Below, in pieces: positions 1 to 64,000 of a stretch of DNA of 64,000 nt. The notes under the pieces were generated by a model that did not search any database, had not been told where the DNA came from, and saw only the letters and a program-made list of their open reading frames with translations. Where the stretch lies: the NCBI GenBank assembly GCA_012959765.1, contig DUCO01000024.1, forward strand, positions 1 through 64,000. The letters are read 5' to 3'. Both the position numbers and the translations under genes were made by a program. The stretch comes from Dehalococcoidia bacterium (lineage in GTDB: Bacteria > Chloroflexota > Dehalococcoidia > Lucifugimonadales > Lucifugimonadaceae). How positions within the stretch are numbered: position 1 is the first letter of the stretch; every line of letters starts with the position of its first letter.

Positions 1-1
1 C

Positions 2-361
2 GCAATATTCTTCATCATCGCTGGATTTGGATCACTTGGACTACCTATGCTTTCCGGCTTCGTATCCGAAATCATGGTCTTTTTGGGCACGTTCTCGGTA
101 TGGCCAACGGCCACGAGTGTTGCCGCGTTTGGCGTTGTTCTGGCAGCCGGGTACACGCTCTGGATGGTTCAGCGAACGTTCTTCGGCGAGCGACCTGTGA
201 CCCCGGGACTTTCCGACGAGGTTTACGACAATCTTGAAGACGCCAACTGGGTCGATATGATCCCGGTAATTGCTCTGGCGGCCCCTATTTTTATCGTTGG
301 TATATGGCCTTCAGTGATCACCGACATGTTCGATATTGGAATTCAGGCGGTGCTTAGGTAA
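2..361 (+). CDS. nuoM: NADH-quinone oxidoreductase subunit M (NuoM), C-terminal part
   Basis: This is the last 119 residues of an antiporter-like membrane subunit of respiratory complex I, which pumps protons while NADH reduces quinone. The open frame enters from the left edge of the window, so the start is missing. The visible part has the NuoM-type motif GSLGLPMLSGFVSE followed by at least two hydrophobic helices and a polar loop (ERPVTPG). Its TAA stop overlaps the ATG of nuoN by one base (TAATG), the usual arrangement at the end of a nuo operon. NuoL is a less likely reading because nuoN follows directly. Confidence 0.88.
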   Translation, partial: AIFFIIAGFGSLGLPMLSGFVSEIMVFLGTFSVWPTATSVAAFGVVLAAGYTLWMVQRTFFGERPVTPGLSDEVYDNLEDANWVDMIPVIALAAPIFIVGIWPSVITDMFDIGIQAVLR

Positions 362-1866
362 TGACTGTCCAGGACTTCTGGGTACTGTCCCCTGAAATAG
401 CCATGGCCTTGCTGGCTCTTGTCGTGATCTCCGTTGATCTCGTCACTCGGAGCATGGCCAAGATTTCTACAGTCGCGTTCATCGGGCTGGCCGCACCTCT
501 GTTCTTAACGATGAACCTGTGGTTTGGCTGGGTCGGCAATCCTGTCGATGGTCCGGCACTGTTCGGAACCGTTGAGGCTGATCGGTTCTCGCTGTTCTTC
601 AAATTCCTGTTGATCTCGGTTACCGCGGGCACGATTCTTGCTTCTGCCAGGTACATCGCCAGCGACCGTATGAAGGACTACGGAGGCGAGTTCGTCTCAC
701 TCGTGTTGCTATCCGTAACGGGAATGATGCTGCTCGTATCGGCGACAGAGTTGATCACGATCTACGTTGCGCTTGAACTGAGCGCACTTCCGGTTGTCGC
801 TCTGGCTGCCATTCACCGCACCAAACAGGGTATTGAAGCCGGGACGAAGTTCTTTGTACTCTCGGCGATCTCAAGTGCGATTCTGCTCTACGGATTCGCT
901 TATCTCTACGGCTACACCGGCAGCACAAATCTTGACGTAATTATGTCTCGACTGGCGGTACTCCCAACCGAAGCCGGCATTCCTTTTGGCTCTTATGCCG
1001 TGCTTCTCTCGGTCATCATGATCGTCGCCGGGTTCGGCTTCAAGATGGCCGTTGTACCGTGGCAGATGTGGGTACCCGACGTTTATCAGGGTGCTCCAAC
1101 GCCGGTTGCTGCGTTCCTTTCTGTTGCCTCGAAAGCCGCTGCGTTCGCCGTGATCATGAGGATCATGTACACAGCGTTTGGCAACGAAACGCTGATGCAG
1201 GACTGGTCGGGACTATTTGCGATTCTGGCTGCAGTGACCATGACGGTCGGTAACACGCTGGCGCTATCGCAATCGAATATCAAACGACTACTCGGTTATT
1301 CGACTATTGCTCAGGCCGGTTACATCCTTGTTGGACTTGCCTCGGTGTCTGCCAACCAGGTGGGTGTTACATCCGCTAATGCTGGTCCTCAGGGCGCTTT
1401 GTACTACCTCGCCGGATATGCCTTCACAAACCTCGCCGTGTTCTTCGCTGTGATTGCCATTACTTCACGAACCGGCGACGACTCGATCGAGAGTCTGAAC
1501 GGCATGCTGAAGCGTTCGCCATTGCTGGCGGGTCTTCTCATATTTGGTCTGTTGTCGCTTCTTGGCATGCCGCCAACGGTTGGTTTCATGGCCAAAGTGG
1601 TCGTTTTCGGAGCGGCTCTTAACGCCAATCTGACATGGCTTGCGATCATCGGTGTTGTGAACACGGTCATCGCCGCTTACTACTATTTGCGGGTTATTCG
1701 AGCGATTGTGTTCGAGGATCCTGCAGACGATTCGACGTTCAGTGCCGACAAGCCGATTCTGATCGCAGCAGGTGTTGCAGCGGTCGGTGCCGGGGTGTTC
1801 GGTCTGGCGCCGTTCCTGATTCTCGATTTCGCAGACAAGGCGCTTTCTATCATTCCGAGGCTGTAG
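361..1866 (+). CDS. nuoN: NADH-quinone oxidoreductase subunit N (NuoN)
   Basis: This is a 501-residue polytopic membrane protein, the normal length of NuoN, the second antiporter-like proton channel of complex I. Residues from about 225 hold the conserved segment GFGFKMAVVPWQMWVPDVYQ with the antiporter-family lysine, followed by GAPTPV. Around residue 310 is NIKRLLGYSTIAQAGY, also typical of NuoN/MrpA-like subunits. Helices run almost end to end. It starts inside the nuoM stop codon, so translation is coupled. It is the last nuo gene here; the next gene is nadK after about 90 bases. Confidence 0.95.
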   Translation: MTVQDFWVLSPEIAMALLALVVISVDLVTRSMAKISTVAFIGLAAPLFLTMNLWFGWVGNPVDGPALFGTVEADRFSLFFKFLLISVTAGTILASARYIASDRMKDYGGEFVSLVLLSVTGMMLLVSATELITIYVALELSALPVVALAAIHRTKQGIEAGTKFFVLSAISSAILLYGFAYLYGYTGSTNLDVIMSRLAVLPTEAGIPFGSYAVLLSVIMIVAGFGFKMAVVPWQMWVPDVYQGAPTPVAAFLSVASKAAAFAVIMRIMYTAFGNETLMQDWSGLFAILAAVTMTVGNTLALSQSNIKRLLGYSTIAQAGYILVGLASVSANQVGVTSANAGPQGALYYLAGYAFTNLAVFFAVIAITSRTGDDSIESLNGMLKRSPLLAGLLIFGLLSLLGMPPTVGFMAKVVVFGAALNANLTWLAIIGVVNTVIAAYYYLRVIRAIVFEDPADDSTFSADKPILIAAGVAAVGAGVFGLAPFLILDFADKALSIIPRL

Positions 1867-1956
1867 GAGCCTTTCAAGTACGGCGGTTTATTCCGCTGGC
1901 CGCTAAGACTTGCGGGGCAGTAGACTGCTAACGACTCTCGATTACACGGACTGAAA

Positions 1957-2814
1957 TTGGCGAATATGCCCAGTTACCAGAACATAGGAATCGTTCACAA
2001 CGGCGAACTTGCTGAGGCGGAAGACCTCGCCAAAGTTCTTACGATCGAATACGCCCAGGGGCGGAAGTTTTGGCTCGCAACACCGGGCGATCTTTCTGAA
2101 CATGGCGAACAGCTTGCAAAGTCCGATCTGATAATCACGATCGGTGGCGATGGCACGATTCTGCGTGGTGCACACGCTGCGTCAGCCCGTGCCATCCCGG
2201 TTCTTGGCGTAAACATGGGCCGTGTCGGCTTCATGAGTGATGTTGAGGCAAAAGATGCCGTTGCCGATGTTGGCTGGTATCTCGATGGCAATGCTCGAAT
2301 CGAGCGTCGCTTCATGTTGAGCGCTACCGTGTCAGGCGATGACACGCAGCCGATACTTGCCCTGAACGACGTCACCGTCGCCCGTGGCGCTGTGCTCAGG
2401 GTTATCGAGGTCAGTACGGTGGTCGACGGGGTTCACCTCGCAACGTATCGAGGCGACGGTGTTGTCGTGTCAACCGCAACCGGTTCAACGGGTTACAGCC
2501 TGTCGCTGGGTGGACCGGTGATGGATCCGACTTCTCAGGACTTTCTCGTAAAGCCAATCGCAACCCACATGAGCCAGTTTGGTGGGGCGATACTGCAGGC
2601 GTCATCAACAGTCGAACTCACTGTTCAGTTGTACGAAGACGCAACGTTAAATGCTGATGGATTCATCGACCGCGCACTGCATGCCGGCCAGACCGTTACG
2701 CTCACTCAAGCTGGCAACTACGCTTCGTTCCTCAGGCGAAAACCTGCGGCCGATTTCTGGGGCGATCTTTCGAGGCGGTTGGGACTGCGAAAAGGTTCCA
2801 TCAAATCGTCATAA
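1957..2814 (+). CDS. nadK: NAD kinase
   Basis: This cytosolic enzyme phosphorylates NAD to NADP. The 285-residue product has the hallmark GGDGT at about 63-67, the NAD-binding ND pair at about 137-138 (LNDVTVARG), and TATGSTGYSLSLGGP at about 173-187. Two starts are possible: TTG at 1957 or ATG at 1966; neither has a strong ribosome site, and the TTG start is given here. It lies between nuoN and a Nudix hydrolase on the same strand, with short gaps that would allow one transcript. Confidence 0.93.
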   Translation: MANMPSYQNIGIVHNGELAEAEDLAKVLTIEYAQGRKFWLATPGDLSEHGEQLAKSDLIITIGGDGTILRGAHAASARAIPVLGVNMGRVGFMSDVEAKDAVADVGWYLDGNARIERRFMLSATVSGDDTQPILALNDVTVARGAVLRVIEVSTVVDGVHLATYRGDGVVVSTATGSTGYSLSLGGPVMDPTSQDFLVKPIATHMSQFGGAILQASSTVELTVQLYEDATLNADGFIDRALHAGQTVTLTQAGNYASFLRRKPAADFWGDLSRRLGLRKGSIKSS

Positions 2815-2859
2815 AATCGTCGCATCTAGCACCTGATTTTTCGGTAAAATAATTACGTT

Positions 2860-3411
2860 TTGCAGCCCAAACGCCCGACCACAGTGTCAGTCAGCCGTAA
2901 ATACGAGGGAAACCGAATCTCCCTGCGAGTTGACACCGCTCGATTTGACGATGGCCCCGCGTTTGACCGTGAGATTGTTGAACATCCCGGCTCAGTGGTA
3001 CTGGTTCCCATCACCGACGATGGGAAAGTCCTGCTCATCCGGCAGTATCGACAGGCAGCAGAGAAGTTTCTTTTGGAAGCCTCTGCCGGAACAAGAGAAG
3101 CAGGTGAAAGCCCGGAAGTTACCGCTCACCGGGAATTGCAAGAAGAGGTCGGATACAAAGCCGGAAAACTTATTCCAATTGGTGGTTCCTGGGTCGCTCC
3201 CGGATACTCGACAGAGTATTCATACATGTACATTGCGACCGATCTAGAAGAAGCTTTGCTACCCTCTGACGATGGAGAAGATATCGTCGTTGAAGAGGTT
3301 GATTTTGAGGATCTGAACCGATTGATAGCCGATGGCGAACTTGAAGACCAGATGTCGATAGCTGCATTGCTATCGGCGCAGTATGTGTACACACAGCACA
3401 TCAAGAGTTGA
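2860..3411 (+). CDS. Nudix hydrolase, ADP-ribose pyrophosphatase type
   Basis: This 183-residue protein has a complete Nudix box at residues 77-99: Gly77, Glu83, then RELQEEVGY, matching GX5EX7REUXEEXGU. The preceding strand region (GSVVLVPITDDGKVLLIRQYR) and the downstream GSWVAPGYSTEY stretch fit the ADP-ribose/nucleotide-sugar branch, which hydrolyses ADP-ribose to AMP and ribose 5-phosphate. The exact substrate is inferred from family resemblance only. The start at TTG 2860 follows a stop codon closely and has no clear ribosome site. It follows nadK, so a role in NAD-derived metabolite clean-up would make sense. Confidence 0.85.
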   Translation: MQPKRPTTVSVSRKYEGNRISLRVDTARFDDGPAFDREIVEHPGSVVLVPITDDGKVLLIRQYRQAAEKFLLEASAGTREAGESPEVTAHRELQEEVGYKAGKLIPIGGSWVAPGYSTEYSYMYIATDLEEALLPSDDGEDIVVEEVDFEDLNRLIADGELEDQMSIAALLSAQYVYTQHIKS

Positions 3412-3464
3412 ACTAATGACGATGACGACACTAATAACCCCCCGACGTAGCACGAGTCGAGCCT

Positions 3465-5147
3465 ATGTATGAGCATGATGTCCTGATTATCGGCGGAGGA
3501 CTCGCCGGCCTCAGGGCAGCGGTTGAAATCACGCGCGCTGGTGTCGATGTGGCAGTAATTTCGAAGGTTCACCCGGTGCGCAGTCACTCGAATGCTGCTC
3601 AGGGTGGCATCAACGCTCCTCTTACCGACCGTGGTGACGAGTGGGAAGGCCACGCCTACGACACGATCAAGGGAAGCGACTTCCTTGCTGACCAGGACGC
3701 TGTCGAAGTGATGTCGAGTGAGGCCGGTGAAGCCGTTCTCGAACTCGAACGAATGGGTGTCATTTTCAGCCGAGGCGAAGACGGCAAACTGGGAACCCGG
3801 GCGTTCGGTGGCCAGAAGGTCGCCCGAACGTTATTTGTTGGAGCCATCACCGGCTCGGCAATTCTTCACGTTCTATTTGAACAGTCGCTCAAGCTCGGTC
3901 TGAACGTCTACGAAGAATGGTTCGTCACCAAGCTCATCATCGAAGACGGCGCATGCCGCGGCGTGGTCGCAATCGATCTCAAAACTGGCGAAATGCACAC
4001 GATCAAGGCCAAGGCAGTCATCGTGGCAGCCGGTGGTGCTGGGCGTGTGTTCGAGCCGTCGACCAATGCATTGATTTGCACCGGTGATGGTCTCTCGCTT
4101 GCGTACCAGGCAGGTGTTCCGTTGATGGACATGGAGATGATCCAGTACCACCCAACGACTCTTGCCCGAACTGGCATTCTGATGTCGGAAGCGGCTCGTG
4201 GTGAGGGGGCATATCTTCTCAACGCTTCGGGCGAACGATTCATGGAGAAGACGGCCCCTGACTATATGGAGCTTGCTTCACGTGATGTTGTTTCTCGGGC
4301 AGAGCAGACGGAAATCGACGAGGGCAGGGGGATCGACGGAAACGTTCTTCTGGACCTTCGACATTTGGGTCGGGATTTCATTGAACAACGACTTGGCTAC
4401 TTGCAGGAAGTATCAGTTGAGTTCCTCGGTATCGACATGGCTGAACAGCCAGTTCCTGTGCAACCAGGAATGCACTACATCATGGGCGGTGTCAAGACCG
4501 ATGTGGACGGTGCGACGAACGTGCCGGGGCTATACGCCGCCGGTGAGTGTGCGAACGTCAGCGTTCACGGTGCGAACCGCTTGGGTGCTAACTCGCTTCT
4601 CGACACCGTGGTGTTTGGTCGACGTTCAGGCGTACACGCTGTTGAGTACATCAAGAGCGTTGGTGGTCACTCTCGTGCAGAGGAAGACCTTGCAAGCGAG
4701 AAGGTTCGATTGCAGGCGCTTCTCGACCGACCGAACGGCGAACGTGTCGCAACGGTTCGAAACGACATGGCGCGCGGCATGACCAAGGGCATCGGTGTAT
4801 TCCGCGATCAGGCTTCGATGGAAGGTGCTCTCGAAAACCTCATCGATGTGAAGTCTCGAATGGGCGGATTCTCGATCGAAAACAAGGGAAAGGTATTCAA
4901 TACCGACCTGATGTTCGGTCTTGAACTCGAATTCATGATCGACTGTGCCGAGACTGTTGTCGCTGGTGCGCTGACTCGTAAAGAGAGCCGTGGAGCTCAC
5001 TTCCGAACGGATATAACCGAACGAGACGATGAAAACTGGCTGAAGCACACCCTGATGTACAAGGACGATGAGGCTGAGAACGGTGTTCGCGTTGAAACGT
5101 CTGACGTGAAGATCACGCAGTGGGAACCAGTAAAGAGGGTCTACTAA
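3465..5147 (+). CDS. sdhA: Succinate dehydrogenase/fumarate reductase flavoprotein subunit
   Basis: This 560-residue FAD subunit oxidises succinate to fumarate. Near the N-terminus is the dinucleotide-binding motif IIGGGLAGL, then RSHSNAAQGGINA with the His used for covalent FAD attachment. The substrate-site region HYIMGGVKTD and the signature GANRLGANSLLDTVVFG follow. Its TAA stop abuts the ATG of sdhB with no gap. With sdhB and the HdrB-like gene it forms an operon lacking the usual SdhC/SdhD haem anchors, as in type E (archaeal-like) complexes. Confidence 0.95.
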   Translation: MYEHDVLIIGGGLAGLRAAVEITRAGVDVAVISKVHPVRSHSNAAQGGINAPLTDRGDEWEGHAYDTIKGSDFLADQDAVEVMSSEAGEAVLELERMGVIFSRGEDGKLGTRAFGGQKVARTLFVGAITGSAILHVLFEQSLKLGLNVYEEWFVTKLIIEDGACRGVVAIDLKTGEMHTIKAKAVIVAAGGAGRVFEPSTNALICTGDGLSLAYQAGVPLMDMEMIQYHPTTLARTGILMSEAARGEGAYLLNASGERFMEKTAPDYMELASRDVVSRAEQTEIDEGRGIDGNVLLDLRHLGRDFIEQRLGYLQEVSVEFLGIDMAEQPVPVQPGMHYIMGGVKTDVDGATNVPGLYAAGECANVSVHGANRLGANSLLDTVVFGRRSGVHAVEYIKSVGGHSRAEEDLASEKVRLQALLDRPNGERVATVRNDMARGMTKGIGVFRDQASMEGALENLIDVKSRMGGFSIENKGKVFNTDLMFGLELEFMIDCAETVVAGALTRKESRGAHFRTDITERDDENWLKHTLMYKDDEAENGVRVETSDVKITQWEPVKRVY

Positions 5148-6119
5148 ATGCCGGACACTATGAACGTAAAACTGAAGATCAAGCGATTCGACCCCACTCA
5201 ATCAGGTGGCAAAACCTGGTGGCAGGAGTACGAGGTTGATATTCACCCAGACTCAACAGTTCTCGACTCGCTAATTGAGGTACGAGAACATGAAGACGGC
5301 ACTCTGGCAATGCGATGTGCGTGCCGGGCTTCGATTTGCGGTTCGTGTGGGATGAAGGTCAACGGCAATGCAAAGCTTGTCTGTAAGACTCGTGTTGTCG
5401 ACGTTGCGCCAAACGGCGAGCAGCTGACAATCGAGCCAATGGGCAACCAGCACGTCGTCAAAGACCTCGTGATTTCTCTCGACACTTTCTTCGCGCAGAT
5501 CAATCGAGTGGAGCCTTACCTCCAGCCGAGTTTCGTTCCAGAGCAGGGTGAATACACCGCCACGAACGAGTCGATGGAGAACCTGCTCATTTCAATGAAC
5601 TGCATCATGTGTGGTTGCTGTGTATCTGATTGCACGGTTCTCGAAGTCGACTCGAACTTCATTGGTCCCGCAGCGCTGGCAAAGGCGTGGCGGTTTACTG
5701 AAGACCCACGAGACTCGAAGCGTGACGAGCGCTTGAAGGCGTTGAACGACGAAGACGGTGGAATGTGGGACTGCACACGCTGCATGAAGTGTGTCGATGT
5801 CTGCCCCAAAGGCGTTGCACCCATGGATCGGATCATGGAACTGCGTGAGGCCGCTATCGAAGCTGGCAATACGAACACCCATGGCTACCACCACACCGAA
5901 TCGTTCTACAACTCTGTGAAGAAGAATGGGCGTCTTGACGAAACCCGTTTGGCTATCGACTCTGCGGGCATGTTCAATATTCCGCGAATGCTCGATCTCG
6001 TTCCTATCGGGCTCGCCGCAATGCGAAAAGGAAAGCTGCCTCCACTGATGCCGCACAAAGCTGAAGACCATAAAAAAGTGAAAGAACTCTACGAAAGGGT
6101 CGAAGGTGAATCGAAATGA
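5148..6119 (+). CDS. sdhB: Succinate dehydrogenase/fumarate reductase iron-sulfur subunit
   Basis: This 323-residue protein carries electrons from the flavoprotein. It has a plant-ferredoxin-like [2Fe-2S] site (Cys59, Cys64, Cys67, Cys79) and two cysteine groups for cubane clusters: CIMCGCCVSDC at about 152-162 and CTRCMKCVDVCP at about 209-220. It is longer than the common 230-260 residues, with about 100 residues after the last cluster. It begins right after the sdhA stop and overlaps the next gene by the four bases ATGA, so the three subunits are translationally coupled. Confidence 0.95.
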   Translation: MPDTMNVKLKIKRFDPTQSGGKTWWQEYEVDIHPDSTVLDSLIEVREHEDGTLAMRCACRASICGSCGMKVNGNAKLVCKTRVVDVAPNGEQLTIEPMGNQHVVKDLVISLDTFFAQINRVEPYLQPSFVPEQGEYTATNESMENLLISMNCIMCGCCVSDCTVLEVDSNFIGPAALAKAWRFTEDPRDSKRDERLKALNDEDGGMWDCTRCMKCVDVCPKGVAPMDRIMELREAAIEAGNTNTHGYHHTESFYNSVKKNGRLDETRLAIDSAGMFNIPRMLDLVPIGLAAMRKGKLPPLMPHKAEDHKKVKELYERVEGESK

Positions 6120-7015
6120 AGTACGCCTTCTATCCCGGATGTGTAGCCCGTGGCGGTGCGCCCGAACTTTACGATTCTGCCCTCGCCGTCATGGAACGAC
6201 TCGGCATCGAGCATGTCGAGCTGACAAAAGCAGCCTGCACTGGAGCCGGTGTGCTGCAGGAAAAGAACCTGAAGATGGGCGACATCTTGAACGTTCGAAC
6301 GTTCGCTATGGCTGAGCAGATGGATCTGCCGATCATGGTGCTGTGTTCAACCTGTCAGGGCGTGATGAGCCAGGCCAACCACCGGGTTAAACGCGATCCT
6401 GAGTATCTTGCCGAGATCAACAAGCACCTCGCTACTGAGGGTCTTGAGTACAAGGGCACGACCTCGGTGAAGCATCTTTTGTGGGCGCTGATCGAGGACA
6501 TCGGACTCGACAAGCTGAAAGAGACATTCACTCGTGAACTGACCGGGATGAACATGGCACCGTTTTACGGCTGCTACATGGTTCGACCTACCGACGCTCT
6601 TGAGTTCAAGGAAATCCCATCTCGTGAGACCTCGCTTGAGGATCTGATCGAGGCGGTTGGTGGTACGGTTACCGAGAAATTTACTGGTAAGACTGCCTGC
6701 TGTGGTTTCCCGATTCTGTTCATCAACCAGGCCAACTCGATGAAGATGGTCGCCAACCACACTGGTAGTGCGCAGGACCTCGGGGCCGACGCAATGGTCA
6801 CTCCGTGCCCGCTGTGTCACCTGAACCTTGATGGCTACCAGCCAAAGGCTCGCAAGCAGGTTCGTGGCGACAAGGCTGAACTCCCTGTCATCCACGTGCC
6901 GCAGTTGATCGGACTGGCGATGGGTATGAGCGAGAAGGCTCTGGGACTCCAGAAGCACATTGTTTCAACCAAGGAACTGGTTCGGAAAGCAGAGGCTCTA
7001 CCTACGCAGGTCTAG
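6116..7015 (+). CDS. HdrB-like CCG-domain subunit of succinate dehydrogenase (type E third subunit)
   Basis: This 299-residue protein belongs to the CCG (cysteine-rich) family that includes HdrB and the SdhE subunit of archaeal-type succinate:quinone reductases, where it replaces the haem membrane anchor. The second CCG motif is complete: Cys153, Cys195-Cys196-Gly, Cys231 and Cys234 (CPLC). The first is incomplete: Cys9, Cys41 preceded by Ala40 rather than Cys, then Cys77 and Cys80. No membrane helix is visible. It overlaps sdhB by ATGA and ends the operon just before a terminator. An SdhF-like fourth subunit is not seen nearby. Confidence 0.85.
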   Translation: MKYAFYPGCVARGGAPELYDSALAVMERLGIEHVELTKAACTGAGVLQEKNLKMGDILNVRTFAMAEQMDLPIMVLCSTCQGVMSQANHRVKRDPEYLAEINKHLATEGLEYKGTTSVKHLLWALIEDIGLDKLKETFTRELTGMNMAPFYGCYMVRPTDALEFKEIPSRETSLEDLIEAVGGTVTEKFTGKTACCGFPILFINQANSMKMVANHTGSAQDLGADAMVTPCPLCHLNLDGYQPKARKQVRGDKAELPVIHVPQLIGLAMGMSEKALGLQKHIVSTKELVRKAEALPTQV

Positions 7016-7039
7016 TTCTCTTTTCACACAACGAAATTC

Positions 7040-7074
7040 AAACGACCATGGGATTTTCCTCGGGTCGTTTTTTG
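7040..7074 (+). terminator. Rho-independent terminator of the sdh operon
   Basis: The stem AAACGACC / GGTCGTTT is closed by a loop of about 15 bases and followed by a run of six T. It lies about 25 bases after the third sdh gene, in the right orientation to end that operon. Confidence 0.85.
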
Positions 7075-7091
7075 TTTGGGGAAAATTGTGT

Positions 7092-7721
7092 TCAGTTTGG
7101 TGCCACGAACGGTGAGTTGTGCCAGTCGTTGAGCATGATGCTGTGCTCTTCGACTATTTCTAGAATCCGATTGTCGTTCCAGCCTCGGGCTCCCATCCAG
7201 CGTAGCACCCATTGTGGGTCAGGAGCGCTGGCGTCGTCGGGAAAGTTGAGAAGTGAGGTCTTTAGCTCGGGATTTTTTCCGACGTAATCGGGCACAGCGC
7301 ACCGGTTTTCGATTAGCTCTCTGGCAGCAACCACATCGCCGCCATTGATTCTGAGAACGCGTTCGAGCCAGGTGTCGAACTCCCATGCGACTGCTAATGA
7401 CCAGAGTTCTCGGCCTTCCGTGCCGCGTCGGGTTCCGGGAAACAGACCTATGAATCTTTTTAAGAGTCCCGGTTTCTGGCCGTATTTTGTGGGAATCGTG
7501 AGATCACCAACAACGTCGAGAACTGCTGCGTAAGCGGCTGAAACGAAGTCGACGTACATCGGCTCGTATTCGGCCTCTGATTCTGGTAATTCGACTTCGT
7601 ATTCGTAGTCAGGAGTTTCAAGCTCGAAGTCCCACGCCAGTAATGCGAACTCGAGCGTCGATGGCGTCGGCGGACTAGGTCGCCAACTCAGCGCTTCTGT
7701 GAGTTCAGTGTCTCGAGGCAA
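7092..7721 (-). CDS. Hypothetical protein
   Basis: I do not recognise this 209-residue protein. It starts at an ATG with AGAAAGG upstream. The N-terminal third is acidic and rich in Glu/Tyr (EYEVELPESEAEYEP); the rest looks helical, with a Trp-rich middle (LWSLAVAWEFDTWLERVL) and a C-terminal part rich in Trp and Asn. There is no signal peptide and no membrane helix. It stands alone on the minus strand between the sdh terminator and an inverted-repeat region. Its codon use resembles its neighbours, which supports real coding. Confidence 0.7.
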   Translation of the reverse strand: MPRDTELTEALSWRPSPPTPSTLEFALLAWDFELETPDYEYEVELPESEAEYEPMYVDFVSAAYAAVLDVVGDLTIPTKYGQKPGLLKRFIGLFPGTRRGTEGRELWSLAVAWEFDTWLERVLRINGGDVVAARELIENRCAVPDYVGKNPELKTSLLNFPDDASAPDPQWVLRWMGARGWNDNRILEIVEEHSIMLNDWHNSPFVAPN

Positions 7722-7787
7722 GTGGGTTCGCCTTTCTAACGGGAATCATTCGAGGTTGCGTATAGCTTAGTCGGGTGTCACAGCTAT

Positions 7788-7914
7788 TGTCATTCCGAAC
7801 TTGTTCAGAATCCCGTGTACTGGAACCAACAGACAACTAAAAAATTCACGTTTACGCCAGAATTGATGGCTTCTGATTGTGTTGATAACGATCCTGAATC
7901 AAGTTCAGAATGAC
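7788..7914. repeat. MITE-like inverted repeat, family 1
   Basis: Two inverted arms, 7788-7812 and 7890-7914, share about 22 of 25 bases (consensus TGTCATTCYGAACTTGWTTC) and are separated by 77 bases. Each arm is itself nearly palindromic around CTTG (ATTCYGAA/TTCAGAAT). The region contains no gene. Such short palindromic arms are a known kind of dispersed non-coding repeat; no transposase is nearby. Confidence 0.7.
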
Positions 7915-7922
7915 AGTAGATG

Positions 7923-7953
7923 AAGTGAGGTGACCCATCGGTCGCCTCACTTT
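7923..7953. terminator. Strong hairpin, probable terminator downstream of mdh
   Basis: Stem AAGTGAGGTGACC pairs with GGTCGCCTCACTT (one G-T pair) around the loop CATC. It lies about 80 bases beyond the mdh stop. A T-rich tail is clearer on the + strand (TTTCGTTC) than on the - strand, so its direction is uncertain; it may act simply as a transcript 3' end structure for mdh. Confidence 0.5.
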
Positions 7954-8034
7954 CGTTCTAGTTCAATACGTTCTGAAGAACGGCCTGACTTACTAGCCAA
8001 GACTTATCGATCTCTCAGAAAACGAGCCACTGGC

Positions 8035-8964
8035 TTAGGCTTTCGCCATAATGTCGACTAGTTCCTGGACTGAGTCGGCTGATGCCTTGAGGGCTGACGA
8101 TTCGTTGTCGGTTAGTTCGACTTCTATGATCTCTTCGATACCTGCTGCGCCGAGTTTTACTGGCACACCGGCGTAAAGATCGTTGATGCCGTATTCGCCT
8201 TCGAGGAACGCTGCACAGGGCAGGATTTCCTTGCGATCGAGCAGAATCGACTCGACCATCTGGGCAACAGCTGCGGAAGGAGCGTAGTAGGCAGATCCTG
8301 TCTTCAGTAGACCAACGATTTCGGCACCACCGTCACGGGTTCGCTGAACGATCTCTTCAAGTCGGCCAGCTTTGATCAACTTGGCCACGGGCACGCCGCC
8401 AACAGTGGTTGAGCCGATCAGCGGAACCATAGTGTCGCCGTGTCCACCAAGAACGTAAGCCGAAACATTGGTTACGGATGCGTTGAGTTCCTGTGAAAGG
8501 AAAGTACGGAACCGGGCAGTGTCGAGAATACCGGCCATGCCGATAACTCGTTCTTTCGGGAAACCGCTGACCCTGTATGCGTGCTGAACCATTGCGTCGA
8601 GTGGGTTCGAAACGACGATCATGACGGCGTTGGGGGAGTACTTGGCGGCCTCTGCGGTTACAGACCCGACGATTTTCATGTTCGTCATCAGCAGGTCGTC
8701 ACGGCTCATGCCGGGCTTGCGCGGGATTCCAGCGGTGATAACCACGACATCGGAGTCTGCGGTGTCTTCGTAGGAGTTTACACCCGTGATCTGGGCATCG
8801 GTTCCGACCACCGGGCCAGACTCGAGCATGTCTAGTGCGATTCCCTGTGGCTTGCCTTCAACGATATCGACAAGAACAACGTCGGCGTAGCCTTTTTCGA
8901 AAATACGCTGAGCTGTTGTTGCGCCAACAAAACCGGCACCAACTACTGTCACTTTGAACTTCAT
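8035..8964 (-). CDS. mdh: Malate dehydrogenase, LDH-like type
   Basis: This 309-residue soluble enzyme interconverts malate and oxaloacetate with NAD in the TCA cycle. The Rossmann motif [11 protein letters not shown] is at residues 9-19, with Asp33 ending the second strand as expected for NAD. Arg82 and Arg88 lie in the mobile loop [11 protein letters not shown], and Arg82 is the malate-specific residue. Asp148, Arg151 and His175 (GGHGDTMV) form the active site. The ATG has GAGGAAG nine bases upstream. It is the third gene of a probable operon with the MazG-like protein and the carboxyltransferase. Confidence 0.95.
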
Positions 8965-9043
8965 AACTTAAATCTTCCTCGGCTTCTCAAGCTTCTCACC
9001 TGGGCGAATTCGCAATGAACTTAGACTCAAAACAATCGAGTCA

Positions 9044-9484
9044 TCACTGCCACTTGTGAGGTTTTCCTTTTCTGGGTAATACCTTGCCCGTATCAGGTCT
9101 TATCGCATGGGTTTCGTTGGTCTTGGCTGCTGACTTGTCGGTCACACGGTCCATACCATCGATTCCGGGCGTTCCCATGGCTTCTGCGTGGCCCATTGCC
9201 ACGAATAAAATATCGGCCGTTTCATCTGCAACGGCGTCGTCGCCTTCTTTTTCCGATATCGCCTGCGCAAGCTCGTTGAATTCCTCGTCCAGAATGCTCG
9301 TTCGATTTGCGACTATCTCGGTTGCGCTCTGACCCTGAAACTGCCCTGAGCCAACCTCGAAGCGATTGTGGAAGTCCCAGACCTCTCCTGCCATTTTAGA
9401 CACGGAGTCGACGAATTCCTGCCGCCCAACAACATTGGGTGCGTAGTCGCGTTCCTGCTCTTGATTTTGGGGAGATTCGGTCAT
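9044..9484 (-). CDS. MazG-like nucleotide pyrophosphohydrolase
   Basis: This 146-residue all-helical protein carries the MazG/PRA-PH metal-binding pattern: EEFNEL followed by ADETADILFV (ExxD). Members hydrolyse nucleoside triphosphates or phosphoribosyl-ATP to monophosphate plus pyrophosphate. The lysine-rich C-terminal tail (TNETHAIRPDTGKVLPRKGK) resembles other small single-domain members. The substrate cannot be told from sequence. It lies 12 bases after the carboxyltransferase stop and 79 bases before mdh, so it is probably co-transcribed with both. Confidence 0.72.
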   Translation of the reverse strand: MTESPQNQEQERDYAPNVVGRQEFVDSVSKMAGEVWDFHNRFEVGSGQFQGQSATEIVANRTSILDEEFNELAQAISEKEGDDAVADETADILFVAMGHAEAMGTPGIDGMDRVTDKSAAKTNETHAIRPDTGKVLPRKGKPHKWQ

Positions 9485-9496
9485 TAACTGTGCTTG

Positions 9497-11083
9497 CTAG
9501 AGCGGGATGTTCCCATGTTTTTTCGGTGGCAGAGTATCGACCTTCGATTCGAGCATTCGGAGGGCTTTCACCAGCTCGGGTCGGGTTTGTGCAGGGTCGA
9601 TCACATCATCGATGTAGCCACGATTGGCAGCTACGTACGGGTTTGCGAACTGATCGCGGTAGTCGTTGACCAGTTCGGTGCGCTTGGCTTCTGGGTCATC
9701 GGCATCTGCGATTTCTCTACGTCGAATTACGTTGATAGCGCCTTCGGGTCCCATCACAGCGATCTCAGATCCCGGCCAGGCGAAATTCACGTCTGTCCGC
9801 GTCTCTTTTGAGCCCATGACGATGTAAGCACCACCGTAGGCTTTTCGCAGAATGACCGTGATCTTCGGCACCGTTGCTTCAACGTAGGCGTAGAGGAGTT
9901 TCGCACCGTGGCGAATGAGTCCGCCGTACTCCTGCTGCATACCGGGCATGAAGCCGGGCACATCGACAAATGTCACGATCGGAACGTTGAACGCATCGCA
10001 GAAGCGGACGAATCGAGCGGCTTTGTCTGATGCGTCGATATCGAGCATACCCGCCATCTGGTTGGCCTGATTGGCGACAACTCCGATGCTCATGCCATCG
10101 AGTCGAGCAAAACCAACAACAACGTTGGGTGCGAAGTTGTGGTGAACCGGCAGGAAATCGCCGTTGTCTACCACTTTCGAAATCACATCCATCACGTCGT
10201 ATGGCTGGTTCGCTGCATCGGGAACAACGTCTCTCAACCCAGTGTCGGCACGATCGGGAGCATCTGTTGGTTCGTTCGAAGGAGCCGATTCGGCGTTGTT
10301 CGACGGCAGATATGAGAGAAGTGCTCGCACGTGGGCGAAGCAGGCTTCTTCCGATTCCGCTGTGAAATGCGCGACTCCGCTTCGTGAGGCATGGGCTGTT
10401 GCGCCGCCAAGATCCTCGTGCGAAACCTCTTCGCCGGTAACCGCCTTCACAACGTCGGGGCCGGTGATGTACATCTGCCCGATGCCTTCGACCATGTAGA
10501 TGAAGTCGGTAAGGGCAGGGGAGTAGACCGCTCCGCCGGCTGCGGGCCCCGCAATGATGGTGATCTGCGGAACTACACCGGATGCGAGAGTGTTTCGCTT
10601 GAATATTTCGCCATACCCGGCAAGGGAGTCGATTCCTTCTTGAATTCGTGCTCCACCAGAGTCGTTAATGCCGATTATCGGTGCGCCCATGCGCATTGCA
10701 TGGTCCATCACTTTAGAGATTTTCTGGGCTGCCACCTGGGACAACGAACCGCCCAACACAGTGAAGTCCTGGGCGTATGCAAACACCTGGTTACCGTCGA
10801 CTGTGCCGTGGCCGGTTACGACTGAATCGCCTTCGAATCGCTGCTTGTCGAGGCCGAGGTCTGTTGACCTGTGGGTGACGAACGTGTCGAGTTCGACAAA
10901 GCTGCCGTCGTCGAACAGGCTCACAAGGCGTTCACGTGCCGTGAGTTTGCCACGTTTGTGCTGTGATTCGACCCGTCGTTCGCCGCCGCCCAGATGTGCG
11001 GTTTTTCGTCGAGCTTCGAGATCTTCCAGCTTTGTCGTCTGCGCCTGATCTTCAGACGCGTCGGGTTTGGATTCGGTGGCTAT
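9497..11083 (-). CDS. Acyl-CoA (propionyl/methylcrotonyl-type) carboxylase, carboxyltransferase subunit
   Basis: This is the biotin-dependent carboxyltransferase beta subunit that moves CO2 from biotin to an acyl-CoA, here most like PccB/methylmalonyl-CoA decarboxylase alpha. Conserved stretches include INDSGGARIQEG, AGPAAGGAVYSPALTDF and FVDVPGFMPG. The first ATG/GTG/TTG in frame is GTG 10924, which would remove the conserved N-terminal helix (KLEDLEARR, GGGERR, GKLTARERL). The frame stays open to a TAA at 11108-11110 with no standard start. I propose ATA at 11083, seven bases after GAGG, giving 528 residues, the family length. No biotin carboxylase gene is in the window. Confidence 0.85.
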   Translation of the reverse strand: MATESKPDASEDQAQTTKLEDLEARRKTAHLGGGERRVESQHKRGKLTARERLVSLFDDGSFVELDTFVTHRSTDLGLDKQRFEGDSVVTGHGTVDGNQVFAYAQDFTVLGGSLSQVAAQKISKVMDHAMRMGAPIIGINDSGGARIQEGIDSLAGYGEIFKRNTLASGVVPQITIIAGPAAGGAVYSPALTDFIYMVEGIGQMYITGPDVVKAVTGEEVSHEDLGGATAHASRSGVAHFTAESEEACFAHVRALLSYLPSNNAESAPSNEPTDAPDRADTGLRDVVPDAANQPYDVMDVISKVVDNGDFLPVHHNFAPNVVVGFARLDGMSIGVVANQANQMAGMLDIDASDKAARFVRFCDAFNVPIVTFVDVPGFMPGMQQEYGGLIRHGAKLLYAYVEATVPKITVILRKAYGGAYIVMGSKETRTDVNFAWPGSEIAVMGPEGAINVIRRREIADADDPEAKRTELVNDYRDQFANPYVAANRGYIDDVIDPAQTRPELVKALRMLESKVDTLPPKKHGNIPL

Positions 11084-11324
11084 CGTGATGCCTCGCTGGC
11101 TAGAGTTTTAGTGCGTGCGTCGCAAGATTGTTTTGGCAATTTACCTGCTGTTGAATCTCATGGCGCAGAGCGCCAACAAATCCTAACTTACGGCAAGATG
11201 TCCAGCAACTCCGCTATTGGGATTATTTCACACCTATCCGGTGTTAAAATCGGATGGTAAAAATTCCATTGCTGATACCCGGCGTGTTGCCAGTTCGAAG
11301 AAACGATAGCTACGGCCAGATCAC

Positions 11325-12218
11325 TTGTCTTCAATTCACGACATAACAATTCCGACGCTTCGTCTTGGCTCAATTGAGTTCATTTGGGGCGTGCGGACGT
11401 ACGTGATGGGTGTTGTTAACGCTACTCCCGACTCGTTTTCGGGAGATGGGGTGTTACCGACTCCGGGTGATGTTCAGGCTGCGATAGACCAGGCGTTGCG
11501 CATGGAGGACGAGGGTGCCGACATTATTGATGTGGGCGGCGAATCTACTCGGCCTGCCAGTGTTTATCCCGATGCTGCGCCGGTCACTGGGGATGACGAA
11601 GTTTCCAGAGTAGTTCCAGTGATCGCGGGTTTGATCGGGCGGCTTGGTATTCCGATTTCTATTGATACGCGTAAGGCGAGCGTCGCTGCCGCAGCGATTG
11701 ATGCCGGGGCGGTTCTTGCCAATGATGTGTCGATGCTTGGAGACGCCGAGATGGCTGGCGGGATCGCTGGAAAGGGTGTGCCGATTGTCGTGAGTCATAT
11801 TCGCGTTGGAGGACACTCAGGCGGTGTGGTTGAAGATGTAATCGCCGATCTTCGATCTTCTATCGAGCAGTTGACGGCGGCTGGGGTTGATCGTTCTCTA
11901 GTAATCGCAGATCCGGGGATCGGGTTCGCTAAAAACGGCGACCAGTCGCTGTTGCTGATGAAAAACATCGCTCGGATTCGCGCTGAATTGAACCTTCCAC
12001 TGCTTCTCGGAACTTCTCGTAAATCGTTCATTGGAGCGACTACTGGCGAGCCTGTTGATGATCGTCGGTTTGGTACCGCGGCGACTGTTGCACTGTCGAT
12101 TCAGGCTGGTGCGGACATCGTTCGGGTTCATGATGTGAAGGAGATGGTGCGGGTGGCGAAGATGAGCGATGCGATTGCCCGAGCAAGCGCCCAAGATGAC
12201 GGTGCCGGGGATGCCTAG
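11325..12218 (+). CDS. folP: Dihydropteroate synthase
   Basis: This 297-residue folate enzyme condenses 4-aminobenzoate with dihydropterin pyrophosphate. The signature VNATPDSFSGDG is at about 31-42, GGESTRPAS at about 67-75, and LLGTSRKSFIG near residue 225-235. It starts at TTG 11325; there is no earlier ATG in frame. It overlaps folK by a few bases and so forms a two-gene folate operon. The upstream 240 bases are shared with the divergent carboxyltransferase gene. Confidence 0.94.
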   Translation: MSSIHDITIPTLRLGSIEFIWGVRTYVMGVVNATPDSFSGDGVLPTPGDVQAAIDQALRMEDEGADIIDVGGESTRPASVYPDAAPVTGDDEVSRVVPVIAGLIGRLGIPISIDTRKASVAAAAIDAGAVLANDVSMLGDAEMAGGIAGKGVPIVVSHIRVGGHSGGVVEDVIADLRSSIEQLTAAGVDRSLVIADPGIGFAKNGDQSLLLMKNIARIRAELNLPLLLGTSRKSFIGATTGEPVDDRRFGTAATVALSIQAGADIVRVHDVKEMVRVAKMSDAIARASAQDDGAGDA

Positions 12219-12702
12219 TCGACTCGTAACTGCGTACATCGGGCTGGGAAGTAATCTCGGCGATCGTTCTCGGAACCTTCAGGGAGCAGTCGAACGCCTG
12301 TCGAGCATTGGGAATGTCACCGCAATGAGTTCGATGTTCGAGACCAAGCCGTGGGGCGTTGACGGCTATCAGCCTCGTTACTTGAATCAAGCGGTAGCAG
12401 TGGAAACGACTCTTGACCCACTTGAAGTCGTCACGGAATTGCTGTCTATCGAATACTCGCTGGGTCGGGCAAGGGAAGAAAAGAACGCTTCTCGAACGCT
12501 TGATCTTGATCTGTTGCTGCACGGCGACTCGGTTGTAGAGGCGAGCGGGGTTACCGTTCCGCACCCTCGGCTACACGAACGAGCGTTTGTACTTGTTCCG
12601 CTGGTGCAGATAGCTCCTGAGCTGGTTCACCCGGTCTTGAAGCGAACGATGGCAGAGTTAGCAGAGTCTTCCGACCGCTCAGGGATCAGCGGGATGGCTT
12701 AG
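12211..12702 (+). CDS. folK: 2-amino-4-hydroxy-6-hydroxymethyldihydropteridine pyrophosphokinase
   Basis: This small kinase makes the pterin pyrophosphate used by FolP. The product has AYIGLGSNLGDR near the N-terminus, the FETKPWGV and YLNQAVAVET stretches, RTLDLDLLLHG and VPHPRLHERAFVLVPL, all HPPK signatures. I use ATG 12211, which overlaps the folP stop (ATGCCTAG) and gives 163 residues; ATG 12196 and 12169 in the same frame are alternatives. It is followed by a 166-base gap containing a partial dispersed repeat. Confidence 0.93.
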   Translation: MPSRLVTAYIGLGSNLGDRSRNLQGAVERLSSIGNVTAMSSMFETKPWGVDGYQPRYLNQAVAVETTLDPLEVVTELLSIEYSLGRAREEKNASRTLDLDLLLHGDSVVEASGVTVPHPRLHERAFVLVPLVQIAPELVHPVLKRTMAELAESSDRSGISGMA

Positions 12703-12820
12703 TCATTGTGATGGCGTTGTAGTTACTGAAAGACTGCCATGCTGATTTTATTTGAGTATCTTTCTCTCCCTTGCAGCGATGTCTTTGAGCGCTAGATACT
12801 GCTCGTATTCACCGACACAA

Positions 12821-12859
12821 CGCGTCCCCACACCAGATCCCACGACTCCGCTCGGGAAA
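12821..12859. repeat. Dispersed repeat, family 2, partial copy
   Basis: This stretch shares the core CGCGTCCCCACACCAGATCC and ACTCCGCTCGGG with the fuller element at 40388-40508. Only the right half is recognisable. It lies between folK and the next gene and is not coding. Confidence 0.65.
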
Positions 12860-12868
12860 CGGCAGCCA

Positions 12869-13360
12869 CTAGCTCGAAATCGAGTTTTCAAACAGCACTC
12901 GTAGCACTGCTGCCAGAAGGAATATCACGACGCCTATGAACACCATGGCGTTGTAGCCGATTAGCCAGGAAAGCCGGTCGACCATGCCCTTCGGATGTGC
13001 TGTTGGGTCGAAGTCCGACTGCCGAAAACGCCATACGAGGTAGAACATCCACAGCGCCAACGCCAGCTTCACGCCAAGCACGATGAACCACGCCGCCGTG
13101 GCGTCGTCTCCTGTCAGGCGGTCGAACATCAGAACGATGCCCGTGACGATGATCGCAATCACTGAAATATCGACGAGTTCGCGGTAAACCGAGCCGAGCG
13201 GACGCATGATGGGGCGAATCAGCTCCGGGTTGGCTTTTTCAACCGGTCGCAGCACGAATGCGAAGAATGCGCTTCCGCCTATCCACGCCACTGCGCCGAT
13301 AGCGTGGGCCCATCGCACGAACAGCATGATCCAATCGCCGGCATCAATTTCTCCAAACAT
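12869..13360 (-). CDS. Integral membrane protein, CopD-like
   Basis: This 163-residue protein has four predicted membrane helices. The first contains HAIGAVAWIGGSAFF, a His-x6-Trp-x-Gly-Gly pattern shared with CopD and related four-helix membrane proteins that bind copper or haem. The other helices are about 62-80, 92-107 and 133-158. It ends in ENSISS. The family assignment rests on the topology and that one motif, so it is tentative. The next minus-strand gene upstream is a thioredoxin-like lipoprotein 79 bases away, suggesting a shared envelope role. Confidence 0.6.
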   Translation of the reverse strand: MFGEIDAGDWIMLFVRWAHAIGAVAWIGGSAFFAFVLRPVEKANPELIRPIMRPLGSVYRELVDISVIAIIVTGIVLMFDRLTGDDATAAWFIVLGVKLALALWMFYLVWRFRQSDFDPTAHPKGMVDRLSWLIGYNAMVFIGVVIFLLAAVLRVLFENSISS

Positions 13361-13439
13361 GGAGCGATTATGCCACCAACAGCTGCTAGATTACCCGGTG
13401 GTTGAGCATCTAGAAATCGTAAAAACCCAGCCTGGGTGG

Positions 13440-14027
13440 CTAGCTGGCCAGCAATGCATCCAGTTGCTCGGCGAGTTGCTCTTCGCCGATGATGCCGGTC
13501 CACGTGCGGGCGATGTTGTGGTCTTTGTTCAGGAACACAGTAGTTGGGTACGAGAACGCCTTGTAGCCAAACTGGACTGTGGAATTAAGATCGGGCATGT
13601 TCGGGTATGTGAGTCCGAGCTCCCTCACGAATGCCTGACCGTTAGCTGCCGAGTCGAGTCCGAGCTGTTGTATGCCGATGAAAGCAACATCATCGCCGTA
13701 CTTTTCGTAGGCGGTTTGCAGATCGGGCATTTCGGCCCTGCAAGGTGGGCAGGAAGGGAACCAGAAGTTCACAAGTACGGGCTTGCCTTCGTGCATTTCG
13801 AGGCTGAAGTCTCCGTGTTCGAAGGTTGCTCCAACGATTGGAGGAGCGTTTCCAACCGATTCGCTCGATCCGCTTGCTGCAATCTCAGCCACTGACTTCG
13901 CAGGCTCGTCGCCGCCGCATGCAACTGCAGCGATCGCAACAAGTCCGATCAGAGCGAGCAGCCACGCACGTCTGGCCAGTCGGGGTGATTCAGATTGATT
14001 GGCGACTCTATTGGTAATTCGATCCAT
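13440..14027 (-). CDS. TlpA-like thioredoxin-fold lipoprotein
   Basis: This is an extracytoplasmic thiol-disulfide protein. I start it at ATG 14027, giving 195 residues, because a lipoprotein signal follows: arginines, a hydrophobic core (LLALIGLVAIAAVAC) and a lipobox Cys at residue 37. The thioredoxin fold begins near residue 63 and has the redox pair Cys93-Pro-Pro-Cys96 (FPSCPPCRAEMP) and the cis-Pro stretch FSYPTTVFL. TlpA/ResA-like proteins reduce apo-cytochrome c or metal-site cysteines; the specific client is unknown. Confidence 0.87.
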   Translation of the reverse strand: MDRITNRVANQSESPRLARRAWLLALIGLVAIAAVACGGDEPAKSVAEIAASGSSESVGNAPPIVGATFEHGDFSLEMHEGKPVLVNFWFPSCPPCRAEMPDLQTAYEKYGDDVAFIGIQQLGLDSAANGQAFVRELGLTYPNMPDLNSTVQFGYKAFSYPTTVFLNKDHNIARTWTGIIGEEQLAEQLDALLAS

Positions 14028-14176
14028 CGAAACGATCACTCCAGGAGGATAACTGCGAAACAATTTTGGGACATCTCTTAGTTTGATATAACTGGTCGTA
14101 GCAACGCTGCCGCTGGCATGGGATGCAAATAGATATACGCACATCCCACACCAGCGGTTCCCAGCTAGATCGGGTT

Positions 14177-15514
14177 TTAGCCCTGGCAGTCGGCCCGCAT
14201 TTCGTTCATCAGGTCACGAATTGCAGATTCGAGGTTCTCGATTGGCACCCGAACCTGCTCCATGGTGTCGCGGTTTCGGATGGTCACCGAGTCATCGTCG
14301 AGGGTGTCGAAGTCGACTGTCACACACAGGGGAGTGCCGATTTCATCCTGTCGACGGTACCGGCGACCGATGCTCTGAGTGTCGTCGTACTGAGTGTTGA
14401 ATTGTTGACGCAGAACATCGTATACGCGTCGGGCTGTCGGGCTGAGGGTGTCTTTCTTAGAAAGTGGAAGCACCGCTACCTGGAACGGTGCGATGTCGGG
14501 GTGGAAGCGCAGAACAACACGCATTTCTTTGCCCTCACCCTCCTCATCGTAGGCATCAGCAAGGAAGGCAAGTGCTGATCGGTCGGCACCCATCGCGGGC
14601 TCAACCACGAACGGAACAAACCGTTTTTTCTGCTGATCATCGAAGTACGAAAGATCCCTGCCGCTCTTTTCTGTATGCGCCTTCAGATCATAGTCTGTTC
14701 GGTTCGAGATCGTCTCAAGCTCGCCCCAACCCCAAGGAAATTCGTATTCGACATCGGCTGAAGCCTTCGAGTAGTGAGGGAGTTCATCGGCATCGTGCTT
14801 GCGGAGCATGAGTTTTTCGCCACGAATACCGTGCGACTTGAACCAGTCCATCGAAAAGTTCATCCAGTATTCGTGCCACTCATCATCGGTGCCCGGCTCG
14901 CAGAAATACTCCATCTCCATCTGCTCGAATTCTCTGGTTCGGAAAGTGAAGTTACCAGGAGTGATTTCGTTTCGGAACGATTTACCGATCTGGGCGATAC
15001 CAAACGGGATTTTCTTTCGCGAAGTGGTTTGAACGTTCTCGAAGTTCACGAACATTGCCTGAGCGGTTTCGGGTCGCAAATAGACCGTAGCTGTGTCATC
15101 TTCTACAGGACCCAGAAAGGTCTTAAGCAGGAGATTGAACTGACGAGCAGGTCCGAAATCACCACCACAAGTTGGGCAAACGTCGCCTTCAACCTGGTCT
15201 TCACGATATCGTCGGTGACACTCATTACATTCGACCAGAGGGTCGCTGAAGCCGTCGAGGTGACCCGAGGCGACCCACACATCCGGGTGCATCAGAATCG
15301 ACGCATCCATACCGACAATGTCGTCACGTTCGCGCACCATCGACTTCCACCACGCGTCCTTGACGTTGCGTTTTAGCTCGACTCCAACTGGACCGTAGTC
15401 CCAAATGCTGGAGAGTCCGCCGTAGATTTCGGAACTTTGAAATACGAATCCACGTCGCTTTGCGAGTGAAACAAGGGTGTCGAGACTGGTGCCGGAAAGT
15501 GTTCGCTTGGCCAA
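14177..15514 (-). CDS. glyS: Glycyl-tRNA synthetase, dimeric type
   Basis: This class II synthetase charges tRNA-Gly. It is the single-chain alpha2 type (445 residues). The N-terminal [20 protein letters not shown] segment and the later [25 protein letters not shown] and [18 protein letters not shown] stretches are motifs of this type. A four-Cys zinc-like site (CNECHRRY...CPTC) lies near residue 95-120. I start at TTG 15514, eight bases after GGAG; an upstream in-frame start at 15559 would fall inside leader hairpins. A terminator-like hairpin lies in the leader. Confidence 0.93.
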
Positions 15515-15550
15515 TTGAGTTGCTCCTGCAGTCCACGCCGGGCTGGCGTG

Positions 15551-15592
15551 TCTACACAAAAAAATACGCCCGCAGGCTGCGGACGCGTATCT
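15551..15592 (-). promoter_or_regulatory. Attenuator-like terminator hairpin in the glyS leader
   Basis: Read on the minus strand, ATACGC-GT-CCGCA pairs with TGCGG-GCGTAT (two-base bulge, tiny loop) and is followed directly by seven T. It sits about 45 bases upstream of the glyS start. The only gene on its far side is divergent, so no upstream minus-strand transcript exists for it to end. A second small stem, CACGCC/GGCGTG, lies between it and the ribosome site. I found no T-box consensus sequence in the leader. Confidence 0.6.
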
Positions 15593-15734
15593 AAAGTTTA
15601 CATTCAGGCGTCACGAAAGACAGCCCAAAATCGCAGCAAGTATTTTCGTCGTGATCTATTATTCGCTAATCACAAACAAGTGCACCTATGCATATTTTAT
15701 TTCGGATAGGCGAGTACTCGGGAGATCATGATTT

Positions 15735-16577
15735 ATGGCTGACGCGATGGCAGGACAACTTCAGGACAAGGTCGCGCTGATCACCGGCGCTGGTCGGGGC
15801 ATCGGCGTTGGGATAGCCAACGTGCTTGTGAGCAGGGGAGCGGCCGTGGCTGTCTGTGATCTCGATGGCGCCGCGGCGCAGGAAACTGCTGATGCGATCA
15901 ACGCGGCTGGCTGCAAGGCGATTGGCGGTGCAGTTGATGTGACCGACCCGGAGTCGCTCGATCACTTTGCGGGTCGGACAATCTCCGAACTGGGTGGAAT
16001 CGACATTGGTGTGGCAAACGCCGGAGTTATCGGTGGACGTGGTTTTTCCGAACGCATCGACTTCACCAAGGAAGACTGGGATATGACTTTCGCTGTGAAC
16101 GTGCAGGGGATGACTAACACCACCGATGCCGTGAAAGAACACATGAAAGACCGTGAGCAGGGCAAGATCGTGATCATCGCTTCTCACGGAGGTCGCAAGC
16201 CTCGTGGCGTTGGTGATAAAGGGCGAGGAAACGCACAGCACCCGTATCTGGTGTCGAAGGCGGCTGCGATTCAATACACGCACCTGCTTGCTATGGAGCT
16301 TGGCAGCTACAACATCAACGTGAACGCAGTGTGTCCTGGTCGACTGTGGACAGCTATGTGGGAGGCGATTGCGATCAACCATAAAGAGCTGAACCCGGCC
16401 TACGCCGAGATGACGCCCTACGAGATTTTCATCGACCAGATCAAGGCAACGATGCCGCTGGGCCGACCGCAAACGCCAGAAGATATCGGTAAGACGGTTG
16501 CGTTCCTGTCATCAGATGATGCTGCCGAAATAACCGGCCAGGCGATTAATGTGAATGGTGGAGCAGCGTTTGATTAG
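15735..16577 (+). CDS. SDR-family NAD(P)-dependent oxidoreductase
   Basis: This 280-residue classical short-chain dehydrogenase has the cofactor motif TGAGRGIG at 17-24, the acidic residue in VCDLDG that favours NAD, catalytic Ser150 and the Tyr171-x3-Lys175 pair (YLVSK). The C-terminal AEITGQAINVNGGAAFD is typical. The substrate is unknown. Residues 100-165 include an insertion rich in Gly/Arg before the active site. The ATG has GGAG about ten bases upstream. It is divergent from glyS and precedes a frameshifted SRPBCC gene. Confidence 0.88.
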   Translation: MADAMAGQLQDKVALITGAGRGIGVGIANVLVSRGAAVAVCDLDGAAAQETADAINAAGCKAIGGAVDVTDPESLDHFAGRTISELGGIDIGVANAGVIGGRGFSERIDFTKEDWDMTFAVNVQGMTNTTDAVKEHMKDREQGKIVIIASHGGRKPRGVGDKGRGNAQHPYLVSKAAAIQYTHLLAMELGSYNINVNAVCPGRLWTAMWEAIAINHKELNPAYAEMTPYEIFIDQIKATMPLGRPQTPEDIGKTVAFLSSDDAAEITGQAINVNGGAAFD

Positions 16578-16637
16578 GTGCCATTTGCACTGAGTGAATT
16601 CAGATCGAGCGAGCGAAGCAGGGAACAACCAGAAACT

Positions 16638-17059
16638 ATGAACATAGTTGGCGATGCGACAGTCGTGATCGACCGGCCTGCTGCTGAGGTTTGGGAGTGG
16701 GTTGTCGATCCTTCGAACATGCACCTGTGGGTGCAAAATGTGGACCATCCGGGTAGCTGGATCGACGATGGCGAACTCACTGCTGGTTCGAGGTGCCGTA
16801 TCGACTACACCAGTACGGTCGGAAGACCGACGAAATCATCTTCGAGGTTAGAAAAGCTGTGCTTGGCGAGACATTTATTGTCGATACGGTGGAGGGGCCT
16901 TACCAAGTACTGGTCGAATTCGGGTTCGAAGAGGCGAACGGGGGCATTTCGACTGAGTTAAACATCAAGATGACCGCTCGATCCGATAACTATTTCACGG
17001 CGGTTTTATTCGTCCTTGCTGGCTGGTTCGCAAAATGGTTTATGAATCGGCGACTGTGA
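16638..17059 (+). pseudogene. SRPBCC-family protein, frameshifted
   Basis: Two overlapping frames together give one START/SRPBCC-like ligand-binding protein of about 140 residues. The first runs from ATG 16638 (MNIVGDATVVIDRPAAEVWE) to the CRIDYT region near 16813. The second takes over from about 16815 (YGRKTDEIIFEV) and ends at TGA 17059 with GWFAKWFMNRRL, a typical C-terminus for this group. The switch equals loss of one base. No slippery heptamer is seen, so decay or a sequencing error is likelier than programmed shifting. It overlaps the region just upstream of the amidase start. Confidence 0.7.
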
Positions 17060-17097
17060 AAAGAACTACAACAAGTGAAGATCGAGATAGAGAAGCA

Positions 17098-18534
17098 ATG
17101 AACGACCGAGAGTTGATGTACCTGCCGGGTCACAGGCAGCACCAGATGATTGTCGACAAGGAGATATCGTCAGTTGAACTGACCGAGGCATCGCTTCGAC
17201 GAATCGCAGAGCTTGAACCCCAGCTACATGCGTTCATTACTCTTGACGAAGAAGGTGCCCTCGCAACCGCCACCACTGCCGATTCCGAACTGGCGAAAGG
17301 CAACATTAGTGGTCCGCTGCACGGCGTTCCGATCGCCGTAAAAGATCTCGAAGTGACGAAGGGTTTGCGCACGACTCTGGGCAGTTCGTTTTTCAAAGAC
17401 TGGATTCCCGACTACGACTCGGTTGCGGTCGAACGCCTTCGTGCGACCGGCGCAGTAATTCTCGGAAAAACCAACACGCCTGAGTTTGGCAACAGGGAAG
17501 AAACTTTCACGAACATCGCCCCAACGTGCAACAACCCGTGGGATCCGGCGAGAATGCCGGGCGGATCGAGCGGTGGAACTGCAGCCGCGATCGCTTCTGG
17601 CATGTGCTCGATAGGAACGGGTTCTGATGGGGGTGGCTCGGTGCGGCTTCCGGCTTCGTTCTGCGGCATCTTCGGGCACAAGCCAACGCACGGTCGAATC
17701 CCTCGCTTCGGCGGTCAGGCAAAACCCGCTTACAACTCGGCTGGCACCAGTGGCCCGATGTCGAACGACGTTCGTGACTCGGCGATATTGAATCAGGCCC
17801 TTTCGGGTTTCGATCGACGAGATCCTGGATCGGTAAAAACACCAACCCCCGACTATCTAGGTCCGCTCGAAGATGGTGTCAAAGGTATGCGCATCGGCAC
17901 CACCATGACGCTCGGAATCTCGGACGTGAACGACGATGTGGCTGCTGCGGTTGAGTCATCGTGGGCGGCGTTTACCGAACTCGGTGCCAGCGTGGAGCCA
18001 CTCGATATCAAGTTCGACAAGGTGCCGAAAGACGCCTGGTGGACACTCTGGACTGCTGGTCAGGTTGCTATGTACGGCCATCTTGCCGAAGAACGACCCG
18101 AAAACCTGATGCCGTACACGCTGGAAATGATCAATCACGGTAAAACGCTTACGGGCGCGGATGTCGCCGTGGCGCTACGAGACGTCCAGAATCTCCAATT
18201 GAAAATGCACCAACTTTTCGAGGAGTTTGACCTGATTCTTGCCCCCACAAACGCAGCAGTCGCATGGCCACATCTGGACCCGCCAACCACAATCGGTTCG
18301 CGAACGAACTCAGACGAGATGGCAGGTATCAACTACGGAGCAATTCCGTTCACGATGGTCTTCAATTCGTCGTTCAACCCGGCGTCTTCAATACCGTGTG
18401 GGTTCGGTGAAGGTGGCATGCCTGTCGGGATCCAGATCATCGGTGCCTACGACGATGATGCGACCGTTCTGCGAGCCAGCAGGGCGTTCGAAACTGCCCG
18501 GCCATGGGTCGGCACGCGTCCTACTGTTTCCTGA
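17098..18534 (+). CDS. Amidase (amidase signature family)
   Basis: This 478-residue hydrolase cleaves amide bonds using the Ser-cisSer-Lys triad: Lys82 (PIAVKDLEV), the GGSSGG loop at 155-160, and the nucleophile Ser181 in GSDGGGSVRLPA. It matches the GatA/6-aminohexanoate/indoleacetamide hydrolase superfamily, but no gatB or gatC is near, so a catabolic amidase is more likely than tRNA amidation. I use ATG 17098 (GAGAAG upstream); ATG 17035 would add 21 residues overlapping the frameshifted SRPBCC gene. Both neighbours are decayed. Confidence 0.9.
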   Translation: MNDRELMYLPGHRQHQMIVDKEISSVELTEASLRRIAELEPQLHAFITLDEEGALATATTADSELAKGNISGPLHGVPIAVKDLEVTKGLRTTLGSSFFKDWIPDYDSVAVERLRATGAVILGKTNTPEFGNREETFTNIAPTCNNPWDPARMPGGSSGGTAAAIASGMCSIGTGSDGGGSVRLPASFCGIFGHKPTHGRIPRFGGQAKPAYNSAGTSGPMSNDVRDSAILNQALSGFDRRDPGSVKTPTPDYLGPLEDGVKGMRIGTTMTLGISDVNDDVAAAVESSWAAFTELGASVEPLDIKFDKVPKDAWWTLWTAGQVAMYGHLAEERPENLMPYTLEMINHGKTLTGADVAVALRDVQNLQLKMHQLFEEFDLILAPTNAAVAWPHLDPPTTIGSRTNSDEMAGINYGAIPFTMVFNSSFNPASSIPCGFGEGGMPVGIQIIGAYDDDATVLRASRAFETARPWVGTRPTVS

Positions 18535-18544
18535 AGGATTAAAC

Positions 18545-18918
18545 ATGACGAATGCCATCACACTTGAGCCATACACAGGAACCTGGCCGAACGATGATCC
18601 GATGCCGGTTTTCGAACAATGGTCGCTGAATATTCGGGCCTCGATGGGCTTGCGACTCTTGAAGTTCTGAGTCGCAACAAGAACATCCCCATTGGCGCGA
18701 TAGTAGCGTTCATTGTCGGCCACTACAGCGCATCGGGCAGCGCAGTCATTCTCGAGATCGGTCCACGAGTGATTGGCCAGATGGATTCGATAGTTCAGAA
18801 CGCAGAATCGACAGACACGGATGAGGCGTGATTGACCGTATACCAATCGCTCAAAGCGATCGTCTCCTGGTTGAAGGTTCCCCTGGAAGACACTGACTGG
18901 CGACCCGGAAAGCGCTAA
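18545..18918 (+). pseudogene. DUF6027-like protein, frameshift plus nonsense
   Basis: A start at ATG 18545 with AAGGA seven bases upstream gives MTNAITLEPYTGTWPNDD up to about 18618. The conserved sequence then continues in the -1 frame from about 18619 (EYSGLDGLATLEVLSRNKNI) to a TGA at 18829-18831. After that TGA the same frame continues sensibly (LTVYQSLKAIVSWLKVPL) to TAA 18918. The pattern TDEA-stop-LTVYQSLK resembles the family's TDxARLxxYxxL, suggesting CGA (Arg) became TGA. The family name is recalled from this pattern and is tentative; two lesions make it a probable pseudogene. Confidence 0.55.
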
Positions 18919-20012
18919 ACCTTGGCGCTTTCTTTTGACCAGATGTCGAGCATGTCCTGCATGTTCGGTACCATCGTTCGCAGCATCGAAACTATCGGCA
19001 AGTCGTACGGGCAGCGTGCCTCGCATTGCATGCACGAATCACAGGCAGCGTGATCGTTGATCTTCTCGATCAGGCCCTCACGCATACTCCGTTCGTCTTC
19101 AACTCTCGACTGCTCCCACGGGAACTGGCCGAATTTTTCAGGACCCATCGTGCGGTAGTGGTTGTACAAGACGTCAGTACCGAGCGTGCCGGGGATGCCG
19201 ATATCCGACGGGCAGGGCAGGCACAACGTGCAGATGCGGCAACGTTCTGTAGCCAGTTTCGTTGTCCACTCCGCTACCTCAGCCTCTTCTGCGGCTGTAA
19301 GTGTGTAGTCATCGAGTTGGCCGATACTCACGTTCTGTTCGATCTCGTGAACAGTCGTCGCTCCCGGTACCGCAACTGCAATGTCCTGGTTCATCAACCA
19401 TTTCAACGCCAGAGGAGCCGGGAGTAGGCCGGTCGCTACTGGTTTCATGACCGTTACGCCGATATTTCGTTCGACAGCCAGTGGAATCAGTTCGGTCAGG
19501 GGTTCACGTTCAATAATATTTAGGGGCACGAGAAAGGTGTCGAAATCGAACCGATTCAGGGCTGCGACAAGGAATTTCGTATCGGTGTGACCCGTAACGC
19601 CAATATGCCGAATCTTCCCGGCTTCTCTTGCTTCAACAAGTGCTTCGAGGGGACCACCCAGCCGCACGTTTACGTCATCCATATCAGCCATTGCGTGCAG
19701 ATGGTAGTTGTCGATGTAGTCGGTCTGAAGCCGTTTGAGCGACTCATCGATGTGATTGGCGGCTTCTTCCTTGGTCTTCCCGGTTGTTTTCGAAGACACG
19801 ATCACGTTCTCACGGTCGCCTTTTAACGCCTTGCCGAGTTTGATTTCGCTGTCCCAGTAGCCCCGAGCGGTGTCGAAGTAGTTCACTCCAAGATCGAGTG
19901 CGCGAAATACGATTTCTTTCGAGTGCTCGTACTCAGAAGATCCGAGTTGAGCTGCGCCAAGACCGATAGGCGCTACGTCGAGCCCAGTTGAACCAAGTGG
20001 GCGTGTTTTCAA
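18915..20012 (-). CDS. Aldo/keto reductase with C-terminal ferredoxin-like domain
   Basis: This 365-residue protein joins an aldo/keto reductase TIM barrel (about 1-270) to a cysteine-rich tail that can hold two [4Fe-4S] clusters: CRICTLCLPCP and CDSCMQCEARCP. The barrel has the catalytic Asp-Tyr (NYFDTARGYWDSE), Lys (VSSKTTG) and His (YHLHAM). I start at TTG 20012, which has AGGAG nine bases upstream and gives the standard KTRPLGSTGLDVAPIGLG; an upstream start would add 17 unlikely residues. Fused Fe-S centres suggest electrons come from ferredoxin or another carrier as well as NAD(P)H. The substrate is unknown. Confidence 0.87.
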   Translation of the reverse strand: MKTRPLGSTGLDVAPIGLGAAQLGSSEYEHSKEIVFRALDLGVNYFDTARGYWDSEIKLGKALKGDRENVIVSSKTTGKTKEEAANHIDESLKRLQTDYIDNYHLHAMADMDDVNVRLGGPLEALVEAREAGKIRHIGVTGHTDTKFLVAALNRFDFDTFLVPLNIIEREPLTELIPLAVERNIGVTVMKPVATGLLPAPLALKWLMNQDIAVAVPGATTVHEIEQNVSIGQLDDYTLTAAEEAEVAEWTTKLATERCRICTLCLPCPSDIGIPGTLGTDVLYNHYRTMGPEKFGQFPWEQSRVEDERSMREGLIEKINDHAACDSCMQCEARCPYDLPIVSMLRTMVPNMQDMLDIWSKESAKV

Positions 20013-20237
20013 GGGTTTTTCTCCTGCGTGCGGCACCAGTGTACGGCAAACGATTCGGGACACAATGTACCGTGATTATCCCATGTGTTCGAGTTATTTA
20101 CACGCGGAAGTGCTCAGGCGCCAGCACGGCGGGTGAAGAAAACTGATCTATTGAAGTTCGTTGATAAGCGACAAGCCGTAGGTTTTCGCCTATGATCCCG
20201 CAATTGGATTCAAGTTCGAGATATGGAGCATTTCACA

Positions 20238-20756
20238 ATGGTTCAGCAGCAGGCTGAGATTTTACGACCAGAAACGCTGATTGAAGAGTTCAAAAAGAAC
20301 GGCGTGACCCATGTCATTACGATTCCCGACAGCGAGACCAACTACCTTTATGAGCTAATGCTCGAACAGGATTGGCTGGACGTTGTGCCAGTTTCTCGTG
20401 AGGGTGAGGCACCTTCGACCGCACTGGGACTAAACGTCGCCGGTAAGGTTCCGGTCTGCCTGATTCAAAACACAGGGATGATGGAGGCTGGCGATTCGAT
20501 TCGCGGCATGGCACTTGATGCCGGGTTCCCGCTCCTCATGGTCATTGGCTATCGAGGCTGGACACGCAGAGGCGCTACGCCCGACACCGTTGCAAAGTAC
20601 ACGGAACCATTCCTCCATGCGTTTGGCATCGAGTATTTTCTGGTGGAAACCGATTCCGATGGCGCTCGAATTTCAGAAGCATTCGATCTGACCAGATCAT
20701 CTAAAAGGCCGGTAGTTGTACTAATCGGCGACGAGTACCACGGATTTAATCGCTAA
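20238..20756 (+). CDS. TPP-dependent decarboxylase alpha subunit (sulfopyruvate/phosphonopyruvate decarboxylase type)
   Basis: This 172-residue protein is the PYR half of a split thiamine-diphosphate decarboxylase. The conserved Glu that activates TPP is in SREGEAPSTALGL, and QNTGMMEAGDSIRGMALD is typical of ComD and phosphonopyruvate decarboxylase. It pairs with the PP half encoded 38 bases downstream. ATG 20238 has GGAG nine bases upstream; ATG 20223 in the same frame is possible. Sulfopyruvate decarboxylase forms sulfoacetaldehyde and CO2; phosphonopyruvate is the alternative substrate, but no phosphonate gene is near. Confidence 0.8.
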   Translation: MVQQQAEILRPETLIEEFKKNGVTHVITIPDSETNYLYELMLEQDWLDVVPVSREGEAPSTALGLNVAGKVPVCLIQNTGMMEAGDSIRGMALDAGFPLLMVIGYRGWTRRGATPDTVAKYTEPFLHAFGIEYFLVETDSDGARISEAFDLTRSSKRPVVVLIGDEYHGFNR

Positions 20757-20794
20757 ATATACGACTGGCTGTATGAACTGATACAGAGGGCAAA

Positions 20795-21385
20795 ATGATC
20801 GAAGGACTAGAAGTTTTCAAGGCGTTTCAACCACATCGTGGCGATGCGATTGTTACTCACAGCGGTACGGCTGGCAGGCATTGGCCCGAGGTGAGCACGA
20901 ACCCGAATCGCGATCTGCGCCTGGAAAGCTCAATGGGGCAGACGACATCAGCTGCGTTCGGTGTGGCACTTGGACTGCCTGAGGAGAAGGTCGTACTCTT
21001 CGATTCCGAGGGGGCGCTGCTAATGAACCTGGGTGTGATCGCATCGATCGCCGGCAAAGCACCCAAAAACTTCTATCACTTCCTGCTCGACAACGAGATG
21101 TACGCCACCACCGGTGGACAGCCCGTGCCGAATGCCAAAAATATCGACTATGCCGGCATGGCGAAGAGCGCTGGATACGCGTCGACGTACAGCTTCACAG
21201 ATCTCGAAGAACTCGTTACCAGTATGGAATCGATCATGGACGAGGACGGCCCGGTCTTCATCTCGATAAAGATCAACCCTGAGGTCCAGAACCTGCCGAT
21301 GGCGCTACGAAAGCGTGGTGGTGGGCGAAGTCGCCCCGAAACGATTAAAGATTTTCAGAAAGAACTGGGAATCGCGGCACATTGA
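20795..21385 (+). CDS. TPP-dependent decarboxylase beta subunit (sulfopyruvate/phosphonopyruvate decarboxylase type)
   Basis: This 196-residue protein is the TPP-pyrophosphate-binding half of the split decarboxylase. The stretches SSMGQTTSAAFGVALGL and NEMYATTGGQP fit ComE and phosphonopyruvate decarboxylase. The metal-binding GDG motif is changed: residues 70-73 read DSEG instead of DGDG, so Glu72 stands where Asp normally holds the Mg. Asn100 of the second ligand set is kept. The pair with the upstream PYR subunit is clear from order and spacing. Activity with the altered motif is uncertain. Confidence 0.8.
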   Translation: MIEGLEVFKAFQPHRGDAIVTHSGTAGRHWPEVSTNPNRDLRLESSMGQTTSAAFGVALGLPEEKVVLFDSEGALLMNLGVIASIAGKAPKNFYHFLLDNEMYATTGGQPVPNAKNIDYAGMAKSAGYASTYSFTDLEELVTSMESIMDEDGPVFISIKINPEVQNLPMALRKRGGGRSRPETIKDFQKELGIAAH

Positions 21386-21400
21386 TCATGGTGATCGGCG

Positions 21401-21688
21401 CTAAATGCCTTCAACTATGAAGGTTTTCGAGTCCGCCGCCTTGTGCCGGATCGCTGCGACGGGTGCGTACTCGTCTGCGCTGAACAGTGCCAGAGCCTTT
21501 TCTGTCGAAGGAAACTTGAGAATCACGACGCGGTGCAGGTCCCAATCTCCTTCACCCGGAGTGATTTCCCCGCCTCTCACGATGTAGCGGCCGCCGTACT
21601 TCTCGATCAGTGGCGGCACCAGACGGCGGTACTCTTCGTATGCTTCCTGATCTTTCACATCGATATCGACGATTACGTATGCGGACAT
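21401..21688 (-). CDS. DUF1330 domain protein
   Basis: This 95-residue protein is a small alpha/beta-barrel (dimeric ferredoxin-like fold) protein of the DUF1330 family. Recognisable parts are YVIVDIDVKDQEAYEEY near the N-terminus, GGRYIVRGGE in the middle and VVILKFPSTEKALALF. The family has no agreed function. AGGAG lies about five bases before the ATG. It faces the decarboxylase pair tail to tail. Confidence 0.85.
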   Translation of the reverse strand: MSAYVIVDIDVKDQEAYEEYRRLVPPLIEKYGGRYIVRGGEITPGEGDWDLHRVVILKFPSTEKALALFSADEYAPVAAIRHKAADSKTFIVEGI

Positions 21689-21757
21689 GGCTTCTCCTGA
21701 TTGACGATAATTTCGGTTCGACTGAAATCGGTTCGATCGCTCGATTAGACCTGAGAT

Positions 21758-21793
21758 AAAAACACGCCCAGACCGTAACAGGTCTGGGCGTGT
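21758..21793 (-). terminator. Rho-independent terminator of the enolase-superfamily gene
   Basis: A perfect 13-base stem, ACACGCCCAGACC with GGTCTGGGCGTGT, encloses a six-base loop. On the minus strand it is followed by TTTTT. It lies about 30 bases after the end of the dehydratase gene at 21824. Confidence 0.9.
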
Positions 21794-21823
21794 CGTATTT
21801 CCTAAAAGAAAACTAGGCGTCGC

Positions 21824-22978
21824 CTACCAGTCGGCTACTGAACCGTCGTTTGCGTGGTAGTTCTCGCCGCCGAGCTCCCTGTTGAAGCCGTATGCGTCAC
21901 CGCTGTACTCCTTGGTCGCCTCGACCTCGTCGACTTCGACACCGAGTCCGGGAGTGTCCCAGAGGTCGATGTGGCCGTCATTCACTACCCAGTCCTTCTT
22001 CAGCAGCCCGTTGCCAAGACCGGCATCTACCTGTTCCTGAATCAGGAAGTTCGGCACCACGGCGTCGACCAGCATGCAGGCTCCGAGAGCCAACGGTCCG
22101 ATCGCGCAGTGAGGCATGATGTGCTGGTAGTAGACCTCAGCGTAGTTGGCAATTCGCTTCAGTTCTGAAGGCCCGCCACAGTGAGCGACGTCGGGCTGCA
22201 GCAGCGAAACGGCCTGCTTTTCGATTACTTCACGGAACTCCCAGCGCGAGAGAAGCCGTTCGCCAGTTGCCAGCGGGAACGGAACCTGTTCCTGAACTCG
22301 TTTCAGGGCGTCCACGTTCTCCTGAGGTACTGGCTCTTCGACAAACATCGGGCGCATGCCCTTGATCTCGTTACAGATCTCAACAGCAAGTCCGGGAGTC
22401 ATCTTGGAGTGGAAGTCGAAACACAGTTCAACATCGTCACCAACCCACTCACGCATCATGTAGGCGGCCTTCACGAACTTATCGATTCTTGCCGGAGGCT
22501 CGTGAGCCCGCCAGTTACCCGAAGCGCCAGCCTTGTAAGCGGTGTATCCGCTTTTCTGCAGCATGGTGAGCCGATCTCGGGACTCTTCCAGACCCTCGTC
22601 CGACAAATCGCTGATGCCCCAGTGGGCGTAAACCCGGATGCGATCGCGAACGTTGCCGCCCATCAGCATGTAGCTGGGAACCCCGTAGTGCTTTCCGGCG
22701 ATGTCCCACAGTGCGGCGTCGATACCGGCGAGTGCTGACATATTGTGTGCGCCACCTCGGAAGAACGAGGCGCGATAGATCATTTGCCAGTGGTGTTCGA
22801 TGCGGAGCGGATCCTTGCCAATCAGATAATCAGCAATTTCGTCTATCGCCGCGGGCACGCTATAGGGCTTGCCTTCGAGGGTGCTTTCTGCCCAGCCCTC
22901 GATGCCAGTATCGGTGGTAATTCGGACCAGTCGCGTGCGGTTACGCGGTGCGTACTGATCAACTCGAGTAATTTTCAT
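21824..22978 (-). CDS. Enolase-superfamily sugar-acid dehydratase (galactonate-dehydratase-like)
   Basis: This 384-residue enzyme belongs to the mandelate racemase/muconate lactonizing group, which removes a proton alpha to a carboxylate. Metal ligands are Asp188 (CFDFHSK), Glu214 (FVEEP) and Glu240 (TGERL). His190 plus the Asp263/His290 pair (QPDVAHCGG, IMPHC) match the DgoD-like acid-sugar dehydratase arrangement. The likely reaction is dehydration of an aldonate to a 2-keto-3-deoxy acid; the sugar is not predictable. It is a single-gene unit with its own terminator. A second superfamily member is at 31409-32584. Confidence 0.87.
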   Translation of the reverse strand: MKITRVDQYAPRNRTRLVRITTDTGIEGWAESTLEGKPYSVPAAIDEIADYLIGKDPLRIEHHWQMIYRASFFRGGAHNMSALAGIDAALWDIAGKHYGVPSYMLMGGNVRDRIRVYAHWGISDLSDEGLEESRDRLTMLQKSGYTAYKAGASGNWRAHEPPARIDKFVKAAYMMREWVGDDVELCFDFHSKMTPGLAVEICNEIKGMRPMFVEEPVPQENVDALKRVQEQVPFPLATGERLLSRWEFREVIEKQAVSLLQPDVAHCGGPSELKRIANYAEVYYQHIMPHCAIGPLALGACMLVDAVVPNFLIQEQVDAGLGNGLLKKDWVVNDGHIDLWDTPGLGVEVDEVEATKEYSGDAYGFNRELGGENYHANDGSVADW

Positions 22979-23170
22979 TGTTTTTCGGGTTTAGGGGGTT
23001 GATTCGATTGGACGTTGCGAAGTGCGATTAAGCACGAGCGTGTCGATGGGTTTGTTGCTCAGCGTGGTTGCTGATTTGCCAAGATATTAGTCCTCACCAG
23101 GCTCGAATGGGTGCGAAGTTGGACGACTTTCGTGTTTGACCCGGAATACCCGGGTATCTAAGATGCGGGT

Positions 23171-23971
23171 ATGGCTACACAGATCACAGTTCCACAAACC
23201 GGTATTGAAGCTCGGCAACTCATTCGGGAGGGTCGGTTTTTACAGCCGACTTCAGGCGTAGCGCCGAGGCACGTGCAGGCAAACGTTGCGATTCTGCCGA
23301 AGGACGTTGCGTTCGAGTTCCTGCTGTTCTGCCAGCGCAACCCGAAGCCGTGTCCGGTGGTTGAGGTGATCGAGGCTGGATCGGTGGAGGCGGCACTTAC
23401 GGCACCCGGGTCCGACATTCGTACCGACGTCGCTCTGTATCGAATCTTCAAGAATGGTGAGCTTGTGGACGAGCCTGAGAATCTGGACGACCACTGGCGA
23501 GACGATCTGGTGACTTTCCTGTTGGGCTGCAGCTTCTCGTTCGAGCATGCACTAATGGCGAACGGAATCACTTTGCCGTACTACGGCACCGAACTAAATG
23601 TGCCGATGTTTATCACGAACATCGAAACTGCTCCGTCGGGTCCGTTCTCAGGTCCGGTCGTCGTTTCACACCGCTGGATACCGAGCGACAAGGTAGTGCG
23701 CGCTGTACAGGCAACTTCACGATTCCCCGGCACGCATGGTGCACCGATTCATATTGGTGATCCTTCTCAGATCGGCATTGCCGACATCACGAAGCCCGAC
23801 TTTGGCGACGTGTGGGAGCAGGGCAGCGAAGACGATGTTCCGGTGTTCTGGGCGTGCGGTGTAACGCCGCAGTCAGTTGCCGTGTCGTCTAAGCCTGAAC
23901 TTATGATCACGCACTCGCCCGGCCGTATGTTCGTTACTGACCTGATGGACGAAGACCTGGCTGTTCTTTAG
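23171..23971 (+). CDS. DUF1445 family protein, probable D-glutamate cyclase N-terminal half
   Basis: This 266-residue protein belongs to the DUF1445 (YcsI-like, putative hydro-lyase) family. Typical stretches are GVAPRHVQANVAILPKDVA, GCSFSFEHALM and CGVTPQSVAV with HSPGRMFVTD at the end. In the mitochondrial D-glutamate cyclase of animals, a DUF1445 domain is followed by DUF4392 in one chain. Here the next gene, 56 bases on, encodes DUF4392, so the two probably form a split version that converts D-glutamate to 5-oxo-D-proline. This function is inferred from domain pairing. Confidence 0.82.
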   Translation: MATQITVPQTGIEARQLIREGRFLQPTSGVAPRHVQANVAILPKDVAFEFLLFCQRNPKPCPVVEVIEAGSVEAALTAPGSDIRTDVALYRIFKNGELVDEPENLDDHWRDDLVTFLLGCSFSFEHALMANGITLPYYGTELNVPMFITNIETAPSGPFSGPVVVSHRWIPSDKVVRAVQATSRFPGTHGAPIHIGDPSQIGIADITKPDFGDVWEQGSEDDVPVFWACGVTPQSVAVSSKPELMITHSPGRMFVTDLMDEDLAVL

Positions 23972-24027
23972 GCGGTTGAACCGCAACATTGAATTACGAA
24001 TAATCCGACCCAGCGCGTAGGAAACAA

Positions 24028-24894
24028 ATGCCCGATTCATCAATATTCACAAAAATCGAAGACATCATTCTGCAGGACGACATTCGTGGGATGAAGGCGT
24101 TGCGCCAGCACATGAAAGAAGGCTGGCTTGAGAAGTCGGCTCAGTTGCTGCTCGATCATCCCGGCAAGGTTCTTATAGCAACCGGCTTCTACATCATCAG
24201 GGCGCAGGAGCCTGAGACCGACGGACCTCCCGGCGCGGTCGCTATCGCCGACGCGTTAAAAGCCATTGGGAACACGGTTGCTTATGTAACCGACAAGAAC
24301 TGCACCGTAGCGATGCGCAAGATTGCAGGCGATGACGAAGTGATCGACTTCCCGATCACTACCCATCGTGAGTCCAGCGAATTCGCCCACAAACTGCTTG
24401 TAGAGCACGCACCTTCGGCTCTCGTTTCGATAGAACGGGCGGGTCTACTCGGCGACGGCACTTATCGCAACTGGAAGGGTCTCGATTTTTCCGAGCACAA
24501 CGCCAAGATCGACCACATGTTCGATGAACACCCCTACTCGATCGGGATCGGCGACGGCGGTAACGAGATCGGGATGGGCAACATGCGGCATGTCATTCCC
24601 GACATCGAAAACCTTCCCGACGATCCCTGCGTCACGACTACCACCGAACTGATAACTGCCAGCGTCTCGAACTGGGGCGGTTACGGATTGGTTGCTGCTT
24701 TGTCGATAAAGACTGGCAAGAATCTGCTGCCTTCAGTTGAGCAGGGCTACGAGTGGGTCAAGGACATCGTTGCGGTGGGCGCAGTTGAAGGCATGACGGG
24801 TGAGTCGAAGGACTGGGTCGACGCAAGGGCGCCTGAAGACGACGCCATGTGCTTGCGAGACCTGCAGGCGCTACTGGCGGTTGAGAGTCTCTAG
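24028..24894 (+). CDS. DUF4392 family protein, probable D-glutamate cyclase C-terminal half
   Basis: This 288-residue protein has the DUF4392 signature GIGDGGNEIGMGNM near residue 175, preceded by LVSIERAGLLGDGTYRNWKG. The N-terminal part contains the nucleotide-like GKVLIATGFYI. The ATG follows AGGAAACAA. It is co-oriented with and close to the DUF1445 gene; the two domains are fused in the animal D-glutamate cyclase. Its stop overlaps the end of the convergent MFS gene by four bases. Confidence 0.82.
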   Translation: MPDSSIFTKIEDIILQDDIRGMKALRQHMKEGWLEKSAQLLLDHPGKVLIATGFYIIRAQEPETDGPPGAVAIADALKAIGNTVAYVTDKNCTVAMRKIAGDDEVIDFPITTHRESSEFAHKLLVEHAPSALVSIERAGLLGDGTYRNWKGLDFSEHNAKIDHMFDEHPYSIGIGDGGNEIGMGNMRHVIPDIENLPDDPCVTTTTELITASVSNWGGYGLVAALSIKTGKNLLPSVEQGYEWVKDIVAVGAVEGMTGESKDWVDARAPEDDAMCLRDLQALLAVESL

Positions 24895-26162
24895 GCTTTC
24901 GGTCTGGGCGGCGGCACCGGCCTTGGCGTACGTGTCATCGTCTCTTTAACGAAGAAGATCAGCATCAGCGCGCCGAACACACCAACGCCGGCTGTGGCAA
25001 ACGATGCCACACCAAGCGTGAGGATCTGGGCGATTCCACCGATTGCTATGGGACCACTCGCGCCACCAGTGTCTGAGATGAGTCGCCACACGCCAAGGAA
25101 CTCCCCGGGGTTTTCTCTGGGTGATAGATCGGTGCCCATTATGAGAACGAATCCACTCGAAAGTCCATTTCCTAAACCTGCGATTAACCCAACCGCCAGC
25201 AACGCACCAAAGCTTCCCGTAAGCGGAATCAGGGCTATCGCCAGCGCGAGGACGATAAACGCCGGAAGGCCGGTGGATTTACGACCCCAGCGGTCCATCG
25301 AGTAGCCAACCAGCGGGAACAGCATCGAATCGACGGCGAACGAAGCGGTTGCGATGTAACCGATTTTCGCTTCACCGAGCCCGAGTTCACCACCCCATAC
25401 CGGGATAAGAAATTCTCGACCTGCTCGCAAGAACTGCAGTGCAACGGCGGCGACCCCGGCAGTTGCAAAATCTCGACGATGCCTTGAGACCACTGTGCCA
25501 AGCTCGGCGAACACGTTGTGTCGTGCCTTTGATCGAGGGGGTTCGATCATATTTCTCGTTGTCGAAATAACCACTATCAACGTAAGAATGGCTACCACTG
25601 CCTGTGCAAAGAACGGCACTCTAATACCAACAAACTCAGCCAGTAACCCACCGAGCAACGGACCCAGAATGGTGGCGATTCTCGAAATTCCGCCAAACAG
25701 CGAAAGTGCCCGGCCTCGAACATCCATGGGCACCGCAGCGGCGATGTAGGTGTGCCTGGAAATGCTCCAGAGCGCAAAGCTAATCCCGGTGAGCACCCGA
25801 GCTGCGATCAGCGAAGTAACGTTTGGCGATATTCCTGCCCATACCGCTGCAACTCCAAACAGAACCACGCCCGCTGTCATTGTGCGGCGAAGTCCCATTC
25901 GGGTGACAAGAATTCCAGCAGGTACATCGAAAATCATCGTGCCGATGTGGCGTGCTGCGATCACGATTCCGATGAGGCCGATCGCCGCTGCCATTTCCTG
26001 CTTCGCAAATCCCGGAAGCACCGGGATCAGGATGCCCTGGCCAACTGAAAGCAGGAACGAGGGTACGTAAACGGCCCATACGAGCGAGCGTATGGTTGAA
26101 CGAACTGAACTACGTACTGGTCCGGGCGGTGTTGCCGGCGGCTCGTTTGGGGGCGATGACAT
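24891..26162 (-). CDS. MFS transporter
   Basis: This 423-residue protein has about twelve hydrophobic helices in two halves with a polar central loop (RNMIEPPRSKARHNV) near residue 210. The loop 2-3 motif A is recognisable as DVPAGILVTRMGLRR, and the second half has VGYSMDRWGRKS. The C-terminus is basic and proline-rich. MFS proteins exchange small solutes using ion gradients; the substrate is not predictable. The convergent D-glutamate cyclase pair is an attractive but unproven partner. Confidence 0.88.
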   Translation of the reverse strand: MSSPPNEPPATPPGPVRSSVRSTIRSLVWAVYVPSFLLSVGQGILIPVLPGFAKQEMAAAIGLIGIVIAARHIGTMIFDVPAGILVTRMGLRRTMTAGVVLFGVAAVWAGISPNVTSLIAARVLTGISFALWSISRHTYIAAAVPMDVRGRALSLFGGISRIATILGPLLGGLLAEFVGIRVPFFAQAVVAILTLIVVISTTRNMIEPPRSKARHNVFAELGTVVSRHRRDFATAGVAAVALQFLRAGREFLIPVWGGELGLGEAKIGYIATASFAVDSMLFPLVGYSMDRWGRKSTGLPAFIVLALAIALIPLTGSFGALLAVGLIAGLGNGLSSGFVLIMGTDLSPRENPGEFLGVWRLISDTGGASGPIAIGGIAQILTLGVASFATAGVGVFGALMLIFFVKETMTRTPRPVPPPRPKA

Positions 26163-26318
26163 GGATGAACAATCCTATGCCTGAGGTGGGCAATTCGTGA
26201 GTCGCTGGCGGATTGAATTGCCGTAGTTCTGCGGATATTGTCGATGTAGCAGTTCGCACCTCGGGAACTTCACCCTCTCCAAAAGAATTCAATTCAGTGC
26301 ATCCACAAGGAACAACGC

Positions 26319-26771
26319 TTGGAATTTGTCTACGACAGAACGGTTGCAACCTCGGCCGAGACGGTTTGGGGCGTGCTGACTGATCCCACAGCCATGGAGC
26401 CGCACCTGCCCGGTACCGCGAAGGTCGTGGCAACGGGTTCGAACGGCTATCGGGTGTCGATGAAGATATCGATGGGATTCCTGCGGCCGACCGTCAACGC
26501 CGATGTCGTTTTATCGAATGTCGTGCCACATCAATCGACGACCATCGGGCTGTCAGGTAATTCGATGGGAGCCGGAGTATCGGGGACCGCCGAGGTTGTA
26601 CTGACGTCTGCACTCGATGGTAGTTCGAACTCGACCCGAGTCAGGATGACCGGCGTTGTCGAGACCTCAGGTCTTCTCAAAAAAGTAGGCGATTCTAAAG
26701 TTGAAGCTGCAGCGGTTGGCTTTTTAGAGTCGTACTTTGACAGCGTTGAACGGGCAGCAGCGTCTAGCTAG
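26319..26771 (+). CDS. SRPBCC protein, CoxG-like
   Basis: This 150-residue protein has the START-like fold used to bind hydrophobic ligands. The N-terminal VYDRTVATSAETVWGVLTD and the ending VEAAAVGFLESYFDSVERA resemble CoxG, the maturation factor linked to molybdenum CO-dehydrogenase-type enzymes. No coxLMS genes are in the window, so a CoxG job is not supported by context. It starts at TTG 26319 with AAGGA upstream. It sits between two minus-strand genes. Confidence 0.75.
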   Translation: MEFVYDRTVATSAETVWGVLTDPTAMEPHLPGTAKVVATGSNGYRVSMKISMGFLRPTVNADVVLSNVVPHQSTTIGLSGNSMGAGVSGTAEVVLTSALDGSSNSTRVRMTGVVETSGLLKKVGDSKVEAAAVGFLESYFDSVERAAASS

Positions 26772-26787
26772 CAGCATGTTCCGCTGA

Positions 26788-27678
26788 TTAGAGCAGTGCG
26801 CCGTCTTCGTTAGTGTAGCCATTCTCATCGACCGTTCGAGTCGTTTCTGAATGATCGCCCCGGGTAGCGATTTCGATTCGGTTACCGTCGGGATCATAGA
26901 CAAACATGGCATGCTGCCCATCGTTCCGGGTTCCGATTCCGTCGATGATCTCAATATCCGCTTCGATCAGTGCTTCAGCTGTGGCTTCGATGTCGACCAC
27001 TTCAAATGCAACGTGCTGCCGGCTATCTCCGCGTGGGCCAACCGATTTTGGGGGGTCGATAACGTGAACCATCGACCCGTCTTGCATGCCCGTCCAGGCA
27101 AGCGTGTTCCCGGTGACCTGATGGGGGATCACGTTGATGTTGAGTAGATCACGGTACATACCCATGCACTCTGCACGATCGTTAATCGGGAGGCCGATGT
27201 GGTTGATCGTCAGGATTTGTATTTTCGAAGGAGAGTCGGCAACAACGTTATCGCCCGATTCGGTTGTGTAGCCGAGTGCGTCGGCAACCCGAGACGACGC
27301 GCGTAGTCCACTTGCGGTCGCGAACTCGAGTCGGTTGCCATCGTTGTCGTCAATGAAAATGTAGCTCTGACCATCGTGTCGCTCTCCGGTATCGCTGATA
27401 TTCGGATACCCAGAAGCACGCAGGCTCTCAACCGCAGCGTCGAAATCTTCAACCTCAAACGCCGTGTGTGGTGCACCAAGGTTTTCGCCATCTGACGGCT
27501 CGATCAAATGCACCATCGTTCCATCGAGAGTCTTGGTCCACACAATGTTCGGTGAATCGACCATTGAAGGGATGACCTGAAGCCCCAGAATGTCTCGATA
27601 GAATTTCAGCGAAACTCTACGATCCCAAACTGGAATACCGACGTGGTTGATGGTTTTGATGCGAATGTTGCTCGGCAA
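26788..27678 (-). CDS. Two-domain VOC (glyoxalase/extradiol dioxygenase fold) protein
   Basis: This 296-residue protein contains two copies of the vicinal-oxygen-chelate module: residues about 6-125 (TINHVGIPVWDRRVSLKFYR) and about 152-275 (TINHIGLPINDRAECMGMYR). Each keeps a metal-ligand His after TIN and a Glu near its end (NRLEFA, NRIEIA), so each could hold a metal. VOC proteins include glyoxalases, epimerases and extradiol dioxygenases; the reaction here is unknown. It starts at TTG 27678, with no strong ribosome site. Confidence 0.83.
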   Translation of the reverse strand: MPSNIRIKTINHVGIPVWDRRVSLKFYRDILGLQVIPSMVDSPNIVWTKTLDGTMVHLIEPSDGENLGAPHTAFEVEDFDAAVESLRASGYPNISDTGERHDGQSYIFIDDNDGNRLEFATASGLRASSRVADALGYTTESGDNVVADSPSKIQILTINHIGLPINDRAECMGMYRDLLNINVIPHQVTGNTLAWTGMQDGSMVHVIDPPKSVGPRGDSRQHVAFEVVDIEATAEALIEADIEIIDGIGTRNDGQHAMFVYDPDGNRIEIATRGDHSETTRTVDENGYTNEDGALL

Positions 27679-27733
27679 CGTTAGTTGTTCTTTCTTATGC
27701 CGACAAGGTCGGAATAAAAACTGCGACTAGTCC

Positions 27734-28195
27734 CTACTTAAGCTCGACGATCATTTCGATCTCGACGGTGATTCCGCTCGGCAAGCTACCCATTCCAACG
27801 GCAGATCGGGCGTGCTTCCCGTTCTCATCGCCGAATATCGAAACGAGTAGATCAGAACATCCGTTGATGACCTTCGGCTGATCTTTGAAATCTGAATCGG
27901 CGTTGACCATCCCGAGTAGCTTGACAACTTGCTTCACGTTGTCGAGGCTCCCGACGTGATCTTTCAACGCTGACAACAGCTGAATGCCGCAAAGCTTTGC
28001 CGCGTCGTAGGCTTCGTCAACGGTTCGTTCTGACGGCACCTTGCCTGTGACCTGCGAACCGTCGGCGCGGTTAGGTCCTTTGCCTGAGAGATAAACCAAC
28101 TTTCCCACGGTGACCGCGGGAACGTAGTTGGCAACCGGGCTGGACTGCTGGGACAGGTCGATGCCGAGTTCTTTTGCTTTGTCTTCAGCGCCCAT
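27734..28195 (-). CDS. RidA family protein
   Basis: This 153-residue protein is of the RidA/YjgF/UK114 family, which hydrolyses reactive imine/enamine intermediates from PLP enzymes. Family stretches are YVPAVTVGKLVYLSGKGP, VVKLLGMVNADSDF and ARSAVGMGSLPSGITVEIEM. The Arg that binds the carboxylate is present in ARSAVG. I prefer ATG 28195, eight bases after GGAG; ATG 28210 in frame adds five residues. It is downstream of fumC and separated by a hairpin. Confidence 0.88.
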   Translation of the reverse strand: MGAEDKAKELGIDLSQQSSPVANYVPAVTVGKLVYLSGKGPNRADGSQVTGKVPSERTVDEAYDAAKLCGIQLLSALKDHVGSLDNVKQVVKLLGMVNADSDFKDQPKVINGCSDLLVSIFGDENGKHARSAVGMGSLPSGITVEIEMIVELK

Positions 28196-28235
28196 GCTTA
28201 GATTCTCCATGATGATGTAGTGCGTTTAAATACAA

Positions 28236-28265
28236 CGAGACCGGCGACAGTATGCACCGGTCTCG
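28236..28265 (-). terminator. Hairpin downstream of fumC
   Basis: CGAGACCGG pairs with CCGGTCTCG around a 12-base loop. It lies 38 bases after fumC on the minus strand. The T tract following it (TTGTATTT) is weak, so it may terminate partially or be a transcript-stability structure. Confidence 0.55.
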
Positions 28266-28302
28266 CAGTATTTTCTATTCGATTAGCCGTGCTTAGCGAA
28301 GC

Positions 28303-29700
28303 CTAGGCTTTTGGTTCGGTCATCGAGAGTGGCTCCAGAGCTACGTCGAGTTGCTCCTCTGTGAGATCGGTTTCTCGTAGCGCAACTTGCCTGATTGTTT
28401 CGTTGGTTTCGGAAGCCATGTGAGCGATTTCCGCAGCCTTGTCGTAACTCATAAACGGGCGTAGTGCCGTACAGATTGCCAATCCCTGCTCCACCATTTC
28501 TGGGCCTTTCGTGGTGGCAACTGTGTCATCGATGCACTGTTCAGCGAGGTTCTTTGCCGAATTGGCGAGCAGGTCGATAGATTCGAGCAGGTTGTGAGCC
28601 GCAACCGGCATCATCACATTGAGTTCGAAGTTGCCTGATTGTCCAGCTATGGTGATGGTGGCGTCGTTCCCGATCACCTGGGCCGCAACCATGGCGACTG
28701 ACTCGGGTATTACCGGGTTGACCTTCCCAGGCATGATCGACGATCCGGGTTGTACTTCAGGTAGGGCAATTTCGCCAATGCCTGCGCGTGGCCCAGATCC
28801 GAGCCAGCGAAGATCATTAGCGATTTTCAGCATGCCAACGGCGATCGACTTGAGTTCCCCTGATGCCGATACAACAGCATCAATGGTGCTTTGCGCCTGG
28901 AAGTGATTTGTTGTTTCGGAGAGATCGAGTCCTGTGATATCACGTAAGCGAGCGATCACTCGTTTTGCGAACTCAGGGTGCATTTCGATGCCGGTGCCGA
29001 CTGCCGTGCCTCCGAGCGCCAGAACCGATAGCTCGGCAAGTGCCTTTTCCGCTCGTTTGCCAGCAAATTCAAGTTGGCCGGCATAACCGAGGAATTCCTG
29101 GCCAAGTCGAATCGGTGTGGCATCCTGCAAGTGCGTTCGCCCGGTTTTGACCACGTCCCAGAACTCCACCGACTTTGCTCGTAGCGAATCTTCTAACTGT
29201 TTAAGGGCAGGAAGAAGATTGTCGTTAATTGCGCCCGCAGCTGCCAGGTGAATCGTCGTTGGGAACACGTCATTCGATGACTGCCCCTTGTTGACGTGGT
29301 CGTTGGGGTGAACCGGATCCCGTGACCCGAGTTCGCCGCCCAGCTTCTCGATGGCCAAGTTCGAGATGACTTCGTTGGCGTTCATGTTGGTCGACGTGCC
29401 GGAGCCGGTCTGGAACACGTCAACGACGAACTCGGCGTCGAAGTCACCGTCGATCACACGTTGTGCCGCATCGATAATCGCATTGGCGATCTTCTCGTCG
29501 ATCGAGTCGAGTTCGAGGTTCACAACTGCAGCCGACTGCTTTATCTGGCCTATCGCCTTAATAAACGATCGACCCATTCGCAAATCGCTAATCGGAAAGT
29601 TTTTTTCGGCCCTGCGGGTGTTGCCTCCGTAATAAGCGTTTACCGGGACATCCAACTCGCCCATCGAATCACGTTCGAGGCGCATTTCCTGCGAGGCCAT
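28303..29700 (-). CDS. fumC: Fumarate hydratase, class II
   Basis: This 465-residue TCA-cycle enzyme hydrates fumarate to malate. It has the fumarase/aspartase signature PGSSIMPGKVNPV, TGSGTSTNMNANEV near residue 100, and KGQSSNDVFPT and GRTHLQDATP for the active site. The length is normal. The ATG at 29700 follows AGGAG by six bases. Together with sdhAB and mdh in this window it completes succinate to oxaloacetate. Aspartase is excluded by overall resemblance to FumC. Confidence 0.95.
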   Translation of the reverse strand: MASQEMRLERDSMGELDVPVNAYYGGNTRRAEKNFPISDLRMGRSFIKAIGQIKQSAAVVNLELDSIDEKIANAIIDAAQRVIDGDFDAEFVVDVFQTGSGTSTNMNANEVISNLAIEKLGGELGSRDPVHPNDHVNKGQSSNDVFPTTIHLAAAGAINDNLLPALKQLEDSLRAKSVEFWDVVKTGRTHLQDATPIRLGQEFLGYAGQLEFAGKRAEKALAELSVLALGGTAVGTGIEMHPEFAKRVIARLRDITGLDLSETTNHFQAQSTIDAVVSASGELKSIAVGMLKIANDLRWLGSGPRAGIGEIALPEVQPGSSIMPGKVNPVIPESVAMVAAQVIGNDATITIAGQSGNFELNVMMPVAAHNLLESIDLLANSAKNLAEQCIDDTVATTKGPEMVEQGLAICTALRPFMSYDKAAEIAHMASETNETIRQVALRETDLTEEQLDVALEPLSMTEPKA

Positions 29701-29803
29701 CTTCTACTCCTGAGTTAGTGGTTAATTCGTTTGAATCTATAAATAATTTTCAACGGTGCATAGACCGAAAGTAATGATAATCCCGAGATGCTCGTTTGAA
29801 CGG

Positions 29804-29940
29804 CTATCGCGGTAGCGGTTTTGCTAGAGCCAACGCACCACCGAGAACGGTGGCGGCTGCGGCAGCCCAGAAAACCATCTCGATACCGAACGCAGCGGCG
29901 ATAGGGCCTGATGCAGCCGGACCCACCAACATGTCGATTT
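29804..29940 (-). pseudogene. C-terminal remnant of an MFS transporter
   Basis: About 45 codons read DMLVGPAASGPIAAAFGI, then a hydrophobic helix ending VLGGALALAKPLPR and a stop. This resembles the last helix of a major-facilitator protein. No matching upstream portion exists: the DinB gene stop is at 29967 immediately upstream. It is probably a leftover of a deletion and is not expected to make a product. Confidence 0.4.
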
Positions 29941-29966
29941 CAGCCGCCACGATTAGGCGCAGCCAG

Positions 29967-30539
29967 CTAGTCGGTAGCCGAGCCGTCCATTCCGAGAACA
30001 CCCTTGATCGCTTCGATCATTCCGAGATGCCGGTTGATGTGAGATACGTGGCCGAACATAGCATCACCCACCTGTAATCTCATGTTGTCCCAATCGTAAA
30101 AATCCGACTCAAAGACACCATTATCGATCTGTGAAAATCGCATTTCGCACAGTTCGAACGATGACCTTGCGTAGCCGACAATTCTGATCATGTTGGGCAA
30201 CTCTAGATTTGCTGATTCGGCGTTGCCCGTTCCCGTTCCGCCTCCCAGCTTTCCGGGCATAGCATTCTCGAATCCCCACTCGTCAGCTATTCCGAGGGCG
30301 GTCCACAACTCAGCGCCTTTGTTCCGTAGATCGGACTCTCCATTGGCGATCGGGAATAGCGTCGCTTGCACGATGTCGGACCACCGAGAAACGTGCCACA
30401 GATGCCACTTGGCCGAGGGCGCTGTTGGCGCGGCCCAACGCGAGGCCTGCTCGTCGTACATACCGGTGACGATTTCAAGCAGAAGCGCGTTGGCGCGCAT
30501 CAGGCGGCGGAGTGCGATTGCGGAGGCTGATAGGTGCAT
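29967..30539 (-). CDS. DinB-superfamily protein (copy 1)
   Basis: This 190-residue four-helix-bundle protein has the DinB-like metal-site pattern: His residues in KWHLWHVSRW and in GHVSHINRHLGMIEA. DinB-family proteins include thiol-dependent metalloenzymes. It is a clear paralogue of the protein at 30809-31366; both keep KWHLWH, VGDAM and NRHLGM and end with GVLG-DGS. Its catalytic role is unknown. The ATG start has no strong ribosome site. Confidence 0.78.
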   Translation of the reverse strand: MHLSASAIALRRLMRANALLLEIVTGMYDEQASRWAAPTAPSAKWHLWHVSRWSDIVQATLFPIANGESDLRNKGAELWTALGIADEWGFENAMPGKLGGGTGTGNAESANLELPNMIRIVGYARSSFELCEMRFSQIDNGVFESDFYDWDNMRLQVGDAMFGHVSHINRHLGMIEAIKGVLGMDGSATD

Positions 30540-30608
30540 GGGCTAAACCCAACTCTACTAGAGAGTGCGATTCCGAGCATCTTCAGCGGGCCGATTCGGG
30601 TGCCACGT

Positions 30609-30779
30609 TGTCATTGCGAGGAGTCTGCCCTGAGGCGACGTGGCAATCGCGTTCATTCGCCGGTGGTGTCACGATTCAGATGTGAGTTTGGTCGAGAAGG
30701 CAGGATTGCACAGACGTTAAGCCGACAGCTGACTCCACTTTGAAAGCTGATTGCCACTTCGTGCCTCCTCGCTATGACA
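30609..30779. repeat. MITE-like inverted repeat, family 3
   Basis: Inverted arms lie at 30609-30648 (starting TGTCATTGCGAGGAG and ending CGTGGCAATC) and 30749-30779 (GATTGCCACTTCG to CTCGCTATGACA), with about 100 bases between. The arms correspond over most of their length. The element fills the space between the two DinB paralogues and has no open frame with coding character. Its ends differ from family 1 and family 2. Confidence 0.75.
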
Positions 30780-30808
30780 GAACCTCGCGACTGTGCAGCC
30801 GGTGCGTT

Positions 30809-31366
30809 CTAAACAGTCACCGAGCCGTCTTTACCCAACACGCCGCTGATCGCTTCGAGCATTCCCAGATGACGATTGGCGTGGGACAAATAGCCAACCA
30901 TTGCATCGCCAACATTGGTTTCGTTGTCGTGCCAGTCGGTGAATGGGGCATCGAAGGTCACATCGTCCAGTTTGCCAACACGTTTTTCGAGCAGATCGAA
31001 CGATTCAACAGCGTAAGCCCGAACCTTCGACACACTTGGAAGCGGTAGCGATTTACCGATCTCGTTTCCGAGGCCCGAACCTGCACCCCACATGCCCAGA
31101 TCAACACCTTCAAAGTCCCACTCGTCGGCAACTCCGGCGAACTCCCACAGCTCGGGTGTATCCACATCGACAACTGGCGAAAGCAGCGCCTGAACGTAGT
31201 CGGCCCATCTTGCCATGTGCCACAGATGCCACTTGCACGACGGAGCGGTTGTTGCTGGCCAGCGTGACGCCTCCTCTTCGGTGAGAGCATCGACGACCTG
31301 CAAGAGCTGGCCGTCGAGTTTTGTGAGGCGTGATGAGATTATTTCGGAAGGTGTTGGAAGTGGCAT
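30809..31366 (-). CDS. DinB-superfamily protein (copy 2)
   Basis: This 185-residue protein is the second of two related DinB-like four-helix proteins. It has CKWHLWHMARWADY for the first His group and GYLSHANRHLGMLEAISGV for the second. It differs from copy 1 through the middle (residues 60-120). The pair probably arose by tandem duplication before the family 3 repeat moved between them. It lies downstream of an enolase-superfamily gene, with 42 bases between. Confidence 0.78.
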   Translation of the reverse strand: MPLPTPSEIISSRLTKLDGQLLQVVDALTEEEASRWPATTAPSCKWHLWHMARWADYVQALLSPVVDVDTPELWEFAGVADEWDFEGVDLGMWGAGSGLGNEIGKSLPLPSVSKVRAYAVESFDLLEKRVGKLDDVTFDAPFTDWHDNETNVGDAMVGYLSHANRHLGMLEAISGVLGKDGSVTV

Positions 31367-31408
31367 TTACTTTGTTTAATTTCTTTTTCGTGTGTGCCCG
31401 CGGGCGTT

Positions 31409-32584
31409 CTAGGCGTGAAGTCGTTCCCATTCGGGATCCGGGTGAGATGCAATGAAGTCGTGATCCAGCTCGAACCCAAGACCCGGCTTGTCGGGCAGGT
31501 GCAAGTGGTCATCACGAATATCCAGCGGCTCGGTGATGACCGAATTATAGTTTTCCACCGAGTGTTCGGACATTTCGAGTCGGTAAATGTTCGGCACATT
31601 CATCAGCACATGTGCGCCGGTGATCACGTTGAAGGCACCCGAAGCATCATGCGGGCTGATCGGCACGTAGTAGGTTTCGGCAAGTATGGCGATGCGCTTC
31701 ATTTCAGAGATTCCGCCGGTCCAGCAGATGTCGGGCATGATGTAGTTCACCAGACCCTCCTGCAGATAAGGCGCGAAGTCCCAGCGTGTGTACTTTCGCT
31801 CGCCGATGCAGAGGTTGATGTCGGTATTGCGGCGCAGTTGTCGATGGGCGTCGAGGCTTTCTGGTTGAAGCGGCTCTTCGAACCATGTGAGGTTGTGCTT
31901 CATCATGCGGTTGCACAGTTCCGTGGCGGTAGACACATCGAAATTGCCGTGCGCGTCGATCATGAGCTCGATATCGGGTCCGATCGCACTTCGAAGCTCA
32001 CCCATCAGATCGTCTGCGTATGCCGCGCCTGAAGCAGAGATTTTGCCGTCGATGTAGCGACGGTGATGCTTGCCCATTTCGGGACTAAACGGATCGAGCT
32101 TGAGTGCCTGATAGCCGAGTGTTACCTGACGCTTGGCGTCGGCAACACAGGCGTCTATATCGTCGATGTACGAGACGTGGGAATAGACGGGGACTGATTC
32201 GCGCATCTTGCCACCAAGCAGATCCCACACCGGGCGACCAAGTGCTTTGCCCTTGATGTCCCACAGCGCCATGTCGATTCCGCTGGCGAGTGTAGTTCCG
32301 AATCCACGTGATCCCAGCGTTCCAAAGCGCCGGAATATTCGGTGCCATATCGCATCGATATTTGCAGGGTCTAGACCGACCAGGCCTTCGGAAAAATCCT
32401 GCCCTTCAAGATCGTTCTTGAGCATCTCGTAAGCACGTCCAACTACCAGCGCTCCGCCACCACCAGAGTTCGTTGACTCACCTACTCCAGTGATGCCTTC
32501 GTCGGTGTCGATCTCAACGAACAGCCATGATCGATTGCTGCCCTCGGGTCGAGTGAGGTAAACGCGCAGGTCGGTGATTTTCAT
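31409..32584 (-). CDS. Enolase-superfamily enzyme, mandelate racemase subgroup
   Basis: This 391-residue enzyme has metal ligands Asp210 (LMIDAHGN), Glu236 (WFEEP) and Glu262 (IGERK), catalytic His212, and Asp285/His312 (PDICWTGG, ISPHDASG). The Lys162-region KLD replaces a KxK pair. It is about 30% like the protein at 21824-22978 by eye and so a paralogue rather than a recent copy. The probable job is dehydration or epimerisation of a sugar acid. I start at ATG 32584 (MKITDLRVYL), the family start; a further 22 upstream codons look non-coding. Confidence 0.87.
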   Translation of the reverse strand: MKITDLRVYLTRPEGSNRSWLFVEIDTDEGITGVGESTNSGGGGALVVGRAYEMLKNDLEGQDFSEGLVGLDPANIDAIWHRIFRRFGTLGSRGFGTTLASGIDMALWDIKGKALGRPVWDLLGGKMRESVPVYSHVSYIDDIDACVADAKRQVTLGYQALKLDPFSPEMGKHHRRYIDGKISASGAAYADDLMGELRSAIGPDIELMIDAHGNFDVSTATELCNRMMKHNLTWFEEPLQPESLDAHRQLRRNTDINLCIGERKYTRWDFAPYLQEGLVNYIMPDICWTGGISEMKRIAILAETYYVPISPHDASGAFNVITGAHVLMNVPNIYRLEMSEHSVENYNSVITEPLDIRDDHLHLPDKPGLGFELDHDFIASHPDPEWERLHA

Positions 32585-32809
32585 AAGAGTCTTCGATTCA
32601 TTTTGTTGCTTGTGCTGAGCGATTGGACGGTATTTTGCGATGCCACCCATAGTCGCACCTAAAAGACTTCAGACCGTGTCGTGATAGGAACGAAGCGACC
32701 GGATACTACACCTCTGCCGGTGGTAGACTCCGCCCGATTATCGAAAATCGTTAGGAATACCGGATGTTCTCAATCTTGAACCGCCGTGCATTTCAGGAAT
32801 AGAACCAAC

Positions 32810-33739
32810 ATGAGATTTTGCTACGCCCACCGTCGATTTACTCTGTATCCGCAATCGGTGGATAGCTGGAGCCTTTCGGCAGAAAACTACACCGACGACT
32901 TTCTCAAGAAGACCAAAAGCCTTGGATTCGACGCTCTCGAAGTGGGTCTGGAAGTAGTTGCCGGCCTCGGATCAGAACAGAAGGCAAAGGATTTTGCTTC
33001 GAGGCTCCAGAGCTTTGGGCTCGATGTTGGCTGCATACGAGCCGGTGGAACTCTGCATACCGCAAAGACAGGCCCCCAAAACCGAGCGCGCCTCGACGAA
33101 GCTATCCGGTACGCAGGTTGGACCGGTGCAGAAGTAGTGAACGGTGCGATGAGCGCGCCGGCGCGACTTCCCGGGCACCCACCCGGGGCAGCACCCGGGA
33201 GCCAGTCGGGTTGGGAGGTTTCGCAGGATTCTTCACGAGATGCGATGTTGAATGTCTACGACGAACTGGCAGGTGTTTTTCAACCAGCGTGCGCTAAAGC
33301 TGCCGATGTGAATGTGAACATTGCGGTAGAGGTTCACCAGAACTCGCCGGTCGACAACTCATGGTCGGCACTGTTGCTTCACGGCATGGTCGACCGTCCC
33401 AACTTCGGCATAAACCCCGACATCGGAAATGTTCTGTGGACCTACGATGTACCAGAAGAAGACTTCGACGATGCTATCGACAAGATCGCACCGGTCGCCA
33501 AGTACTGGCACTCGAAGAATCTTCACCGTGTCTATCATCCTGAAAACAACCGGTCGGTGTTTATTCGGGTCCCGCTTCCTGACGGCGAAATCGACTACCG
33601 ATACGCCATTTCAGCGATGCACAATGCCGGCTACTCGGGCTATATGACTATCGAAGGAGCGTCGGCCGGCGACCAGTGGCACAACGATGCCAAGTCGATC
33701 AACTACGCCAAGGCAATCTGGGACGAACTAGAGTCCTAG
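32810..33739 (+). CDS. Sugar phosphate isomerase/epimerase (xylose-isomerase-like TIM barrel)
   Basis: This 309-residue protein is of the AP-endonuclease-2/IolE-like TIM-barrel family that isomerises sugars or inosose-type compounds. Metal-site candidates are Glu in AVEVHQNSP, Asp/Asn in NPDIGN, His in YWHSKNLHRV and Glu in GYMTIEGAS. The N-terminus is MRFCYAHRRFTLYPQS from ATG 32810, with AGGAA upstream; a GTG at 32786 is possible. It is divergent from the enolase-superfamily gene, and both may handle the same sugar acid. A strong terminator follows. Confidence 0.8.
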   Translation: MRFCYAHRRFTLYPQSVDSWSLSAENYTDDFLKKTKSLGFDALEVGLEVVAGLGSEQKAKDFASRLQSFGLDVGCIRAGGTLHTAKTGPQNRARLDEAIRYAGWTGAEVVNGAMSAPARLPGHPPGAAPGSQSGWEVSQDSSRDAMLNVYDELAGVFQPACAKAADVNVNIAVEVHQNSPVDNSWSALLLHGMVDRPNFGINPDIGNVLWTYDVPEEDFDDAIDKIAPVAKYWHSKNLHRVYHPENNRSVFIRVPLPDGEIDYRYAISAMHNAGYSGYMTIEGASAGDQWHNDAKSINYAKAIWDELES

Positions 33740-33760
33740 GCAGGTTCTCAGCAAGCACAC

Positions 33761-33796
33761 AAAAAAGCCCCGGCGAACGAGTCGGGGCTTTTTTGT
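33761..33796 (+). terminator. Rho-independent terminator
   Basis: AAAAAAGCCCCG pairs with CGGGGCTTTTTT around a ten-base loop. It lies 22 bases after the sugar isomerase stop and is a textbook A-stem-T terminator that could work in both directions. Confidence 0.92.
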
Positions 33797-33940
33797 TGGA
33801 ATTCTTTTTCGGTATTAAAATGTGCCCGACGGTCCGATATGAAATGCCATCTGGGGGAAGGCACGCACGACACGTTGCCGTGTAGAACTGAACATGTAAT
33901 CAGGGCAAATCAGAAATTCAAATCAGTAGGGGCAACTGAA

Positions 33941-34072
33941 ATGAAAAATACATCAAAACCATTGAACATCGGGACGCAGGTTCGGGTCGGCACTCGCACT
34001 AATTCGGTCGTCAAGTTTTTGCCCATCTTGCTATTCGTAGCGCTTGTTACCGCGCTCGCATTCACCGGCTAG
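33941..34072 (+). CDS. Small single-helix membrane protein
   Basis: A 43-codon frame starts at ATG 33941 behind AGGGG at a good distance. The product has a basic N-terminal half (NTSKPLNIGTQVRVGTRTNS) and a C-terminal hydrophobic helix (FLPILLFVALVTALAF) ending in TG. It fits a tail-anchored or inserted small membrane protein. It has no named family that I know. It overlaps the end of the convergent MFS gene by four bases. Coding is supported only by ribosome site and helix. Confidence 0.4.
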   Translation: MKNTSKPLNIGTQVRVGTRTNSVVKFLPILLFVALVTALAFTG

Positions 34073-35349
34073 TTTGTACTGTCGCTTTGGGCGCTGTTGC
34101 CATCGATCCCTGAAGCTCCCTCCTGCTTAACGGGTCGTGCCAGCGCCAGAGCGACGATGCCGACAACAAAAATCGCCACGACAATCAACATCGACGAACC
34201 GAACGATCCCGTCTTGTCGTGAAGCGATCCTGCAATCAACGGTGCTCCCGTTCCTGAAGCGATCATTCCGACCTGCATCAGGCCCATGATCCCGCCGAAC
34301 TCTTTCATGCCGAACGCTTCTTGAACTACGAGAACGATCAGGGCACCGAGTCCCCCAAACCCCAGTCCGAATATAAATATTCCGACCCACATCAAAACCC
34401 CGGCATCTCCCTGAGCTATGATTAGTACACCGATACCCTGAAGCGATACCGAAATGATTGTCGCAATGCGTGCGGTTATTCTCTCGCTGGCACGACCAAA
34501 TGCGAGCTTGGATGCGATGCCCATACCGGCAATTATGCTGACTGCCGAAGTAGCGACTGCCGGGGCGAATCCGCTTTCTTCAAAGTGCTGGCGTAGCTGG
34601 GTAAGCACTCCCTGATACGTGAATGTGGCCGCCACAAGCCCGATCATGATCAGCCAGAAATTGTGGTTGACGAGGGCTTGTCGAACTGTGAGGCCAGCCC
34701 TTGCGGCGGCCCGAGCGATCTGCGCCTGGTCGCCACGACCGGTCCGCTTCATTTCAGCTTCGATTTTGTTTTCATCTTCAACAATGATGAATACCGCCAC
34801 GATGGCGAGAGCCACCATGATTACGCCATAGGTGACGTAGGCGGCTTCCCAACTCACGGCAGCGATGATTGCGGCAGCTAGCGGAGGCATCGTCACTCCG
34901 CCAAAGTTGTTGCCCGCAACGACCGCTCCCATCACCCGACCACGGGTTTTCGGGAACCACAGCCCGACCATTTTGCCCACGGGCATGATCGTTGCGCCGG
35001 GGAATCCGGCGTAGACCAGGGAGCTGAACAAATACCAGTGCCAGAGTTCGCTGATAAACGGTCGCAGCAGGAACCCTGAAGCGATCAGAAGCAGCGACGC
35101 GAACATCACCGGTTTAATGCCAACTCGATCACTCAGACTGCCAACAAATGGAGCCAACAGACCGGATATGAACGAAAACGCCAGCGATAGGTTCAGTTGA
35201 GTTTGCGTCCAGCCAAACTCTTCTTTGAGTGGCCCTGCAAATTCCCCGAACGCGTACTGTGCCATCCCCACCGAAAGTCCGGTCGAAAGAAACACAACAA
35301 GGGCGATCGGGTAGCCACGATAAATTCGGCCAATTACGGGTATCGACAT
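34069..35349 (-). CDS. MFS transporter, OFA-like
   Basis: This 426-residue protein has twelve helices. GIYRGYPIALVVFLSTGL-type start, GEFAGPLKEEFGWTQTQLN after the first helix, and PFVGSLSDRVGIKPVM (motif A) place it near the oxalate/formate and monocarboxylate transporter groups. I start at ATG 35349 (MSIPVIGRI). An open frame continues upstream to 35844 but is low-complexity and runs into the divergent aldolase. A short-acid import role fits neighbouring catabolic genes but is inferred. Confidence 0.87.
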   Translation of the reverse strand: MSIPVIGRIYRGYPIALVVFLSTGLSVGMAQYAFGEFAGPLKEEFGWTQTQLNLSLAFSFISGLLAPFVGSLSDRVGIKPVMFASLLLIASGFLLRPFISELWHWYLFSSLVYAGFPGATIMPVGKMVGLWFPKTRGRVMGAVVAGNNFGGVTMPPLAAAIIAAVSWEAAYVTYGVIMVALAIVAVFIIVEDENKIEAEMKRTGRGDQAQIARAAARAGLTVRQALVNHNFWLIMIGLVAATFTYQGVLTQLRQHFEESGFAPAVATSAVSIIAGMGIASKLAFGRASERITARIATIISVSLQGIGVLIIAQGDAGVLMWVGIFIFGLGFGGLGALIVLVVQEAFGMKEFGGIMGLMQVGMIASGTGAPLIAGSLHDKTGSFGSSMLIVVAIFVVGIVALALARPVKQEGASGIDGNSAQSDSTN

Positions 35350-35608
35350 TATTCGCTTGCCGGCGTTGGTTTTGGCATTAGATTCGGCGTTGGACTCGGA
35401 GCTGGGCTTGATTCTGGCGACAACTCGCGCCGGGAAGTAAACGAAATAATCTCGGTGTAGTTCAAGCTGGCTGTATACTCCGCCCGCGTTCTTGCCAAAT
35501 TCCCAAAAAGCAGGACGCTGGTTCGATTCGGCGTGAGTCACGGTAGCATCTGCCCCATCCCGCGTCATGGCAAGCTTCGGCACGTCTCGTGCATACAGGA
35601 GAATTATT

Positions 35609-36331
35609 TTGCGATCAAGCAATATTCGTAAGGCGATTAACAACGGAACTATTTCGCACAACCTAACTGTGACGTTCCCTGAACCGACGATCGCCGAGTG
35701 GGCTGGATACGCCGGCTTCGACGGCCTACACCTCGATATGGAGCACGGTGTTTTCGACTGGGAATCGGTCGAGATGATGTGCCGGGTTGCCGATATGCAC
35801 GGCATGACCTGCAGCGCTCGTATCCCCAACACCGAGACCGACACGATTTTGCGGGCATTCGACAGGGGGCTGATGGGAATCCTGTGCCCTCACGTTGATA
35901 ACGCCGAGCAGGCGCAACGAATAGCGATGGCTGCACGATTTGGCCCAGAAGGCGCACGCTCGTTTGGTACTTCTCGTGGACGTGACTACGGAATGCACGA
36001 TATGACTCCCGCCGAGTACATGGCTGAATTCAACCGGGAAGTTACTGTTGCGATTCAGATCGAAACGAAGAACGCTGCAGAGACTATCGAAGAGATTCTG
36101 GATGTTGAAGGCATCGATCTCATCACGTTTGGGGCGCAAGATCTTGCCCAGTCGTATGGCCACCCCGGTCATCCGGAACATCCCGAAGTTGTCGAGGCCA
36201 TGGCGTCGGTCGTAACGGCTGTGCACGCTCGTGGCAGGCTCATGTCATCCGATGTCGAACGTGGAATCAACTTGGTTCAATGGCTTCCTGAAAAGCTCAA
36301 AGACTGGCTGGCGGAATCTCGATCAAAGTAG
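35609..36331 (+). CDS. HpcH/HpaI-type aldolase
   Basis: This 240-residue class II aldolase of the HpcH/HpaI/2-keto-3-deoxy acid group has the metal-site Glu in QIETKNA and Asp in TFGAQDLAQS, plus GLHLDMEHGVFD for the N-terminal base region. Such enzymes cleave 2-keto acids into pyruvate and an aldehyde. The start is TTG 35609, seven bases after GGAG; an ATG at 35567 in frame is possible but adds atypical sequence. The product of the sugar-acid dehydratases in this window could be a substrate. Confidence 0.83.
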   Translation: MRSSNIRKAINNGTISHNLTVTFPEPTIAEWAGYAGFDGLHLDMEHGVFDWESVEMMCRVADMHGMTCSARIPNTETDTILRAFDRGLMGILCPHVDNAEQAQRIAMAARFGPEGARSFGTSRGRDYGMHDMTPAEYMAEFNREVTVAIQIETKNAAETIEEILDVEGIDLITFGAQDLAQSYGHPGHPEHPEVVEAMASVVTAVHARGRLMSSDVERGINLVQWLPEKLKDWLAESRSK

Positions 36332-36392
36332 ATTTCATCAGCAATCACCGTTTTATCTATTGACCCAAGCTAACGACCACGAAACTCAACCA

Positions 36393-37355
36393 ATGACCAC
36401 TGCTACTTCACAGACGAAATACAAACCCGTTGCAGGATGGGCAAAGCTGCCAATGGGAGTGACCTTCCGAGGAGACGCTACATCGATTGCCGTTGACTCA
36501 AAAGACAACGTCTACGTTTTCAATCGCGGTACCGAACCGATTGCGGTGTTTGATATTGATGGCAACTTTGTGAGAGGAATGGGCCACGGCGAGTTCGTGC
36601 GACCGCATGGCATTGAGATCGATGCCGACGATAATCTGTATCTAGTCGATGATGACGGCCATATTGTTCAGAAGCGCACAAACGATGGCGAGGTGATCTT
36701 CACGCTGGGCACCAAGGGTGAACCGTGTGAGTGGCAGAGCGGCGGGATGTTCAACCGACCCACCGATATTGCGATTCACCCCGGTACTGGTGAACTGTTT
36801 GTTTCCGATGGCTACGGCAACTCCCGGATTCACAAGTTCGATCCCGACGGTAAGCACATCTTGTCGTGGGGTGAATCGGGAACTGATCCCGGTCAGTTCA
36901 GCCTGCCACACAACATCAGCATGCTCGGTACCGACAAGGTGATTGTTGCCGACCGAGAGAACTTCCGCCTTCAGATATTTACGACCGATGGTGAGTTCGT
37001 CGAACAGATCCACATCCACCATCCGATGTCGGTCACACAGGGCAAGGGCGACGACAGGGCGTTATACGTAGGCGAGATGATTCCGCCCCCGGTTCAACAG
37101 GGAGTGCCGAATCTAGGCGCGATGATCGCTGTTCTTTCACCAGAGGGCCAGTTCCTTCAGCATCTTGGTGGTCCGCTGCCGGGTGAGGGCGTCTGGCAGT
37201 TCACTGCTCCGCACGGTGTTTCGACCGACTCACAAGGCTCTGTGTACGCAGCCGAGGTTGCATGGACGAACTACTTCTCGAATCCCGAAAACTCGGGCAG
37301 CGAGGTGTTGCCACTTGGCGAAGTTGTAAGCATGCGCAAGTGGAGGCGGGTCTGA
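36393..37355 (+). CDS. PAL-like six-bladed beta-propeller protein (1 of 3)
   Basis: This 320-residue NHL-repeat propeller is strikingly like the peptidyl-alpha-hydroxyglycine lyase (PAL) domain of animal peptide-amidating enzyme. It keeps three candidate zinc His residues, His72 (RPHGI), His173 (LPHNI) and His274 (APHGV), plus Arg45 (FNRG) and Tyr141 (SDGYGNSR). PAL splits the hydroxyglycine product into amide and glyoxylate. There is no signal peptide, so it is probably cytosolic. I start at ATG 36393. The companion copper monooxygenase is not seen; the exact substrate is unknown. Confidence 0.82.
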   Translation: MTTATSQTKYKPVAGWAKLPMGVTFRGDATSIAVDSKDNVYVFNRGTEPIAVFDIDGNFVRGMGHGEFVRPHGIEIDADDNLYLVDDDGHIVQKRTNDGEVIFTLGTKGEPCEWQSGGMFNRPTDIAIHPGTGELFVSDGYGNSRIHKFDPDGKHILSWGESGTDPGQFSLPHNISMLGTDKVIVADRENFRLQIFTTDGEFVEQIHIHHPMSVTQGKGDDRALYVGEMIPPPVQQGVPNLGAMIAVLSPEGQFLQHLGGPLPGEGVWQFTAPHGVSTDSQGSVYAAEVAWTNYFSNPENSGSEVLPLGEVVSMRKWRRV

Positions 37356-37431
37356 TCGATCTGCACCAACCGCTAATTTTCTCAACCTATTTCAACTTCG
37401 AAAAATCCCGAATAACCGCCAGGAACAACTA

Positions 37432-38379
37432 ATGGTCAACGCCGCAACATCAGCAACCGTCTACGAACCAGTCCCGTACTGGGCAAAACTTCCACATCCG
37501 ATGTTTTTCAAAGAGGCAACTTCGGTTGCTGTCGATTCGAATGACAACGTGTACGTGTTCAACCGGGGCGATCATCCGGTCATCATCTTCGATAAAGATG
37601 GCAATTTTCTCGAGACGTGGGGCGCCGGAGAGTTCGTTCGACCGCATGGCATCACTATCGATGCTGAAGACAATCTGTATTTGGCCGACGATGACGCACA
37701 CATGGTTGAAAAGCGAACCAAAGAGGGCAAGCTAATCTTCCGACTTGGCGAAAAAGGTAAGGCTGCGGCATGGCAGGAAGGCGATCCTTTCAACCGACCC
37801 ACCCACGTTGCGATTCACCCCGATTCAGGCGATCTCTTCATTTCAGACGGCTACGGAAATTCTCGAATTCACAAGTACGACTCCGACGGGACTCACATCA
37901 AGTCGTGGGGTAGCCCGGGTTCGTTACCAGGCCAATTTTCACTACCGCACAACATAGCCATGAACGGCACCGACAGAGTAACTCTCGCCGACCGAGAAAA
38001 CTTTCGTCTTCAGACGTTCACAACTGACGGTGAATTCGTGGAGCAGATCCACTCGCACCGACCCATAGCAATTACCAATGGCAAGGGTGCTGACACGAAC
38101 CTCTACGTTGCTGAAGCCGGACCGCCTCCAGTGCAGGAAGGCGTGCGAAGACTGGGTCTTCGTATTGCCGTAATGGACCGCGAAGGCAACGAGGCTACCC
38201 GATTTGGAAATGAACTCGGTGGCGAAGGCCACGACCAGTTCATCGCACCACACGCCATAAGTGTCGACTCCGAAGGCTCGGTCTATGTGGCTGAAGTTTC
38301 CTACACGGCATTCGGCTCACACCAAGACCCCGTGCGAGAGGTAACCAGCCTCCGAAAGTGGAAACGGGTTAGCGGGTAA
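37432..38379 (+). CDS. PAL-like six-bladed beta-propeller protein (2 of 3)
   Basis: This 315-residue protein is a close paralogue of the preceding one, 77 bases away. It keeps His72, Arg45 (FNRGDHPV, near the FHRGDHV of animal PAL), SDGYGNSR, LPHNI and APHAI, so the zinc and catalytic positions are intact. Like its neighbour it has blades of about 45 residues ending in short polar strands and no signal peptide. The pair arose by duplication and diverged notably in the 170-260 segment. Confidence 0.83.
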   Translation: MVNAATSATVYEPVPYWAKLPHPMFFKEATSVAVDSNDNVYVFNRGDHPVIIFDKDGNFLETWGAGEFVRPHGITIDAEDNLYLADDDAHMVEKRTKEGKLIFRLGEKGKAAAWQEGDPFNRPTHVAIHPDSGDLFISDGYGNSRIHKYDSDGTHIKSWGSPGSLPGQFSLPHNIAMNGTDRVTLADRENFRLQTFTTDGEFVEQIHSHRPIAITNGKGADTNLYVAEAGPPPVQEGVRRLGLRIAVMDREGNEATRFGNELGGEGHDQFIAPHAISVDSEGSVYVAEVSYTAFGSHQDPVREVTSLRKWKRVSG

Positions 38380-38398
38380 GGCTCAAGGGAGAAATGCG

Positions 38399-38872
38399 AT
38401 GAGTCCAGCATCTGGGAAGTTATCGACCGAAGAGATCGACGCGTTTCTCGCTCAGCCGATCATTGCTCGTATGGCAACTGTTCAGCCCGATGGAGCTCCG
38501 CACGTAGCAGCGATGTGGCAGCACTGGGACGGCGAGGTGATGTGGGTCATTCCTCGCAGTAAATCGAGCTGGTACACCAACTTGAGCCAGGAGCCACGCG
38601 TGTGCATTTTGTGCGCTGATGATGTGAACCCGGAGCACTCGAGAGTCACGATCGAGGGCATTGCAGAAGTGGTCGAGGGACCTGTTGCACTTGTCGGTCG
38701 TACAAAGGAAATCGCCGATGAAATGGCGATTCGGTACATGGGGCCAAACGGGCCGACTTATGCGGCGAAAACGGCTAATCGGCTACGGTATCTGGTGAAG
38801 ATCGTTCCAACAAAGATCACGTCGTGGCGTGGAGAGTGGCATCCCCGGTACATCGTTACCGAGAACGACTAA
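38399..38872 (+). CDS. PPOX-class pyridoxamine 5'-phosphate oxidase-like flavoprotein
   Basis: This 157-residue protein has the split-barrel flavin-binding fold. Family cues are FLAQPIIARMATVQPDGAPH near the N-terminus, VMWVIPRSKSSWYTNL and EPRVCILCADD. Members use FMN or F420 and reduce or oxidise small molecules; PdxH-type B6 synthesis is unlikely because the chain is short. GGGAGAAATGCG puts a ribosome site before ATG 38399. It is just 19 bases from the propeller gene, so they probably share a transcript. Confidence 0.85.
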   Translation: MSPASGKLSTEEIDAFLAQPIIARMATVQPDGAPHVAAMWQHWDGEVMWVIPRSKSSWYTNLSQEPRVCILCADDVNPEHSRVTIEGIAEVVEGPVALVGRTKEIADEMAIRYMGPNGPTYAAKTANRLRYLVKIVPTKITSWRGEWHPRYIVTEND

Positions 38873-38874
38873 TT

Positions 38875-39336
38875 TCATTCAGTAGTCGGTGATGCCAGCG
38901 AGAATTTTGACGCCCAGATTCTGATCTGCGACCCGTGTTCCTGATAGTGGAGCACAGTGCAGGAATCGATCATCTCGCGGACCGGGTCGTATGGCTCGAA
39001 GTAGGCGGTCGGTGCCTTTGCCAGCTGATCACGCAGCGAACGGTGAACCTGCTCCATCTCTTCAACGGTCTGGCGTGGAGTGTTGCCTTTCTTCTGGTCC
39101 GCAGCGTTCGCATTAAAGCGATCGATGTTCCCTACAGGTTCTATGCTGCCACGGTCGAGTGAGGTAACCAGTTCCCATTCCCACGTCGTAATGTGCCCGA
39201 CGATATCGGTAACCGACTGGCTTTCCAGGACGCCCGGCTTCGCCATGTCATCACTGACAAGTTGGTCAAGCGAATTTCTGAACTGTCGCCAGTTATCGTC
39301 GATAGCAGCGAGAACTGCGCTTTTGCGGTCTTTGAT
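38875..39336 (-). CDS. DfsB/ClbS-like (DinB superfamily) four-helix protein
   Basis: The product resembles ClbS/DfsB family proteins: KSAVLAAIDDNWRQF, then SVTDIVGHITTWEWELV and a C-terminal HYQEHGSQIRIW. The only ATG in frame is 39246, which would cut off the first 30 residues of the fold. The frame is open to a TAA further upstream, with no GTG or TTG. I propose ATC 39336, nine bases after GGAG, giving 153 residues. An ATT at 39342 is possible but too close to GGAG. Function unknown; ClbS relatives protect DNA from a genotoxin. Confidence 0.6.
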   Translation of the reverse strand: MKDRKSAVLAAIDDNWRQFRNSLDQLVSDDMAKPGVLESQSVTDIVGHITTWEWELVTSLDRGSIEPVGNIDRFNANAADQKKGNTPRQTVEEMEQVHRSLRDQLAKAPTAYFEPYDPVREMIDSCTVLHYQEHGSQIRIWASKFSLASPTTE

Positions 39337-39470
39337 GGAAATTGGCTCCGGGTGGGGCGTTAGGCTCTCGGCGTGTAAGTGCGTTGACAGATTACGTTAG
39401 GAAGCCTAGCGTGGCGAGCCCGCGCTGATTTGCGCGATCCAGAACCGAATATCCCTATGGTGGCGAATTT

Positions 39471-40364
39471 ATGACTACAGTTGGTGAAGGCAAATTTCAG
39501 TATGAGGTGGATCGAGATTGGCTGCGCCACAAGCCGGCGTTCTGGGAACTTGGGCAGTGTGCCGACGTTGGAGTCGACTCTCAGGACCGTGTGTGGCTGT
39601 TCAGCCGCTCGAAGCACCCGGTTACTTGCTGGACTATCGATGGTCAGTTCATCGGGTCGTGGGGCGATCTGGGGCTCGACAAGGGCGAGTTTCGAGTTCC
39701 GCACGGTGTCTTCATCGATAAAGACGACAACATCTGGCTCGCCGATCACCAGACACACCAGGTGACGAAGCACAACGAAAACGGCGATGTGCTTATGGAA
39801 CTTGGCACGCACGGATACGCTGCCATCACGGTAACGAACACCAACGAGCAGGGCTCACCGTTCAACAACCCGACCGGACTGGCTATTGCCACCGATGGCC
39901 GCTTGTTTGTTTCTGATGGCTATGGAAACCGAAGGGTCCATCGGTTCAGTGCAGATGGCGAACTCGAAGACTCTTGGGGAGAATCTGGAAAAGGGCCGGG
40001 GCAGTTCTCGATTCTCCACAAGGTTGGGGTCGATAAGAACAACAAGGTTTACATCTGCGATCGCGAGAACAACCGAATTCAGATTTTTGACGTGGACGGC
40101 AACTATTTGACCGAATGGACTGACTTGGTTGGTCCCGGCGATATCTTCTTCGATGGCGACGTTGCGTACGTGGTTGAGCAGGGCGGCGGCAATGGCGTTT
40201 CGATCTGGACTCTCGATGGCGAGTTGATTACCCGATGGCGCGGTAATCCCGATGCTTCTCAGGCTGCCCACGGCGGGGCGTTCGATTCGCAAGGCAACCT
40301 GTACATCGCCGAAATCGGAGAAGCTGGCAGGGGCCAGCTGGTTACTAAGTTCAGTTTGATCTAA
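39471..40364 (+). CDS. PAL-like six-bladed beta-propeller protein (3 of 3)
   Basis: This 297-residue protein is the third and more divergent member of the propeller set. It keeps the three His positions (RVPHGV, SILHKV, AAHGGA) and SDGYGNRR, but the Arg is in LFSRSKHP. GESGKGPGQF and CDRENNRIQIF match the other two and PAL. It is separated from them by PPOX and the DfsB-like gene. No signal peptide is present. The role is probably related to but not the same as copies 1 and 2. Confidence 0.78.
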   Translation: MTTVGEGKFQYEVDRDWLRHKPAFWELGQCADVGVDSQDRVWLFSRSKHPVTCWTIDGQFIGSWGDLGLDKGEFRVPHGVFIDKDDNIWLADHQTHQVTKHNENGDVLMELGTHGYAAITVTNTNEQGSPFNNPTGLAIATDGRLFVSDGYGNRRVHRFSADGELEDSWGESGKGPGQFSILHKVGVDKNNKVYICDRENNRIQIFDVDGNYLTEWTDLVGPGDIFFDGDVAYVVEQGGGNGVSIWTLDGELITRWRGNPDASQAAHGGAFDSQGNLYIAEIGEAGRGQLVTKFSLI

Positions 40365-40387
40365 TTCACACCTCGTTCCCAAAGTTG

Positions 40388-40508
40388 GATTTCCCGACCG
40401 GGGCGCAGCGAAGTGGAGGGATCTCGCAGGACTGTGTGTTCATTTCAGCTAACGACTCGCGCGTCCCCACACCAGATCCCTCGGCTCCGATGACTCCGCT
40501 CGGGGAAT
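40388..40508. repeat. MITE-like inverted repeat, family 2, full copy
   Basis: The left end GGATTTCCCGACCGGGG and GTGGAGGGATCTC is mirrored at the right by CAGATCCCTCGG and ACTCCGCTCGGGGAA. The core CGCGTCCCCACACCAGATCC is shared with 12821-12859, and the left end with 52081-52109. It lies between the third propeller and fur. Confidence 0.7.
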
Positions 40509-40537
40509 CGGAGTTTGCGCAGTTGCCAGCTGCCCGA

Positions 40538-40966
40538 TCACGCCCCTGGACAATCATGCTCGATACCTGAGAGCACCAGATGGGTCGCGTTCACGTGAAA
40601 ACCGTGACGCTCGTGCACCTTCGAAATGAACTCCTGAACTAGTTCGTCGTCGAGAGGCAGAGTTCGTCCGCATTCGGTGCACTGAATGTGGTGGTGATTC
40701 GACTGGCTGATCCATTCGAATACCGTATCGCCGGGGCTCAGCCGCGACTCTGCGACGAGACCAACTCCACCGAGATCGCTGAGTACTCGATAAACCGTGG
40801 ACTGATCGAACTTCGAGTCACCGCCAGCGAGAGCGGATATCACTTCAGAGACGGTCATGTGGTTGTGCGTTTCACGCAGTACGTCGATGACGGCCTTGCG
40901 AGCTGGTGTGGCTCTGAGGCCGGATCCGCGTAGTACGTCGGTTGAAGATTCACTAGGTTCGGGCAT
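40538..40966 (-). CDS. Fur-family transcriptional regulator
   Basis: This 142-residue metal-responsive repressor has an N-terminal winged helix (GLRATPARKAVIDVLRE, FDQSTVYRVLSDL) and a C-terminal dimer domain with the metal-site HHHIQCTECG. The second CxxC of the structural zinc site is missing: only EHDCPG is near the end. That places it closer to Fur/PerR-like members with one Cys pair. It probably controls metal or peroxide genes. No Fur-box was identified. Confidence 0.88.
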   Translation of the reverse strand: MPEPSESSTDVLRGSGLRATPARKAVIDVLRETHNHMTVSEVISALAGGDSKFDQSTVYRVLSDLGGVGLVAESRLSPGDTVFEWISQSNHHHIQCTECGRTLPLDDELVQEFISKVHERHGFHVNATHLVLSGIEHDCPGA

Positions 40967-41074
40967 TGTTTTCGGTAGGATCAGTGATTACTTTGAGGGT
41001 CAGGTTCGTCGCAAGTTTCTCACGTTTATCGGGATTCCAGTTCCATTTTCACAAACAAACTCTTCAAATTCGAT

Positions 41075-41503
41075 ATGTCTTCGAGCATTTACGTGGATGC
41101 TCCGGCCGAACGCGTTTGGAAGTTGATCGACGAAGCCAGGTACTGGCCAGAGTGGTCGACGATATGTGTAAAAGTCTGGGGTGCGCCTGACGAAGACGGA
41201 TGGCAGCGAGGGCATCGGTTTGGGTTCCTGCTCAGGATTGGCGGGAGGCAAATCCCGTTTTTCGTGACGATTACCCGAGTAGAAGCTGGGAAGTTGATTA
41301 AATGGCACTCGACGAAGTTCACTATCACTGCGGTACGGTCGATATCAGTTGAATCCGAGGGAAACGGCTGTCGAGTGACCGACAGCAAGTGTTTCTCCAG
41401 CTACTTATTGCCGATCGGATTGGCCTATCCGCGCGGAATTATTCGAACAATGACCGAGTCATGGCTGTCTGAGATCAAAAACGAAGCAGAATCACACGAA
41501 TGA
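41075..41503 (+). CDS. SRPBCC-family protein
   Basis: This 142-residue START-like protein begins MSSSIYVDAPAERVWKLID, the usual edge strand and helix, followed by WPEWST. The middle has RVEAGKLIKWHS. It resembles polyketide-cyclase-like and lipid-binding members; the ligand is unknown. Its stop overlaps the start of the PIG-L gene by ATGA, so the two are coupled. It is another SRPBCC member besides those at 16638 and 26319. Confidence 0.8.
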   Translation: MSSSIYVDAPAERVWKLIDEARYWPEWSTICVKVWGAPDEDGWQRGHRFGFLLRIGGRQIPFFVTITRVEAGKLIKWHSTKFTITAVRSISVESEGNGCRVTDSKCFSSYLLPIGLAYPRGIIRTMTESWLSEIKNEAESHE

Positions 41504-42306
41504 GTAGTTCAGGCTTCATTGCTCAGAAAATCCTGATGGTGTTTGCCCATGCCGACGACGAGACCTTGCTTGCGGGAGCGTTGATTGCAAAGTTGGTCGC
41601 GGATGGCCACGAGGTGAGTTTGTTGTGCCTCGCCTCGGGAGACGATGATCGGACTGAGCGATTGCGTAAGGCTTGCGACGATCTGGGCGTGATGTCGGTA
41701 GAAACCCTTCGATATAGCGAGGGCGTGATGTGGCCTGACGATGTAGAAAGTCGCAACGATTCAAGCGCCAGCGTTCGGCTCGACCCGGTGCTATCTCTCG
41801 TACCCATCGATGACCTTGCCAGTCGAATCGGCGGTCGTCTCACTGAACTGAATCCCGACATCGTGATCACTCACTCCGCTTACGGCGACTACGGTCACGC
41901 CGATCATGCCGCCACGCACAGTGCAACGGTGGCAGCTGTTGCCGGTTCAAGTGAGGGTGACATCCGGTTGTATGCACTTGACTGGCCCAGAAGGCTGATT
42001 GGCCTGAACGCTCGAATGCTCAAGCTGGGCGGTCGAGATGTCCGAAGGATGGGTCCTGACGGTCGCTTCAACTTTTCTATGGTGCTTGACCGCTCGTCTG
42101 AATCGTATTTATCGATAAAAGTCTCCCGATACTTGAAGACAAGACGCAACGCCGCTTGCTGGTATGCGAAAGAACTTTCCATGGGACCTTTGCCGATGCG
42201 CCTACTTGAACGGCTGCCGTTGTGGATTCAATCGACGATTCTCGGCAGGGCACGACTAACGCTCGTGAGTGCGCCTGAAGACTTCAAGTCGAAGGGCGAA
42301 CTATAG
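41500..42306 (+). CDS. PIG-L/LmbE-family deacetylase
   Basis: This 268-residue zinc-dependent amide hydrolase has the motif AHADDE near residue 16 and HSAYGDYGHADH near residue 126, giving the two Asp/His ligand sets. Members remove N-acetyl groups from glucosamine-linked compounds such as mycothiol precursors, or from teicoplanin-type and bacillithiol intermediates. The actual substrate is unknown. It overlaps the SRPBCC gene by four bases and ends in front of a bidirectional terminator. Confidence 0.87.
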   Translation: MSSSGFIAQKILMVFAHADDETLLAGALIAKLVADGHEVSLLCLASGDDDRTERLRKACDDLGVMSVETLRYSEGVMWPDDVESRNDSSASVRLDPVLSLVPIDDLASRIGGRLTELNPDIVITHSAYGDYGHADHAATHSATVAAVAGSSEGDIRLYALDWPRRLIGLNARMLKLGGRDVRRMGPDGRFNFSMVLDRSSESYLSIKVSRYLKTRRNAACWYAKELSMGPLPMRLLERLPLWIQSTILGRARLTLVSAPEDFKSKGEL

Positions 42307-42333
42307 AAAATATCCCGAATTCGCTATCGAGGC

Positions 42334-42382
42334 TAAAAGTAAAAGCCACAACCCGATTTCTCGGATTGGGGCTTTTACTTTT
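42334..42382. terminator. Bidirectional terminator between PIG-L and rpoD
   Basis: AAAAGTAAAAGCC pairs with GGCTTTTACTTTT around a 23-base loop. It separates the convergent PIG-L and rpoD genes and has A/T-rich flanks on both sides, so it can serve both. Confidence 0.88.
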
Positions 42383-42400
42383 CGTTTGATCTTTTTAGGA

Positions 42401-43921
42401 CTAGGCGAGTAGTTCGCGGAGTTCTGCAACGTGTGCATCACCACGAAGTCGGCCAAGTGCCTTGCGTTCGATCTGTCGAATGCGCTCACGAGTGAGGTTC
42501 AACTCTCCACCGATCTCTTCAAGAGTTCGGGGTCGGCCGTCGAATAGTCCGAATCGCAGTTCAAGAACACGTCGTTCCCGATCCTGCAGATGACTGAGCA
42601 CACGGTCGACCTGCTCACGCATTGACGACTGTGCTGCGACATCGGCGGGTGCCGGTGCGCTGCTGTCCTGAATCAGATCGCCAAGCTCGTTCTCTGCGTC
42701 TTCACCAATTGGTGTTTCGAGAGAGACTGGCTCCTGCGACATCTGAAGAATTTCAGATACACGTTCGATCGAAAGCTCTACTCGCTCGGCGAGTTCTTCT
42801 ACAGTTGGCTCTCGGTTCAGCTGCTGTCCAAGCTCACGACGTGCTCGCATGATCTTGTTCAACGTCTCTACAACGTGAACAGGGATACGAATTGTTCGTG
42901 CCTGGTCGGCGATCGCTCGGGTGATTCCCTGTCGGATCCACCATGTTGCGTACGTGCTGAACTTGAAACCCTTGCGGAAGTCGAATTTCTCGATGGCACG
43001 CATCAGACCGATGTTGCCTTCCTGAATCAGGTCGAGCATCGACAGCCCACGGTTGAGGTGCTTCTTGGCAACGCTCACCACAAGTCGAAGGTTTGCTTCG
43101 CCAAGGTGACGTCGTGCCTTTTCGCCCTCTTCCCGAACACGCATCAGGTGTGCGCTCAATACGGGAGTAAGTGGCTGAAGTGCCTTAAGGAATTTTGGAT
43201 TTACGATATCGTCAGGCAGATCGTTCAAGACCGGGTCGAGGCCTAGAATACCGACCATGTCGGCCGAAAGCAGTCGGCTGAGAACTGAAAGTTCAACAAC
43301 CAGCTTGTGTGCCTCGTCGGGCTCGACGCCAAGTGCGTCTGAGAGATAGTTGATCAACTCGTCTTCACGCTTGCCATCGACAAGCGCACGAAGATCAGGG
43401 TCGGCAAGAGCCCGACCGAGAGTGACCGGAGTTTCGAGACCCAGATACTTGGCAACGGCAGATGCTGTGTCGCCGACCGGACCGAGTTTGGACAGGACGT
43501 CTGTGATAATAGTGAACGGGTCGGGAGTGCCGACTTCGATATCGCCCTGAATTTCCTTCTCAATCGCCTCAAGTCGCTGAGCAAGCTCAACGGCGCGAGC
43601 AAGTACAACTTCATCAGCTGCTGTTAGAAGGGCAACGCGACCGATCTCACGCAGGTACATGCGTACAGTGTCTTCGGTGAGTTCCGATTCCTGTACTTCC
43701 TGCTGAAGGGCGTTCGTGATGCTAGTTGCCGAGTCTGATGCTCGTGCCGCTTCCCACATATCCAGTTCAGATCGGGTTACGGCTGTTGCACCGCTCTCCG
43801 TGACCTGGTTCGCTTCGTCTTCATTGCCTTCCATGCGAGTGAAGGCGGGTTGGTACTCGTCTTCACCCTCGAGGGCTTGATTAACGTCGTTGACGCGGGA
43901 TGTTCGTCGCTTTTGGACCAA
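42401..43921 (-). CDS. rpoD: RNA polymerase primary sigma factor (sigma-70)
   Basis: This 506-residue protein is the housekeeping sigma factor. Region 1.2 is about 80-118 ([20 protein letters not shown]), region 2 about 270-345 ([37 protein letters not shown]), region 3 about 346-420, and region 4 about 430-500 ([20 protein letters not shown]). Between 1.2 and 2 lies an insert of about 150 residues, the non-conserved region of group 1 factors. TTG 43921 is preceded by AAGGA. No anti-sigma gene is adjacent. Confidence 0.95.
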
Positions 43922-44330
43922 CGGTTGTTCCTTTCGGGTATTCGCTACCCGTACCTGAACTTATCGTATATCCGGACAGATATTCGATCTCAGGCTATTC
44001 GTACTAGCGCCTCTCTCGCGATCTGCCCCGCTTAAACTGCGGGGCTTAGCGCAGGTTGAGAATGGTGGCAGACACTCAAGTTTTAGATGCAATCTCAACT
44101 TATTGCGATGCCTCACGCACAAACTTCGGGTACCCCCGAACTTGTGCGAACACATTTACCACTTCAACCGACCTTCTATTCTACGCCTTTGAGTACCCGT
44201 TCTAAAAGGGGGGGGGCACGGAAATAGCTTACGAAGTCCGTAGTTATGCGGGCCACATATGGTTGGGAAAGCTTCTGGTACATGGCTCGGCGTGGCTCGT
44301 TTTTTTCAGTTCAGTATCAGGATTGTCGGG
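43922..44330. other. 409-base gene-poor region upstream of rpoD with two stem-loops and a G9 run
   Basis: The region between the rpoD start and the end of the alcohol dehydrogenase contains no convincing gene. GCCCCGC at 44025-44031 pairs with GCGGGGC at 44039-44045. CGCACAAACTTCGGG at 44116-44130 pairs with CCCGAACTTGTGCG at 44135-44148. A homopolymer of nine G lies at 44208-44216. Neither stem is followed by a T run. A short frame at 43961-44155 is not coding-like. Confidence 0.5.
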
Positions 44331-45362
44331 CTAATCCCAGTTGATCACGAACTTGCCGGCTGCACCTGATGAAAACTTCTTGTAAGCCTCCGGTGCTTGC
44401 TCGATAGTTGACCGTGATGTGATCACAGATCCGAGCGGGACGTTTCGTTCAGCTGTGAATCTGGCAGCTTCGGCGAGCCCAAATGTCGAAAAAGTCCACG
44501 ATCCCATCAGGGTCAGGTGACGGTGAATGATGTGTGGGGTTGGCTGGTATGTAACCTCGCCCCCTTCACCAACAAGGCAGGCTCGACCGAAGATTTTCGT
44601 CGACTCCACAGCTGCCACTCGAGTTTCTGCCAAACCGGCTGCTTCAAGACTCGTATCGGCTCCGTTGCCGTGTGTTAGTTCTCGAATCTGATCGGGTGCA
44701 TCGCCGTTTGAAGCGTCTACAGTTGCCCACGCCCCAGAATCGGCAGCCATCTTGAGTCGTTCTGGCGAGATATCCACCGCGATGATTCGTGCGCCCATCG
44801 CTGAACCGAACATCGTGGCAGCAAGCCCCACGGGTCCCTGTCCGAACACCGCTAGCACATCTAGACCTGAAACTTCGAGCTTCTTAACCGCCTGAAAAGC
44901 CGTGCTCGCCCCGCAGGCAAGATATGCACCGACTTCGTATGCCACTTCGTCGGGTAGCGGAACGCAGGTCGATTGATGAGCAACCATGTAGTCGCCGTGA
45001 CCGCCGTGCATCGATCCTCCGTAGTACTCCTTCTTGTCGGCCACCTGGCATAACTGCTGCCATCCGGTAAGGCAGTACTCGCACTCTCGGCACCCTTCGT
45101 AGTGGTGCTGAATTACGCGATCGCCAACTTTGAGTCCAGTAACGTTCGGCCCCAGAGCGACGATCTCACCACACGGCTCGTGACCCGGTCGCCGAAGCTC
45201 ACCATTGTGTTCGTTGGGAACATCGCCGCGGTAACGGCCAAAATCCGAACCGCAAAGTCCGGAAGATCGGAGCTTTATCAACACTTGCTCGGATCCGGGA
45301 TCGATATCCGGGTAGTCGATAACCTCTGCCAGGCTGTTTCCTTGGAAAACGACTCCGCGCAT
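44331..45362 (-). CDS. Zinc-dependent alcohol/threonine-type dehydrogenase
   Basis: This 343-residue medium-chain dehydrogenase has a catalytic zinc Cys in SSGLCGSDFGRYRGD, GHEPCGEIV, and a structural zinc lobe (GCRECEYC...LCQ). The cofactor motif reads FGQGPVGLAATMFGSAM, with GARIIAVDISPE ending the second strand, so NAD is likely. Start ATG 45362 follows AGGAG by eight bases; upstream frame is not coding. The threonine/sorbitol branch fits best, but the substrate is unknown. It is divergent from the aminotransferase. Confidence 0.88.
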   Translation of the reverse strand: MRGVVFQGNSLAEVIDYPDIDPGSEQVLIKLRSSGLCGSDFGRYRGDVPNEHNGELRRPGHEPCGEIVALGPNVTGLKVGDRVIQHHYEGCRECEYCLTGWQQLCQVADKKEYYGGSMHGGHGDYMVAHQSTCVPLPDEVAYEVGAYLACGASTAFQAVKKLEVSGLDVLAVFGQGPVGLAATMFGSAMGARIIAVDISPERLKMAADSGAWATVDASNGDAPDQIRELTHGNGADTSLEAAGLAETRVAAVESTKIFGRACLVGEGGEVTYQPTPHIIHRHLTLMGSWTFSTFGLAEAARFTAERNVPLGSVITSRSTIEQAPEAYKKFSSGAAGKFVINWD

Positions 45363-45514
45363 TGTTGGTTCTCCTAGCTGCGCTGAACGCAGTTCTACTG
45401 GCTGATTTCGCCCAATTGCGCAGCAGTGGCACAATGTATATCAGCTAATCGGGGCATCAGGGCTTTGCGGTTGGGCGAAAGCGGCAGTAAGCTTCACCCG
45501 CCTGACTTATAGAC

Positions 45515-46762
45515 ATGACTGCGGCTGAGCCGCGATTGGGACCTGCAACCATGGTGGAAACCTTTAGTTACGAAACTCTTTACTCAGAGAAATCGGTAGA
45601 TACAGCGCTGAATCCGGGACTGCATGCAAAGTACGATTTTGCAACTGCGTATCCCGCACCAGAAACACTTCCGCTGGACGGGTTGATTCAGTCGCTTCAG
45701 GCTGCTGTAGATTCCAACTCCACCAAAGTCCTCGCTGAACTGGCGTACTACCCACATCAACTGGGTGCGCTTGAGTTACGCGAGTACACGGCACAAAAAC
45801 TTGAGGCTGACCGTGGTTTCACCGTTACTGCCGACGAGATTGCTTTGACCAACGGTTCCGGCGAAGCGCTGGCTCTGGTTATTCAGGCTTTGACCAATCC
45901 CGGTGACGTTGTACTCACCGAAGAGTTCGTATACATGGGAACAACCGCACAGCTCCGAAGGTTTGGTGCTGATATTCGTGGTGTGGCAATGGATGAGGGG
46001 GGGATCATTCCTGAGGAGCTGGAGGAGCAGATAGTCGCTCTTACCGCAGCCGGCGACAGGCCAAAGTACCTCTACACAATTCCCGAACACCAGAACCCGA
46101 TGGGCTCGACTCTTTCTGGCGAACGTCGTCGGGCGATTCTCGAGATCGCCCATCGTCACAACATGCCAATTCTCGAAGACGATTGCTATGTTGACCTTCG
46201 CTATAAGGGCGATGTGCAGCCAGCGTTCCGAGCACTCGATGACTCTGGAATCGTCGTATATGTTGCTTCTTTTTCCAAGCTGCTGGCTCCAGGGCTACGC
46301 CTTGGCTACTTCACTGCATCTCCAGAACTGATGCGCAGGGCTCTCGGCTTCAAGATTGGCAGTGGTCCTAACCAGTTTGCTGCAGTCGCAATTGAGGGCT
46401 ACCTGCGAAACAATCTCGAATCTCACCGCGACAACTTCAACCCGATGCTTCAGGCCAAATGCGATTCGATGACTGCTGCGCTTGAAGAGCATTTCGGGGA
46501 TTCTGGTGCCACATGGTCAGCACCTGAGGGTGGCTGCTATGTATGGCTGACAATGCCTGAGGGATCTGACATTTCAAGTATTCGCGACAAGGTGTTCGAT
46601 CAGGGTGTTGGCTACGTTGCTGGGGTGGCGTTTGAAGCCGACGGGTCTGGTCGAACTGGTCACAACTGCGCTCGACTCTGCTTCGCTTTCGAATCGGTAG
46701 AGAAGAACGCAGAAGGTATTGCGTTACTTGCCCAGTTGTTCAAACAGCACGGAGCGATGTAG
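45515..46762 (+). CDS. PLP-dependent aminotransferase, class I/II (2-aminoadipate/MocR-like fold)
   Basis: This 415-residue enzyme uses pyridoxal phosphate to move amino groups. YPHQLGALELREYTAQKL, TNGSGEALALVIQALTNPGD, IPEHQNPMGST (Asn for PLP), ILEDDCYVDLRY (Asp/Tyr) and ASFSKLLAPGLRLGY (Schiff-base Lys) are all in place. It lacks the GntR DNA-binding half of MocR regulators. LysN/2-aminoadipate or aromatic aminotransferase is the likely class. The start codon used is ATG 45515; ATG 45551 (VETFSYE) is another choice. A terminator follows. Confidence 0.88.
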   Translation: MTAAEPRLGPATMVETFSYETLYSEKSVDTALNPGLHAKYDFATAYPAPETLPLDGLIQSLQAAVDSNSTKVLAELAYYPHQLGALELREYTAQKLEADRGFTVTADEIALTNGSGEALALVIQALTNPGDVVLTEEFVYMGTTAQLRRFGADIRGVAMDEGGIIPEELEEQIVALTAAGDRPKYLYTIPEHQNPMGSTLSGERRRAILEIAHRHNMPILEDDCYVDLRYKGDVQPAFRALDDSGIVVYVASFSKLLAPGLRLGYFTASPELMRRALGFKIGSGPNQFAAVAIEGYLRNNLESHRDNFNPMLQAKCDSMTAALEEHFGDSGATWSAPEGGCYVWLTMPEGSDISSIRDKVFDQGVGYVAGVAFEADGSGRTGHNCARLCFAFESVEKNAEGIALLAQLFKQHGAM

Positions 46763-46787
46763 CAGGAAGTCGAATCTGATTCAGAAA

Positions 46788-46818
46788 GGCCGGCGACTTT
46801 TCGTCGGTCTTTTTCTTT
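46788..46818 (+). terminator. Rho-independent terminator after the aminotransferase
   Basis: GGCCGGCGA pairs with TCGTCGGTC (two G-T pairs) around a short loop and is followed by TTTTTCTTT. It lies 25 bases after the aminotransferase stop. Confidence 0.82.
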
Positions 46819-46955
46819 AACCATGAAAGCGTCGAATTTCGGTGTTCTGTCGATTCCGATAACTAACAGTTAACCGAATAACGTTGCCGAATGGCCGAAG
46901 CAGAGTTAAATTCAATTAAGACTCTTTTTTATTTGGACTACAAGGAACGCCGTAC

Positions 46956-47966
46956 ATGGCCTCTGCTGAACTGAACTCAATCGCACTGAAGATGGTCGCC
47001 CGTAAGAAGGGCATTCTGGCTGCCGACGAAAGCACCGGGACGATGACCAAGCGACTCGACAGCATCAACGTCGAATCAACATCGGATTCCCGCCGACTCT
47101 GGCGGCAGCTGTTGTTTCAGACTCCCGATATCGGTGACTACGTCTCTGGCGTGATCATGTACGACGAGACAATTCGCCAGTCAGACGATTCGGGCAAGAG
47201 CTTCGTTGAACTACTCGCTAGCAAGGACATTCTCACCGGTATCAAGGTCGATAACTCGACCCACGATCTCGCTGGCGCTCCCGGTGAGTTCATCACCGAA
47301 GGTCTTGATGGTCTTCGTGGCCGACTTGCTGAGTACTACCTTCTTGGCGCACGATTCGCCAAGTGGCGCGCTCTGGTCGTAATTGGTGAAGACATGCCGT
47401 CCGGCTACGCCATCCGCACCAACATGCACGCACTCGCCCGCTACTCGGCACTCTGCCAGGAACAGGGTGTGGTTCCGATCGTTGAGCCGGAAATCTTCAT
47501 GGATGGATCGCACAGCATCGACGACTGTCGTTCGGCAACCACACGATCACTAAATACCGTCTTCGAAGAGCTCGACGCACAGAACGTCGATCTCGAAGGC
47601 ATCGTTCTCAAGCCGAACATGGTCATCTCTGGTGCCGACGCACCGAACCGTGCTTCAGCAGCTGAAGTTGCTCGACAGACCATCGATTGCTTCGTAGAAA
47701 CCGTTCCTGCGAGCGTTCCCGGAATCGCATTCCTTTCAGGCGGACAGGGCGACGAAGAGTCGGTTGTGAACCTGAACGAGATCAACAAGATCGCCAACAC
47801 CGAAGATCTTCCGTGGGAACTCACTTACTCGTACGGTCGTGGTCTTCAGGCCGCTCCGCTGGCAGCATGGCTCGGCAAGGCCGAGAACGTTGCGGCGGGT
47901 CAGGCTGCGTTCCAGAAGCGTGGACTCGACTCCAGTGCAGCTCGTGAAGGTGTGTTCGCTTCATAG
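46956..47966 (+). CDS. Fructose-bisphosphate aldolase, class I
   Basis: This 336-residue glycolytic enzyme cleaves fructose 1,6-bisphosphate through a Schiff base. The class I signature is at about 211-224 with Schiff-base Lys219 (GIVLKPNMV), assisted by Lys136 (FAKWR) and Glu177 (IVEPEI). The N-terminal GILAADESTGTMTKRL and FLSGGQGDEE are typical of the animal/plant-like class I type found patchily in bacteria. The start is ATG 46956 with AAGGA upstream. It is a monocistronic gene ended by a strong terminator. Confidence 0.94.
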   Translation: MASAELNSIALKMVARKKGILAADESTGTMTKRLDSINVESTSDSRRLWRQLLFQTPDIGDYVSGVIMYDETIRQSDDSGKSFVELLASKDILTGIKVDNSTHDLAGAPGEFITEGLDGLRGRLAEYYLLGARFAKWRALVVIGEDMPSGYAIRTNMHALARYSALCQEQGVVPIVEPEIFMDGSHSIDDCRSATTRSLNTVFEELDAQNVDLEGIVLKPNMVISGADAPNRASAAEVARQTIDCFVETVPASVPGIAFLSGGQGDEESVVNLNEINKIANTEDLPWELTYSYGRGLQAAPLAAWLGKAENVAAGQAAFQKRGLDSSAAREGVFAS

Positions 47967-47992
47967 TCTGTTCGGAATATTCCGATGTGATT

Positions 47993-48028
47993 AATGCCCT
48001 CTCCCGTTCAGGGAGGGGGCATTTTTTG
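47993..48028 (+). terminator. Rho-independent terminator of the aldolase gene
   Basis: AATGCCCTCTCCC pairs with GGGAGGGGGCATT around a five-base loop, followed by TTTTT. It begins 27 bases after the aldolase stop. Confidence 0.92.
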
Positions 48029-48130
48029 TCATTTTGTACGGCATTCATCCCTATCAACCGGTAAAGTTGCTGCGCCTGTTCCGTGAACTTGCGAGGCGGG
48101 CCGTAACCAAGCCGGAGTTTGATGTAACCG

Positions 48131-49318
48131 ATGCCCTCTGACGCTATTTCCGATCTCGTAACCGCACGAAGTGCCGAGATAATCGAGACCCGACGCTTCT
48201 TCCACGGAATTCCCGAACTGGGATTCGAGGAAAACGAGACTGCGAAAGCGATTGCAGATCGCCTGACTGCAGCCGGGCTTGAAGTGGAGACTGGCATCGG
48301 AAAAACCGGACTGGTAGGCGTCTTGAAGGGTGCGAAAGAGGGACCGACCCTCATGATTCGCGCCGACATTGATGGCCTACCTGTAGACGAGCTAACCGGA
48401 CTCGATTTCGCTTCGACAAACGGTCGAATGCACGCCTGTGGTCACGACGGCCACATCACGATGGCACTTACTGCCGCAGAGATCCTCGCTGGAATGAAAG
48501 ATCAACTGTCAGGAACGTTGATTTTCGCATTCCAGCCTGCCGAAGAGGTTGTGATGGGTGCGCTCGCCATGATCGACGATGGCTTGTTCGAGAAATACCC
48601 TGCTGATCGAGTAATCGGTACGCACCTCTGGAACCCGATCCCGACTGGCATCATCGGTGTGAACCGTGCAACGGTTTTCGCCAGCGCAGACCAGTTCCGA
48701 CTCACCGTTCACGGCAAGGGTGGTCACGGCGCCATGCCCCACACGACCATCGATCCTGTAGCTGCAATAGCCGAGATTATTTCTACTGCCCAAACCGTTG
48801 TGAGTCGAGAGGTCCCGCCGAACGATATGGGTGTGCTTACGTTTGGTCAGATCCACGGCGGATCAGCCCCCAACGTGATTGCCGACAGCGTGACCGTCGA
48901 AGGCACTGTTCGGGCCTATACGCCCGAAACTCGCACCCAGATTATGGAATCACTTGAGAGGATCGCCAGCAACGTTGCTGCAGCGATGCGCGCTTCGACG
49001 TCGTTCGAGCGAATTCACGGTGCACCTCCGGTTATCAACGATCCCGAAGTTGCAGCGTGGGTCACTAAGCAGGCGAGCTTAGTTGTTGGTGAAGGAAACG
49101 CCCGAGAATGGGAGCCAGTTAGCGTTGGCGATGACATGGCTGAGTTCAACAACCGAGTCCCCGGCGTGTATTTCCTGCTTGGCGCAGCGCATCCTGATGA
49201 GAGGGTTGCCGAACGGGGAATCGAAGGTCACCACAACGCAAAATTCGATTGGAACGAAGACTGTTTGCCACTGGGTGTAGAGGTGTTCGTGCGTTCCGCT
49301 GTCGACTATCTTTCGTAG
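48131..49318 (+). CDS. M20-family amidohydrolase (N-acyl amino acid amidohydrolase/hippuricase-like)
   Basis: This 395-residue zinc hydrolase cuts N-acyl groups from amino acids. FFHGIPELGFEENETAKAI is the N-terminal signature, HACGHDGHITMAL gives the first metal His pair, and FQPAEEVVMGALAMI the Glu pair. GEGNAREWEPVSVGDDMAEF and the final EGHHNAKFDWNEDCL complete the active site. A dimerisation domain is inserted around residues 185-290. The start is ATG 48131. It could work with the amidase or the D-amino-acid genes, but there is no shared operon. Confidence 0.9.
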   Translation: MPSDAISDLVTARSAEIIETRRFFHGIPELGFEENETAKAIADRLTAAGLEVETGIGKTGLVGVLKGAKEGPTLMIRADIDGLPVDELTGLDFASTNGRMHACGHDGHITMALTAAEILAGMKDQLSGTLIFAFQPAEEVVMGALAMIDDGLFEKYPADRVIGTHLWNPIPTGIIGVNRATVFASADQFRLTVHGKGGHGAMPHTTIDPVAAIAEIISTAQTVVSREVPPNDMGVLTFGQIHGGSAPNVIADSVTVEGTVRAYTPETRTQIMESLERIASNVAAAMRASTSFERIHGAPPVINDPEVAAWVTKQASLVVGEGNAREWEPVSVGDDMAEFNNRVPGVYFLLGAAHPDERVAERGIEGHHNAKFDWNEDCLPLGVEVFVRSAVDYLS

Positions 49319-49392
49319 TTCGACTCGAAATCAGGCTGTTACTTCACTGAGTGATGGAACAAATTGACGTGCTCGCTCGTCAACATACCAAC

Positions 49393-49788
49393 ATGAAAAC
49401 ACTAATCCTAAAATTTGCGGCACTTGCTGGTGTGATACTTCTGGTTGCAGCCCTGTGGCCGATATTCATCCAGGCCGAAACATCTCTAGCAATAATCTTC
49501 GTAGTACTGCCGATGGCCGGAATTGGCATCGCAGCACTCGCACTGTTCAGCACGAAACGATGGCTGCTGTGGGCAGCACTCGGCGTTTGGCCGGGAGCCT
49601 TAGCAGGTGGCCTGGTATTCGCTGGAATCGCATTCGGAACTGTCAATAACGGCACCACGGGTTGGGAAGGCGCGATCGTAGCGGTCGTCATCATCCTTGG
49701 CGTCTTCATCGGCGCAATCGCAGGAGCGACCACCGGAGGTTTGCTCGGCGCGCGTAAAACACGCCGAGCAAACCTCGCTAGCGAATAA
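49393..49788 (+). CDS. Small integral membrane protein
   Basis: This 131-residue protein has four hydrophobic helices separated by very short loops: about 8-25, 33-50, 56-82 and 91-122. It ends with a basic tail (GARKTRRANLASE). I do not recognise a family. I use ATG 49393; a GTG/ATG pair at 49351/49354 in frame would add a polar leader of 14 residues. It follows the M20 gene by 74 bases. Confidence 0.65.
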   Translation: MKTLILKFAALAGVILLVAALWPIFIQAETSLAIIFVVLPMAGIGIAALALFSTKRWLLWAALGVWPGALAGGLVFAGIAFGTVNNGTTGWEGAIVAVVIILGVFIGAIAGATTGGLLGARKTRRANLASE

Positions 49789-49799
49789 TTTCCGACTGC

Positions 49800-50591
49800 C
49801 TAGACAACCGGGGCAGATCCGCCGTCTACGTTGATGGCTGTTCCGGTTACGTAGCTGGCTCGGCCTGACGCCAGGAAGCAGATGACGTCGCCGGCTTCTT
49901 GCGCTTCACCGATTCGTCCCAGAGGAACTCCGCCGCCGAACGTGGCCCAGTGATCCTCTAGTGAGTAGTTCGGGTCTTCAGCGTTTAGGCCTTCCCATCG
50001 AGTGCGGTGCTGTCCCGACTTCAGCACGCCAACACAGATCGTGTTCACACGAATGTTGTGCTCGGCAAGCTCACCAGCCCACGACTTGGTAAGCGATATG
50101 CCAGCCGAACGTGACAGAGAAGTTGGCTGTGTTCCGGGTCGAGCGGCCTTACCGCCGGGAGTTGTTGTGTTCACAATCGCACCAGTGCCAGAAGCCTTTA
50201 GGTAGGGCAGAGCGGCTCGTGCGCAGTAGATGGCACCGTAGATCTTGATCCCGAAGTCGACCTTCAGATCATCATCGGTCATCTTCTCGAGCGTCGTGGC
50301 AGATGAAGTACCGGCGTTGTTCACCAGAATGTCGACCCCGCCGAATTCGTCGACTACTTTAGCGACCATCGCCTGAACTTCTGATTCAACCGAAACGTCG
50401 GTGGCAACACCAATCACGTCACTCCCGCCCGCAACTTTGATTTCCGCCACCGCAGCATCGAGCTTCGCCTGAGTACGGCCAACGATCGCAACCTTAGCGC
50501 CCTCGCTCGCAAGCGAGGTGGCAGCTGCTTTGCCGATACCGTCGCTACCACCGGTAATAATCGCAACTTTGCCGTTCAATCCGAGATCCAT
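49800..50591 (-). CDS. SDR-family protein lacking the catalytic Tyr/Lys
   Basis: This 263-residue Rossmann protein has an intact cofactor motif TGGSDGIG near residue 14 and NNAG, and the usual ending YVTGTAINVDGGSAPVV. The active-site segment, however, reads PGTQPTSLSRSAGISLTKS where YxxxK is expected, so Tyr is Thr and Lys is Arg; the Ser region is VNTTTPGG. A redox reaction by the normal SDR mechanism is doubtful. I start at ATG 50591 (MDLGLNGKVAIITGG); ATG 50660 is possible. Binding or a different chemistry may be its role. Confidence 0.8.
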   Translation of the reverse strand: MDLGLNGKVAIITGGSDGIGKAAATSLASEGAKVAIVGRTQAKLDAAVAEIKVAGGSDVIGVATDVSVESEVQAMVAKVVDEFGGVDILVNNAGTSSATTLEKMTDDDLKVDFGIKIYGAIYCARAALPYLKASGTGAIVNTTTPGGKAARPGTQPTSLSRSAGISLTKSWAGELAEHNIRVNTICVGVLKSGQHRTRWEGLNAEDPNYSLEDHWATFGGGVPLGRIGEAQEAGDVICFLASGRASYVTGTAINVDGGSAPVV

Positions 50592-50835
50592 TTTGTGAGT
50601 TCCGTTCTTCAGCCCTGTGTCGGTCGTAGTATCGTCTGATTCTGAGCGATATTGGCTCATCTAGACCTGACGACGGATTATAGAGATGAAAACCCGTAAA
50701 AATCACGAGTGCATATTTTGGTCTTGTGGGTTGTACTCTTAACGCTTGTGTGATTTTTCCAATTGCGTCATCGGCGTATCAGGCCGATATTCATTTGGTG
50801 CGTAAATAAAATTCTTTATTCGATAAAACAACAGA

Positions 50836-52056
50836 TTGGTAATACAAGTGAACAACGGGCAGCGATACGAGCCGCTTACAGTGCCGCGAAGAGTGATTCT
50901 GGGACCCGGACCTAGTTCCGCAAACCCGCGAGTTCTTCGTGCTATGTCGCTACCAATCATCGGATATCTCGACCCCGCATTCTTTGAACTGCTCGATGAA
51001 CTGAGCGGCATGCTTGGTGAAATTTTTAAAACCAAGCAACGCGCGTTCGCTGTTGCTGGAGCCGGTTCTGCCGGTATGGAAGCCGGGCTCGTAAGCCTTG
51101 CTGCACCGGGCGATACCGTGATCATCTGTTCGTACGGATATTTCTGCGAACGACAGATCATCATGGCCGAACGAATCGGGTTCAACGTTGTCGCACTCCG
51201 AACCGAGTGGGGCAAGTCGATGGACCCGCAGGTTCTTGCCGACGCATTGAAGGAGCATCCTGAGACCCAGCTTGTAGTCGGTATTCATGCCGAAACCTCT
51301 GCTGGAACCATCCAACCCATCGCCGAGTTCGCCCGACTTGCTCACGAAGCTGGTGCGTTGTTCATGACTGATGTCGTGACCTCGCTAGCTGGCTGCGAGC
51401 TTGAATTCGACGAATGGGAACTCGATTTCGCTTACTCGGGATCGCAAAAGTGTCTTGCCGCACCTCCAGGAATTTCTCCTGTGGCGATGTCTGATAGAGC
51501 TCTTGATTACATCCGCAACCGTCCCAAGCCGCCTTCTTCGTGGTACCTCGATCTCTCGCTAATCGCCGACTACTGGGGTCCCGATCACATTGCGCATCAC
51601 ACCGCTCCCGTCAGCATGATTTACGGTTTGCGGGAAGCTGTTGGGATGGCGTTGAACGAGACACTTGAGATGCGCTGGAAACGACACGAGGCGAACGCTG
51701 CCGCTTTGCGAGCAGGACTTGAGGCGTTGAACCTTGAACTGCCGATTTCTGAAGCCGAACGACTCGATCAGCTGACTATCGTGAAGCTGCCGAAGGGCAT
51801 CGATGATGTGAAGCTTCGTACGCAATTGCTCGAAGAGTATTCAATTGAAGTCGGTCGTGGACTCGGCAAGTTTGCGGGCGAGGTCATTCGAATCGGTCTG
51901 ATGGGCGAGTCGTGTGTCCCAGCGAACGTGTTTGCGTTGCTCAATGCGCTTGAGAAGATTCTTCCCGAGCACGGATTCGAAGTAGGCAAGGGCGTTGCCG
52001 CCGCGGCTGCTAGTGCGCAATTGGCCGACAATCCTTCACCGCTGTACACGGCGTAA
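50836..52056 (+). CDS. Class V aminotransferase, alanine/serine-glyoxylate type
   Basis: This 406-residue PLP enzyme resembles alanine-glyoxylate and serine-glyoxylate aminotransferases. The N-terminal LGPGPSSANPRVLRAMS, GAGSAGMEAGLVSL, HAETSAGTIQPI, FMTDVVTSLAGCELEFD and the Schiff-base Lys in YSGSQKCLAAPPGISP are family marks. It would convert glyoxylate to glycine using an amino-acid donor. The start could be TTG 50836 or GTG 50848. The convergent glcF-like gene lies 102 bases away, consistent with a glyoxylate route. Confidence 0.88.
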   Translation: MVIQVNNGQRYEPLTVPRRVILGPGPSSANPRVLRAMSLPIIGYLDPAFFELLDELSGMLGEIFKTKQRAFAVAGAGSAGMEAGLVSLAAPGDTVIICSYGYFCERQIIMAERIGFNVVALRTEWGKSMDPQVLADALKEHPETQLVVGIHAETSAGTIQPIAEFARLAHEAGALFMTDVVTSLAGCELEFDEWELDFAYSGSQKCLAAPPGISPVAMSDRALDYIRNRPKPPSSWYLDLSLIADYWGPDHIAHHTAPVSMIYGLREAVGMALNETLEMRWKRHEANAAALRAGLEALNLELPISEAERLDQLTIVKLPKGIDDVKLRTQLLEEYSIEVGRGLGKFAGEVIRIGLMGESCVPANVFALLNALEKILPEHGFEVGKGVAAAAASAQLADNPSPLYTA

Positions 52057-52080
52057 ATTCAACGCAATTCGGTCGACACC

Positions 52081-52109
52081 CGATTTCCCGACCCCTGTGG
52101 AGGGATCTT
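52081..52109. repeat. Dispersed repeat, family 2, partial copy
   Basis: CGATTTCCCGACC and GTGGAGGGATCT match the left end of the element at 40388-40508. The right end is missing. It lies between the class V aminotransferase and glcF. Confidence 0.6.
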
Positions 52110-52158
52110 CGGCGGACGAGTGGTCGTGGGTGCCGCGCGCTCCTATCGCGAGTAGAAA

Positions 52159-53508
52159 CTACTCCAGCGCGTACGCCTTATCCAGCAAGTCGACGACGTA
52201 GCGAACTTTCGTCGTGCGTTCGTTCGAGTCTTCGTCCGCTACCTGAGTGAGAGCGAAATCGAGCTGCATTGCGCAACCCGGATTGCCAGTTGCAACGATA
52301 TCGGCTCCGGTGGCGACTACGTTCCGGGCTTTTCGCTTGCCGAGTTGTGCCGACATCTCACGCTGGGTCATTGAGTAGGTTCCAGCCGACCCACAGCAAA
52401 CTGCAGGTTCGCCCAGATCGACCAGCTTCAAGCCGGGAATCGAGTTGAGGATGGCACGAGGTGCATCGGTTATTCGCTGAACATTCAGCAAATGACAGGC
52501 GTCCTGATAGGTGACGGTTACATCTAGCGACTTCGTTGGAGCCTCGAAATCGTATTCGACAAGTAGCTCATGAATATCCTTGGTCAACTCGGCTACTTGG
52601 TGCGCTTTATCGGAATACCCGGCCTCGCCGGCAAAAAGCTCGCCATAGTCCTTCATCGCCGCGCCGCAACCTGCCGAGGCAGAAACAATCGCGTCAGGTT
52701 GGATCGACAGGAACGAGTCGATGTTCTTCTTTGCCATCTCGATAGCCGTGTCGGGCTCGCCGGAATGGGTGTTCAGCGCCCCGCAGCAGCCCTGTCCACC
52801 AGTTACATGCACCTCGATGCCGTTTCGAGTTAGCACTCGCACGGTGGCTTCAAGGGTTTCAGCGTGGGTCAGCGCCATCACACAACCGGCAAGCATCGCC
52901 ACCTTTGCTTTGCGGACACCCTGTGCTGGATGAACCTGACCTTTAGCGACAAAGAAATTCTTAGACAGTTCGGGCAGATACTCGTCGGCAATATCGGCTT
53001 CGCCCGGCAACAACTTCAGCAAGCCTGTCCCGCGAGCGATCGTGCGCATGCCCGACTTTTTGTAGAACTTCATGGCGTTGCCGACCATGCGAAGTTTCAT
53101 AGGGGAGGGCAGAATCGTCTGGTAGCCAACAGACCGTGCTGTTCGTTCTGTGAAAGATCGTGTCGTGTGTTGCTCTACTTGAGCCCGAGTGGCCTCCATC
53201 AGCTTGCCGTACTCGACTCCTGAAGGGCAACTCAGTTCGCATGCTCGGCACTGCAGGCACAAATCCCAGTGCCCGACGACCGACGGGGTCATGTCGAGCC
53301 GACCTTCGTTTACGGCCTTCATCAGCGCTATTCGACCACGAGGCGATTCGGCTTCGAGGCCGGTTTCGAGATATGTTGGGCATGCTTGAAGGCAAAATCC
53401 ACAGTGGACGCACTTGTAGAGATCGGACTCCTGCGGCGCGTGCGATCCTGAGAAACCCGGAAACGTACCGGCTGGCCCTACTGATTCGCTTGGCGTATCT
53501 GGCGACAT
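52159..53508 (-). CDS. glcF: Glycolate oxidase-type iron-sulfur subunit (GlcF-like)
   Basis: This 449-residue protein carries electrons from a GlcD-type flavoprotein. Residues 30-100 hold two [4Fe-4S] motifs, CVHCGFCLQACPTY and CLQCRACELSCPSG. The rest has two CCG domains: GCCGALNTHSG with ASAGCG, then VCCGSAGTYS with TGNPGCAMQ. Family members include lactate and glycolate oxidase Fe-S subunits. It follows the GlcE-like gene by eight bases, so the two form an operon. The flavoprotein GlcD-like gene is 5 kb away. Confidence 0.86.
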   Translation of the reverse strand: MSPDTPSESVGPAGTFPGFSGSHAPQESDLYKCVHCGFCLQACPTYLETGLEAESPRGRIALMKAVNEGRLDMTPSVVGHWDLCLQCRACELSCPSGVEYGKLMEATRAQVEQHTTRSFTERTARSVGYQTILPSPMKLRMVGNAMKFYKKSGMRTIARGTGLLKLLPGEADIADEYLPELSKNFFVAKGQVHPAQGVRKAKVAMLAGCVMALTHAETLEATVRVLTRNGIEVHVTGGQGCCGALNTHSGEPDTAIEMAKKNIDSFLSIQPDAIVSASAGCGAAMKDYGELFAGEAGYSDKAHQVAELTKDIHELLVEYDFEAPTKSLDVTVTYQDACHLLNVQRITDAPRAILNSIPGLKLVDLGEPAVCCGSAGTYSMTQREMSAQLGKRKARNVVATGADIVATGNPGCAMQLDFALTQVADEDSNERTTKVRYVVDLLDKAYALE

Positions 53509-53516
53509 CGAAGCTG

Positions 53517-54782
53517 CTATATCTTTCCGGCGAATCGCCCGGGGTTAAGGGTGTTGGTGGGGTCGTACTGGTTCTTGATCCGACGCATCAGCTCGATCGA
53601 ATTTCCGACGTCGCTAAATATGTCCATGTGTTGTTTTACGACCAGAGGACATTTTTCGATCACGTACGAACTTTGATACTTAGTAATTGTGCCAGCAACC
53701 GAGCTGATAAACGAAAGGTCTTCATCGCGAGAAGCCGAACCAGCAAGAACGGTCATTGCGCCGAACCCGATGTCGCTGATGGTCGATATTTTCGTTCCCG
53801 AGTCCGATTCGGCAGATCGAATTTCCTGAGATGCCTTGAGCGTGTCGCCGGTGCGAGCGTTCATTCTTACAGCGATCCCAGCGTTCGATTCAGCGTCATC
53901 AAGCGCAGACCATGCAGCCTTCGCCGCCATGTCGCTAAGCACGGCATACCCGGCGGATCCGCCTGACCCTGCAGCACCCACAACTTCGTTTACCTGCCGT
54001 TCGATCGACCGAACTCCGCCGCCAAGTCTCATGAGTAGAGCAAACGTCTGATCACCACTGGAGGAATCGAACGATTCGCCAGTCGCCTGAACAGTGGCAG
54101 CCGCCAATTCACCGGAAATCAGCGAAATCGCTTCGGGCGCAAACAGGCCGTTCGCGAATCCCATTCCGATTTCTTGTGCCGACTGGATATCGTCGAACCA
54201 GATGATGATAGTTTGCTGCTCCGGTGTGACAGGGAGGAGTTTGAATGCAACTTGCGACACGATGCCGAGCGTGCCGAATGCGCCTGTGTGGAGACGGTGA
54301 AGCTCGTAACCCTGAACATTCTTTACGACCCGGCCACCACTTTTGGTAATCGTGCCGTCAGCAAGAACGATCTGCATACCGATCACCCAGTCTCGGATAC
54401 CGCCTGTTGACGATTGACGATGTCCCGGTGCGTTCGAGGCAATGGACCCACCAACGGTCGCCTGCTCCGGGTTGCGCACTTCGAACGGTAGGCGCTGGCC
54501 CTCTTTTTCGAGCAGGGCGTTCAGCGTTGCGATAGTCACCCCGGCGTTGGCCGCGATCGTCATGTCGCCAACTGCGTGCTCTATCTCGCCGGTAAATCCA
54601 GAAAGATCGAGCGCCACGTCATAGCTAGACGGGATATTCCCGATGCCAATACGCGTCCCGCCGCCCCACGGAATTGCCGTTCGGTCTGAGCCGTTTATGT
54701 CAGCAAGTGACTTCGAGAGTTCCTTGAGTGAATTAGGGCTCTCTACCGATGAGGGGGTGAGGTCGTCTATAGAATGGCTCAA
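53517..54782 (-). CDS. glcE: FAD-binding oxidase subunit (GlcE-like)
   Basis: This 421-residue protein has the PCMH-type FAD domain: IPWGGGTRIGIGN, NPEQATVGGSIASNAPGHR and GGRVVKNVQGYELHRLHTG. It is the GlcE-type subunit that joins GlcD and GlcF in glycolate oxidase, here without GlcD next door. It starts at TTG 54782 with GGGAA upstream and ends eight bases before glcF. Lactate-type oxidases are the alternative. Confidence 0.83.
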   Translation of the reverse strand: MSHSIDDLTPSSVESPNSLKELSKSLADINGSDRTAIPWGGGTRIGIGNIPSSYDVALDLSGFTGEIEHAVGDMTIAANAGVTIATLNALLEKEGQRLPFEVRNPEQATVGGSIASNAPGHRQSSTGGIRDWVIGMQIVLADGTITKSGGRVVKNVQGYELHRLHTGAFGTLGIVSQVAFKLLPVTPEQQTIIIWFDDIQSAQEIGMGFANGLFAPEAISLISGELAAATVQATGESFDSSSGDQTFALLMRLGGGVRSIERQVNEVVGAAGSGGSAGYAVLSDMAAKAAWSALDDAESNAGIAVRMNARTGDTLKASQEIRSAESDSGTKISTISDIGFGAMTVLAGSASRDEDLSFISSVAGTITKYQSSYVIEKCPLVVKQHMDIFSDVGNSIELMRRIKNQYDPTNTLNPGRFAGKI

Positions 54783-54803
54783 CGTCGTTCCCAGAACTTA
54801 CCC

Positions 54804-55826
54804 CTATGCCTTTGTCGATGCTGCTACAGGTGGAGCCATGTGCATTTGAGGCTTCCACGGAGCGGTGTCCCAAAGTTGATCGCCAATTGCGGTTGCTTCG
54901 TTGATCGCTTCGTTAGGAACGTCTTCTTCCCATGCGATAAGATTCTGCTGTAACTGTTCGAGCGTTCGTGCGCCAACAATGCAGGCTGAAACCGCGGGAT
55001 TAGAACGAACCCATCCGAGTGCCAGAGCCATCGGCGTTACGCTGTATTTCTCTGTAACTCCGATGAACTGCTCCATCGCTTCGAATGTGACTTCGTTCCA
55101 ATAGGTGGTTTTATAGAAATTCGCTGCTCTAAAGTCGTTCGAGTAGCGTCCGCCCTTGGGCATTTCGGCTTTGAACTCGCGATGCTTTCCAAGCAGGAAT
55201 CCACCAGCCTGGGGTGAATAGACCATTACGCCAACACCCTGATCTACACACGCCGGGAACAGTTCGCGTTCCGGCTCTCGGTACAGCAAGTTGTAACGGG
55301 GCTGAACCGAGTTGAACTTGCTGAAGCCGTTCTTGTCCTGCGCCCAGAGCGCTTCGACAAGCTGCGGTCCTGAGAAGTTCGATGCGCCGATGTAGCGTGC
55401 TTTTCCAGCTCGAACAACGTCGTTGTACGCCTCGACTGTTTCTTCGATGGGCGTGGTGAGATCTGGCGAGTGGATCTGGTAGAGATCGACGTAGTCTGTG
55501 CCCAAACGCTTGAGCGAGTCGTCTATTGCCTGCATCACATACTTCTTGTTGACCCCGACATCGTTCGGATTGGGACCAACCTGGCTCTTGCCCTTGGTCG
55601 CCAAAACCACTTCTGAACGCCGAGTTTTAATGAACTTGCCGACATTCTCTTCTGATAGCCCATCGCAATAAGAATTGGCCGTATCGATGAAGTTCACTCC
55701 GCCATCGAAGGCAGCCGACATGATGCGCATCGAGTCTTCGGCGTTGGTTTGACCACCAAAGTTGTCGGATCCGATGCAATATTCAGAGACTTTTAGCCCG
55801 GTGTTCCCGAGTCGTACATATTCCAA
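54804..55826 (-). CDS. Aldo/keto reductase (copy 1 of adjacent pair)
   Basis: This 340-residue NADPH-dependent TIM-barrel reductase has the tetrad in NFIDTANSYCDGLSEE (Asp, Tyr), LATKGKSQ (Lys) and LYQIHSPD (His). The C-terminal GARTLEQLQQNLIAW is typical of the YajO/Tas-like voltage-channel beta-like group. TTG 55826 is seven bases after GGAG and gives the start EYVRLGNTGLKVS. The upstream neighbour at 55838-56890 is a related protein with an equivalent N-terminus but a different start codon. Confidence 0.9.
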   Translation of the reverse strand: MEYVRLGNTGLKVSEYCIGSDNFGGQTNAEDSMRIMSAAFDGGVNFIDTANSYCDGLSEENVGKFIKTRRSEVVLATKGKSQVGPNPNDVGVNKKYVMQAIDDSLKRLGTDYVDLYQIHSPDLTTPIEETVEAYNDVVRAGKARYIGASNFSGPQLVEALWAQDKNGFSKFNSVQPRYNLLYREPERELFPACVDQGVGVMVYSPQAGGFLLGKHREFKAEMPKGGRYSNDFRAANFYKTTYWNEVTFEAMEQFIGVTEKYSVTPMALALGWVRSNPAVSACIVGARTLEQLQQNLIAWEEDVPNEAINEATAIGDQLWDTAPWKPQMHMAPPVAASTKA

Positions 55827-55837
55827 TTGAGTGCTCC

Positions 55838-56890
55838 TTATTTCGCCGACGAGCTTGTGGGTAGTGTGCCGAACGCCTGTCCCGAATTCGGCGGGTATGC
55901 CATCGGAGCCTGCGATTCGAATTCGTCAGCCACGGCTCGAACTTCGGCCATGGCCTCGGCTGGAGCCGATTCTGACCATGCGTCGAGAACTCCCTGGATG
56001 TGTTCAACCTTGCGTGCGCCGAAGATCGGTGCAGTTACGCCGGGGAACTCTGAAACCCACTGAAGAGCAAGTCGTATGGCGGGTTGACCGTGCTTTTCGG
56101 CGATTGCCGTGAACTTCTCAACGGCAGTAAACGCAGCATCGTTGAAGTAACGAGATTTTAGACCCCCACCCTTTGAGTCGTCTCGCATATCGAACTTGGA
56201 TCCAGCGACTGCCGTGCCAGACGAACCGTGCTTGCCTGTGAGCATTCCGCTTGCGAGTGGTGAGTAGGGGATCACCGCTACATCGTGATCGGCAGTGAAA
56301 GGAACCATCTCTCGTCCGAGTCCGGGTTGGAGAATGTTGAATACGCTCTGAATCGCTTCGAATCGGTAGAGATTTCGAACGTCGGATGTCCAGAGACCTT
56401 TGGCGAGAATCCATGTTGGGAAGTTCGACGCACCGGCGTAGACGACTTTGCCCTGATGAATTAGATCGTCAACGGCACGAAGTGTCTCCTCGATCGGAGT
56501 TTCTTCGTCCCACGAATGGCAGTACAGCAGGTCAATTCGATCGGTGCGGAGTCGACGAAGGGAATCCTCGACCGCTCGAACGATGTGATACCGAGATGCA
56601 CCCTTATCGTTCACACCCGCTCCGACCGCCGAACGATACTTGGTGGCGAGAACGACATTGTCTCGACGTCCTGAGTCGGCGAGGTAGTTACCGATCATCG
56701 ATTCCGAACGACCTTCGTTGTAGGAATCGGATGTATCGACGAAGTTGATTCCGCCGTCGAGAGCGGTGTCAAGAATTTCGTGTGCTGTCGGCTCGTCGCA
56801 ACCCCACTGGTTGCCGTAATTATCGGTTCCCAGACAGATGTTCGAGACCTTTGTCCCTGTGCGACCTAGCTTTACATATTCGATAGGAAT
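55838..56890 (-). CDS. Aldo/keto reductase (copy 2 of adjacent pair)
   Basis: This reductase has the tetrad in NFVDTSDSYNEGRSE, LATKYRSAV and YCHSWDEE. The first ATG/GTG/TTG in frame is ATG 56698, which would delete the first strand and the catalytic Asp/Tyr. Upstream the frame is open and reads PIEYVKLGRTGTKVSNICLG, as in copy 1. No standard start exists there. ATT 56890 lies seven bases after GGAG, exactly as TTG does in copy 1. I use it, giving 350 residues. Pseudogene status is unlikely because all residues are kept. Confidence 0.8.
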   Translation of the reverse strand: MPIEYVKLGRTGTKVSNICLGTDNYGNQWGCDEPTAHEILDTALDGGINFVDTSDSYNEGRSESMIGNYLADSGRRDNVVLATKYRSAVGAGVNDKGASRYHIVRAVEDSLRRLRTDRIDLLYCHSWDEETPIEETLRAVDDLIHQGKVVYAGASNFPTWILAKGLWTSDVRNLYRFEAIQSVFNILQPGLGREMVPFTADHDVAVIPYSPLASGMLTGKHGSSGTAVAGSKFDMRDDSKGGGLKSRYFNDAAFTAVEKFTAIAEKHGQPAIRLALQWVSEFPGVTAPIFGARKVEHIQGVLDAWSESAPAEAMAEVRAVADEFESQAPMAYPPNSGQAFGTLPTSSSAK

Positions 56891-56936
56891 GGTGAGGCTC
56901 CGTGGATTATTGCGAACTGGCTAGTTAGTGTTGTAT

Positions 56937-57992
56937 TTAGTCGTGATTCAGATCAATCCAGCGTGATTCTTCGACTGATTGATAGGCTGCATCAACGATT
57001 TCAGCAGCCTTCATTCCGTCGTAGAAACTGGTTTCGATCAGTGATTGGTCACCCGCGATGATCGCATCGGCGAACCGTTGGTAGGGTTGAGGATACTCGG
57101 CTCCAGGATCGAGCTGTCCGACCGGATTATTAGGTCCCGTTACGCCCTGGATCCCAAACCGACCGTCAGTGGTGATTCGACCCAGTTCACCCGATATTTC
57201 GACTCGAGGCGAAGTCTTGCCGTCGGCGTCGGTTCCACGAGACGCAAAAGAAGTGTGTACGACAGCCATTCCGCCGTTCACCCATTCACACAGAAGTCCC
57301 GAAACGTCGGGCACATCAACATCGATCCCTTCGGGGTTATCGAACGTTGGGCGGTGGCTGTTCGTAGTGTCGAACGATGCGACGACCCGCTTTACTTCAC
57401 CATTGATGAACCGCAGCATGTCGAATACGTGAATGAGTTCGTATACCGATCCGCCACCGTTCTCGGAACGGAAGCGCCACGAGAGCGTCTCCGGTCGGGC
57501 GTCGAGCTGATGCGACATGCCCCACCACAGGTTGGCGTGGTAGATGCGGCCTACGAAATCGTCGTCGAGATAGCGCTTGATGCGACCTATCATCGTGTTT
57601 CCGCGCTGATTGAAGTTAGTTGAGTGGATCACCCCGGCTTTTTCAGCCGCTTCGGACATGACTTTCGCGTCAGCAGCTGTGAGAGCGAGTGGCTTGTCGC
57701 AGAGGACATGCTTGCCTGCTGCGATAGCGTCGAGAGCGAGATCTTTGTGCGACCCGGTCGGGGTGATGATGTCGACCGCATCGAGACCGTCCATCTTCAG
57801 CATCTCGTTGTGATCAGTGAAGCCGTTCGGGATGTCCCACTTCTGCTGAAACTCGGCCAAAGCTTCGGGGTTTCTCCTCATAGCTGCAACAACTTCTACG
57901 TTGTCGAGCTTCGAGAATTGCTCCATATGAGTATTGGCGAACCCGCCGACACCGATAATTCCGATGCGTACTTTGCCTGATGCTGAGGGCAC
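56937..57992 (-). CDS. Gfo/Idh/MocA-family oxidoreductase
   Basis: This 351-residue protein has an N-terminal NAD(P)-binding domain (RIGIIGVGGFANTHMEQF) and a C-terminal alpha/beta domain. VLCDKPLALT is the family's EKP-like motif, here DKP. It probably dehydrogenates a sugar or inositol-type hydroxyl. I start at GTG 57992, five bases after AGGAA; ATG 58031 in frame is possible. It stands upstream of the two aldo/keto reductases, which may act on related substrates. Confidence 0.86.
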   Translation of the reverse strand: MPSASGKVRIGIIGVGGFANTHMEQFSKLDNVEVVAAMRRNPEALAEFQQKWDIPNGFTDHNEMLKMDGLDAVDIITPTGSHKDLALDAIAAGKHVLCDKPLALTAADAKVMSEAAEKAGVIHSTNFNQRGNTMIGRIKRYLDDDFVGRIYHANLWWGMSHQLDARPETLSWRFRSENGGGSVYELIHVFDMLRFINGEVKRVVASFDTTNSHRPTFDNPEGIDVDVPDVSGLLCEWVNGGMAVVHTSFASRGTDADGKTSPRVEISGELGRITTDGRFGIQGVTGPNNPVGQLDPGAEYPQPYQRFADAIIAGDQSLIETSFYDGMKAAEIVDAAYQSVEESRWIDLNHD

Positions 57993-58174
57993 TTTGGTTC
58001 CTGTCTGCCGCGATGCGCGTGGGTGGCGCATCGAAGGCGTTTGAAGACCGGTGATCGAGTCGAGGCACCCAGTTTAGCGAAAGTGCGGGTTACAGGCTGC
58101 GAATTGTTGACGAATATGGACTCCATATCGTCATGGGCCATAGGAACGTTCAGGTGGCTAAGTAGAAATGAGAA

Positions 58175-58459
58175 CTATTTCTTGATTCGTAGAACTGCGA
58201 ATCCTGCACCGATAGATGCAATTTGCGCCATCAGTGCCAGCGCAACGACCTTGAAATACGGCGTAACTATTTCTGGACGACCCGAATCAGGTCCGTATTC
58301 AAATAGGAAATTGCCGGTTTGTACGAACGAAATTGTTATTGAAATAGCCATCACTACCCAACCGGCAATCACAATCCGAACCGGCCATATTCCGAGTAAG
58401 TCGATCCAGTAATGCCAAAAGTGGAGACTAAGAGATTTCATTCCAGAGTTGTTGCTCAT
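58175..58459 (-). CDS. Small membrane protein with two helices
   Basis: This 94-residue protein has hydrophobic stretches at about 25-45 and 68-90 and a basic end (VLRIKK). ATAGGAG lies eight bases before ATG 58459. I do not recognise a family. It follows the GlcD-like gene by 40 bases and could be its membrane partner, but there is no direct support for that. Confidence 0.6.
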   Translation of the reverse strand: MSNNSGMKSLSLHFWHYWIDLLGIWPVRIVIAGWVVMAISITISFVQTGNFLFEYGPDSGRPEIVTPYFKVVALALMAQIASIGAGFAVLRIKK

Positions 58460-58499
58460 GATTTCACTCCTATCTCAAAATATGTTGCTTCTGCTGAGT

Positions 58500-59993
58500 T
58501 TACTGCCAGTCCGACGTGCCAGTCGGTCGGAACGATTCTGCTGAAATGCCGTACGCCTCGCCGTGAATTGCTCCGCCAGGGAACACCTTGCCGGGGTTGA
58601 AACGCTCGCTTAGTGAAGGGACTCCGATTGGAGCATCATCTGGTTGCTCGCCGATAAACGCAGTACGGAGTCGCGACATCGACTCCAGGTCGTCCTCAGT
58701 GAACACCAGCGGCATGTATGCCTGCTTCTCGATTCCAATGCCGTGCTCGCCTGACAAAGCGCCACCTGCTGCAACACACGCTTCGAGAATGCGTGCTCCA
58801 GCGAGAATGGCCTGCTTCACCTCGCTGGGGTTTCGTTCGTTGAACAGAATCGCAGGGTGAATGTTGCCATCGCCTGCATGGAACACGTTGGCGACGGTTA
58901 CGTTGAGTTCAGCGGCGATCTGATCGACCTGCTGCAACACTTCTCTGAGCTTGGTGCGGGGAACAACGCCATCAACAAGATAGTAGGTGGGAGCGATCGT
59001 TCCGTAAGCGCCAATCGCCCCTTTGCGAGTCTCCCAGAGTTTGGCCCGGGTTTCCTCGTCATCTGCTTCCCGTATTTCCATTGCGCCATGTTTGCGGCAT
59101 ATTCCGAGTACGGCTTCGGTCTGCTCTTCGACCGATTCGATCAGGCCATCTACTTCAACGATCAGAACTGCTTCGGCAGCGGCTGGATACCCGGGGTGAT
59201 AGAACGGCTCGACGGCGTCGATGGTCTTGCGATCCATCATCTCGAGCGCAGAAGGAACCATGCCAGCAGCGATGATCTCGGCAACGGTGTCTGAAGCAGC
59301 ATCCATTGTTGTGAAAGCAGCCAGCATGCTGTGAATCGCTTCGGGCTTTGGCAGTAGGCGAACGGCGATTTTGGTGATTATTCCGAACGTGCCTTCCGAT
59401 CCGACAAACGCCCCACGAAGGTCATAGCCAGTTGATTCGCGTTGCGCGGCTCCCAGCCAAACAAGTGAGCCGTCGGCGAGGACCACTTCGAGTCCGAGTA
59501 CGTGGTTCGTTGTGACTCCGAGAGCCAAGCAGTGAGGTCCGCCAGCGTTTTCTCCAACGTTTCCGCCGATAGTGCAGGTCTTTTGACTTGCCGGGTCGGG
59601 AGCGTAGAAAAGTCCGAGATGGCTGACTTTTTGAGATAGCTGAAGATTAATCATCCCCGGCTCGACGATAGCCACACGATTTTCCGCGTCTACCTCGATG
59701 AGTTCGGTGAGCCTCGTCAGTGCAATAACTACAGAATTTCGTAGTGGCACCGCACCGCCAGAAAGACTGGTCCCAGCGCCCCGAGCAACGATGTAAACGC
59801 CGTGTCGATTGGCTATCCGAACGACTTCTGCCACCTCTTCAGCGGTTCTCGGCAGCACAACGGCCTGCGGGGTCGCCTTGTCGATCGAGCCATCGTATTC
59901 GTAGACCAATAGGTCTTCAGGCTTCCAGATCACATACTGGGTGCCGACGATGGCCGCGAGGTCAGGAATCAGGCTGGAACTAACTGTAGTCAT
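58500..59993 (-). CDS. glcD: FAD-linked oxidase, GlcD-like
   Basis: This 497-residue flavoprotein has the PCMH domain (RGAGTSLSGGAVPL, GGNVGENAGGPHCLALG) and the C-terminal FAD-oxidase domain with HAGDGNIHPAIL and GEHGIGIEK. It oxidises 2-hydroxy acids such as glycolate or D-lactate. With GlcE and GlcF in the same region it would make a complete glycolate oxidase. The order is not operonic, so other partners are possible. Start ATG 59993. Confidence 0.9.
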   Translation of the reverse strand: MTTVSSSLIPDLAAIVGTQYVIWKPEDLLVYEYDGSIDKATPQAVVLPRTAEEVAEVVRIANRHGVYIVARGAGTSLSGGAVPLRNSVVIALTRLTELIEVDAENRVAIVEPGMINLQLSQKVSHLGLFYAPDPASQKTCTIGGNVGENAGGPHCLALGVTTNHVLGLEVVLADGSLVWLGAAQRESTGYDLRGAFVGSEGTFGIITKIAVRLLPKPEAIHSMLAAFTTMDAASDTVAEIIAAGMVPSALEMMDRKTIDAVEPFYHPGYPAAAEAVLIVEVDGLIESVEEQTEAVLGICRKHGAMEIREADDEETRAKLWETRKGAIGAYGTIAPTYYLVDGVVPRTKLREVLQQVDQIAAELNVTVANVFHAGDGNIHPAILFNERNPSEVKQAILAGARILEACVAAGGALSGEHGIGIEKQAYMPLVFTEDDLESMSRLRTAFIGEQPDDAPIGVPSLSERFNPGKVFPGGAIHGEAYGISAESFRPTGTSDWQ

Positions 59994-60032
59994 GAAGTCA
60001 TTGTGACACGCATTCAGGGTCGTTACAAAGCC

Positions 60033-61448
60033 CTAAAAAATCGTTCCAACACCAGTCACGTTCCGAACGATTTCACGGTCTTCCTGATCACGCACGATCT
60101 TTGCGGTTAGTGCGTCAGGATCACCCCACTGATCGAGCAGTATTTTCAGCAGTCGATCTTGCACGCTGGAATGTTCTTCTACACCAGCAAGGTTCGTGAA
60201 TTCGCCAGGGTCTGCATCGAGATCGTACAGTTCGAGCTCAACCGGTTCGCCATGGCCGTAACAGAGCTTCCACTTGCCCGATCTCACCATGCCAAGCGGT
60301 CGATCCGTGCCGTGGGCGAAGTGTTCTGAAATCGCCACGTCGTTGAGTTCGGATGTATCGCCGTTCAGCGCTGGAACGAGCGACTGCCCATCCAGATCCC
60401 ACTTAGTGAGATCAATTCCAGCGATATCAAGAATCGTGGCAACTGCATCGACATTAGAAACGGCTTCTCCAACGCGCTGACCGCCTTCGAACTTGCCCGG
60501 CCACGATATCTGCAGCGGAACGTTCGCCGACTGCTCGTAGAAGCACATTTTTCGCCATAGGCCGTGTTCACCGAGCATATCGCCGTGATCCGACGTGTGG
60601 ATAATCACCGTATTCTCGGCAAGCCCTTGCTCTTCGAGCGTCTCCATCAGGTGACCGATCTTGTCGTCAAGATATTCGCAGAGTCCGAAGTAGGCAGCGC
60701 GGGCACGAGCGATTTCATCGTCGGTCCAATCGCCATTGAGCCCGAACATCTGGCGCAAACGCTGTGCCGAGGGCGGCAGTTCATCGAGATGTCCCTCTGG
60801 GAGGTTCGGCATATCAACATTGTCGGGGTAGTACTTCGAAAAGTACGGTTCAGGAACGACGAAAGGGAAGTGCGGTGCGATGAAACCGACGCACATGGCG
60901 AACGGCTTTTCGTGGCGAGCGGGATCGGATAGATACTCGACCGCAGCCTTTTCCATTGCGTCGTCAGCTTCGATCATTGGACTGACACCCGGATTTGCCT
61001 CTCGAACACCGAACCAGTCTTCTGGCGCGGTGGGGATGCCGTCCGACCATCGATAGTGATCGAGTGGCGCTTCGATGTGCGGGTCTCTCGAAAGCTGCTC
61101 ATCAAAACCATGCAAAGGATCTGGCCCAACCAGGTGCATCTTGCCGTTCAGGGCGGTGTCGTAGCCTTCGTTTCGCAGCAAGTACGGCCACGTTAGCTGG
61201 TCAACCGGCATCGGCTTCGTGTTGTCCCAAATTTCGCACGTCGAAACGTACTGTCCGGTCATAAACGACGCCCGAGACGGAATGCAGAGTGGCGAGTTGC
61301 AGTAGTTCGCGTCGAACGTAACACCCTGCTCGGCCAATCGATCCATATTCGGCGTTTCGATGATCGGGTGACCATATGCCGACGAGAACTGCGCACCGTG
61401 CTCGTCGGACATGATGACTAAGAAGTTAGGCTGTGGTTTCGAAGCGAT
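60033..61448 (-). CDS. Type I (Cys) sulfatase
   Basis: This hydrolase removes sulfate esters. The formylglycine signature is Cys55-Ile-Pro-Ser-Arg; Asp15 and Glu16 begin the metal site (MSDEHGAQ), and HTSDHGDMLGEHG contributes the rest. The first ATG, 61412, starts at the metal motif itself and would remove the first strand. The upstream frame reads KPQPNFLVI, the family N-terminus. The only start there is ATC 61448, with AGGAAG nine bases before. The length becomes 471 residues. No anaerobic maturase gene is nearby, so an aerobic formylglycine generator elsewhere is implied. Confidence 0.83.
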   Translation of the reverse strand: MASKPQPNFLVIMSDEHGAQFSSAYGHPIIETPNMDRLAEQGVTFDANYCNSPLCIPSRASFMTGQYVSTCEIWDNTKPMPVDQLTWPYLLRNEGYDTALNGKMHLVGPDPLHGFDEQLSRDPHIEAPLDHYRWSDGIPTAPEDWFGVREANPGVSPMIEADDAMEKAAVEYLSDPARHEKPFAMCVGFIAPHFPFVVPEPYFSKYYPDNVDMPNLPEGHLDELPPSAQRLRQMFGLNGDWTDDEIARARAAYFGLCEYLDDKIGHLMETLEEQGLAENTVIIHTSDHGDMLGEHGLWRKMCFYEQSANVPLQISWPGKFEGGQRVGEAVSNVDAVATILDIAGIDLTKWDLDGQSLVPALNGDTSELNDVAISEHFAHGTDRPLGMVRSGKWKLCYGHGEPVELELYDLDADPGEFTNLAGVEEHSSVQDRLLKILLDQWGDPDALTAKIVRDQEDREIVRNVTGVGTIF

Positions 61449-61499
61449 TGAACTGTTCTTCCTGAACTTGTGAATGGCGAATGGGCAGGGCCGAAGCGA

Positions 61500-62621
61500 C
61501 TAAGGCGTGATTACCGCCCGAGTTACTTCACTACCGGACTGCGTTCCAAGCCATTCGGCCGTTTCGAACGCCTTGCCGATCTGATCGAGCGGGAACTCGT
61601 GCGATACCACGCTGGTGAGCGGGTACTCGTCGGCAGTTCGTTCGAGAAAGTCGATAGCGTTCGGGATAATCCATGGATCGTAGTGCTGGATGCCGTAGAA
61701 CCTGATCTGGTTCGAAACCATCTGCTGAACGTCGATCTGGGCGATCGAGTTCGGTGAAATGTGGCCGACCTCGAGGTAGGTCCCCCTCATGCGAACCATC
61801 TTGAGTCCTTCTTCGACCACAGCCGGGAATCCAACGACCTCGATCACCTTGTCGGCGCCAATCCCGTTCGTCAGTTCCATCACCCGTTCGATACGTGATT
61901 CCGGAGTGTCGTAGTCGTTCATGTCGATCGTGTGTGTCGCACCACACTGCAGCGCCAGATCGAGCCGGTGCTTCTGGCCATCGATCACTATCACCTTGGC
62001 AGCGCCAAGCTCACGGGCAACGGCAGTGGCGTTTACGCCGAGTCCGCCAGCACCTTGTACAACAACGTTGTCGCCCAAACGCACGCCACCCAGGTGCATC
62101 GCTTCGTAAACCTGCGCCAATGCACAGTTGATCGGTGCAGCAGCAGCGTTGCTTATCGAATCGGGGAGTTTGAACACATAGTTAGGGCTACGCAGGTAGT
62201 AGTACTGGGCGAATCCGCCGTTACATACGGGCCATTCGTCGAGCGTTTTCCGCCCTGACCTGAACTTGCACGCACCGAATTCACCACGCAGGCAGTTGTA
62301 GCAGCGCGCACATGGGAAGAAATATGAGTAAGCAACCCGGTCGCCCTCTTTTAGCGGTCGGCGCAACGAGTCAGTGGTGACTTTGTTGCCCAACGCAGCA
62401 ACTTCGCCCATCATCTCGTGCCCGAACACAAAGGGATCTCTCGGCGGTGCACCTTCGGGAATGCCATCGCCACGCCAGATGTGAAGATCTGAGCCGCAGA
62501 CGCTTGTCGCTTTGACTCGAATTTGAATTGCGTCGGCTTCGAGTTCTGGCAACGGCAGATCTCGCATCTCCCAGCTCTTGTCGGCGTCGTGCCAGACTGC
62601 TGATGTTCCCATTTCTGCCAT
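61500..62621 (-). CDS. Zinc-dependent alcohol dehydrogenase
   Basis: This 373-residue enzyme has a catalytic-site SVCGSDLHIWRGD, FGHEMMGEV, and the structural zinc cysteines FPCARCYNCLRGEFGACKF. The cofactor motif is QGAGGLGVNATAVARELG with IDGQK at the second strand end. ATG 62621 with GAGGAG six bases upstream is the start. It is the second such enzyme in the window. It follows the sulfatase on the same strand, 51 bases upstream of it, and might handle a desulfated alcohol. Confidence 0.87.
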   Translation of the reverse strand: MAEMGTSAVWHDADKSWEMRDLPLPELEADAIQIRVKATSVCGSDLHIWRGDGIPEGAPPRDPFVFGHEMMGEVAALGNKVTTDSLRRPLKEGDRVAYSYFFPCARCYNCLRGEFGACKFRSGRKTLDEWPVCNGGFAQYYYLRSPNYVFKLPDSISNAAAAPINCALAQVYEAMHLGGVRLGDNVVVQGAGGLGVNATAVARELGAAKVIVIDGQKHRLDLALQCGATHTIDMNDYDTPESRIERVMELTNGIGADKVIEVVGFPAVVEEGLKMVRMRGTYLEVGHISPNSIAQIDVQQMVSNQIRFYGIQHYDPWIIPNAIDFLERTADEYPLTSVVSHEFPLDQIGKAFETAEWLGTQSGSEVTRAVITP

Positions 62622-62874
62622 TGGTTTCTCCTCGATTGATCGGTAGATTCCCGATCGGGCGTGATTCGCTTTGGTGCCGTGCGATAAACGTGACCGCAGA
62701 TAACTTATTCCCACAAACACAAAGTAACAATATGCGCCAGAACGAATTTTTCGAGCGACCCTTTGTGATTCTCTGAGATTAGAATTCTGCCAGACGGGGT
62801 CGCTGAAGCTGGGTTTCATTCGAGCAATATGCGGCATTGACTTAACGATTGCGGTGAAAGACGAGCAGGAACGA

Positions 62875-64000
62875 ATGACCATATCGAACTGGCGGGCACG
62901 AGCGGGAACGACATTCCAAACAGAGAAACGTCCCGCATCTGGTTCGCGAGGGGTAGTTGCAACGAATCATCCCCTGGGATCGGCAGCCGGATCTGAGATG
63001 CTGCTTGCCGGTGGAAACGCCATCGACGCCGCGGTCGCATCTTTGTTCGCTCTCTCGGTCGCTGAGCCAATGATGGTCGGCATATTCGGTGCCGGGCACA
63101 TGAACGTTCGACTCGCAAACGGCGATCATCACGTAATCGACGGCTATTCGACGGCTCCAGCGGCTTGCACCGAAGACATGTACACGCCGATCGCCGATTC
63201 AGGCCCTGACTATTTGAAAAGCGTTGGCGATGCAAGCTCGATTGGGTACTTGTCGATCGGGGTGCCGGGCAATCTAAAGGCATGGTCCGAGGCTCTTGAG
63301 ACGTGGGGAACGATGTCACTGGGCGAAGTCATGGAACCCGCGATACGTTTCGCTGCCCATGGTTTCAGGGCGAGTGAGTATCTTCACGAAACGATTGTGC
63401 AGATGGAAGATGTGATTTGCCGATACCCAGAAACAGCGGCCACGTACATGCCGAACGGAGTTGCGTTGCAGCCGGGTGATCACGTTGATCGCTCCGATTA
63501 CGCTCGAACGCTGCGGGCTATCGCCGAAAACGGTCCAGATCATCTGTACAACGGACCATTGGGCGAGATCGTTTGCGACTATCTCGAACGCAACGGTGGG
63601 ATTCTCACGACGCGGGATCTTGCCGAGTACAAAACCATTCGCCGAGTGCCGATCAAAGGTGAGTACCGCGGGTACGAGATATTCGGACCACCACCACCTT
63701 CCGCTGCAGGAATTCACATCACGGAAATGCTGAACATTCTTGAAGAGTTCGATGTGGCAGAACTGGGATTCGGAACGGTTGATTCGATTCATCTTCTGGC
63801 CGAGTCGATGAAAAAAGCGTTTGCAGATCGAAATCGCTACACAGGTGATCCTGATTTTGTCGAAGTGCCAGTGGATCGACTTATCGCCAAGCATCATGTC
63901 GAAGAGTTCATCGACCGTCTTGATATGGAAAAGGCTTCACCCGAGATCGCACCGGGCTCGAACGAACCCGATCACACCACTCATCTCACGGTTGCCGATC
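62875..64000 (+). CDS. ggt: Gamma-glutamyltransferase (truncated by window end)
   Basis: The first 375 residues of this periplasmic-type enzyme are visible; the frame runs off the end. GVVATNHPLGSAAG, GGNAIDAAVAS, GYLSIGVPGNLKAW and PPPSAAGIHITEML are GGT marks. The last visible residues, HTTHLTVAD, contain the self-cleaving Thr. AGGA lies just before ATG 62875. No signal peptide is apparent in the first 25 residues. It transfers or hydrolyses gamma-glutamyl groups, for example from glutathione. Confidence 0.85.
   Translation, partial: MTISNWRARAGTTFQTEKRPASGSRGVVATNHPLGSAAGSEMLLAGGNAIDAAVASLFALSVAEPMMVGIFGAGHMNVRLANGDHHVIDGYSTAPAACTEDMYTPIADSGPDYLKSVGDASSIGYLSIGVPGNLKAWSEALETWGTMSLGEVMEPAIRFAAHGFRASEYLHETIVQMEDVICRYPETAATYMPNGVALQPGDHVDRSDYARTLRAIAENGPDHLYNGPLGEIVCDYLERNGGILTTRDLAEYKTIRRVPIKGEYRGYEIFGPPPPSAAGIHITEMLNILEEFDVAELGFGTVDSIHLLAESMKKAFADRNRYTGDPDFVEVPVDRLIAKHHVEEFIDRLDMEKASPEIAPGSNEPDHTTHLTVAD

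Follow-up and report, generated by a model that had tools for sequence, protein, structure and literature searches.

Conserved AUU, AUC, and AUA codons as putative starts of a small set of metabolic genes in "Candidatus Lucifugimonas"

Four genes with noncanonical putative starts

The window (the whole 64,000-nucleotide stretch analyzed) comes from a deep-sea SAR202 genome ("Candidatus Lucifugimonas"). Four of its genes, all on the reverse strand, have a putative start at AUU, AUC, or AUA (AUH) in place of ATG, GTG, or TTG (canonical codons), preceded by a Shine-Dalgarno (SD)-like motif.

9497..11083, reverse strand: acyl-CoA carboxyltransferase (PccB/MmdA-like), putative ATA start at 11081-11083
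11091..11094, reverse strand: SD-like GAGG, 7 nt ahead of the carboxyltransferase ATA
38875..39336, reverse strand: DfsB/DinB-like gene, putative ATC start at 39334-39336, in the window genome only
39346..39349, reverse strand: SD-like GGAG, 9 nt ahead of the DfsB-like ATC
55838..56890, reverse strand: aldo/keto reductase (AKR), putative ATT start at 56888-56890
56898..56901, reverse strand: SD-like GGAG, 7 nt ahead of the AKR ATT
60033..61448, reverse strand: sulfatase (choline-sulfatase-like), putative ATC start at 61446-61448
61458..61463, reverse strand: SD-like AGGAAG, 9 nt ahead of the sulfatase ATC, weak and variable in relatives

The frames, coordinates, and codons of all four genes were as described in the original prediction, as were the SD-like motifs before ATT, ATC, or ATA and the encoding of the family N termini upstream of every canonical codon (4/4 genes). 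The first canonical codons in frame were codon 54 (GTG) in the carboxyltransferase, codon 31 (ATG) in the DfsB-like gene, codon 65 (ATG) in AKR, and codon 13 (ATG) in the sulfatase, and no canonical codon was compatible with the conserved N terminus in any of the four. In-frame stops lay 8 (carboxyltransferase), 20 (DfsB-like), 10 (AKR), and 17 (sulfatase) codons upstream, with no ATG, GTG, or TTG between stop and proposed start. A gene finder limited to canonical codons would remove the first 53 residues of the carboxyltransferase and the first 64 of AKR.

In profile searches, the carboxyltransferase matched PF01039 (E = 1.1e-194) and, from residue 18 (model position 2) and below the family cutoff, TIGR01117. 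AKR matched PF00248, and its residue 3 aligned with Met1 of the solved DepB (8hwn). The sulfatase matched PF00884 and, from residue 6 (model position 2) and below the family cutoff, TIGR03417, while family matches of the DfsB-like gene were weak.

Start codons of orthologous genes

The AKR codon was AUH in all 18 genus orthologues (ATT in 17, ATC in 1), although related species are not independent observations, which applies to all orthologue counts given here. An SD-like motif lay 7 to 8 nt upstream in 18/18 AKR rows (one of GGGG type) and was strong in 16/16 rows of the family start survey. The onset of coding constraint at the proposed codon was clearest for this gene, with mismatches by codon position of.049/.038/.416 over codons 2 to 64 and.571/.535/.588 in the upstream triplets.

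Carboxyltransferase orthologues in the genus (n = 17, two read by eye) likewise carried AUH throughout (ATA in 15, ATC in 2), with GAGG or GAGT ahead in 16/17 (by eye). The constraint test of this gene was limited to codons 20 to 53 because the first codons vary in length. A canonical codon was present upstream in frame in 8/17 orthologues (GTG four codons up in two) and absent in 9/17. In sister genera g3 and g4, AUC was found at the matching place, and ATG, GTG, and TTG were absent from the first 76 and 90 open-frame codons, respectively. By genus, the start was AUH in g1 and g3, probably also in g2 (an SD-ATA arrangement), and ATG in g6. AUH starts of metabolic genes are conserved across the genus and, for the carboxyltransferase, across at least three genera.

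Sulfatase orthologues (n = 16) were more variable, with ATA in 8, ATC in 2, ATT in 2, ATG in 1, and a canonical codon two codons on in 3; AUH was found in 12/16 and a canonical start was used in 4/16. The SD motif was strong in 2/11 rows of the family start survey, and the constraint test covered 11 codons only, with position 1 also variable (.314). By these alignments, the sulfatase start appears to drift between AUH and canonical codons.

In the DfsB-like gene, codons 2 to 30 were under coding constraint with a clear onset at the proposed codon, and the same codon was ATG in 9, GTG in 4, and TTG in 2 of the 15 other genomes (AUH in 1/16). G001, G008, and G011 carried damaged or incomplete copies, and no match was found in G002 and G003. 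The ATC is a change confined to one genome and possibly marks early decay. Read across orthologues, the original prediction held for AKR and the carboxyltransferase, failed for the sulfatase in 4/16, and failed for the DfsB-like gene, in which all 15 relatives had ATG, GTG, or TTG.

The DfsB-like pattern (ATC here only, with broken, partial, or unmatched copies elsewhere) would suit a decaying gene or wrong bases in the metagenome assembly. As a general account, error or decay is very improbable, as assemblies made independently show the same codons in AKR and the carboxyltransferase, one of them being the complete genome of the cultured "Ca. L. marina" JH1073. About equally improbable is that the AUH triplets are internal isoleucine codons of genes whose true, canonical start lies further upstream or downstream. 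AUU, AUC, and AUA are exactly the isoleucine codons, and canonical codons were within reach in some carboxyltransferase and sulfatase orthologues. Against this reading, the frames of the window genes run back to a stop 8 to 20 codons upstream without passing a canonical codon, 17/18 AKR orthologues have no canonical codon upstream in frame and their upstream triplets are unconstrained, and a downstream start would cut conserved N termini. AUH and ATG, GTG, or TTG also interchanged at the same place in DfsB-like and sulfatase orthologue rows, and such a Met/Ile swap argues against internal codons. The start codon mix differed from that of internal isoleucine as well: ATC made up 180/285 internal isoleucine codons versus 1/18 starts in AKR, 327/503 versus 2/17 in the carboxyltransferase, and 196/344 versus 2/12 AUH starts in the sulfatase.

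Frequency of noncanonical starts and the initiation apparatus

Of the 87 gene pairs in the window's syntenic stretch, 4 were accepted as having noncanonical starts. Elsewhere 4/407 gene pairs (about 1 percent) were accepted, one of them (infC) coming from a stretch chosen around it. The resulting rate of about 1 to 2 percent is rare, yet above the usual. Such starts are regarded as very rare; one reconstruction reported a single AUG-to-AUU switch among 61,358 ancestral AUG starts (PMC5622118), a count that depends on annotation, which may hide them. Among the four window cases, those of AKR, the carboxyltransferase, and the sulfatase exceed chance, and the DfsB-like case was confined to one genome. 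The density of four cases in 64 kb is no guide to other regions, where the accepted frequency was 4/407.

The accepted cases outside the window's stretch were infC, a FUR-like gene, a major facilitator superfamily (MFS) transporter, and pyrD. The infC start was ATA in 18/18 genus copies read, and the FUR-like gene had ATG in G013 and ATA at the same place in G012. In the MFS transporter, GAGG was followed at 7 nt by ATC in both genomes read, with no canonical codon near in G012. An ACG stood 7 to 9 nt after a GGAG-type motif in 16/16 pyrD orthologues read, and conserved weak starts are therefore not confined to the window. In a VTT/DedA-like gene 25 kb on, GGAG was followed at 8 nt by ATA or ATC in 5/5 species. 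Further rows outside the accepted cases (some with gene names given by eye) included an ispG-like row with a candidate CTG 8 nt after GGAG or a GTG further on; g13_1373 with a candidate ACG after GGAGG or an ATG 36 codons on; g13_902, g13_1472, and g13_73; and dxr-, HAD-, MiaB-, and M20-like rows.

Automatic start surveys gave no clear excess of AUH over control codons; cases were therefore accepted from reading the sequences and from orthologues. In the pair survey (324 pairs), AUH with a strong SD in both members was found 3 times (0 to 2 in 13 control sets). The family survey (364 families) returned 10 AUH cases versus 0 to 7 for 12 control sets (more than 4 in four sets); in the subset of families represented by five or more species, the counts were 4 versus 0 to 1. 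In the 230-kb stretch around infC (170 pairs), AUH with a strong SD was found once (0 to 4 for controls); this case, infC itself, was there by construction, since infC was the synteny anchor for choosing the stretch. The strict survey (490 pairs) yielded AUH 2, ACG 2, and AGG 1, with controls of GCN in 4 rows, GTH in 2, and others in 0. A tally of ATG replacements with antisense frames filtered (81 families, 329 members) gave 9 AUH versus 27 other noncanonical codons and provides no independent support, because inspection of the rows showed a clear switch in the DfsB-like gene alone. A search for genes lacking any canonical codon upstream of sequence that is certainly coding returned 20/319 and 17/167; most of these, on reading, had a canonical codon slightly downstream or an N terminus that was broken or unclear. 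That reading yielded the MFS transporter and pyrD, missed at first pass; the automatic surveys are noisy and insensitive, the second reading having added two cases.

The original prediction favored relaxed start selection across the lineage. Under such a reading, altered initiation factors, initiator tRNA, or ribosomes would permit noncanonical starts genome-wide. This is consistent with four cases in 64 kb, with the VTT/DedA-like gene in all five species, and with the additional MFS transporter and pyrD starts. The ACG of pyrD mismatches at the second base, and a permissive apparatus therefore fits it better than third-base weakness does; IF3 was described as tolerating some weaker pairs at the third base only and almost no second-base mismatch in vitro (PMC10158994). 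Lineage-wide relaxation is nonetheless unlikely, given 4/407 accepted cases beyond the window's stretch and 1/170 around infC (controls, 0 to 4). The conserved identity of the codons also favors selection on each gene over relaxation.

The apparatus itself was ordinary where it could be read. An initiator tRNA with anticodon CAU and GGG/CCC was found in 7/19 genus genomes. Although the search pattern allowed any base at the first anticodon position, CAT alone was found wherever it matched (21/40 genomes), which speaks against an altered initiator tRNA; a variant is conceivable in the 19/40 genomes without a match (12 of the genus, 7 others), because the pattern matched nothing there. The 16S rRNA of the window genome was looked for and not found, and the genus gave fragments only. 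In these fragments, G1338-A1339, the 1400 region, and the anti-SD sequence (G012) and positions 530, 790, and 926 (G002) were as in E. coli, with nothing unusual to indicate an altered 16S rRNA.

IF3, which the original prediction had singled out for inspection, did show genus-specific residues: in the 17 aligned genus copies, S replaces the R99 of E. coli and RGRQ replaces RGRE, as relaxation might lead one to expect. The distribution of these residues does not follow that of the start codon. Residue 99 was S in g1 and g6, R in g2, and T in g3; S99 accompanies an ATG carboxyltransferase start in g6 and is present in the solved IF3 5me0_Y, and g2 has R99 yet SD-ATA. An altered IF3 was therefore rejected as the cause.

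Interpretation and known systems

From cross-species conservation, SD-like motifs, and constraint onset, we strongly infer that these codons serve as starts; this part of the original prediction stood, and lineage-wide relaxation was not established. The best explanation overall (probability, roughly 0.6) is that they are weak starts, conserved and particular to individual genes, which ordinary fMet-tRNA reads and which are probably sensitive to IF3 in the manner of infC and Streptomyces sigR. AUU, AUA, and less often AUC would be real starts of a small gene set in "Ca. Lucifugimonas" and close genera, with the ordinary initiator tRNA (CAU) reading the codon across a third-base mismatch and the SD motif helping. 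In the carboxyltransferase and AKR, the AUH start would be kept by selection. The most likely reason, by analogy with infC, is that a weak, IF3-disfavored start may keep expression low or make it depend on the activity of IF3; on this analogy, IF3 may control these starts.

The starts could instead be real but neutral, weak initiation being enough and nothing being regulated. The wandering of the sulfatase start among ATA, ATC, ATT, and ATG and the switches in the DfsB-like and FUR-like genes would suit neutrality. It is doubtful given ATT in 17/18 AKR, ATA in 15/17 carboxyltransferase, and ACG in 16/16 pyrD orthologues despite about 46 percent third-position differences (codons, two congeners), with ATG one mutation from each of these codons.

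A small regulon of metabolic genes set by IF3 level in the Lucifugimonas family can be proposed tentatively. It would comprise the carboxyltransferase (AUA), AKR (AUU), and pyrD (ACG), perhaps with the VTT/DedA-like gene, the MFS transporter, and the sulfatase, its starts long kept and that of the carboxyltransferase kept since before the genera split. If true, metabolism would be subject to an ancient start-codon switch that responds to IF3 and extends even to ACG.

Known cases resemble these starts in part. E. coli pcnB has an AUU start on a gene that does not encode IF3, as here, but is a single case. infC shares with the window genes a conserved AUH start with an SD motif, also within this genus; it differs in encoding IF3 from an autoregulated AUU or AUC start, whereas the window genes are metabolic and, since they do not encode IF3, give no reason to assume a feedback loop. 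The infC start is ATT in E. coli and ATC in Streptomyces, and the GTC start of Streptomyces sigR is repressed by IF3 (PMC5472188). sigR likewise has a third-base-mismatch noncanonical start conserved across a genus; it differs in having been shown by experiment and in controlling a stress regulon, whereas the present genes encode enzymes and their starts are putative. In Listeria rsbW mutants, ATA and ATT support weak initiation (ATG > ATA > ATT; PMC13068326); those codons arise under within-strain selection, whereas the Lucifugimonas starts would be old and are conserved. The genus is in culture (PMC10444878), and a lineage with cultured strains offers a natural test of whether non-AUG starts are kept for IF3 tuning.

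Proposed start codons of four genes and their orthologues

All four frames described in the original prediction as open without a canonical start (ATG, GTG, or TTG), and as beginning instead at AUU, AUC, or AUA (AUH), were present with the coordinates and codons claimed when the sequence was read directly:

9497 to 11083, minus strand, carboxyltransferase, ATA
38875 to 39336, minus strand, DfsB-like gene, ATC
55838 to 56890, minus strand, aldo/keto reductase (AKR), ATT
60033 to 61448, minus strand, sulfatase, ATC

An in-frame stop lay 8 to 20 codons upstream of each proposed codon, the interval containing no canonical codon, and the first ATG, GTG, or TTG fell well within conserved family sequence (codons 54, 31, 65, and 13, respectively). 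The extended N termini of the carboxyltransferase, AKR, and sulfatase were within family according to Pfam and NCBIfam, and Met1 of the solved AKR 8hwn aligned at residue 3 of the window AKR; Pfam and NCBIfam matches to the DfsB-like gene were weak. Two tandem AKR paralogues (approximately 41% identity) occupy 54804 to 56890, the upstream one starting with ATT and the downstream one listed with TTG, and the pair is adjacent in the 18 genomes having the AKR.

Orthologues within the genus bore out AUH starts for two of the genes but not uniformly for the others. The 18 congeneric AKR genes, including the window copy, carried ATT (17) or ATC (1), each with a Shine-Dalgarno (SD)-like motif 7 to 8 nt upstream in an otherwise diverged leader. 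Carboxyltransferase rows carried ATA (15 of 17) or ATC (2 of 17); the automatic tally was ATA 13 and ATC 2, and two indel-shifted rows read by eye were both ATA. Among 16 close sulfatase orthologues, ATA (8), ATC (2), ATT (2), and ATG (1) were found, and the remaining 3 (one of them near a contig end) had ATG or TTG two codons further downstream; three genomes had no close orthologue. The DfsB-like gene began with ATG (9), GTG (4), or TTG (2) in 15 other genomes and with ATC in the window genome only, which may reflect decay or a base error. The G011 copy (L078) was missing the N terminus, the G008 (L076) and G001 (L077) copies were broken by stops, and two further genomes gave no match; decay of the gene appears to be under way in some members of the genus. 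The start assignment is given a probability of roughly 0.9 for the AKR and carboxyltransferase; that of the sulfatase is probable, and that of the DfsB-like gene is evenly balanced.

Coding boundary, codon choice, and sister genera

Mismatches between orthologues, given by codon position (1/2/3), changed clearly at the proposed codons of the AKR and DfsB-like gene. In the AKR (17 comparisons), they were.049/.038/.416 over codons 2 to 64 versus.571/.535/.588 over ten upstream triplets, and in the DfsB-like gene (13 comparisons),.072/.053/.438 over codons 2 to 30 versus.692/.700/.646 upstream. The contrast was weaker for the sulfatase (11 codons, 11 comparisons;.314/.033/.521 versus.527/.555/.645). 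Codons 20 to 53 of the carboxyltransferase gave.136/.066/.588 (16 comparisons); a plain count over codons 2 to 53 was uninformative because the length of the first codons varies.

Internal Ile codons were mostly ATC (AKR, 180/285; sulfatase, 196/344; carboxyltransferase, 327/503), versus 1/18, 2/12, and 2/17 of the proposed starts, respectively, although the species are related and the draws are not independent. This difference speaks against the proposed starts being ordinary internal Ile codons. Avoidance of AUC at starts would fit decoding by a CAU anticodon. Passages of one study describe IF3 as disfavoring weak third-base pairs, including AUU against CAU, and give no ranking of AUU, AUC, and AUA (PMC10158994).

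Among sister genera, no canonical codon occurred within the first 76 codons of the carboxyltransferase frame of G020 (g3) or the first 90 of that of G021 (g4), and both frames had AUC at the matching place. G019 (g2) had GGGAGG, 8 nt, and ATA, as well as an ATG 13 codons upstream without an SD motif; G022 (g5) was ambiguous (TTG or AUC/AUU), and starts were canonical in G023 (ATG) and G024 (TTG). An AUH start of this gene therefore predates the genus. Elsewhere in the order, a canonical codon could be identified in 14 of 15 genomes from other families, G033 being the exception.

Frequency of noncanonical starts and a probable ACG start in pyrD

Comparison of G013 with G012 covered 324 gene pairs in a first stretch and 170 in a second, with cases accepted after reading. 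Three further genes are located as follows:

G000 contig C24, position 88821 (24.8 kb past the window), minus strand, VTT/DedA-like membrane protein gene (PF09335; L198), GGAG, 8 nt, ATC
G013 C1, 1,461,035 to 1,462,337, minus strand, MFS transporter (family by eye; L195), GAGG, 7 nt, ATC, and the same in G012 C4 (L176)
G013 C1, approximately 1,440,192 to 1,441,244, minus strand, pyrD (dihydroorotate dehydrogenase-like, named by eye; L350), ACG after a GGAG-type motif

The stretch syntenic with contig C24 yielded 4 accepted cases in 87 (carboxyltransferase, AKR, sulfatase, and the VTT/DedA-like gene) versus 4 in 407 outside it (infC, a FUR-like gene, the MFS transporter, and pyrD). The latter count supersedes one of 2/407 made without the MFS transporter and pyrD (Fisher P = 0.010 versus 4/87), and clustering around the window is an unfair test because the window was chosen for its cases. 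Taken alone, the automatic counts did not exceed those for control codons in all surveys. The VTT/DedA-like gene, the fifth AUH gene of the region, had GGAG, 8 nt, and then ATA (3) or ATC (2) in 5/5 species. The FUR-like gene (PF01475) had ATG in G013 and ATA in G012, and in the G012 MFS transporter the stretch from the upstream stop through the 20 codons following the first conserved Ile contained no canonical codon.

The pyrD set comprised L350 and 15 congeners (L351 to L364 and L366), including the window genome copy on G000 C10 (L352). ACG was invariant in 16/16 orthologues with a readable start, though Thr has four codons, and followed a GGAG-type motif by 7 to 9 nt. No upstream canonical codon was found in 10/16 orthologues, and 13/16 lacked one in the 24 codons following ACG; in L362, a stop immediately precedes ACG. 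A start at the Ile codon two places on, itself ATC (10) or ATT (6), is less likely; this codon varies like internal Ile (ATC, 143; ATT, 73; ATA, 58). ACG is the likely pyrD start. Its second-base mismatch is harder than AUH to reconcile with IF3.

Initiation machinery and lineage

The relaxed start selection proposed for the lineage found no explanation in the initiator tRNA, 16S rRNA bases, or IF3 read here. Initiator tRNAs, where found, had the CAU anticodon and GGG/CCC stem. The 16S rRNA matched that of Escherichia coli at the functional bases read in G012 (1338-1339, 1400, and 1492 regions and anti-SD) and G002 (530, 790, and 926 regions); a difference at position 1340 was shared by all five genomes of other genera read. 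A search for the 16S rRNA of the window genome did not find it, and the complete genome G013 gave no match to an Rfam model or DNA query, the gene perhaps being masked or missed at first look. IF3 did carry residues characteristic of the genus (S at the position of E. coli R99 and RGRQ in place of RGRE; 17/17 aligned copies), but S99 also occurs in the solved IF3 5me0_Y and in sister genus g6, and R99 is kept in g2. IF3 of the window genome (L138) and its congeners has a long, variable C-terminal tail. infC started with ATA in 18/18 genus copies read (the G005 copy is fragmentary); among 17 genomes from other genera, 14 had AUH at that codon, 2 had it one codon earlier, and G022 had none.

Read most economically, AUU, AUA, AUC, and the pyrD ACG would be weak starts in a few genes served by a largely normal initiation apparatus. 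The ATT of the AKR, the ATA of the carboxyltransferase, and the ACG of pyrD are each conserved and one mutation from ATG and are therefore argued to be kept. The starts here can be likened to that of infC, a known case of an IF3-repressed non-AUG start, and control by IF3 is, by this analogy, slightly less likely than not. Repression by IF3 is also described for sigR (PMC5472188).

Those relatives that carry names belong to SAR202 (Chloroflexota); among them, the genome of “Candidatus Lucifugimonas marina” JH1073, described as a cultured strain (PMC10444878), is complete. The main text of that paper contains 0 occurrences of “start codon,” and a literature search combining SAR202 with start codon returned nothing relevant. 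A small ArsC/Spx-like frame (family by eye) was observed on the plus strand of G013 C1 at approximately 1,183,151 to 1,183,457 (L181), with a counterpart in G012. Conserved sequence in both genomes extends back past an in-frame TGA that immediately precedes STCQKAR/STCSKAR, and this TGA is perhaps a selenocysteine codon.
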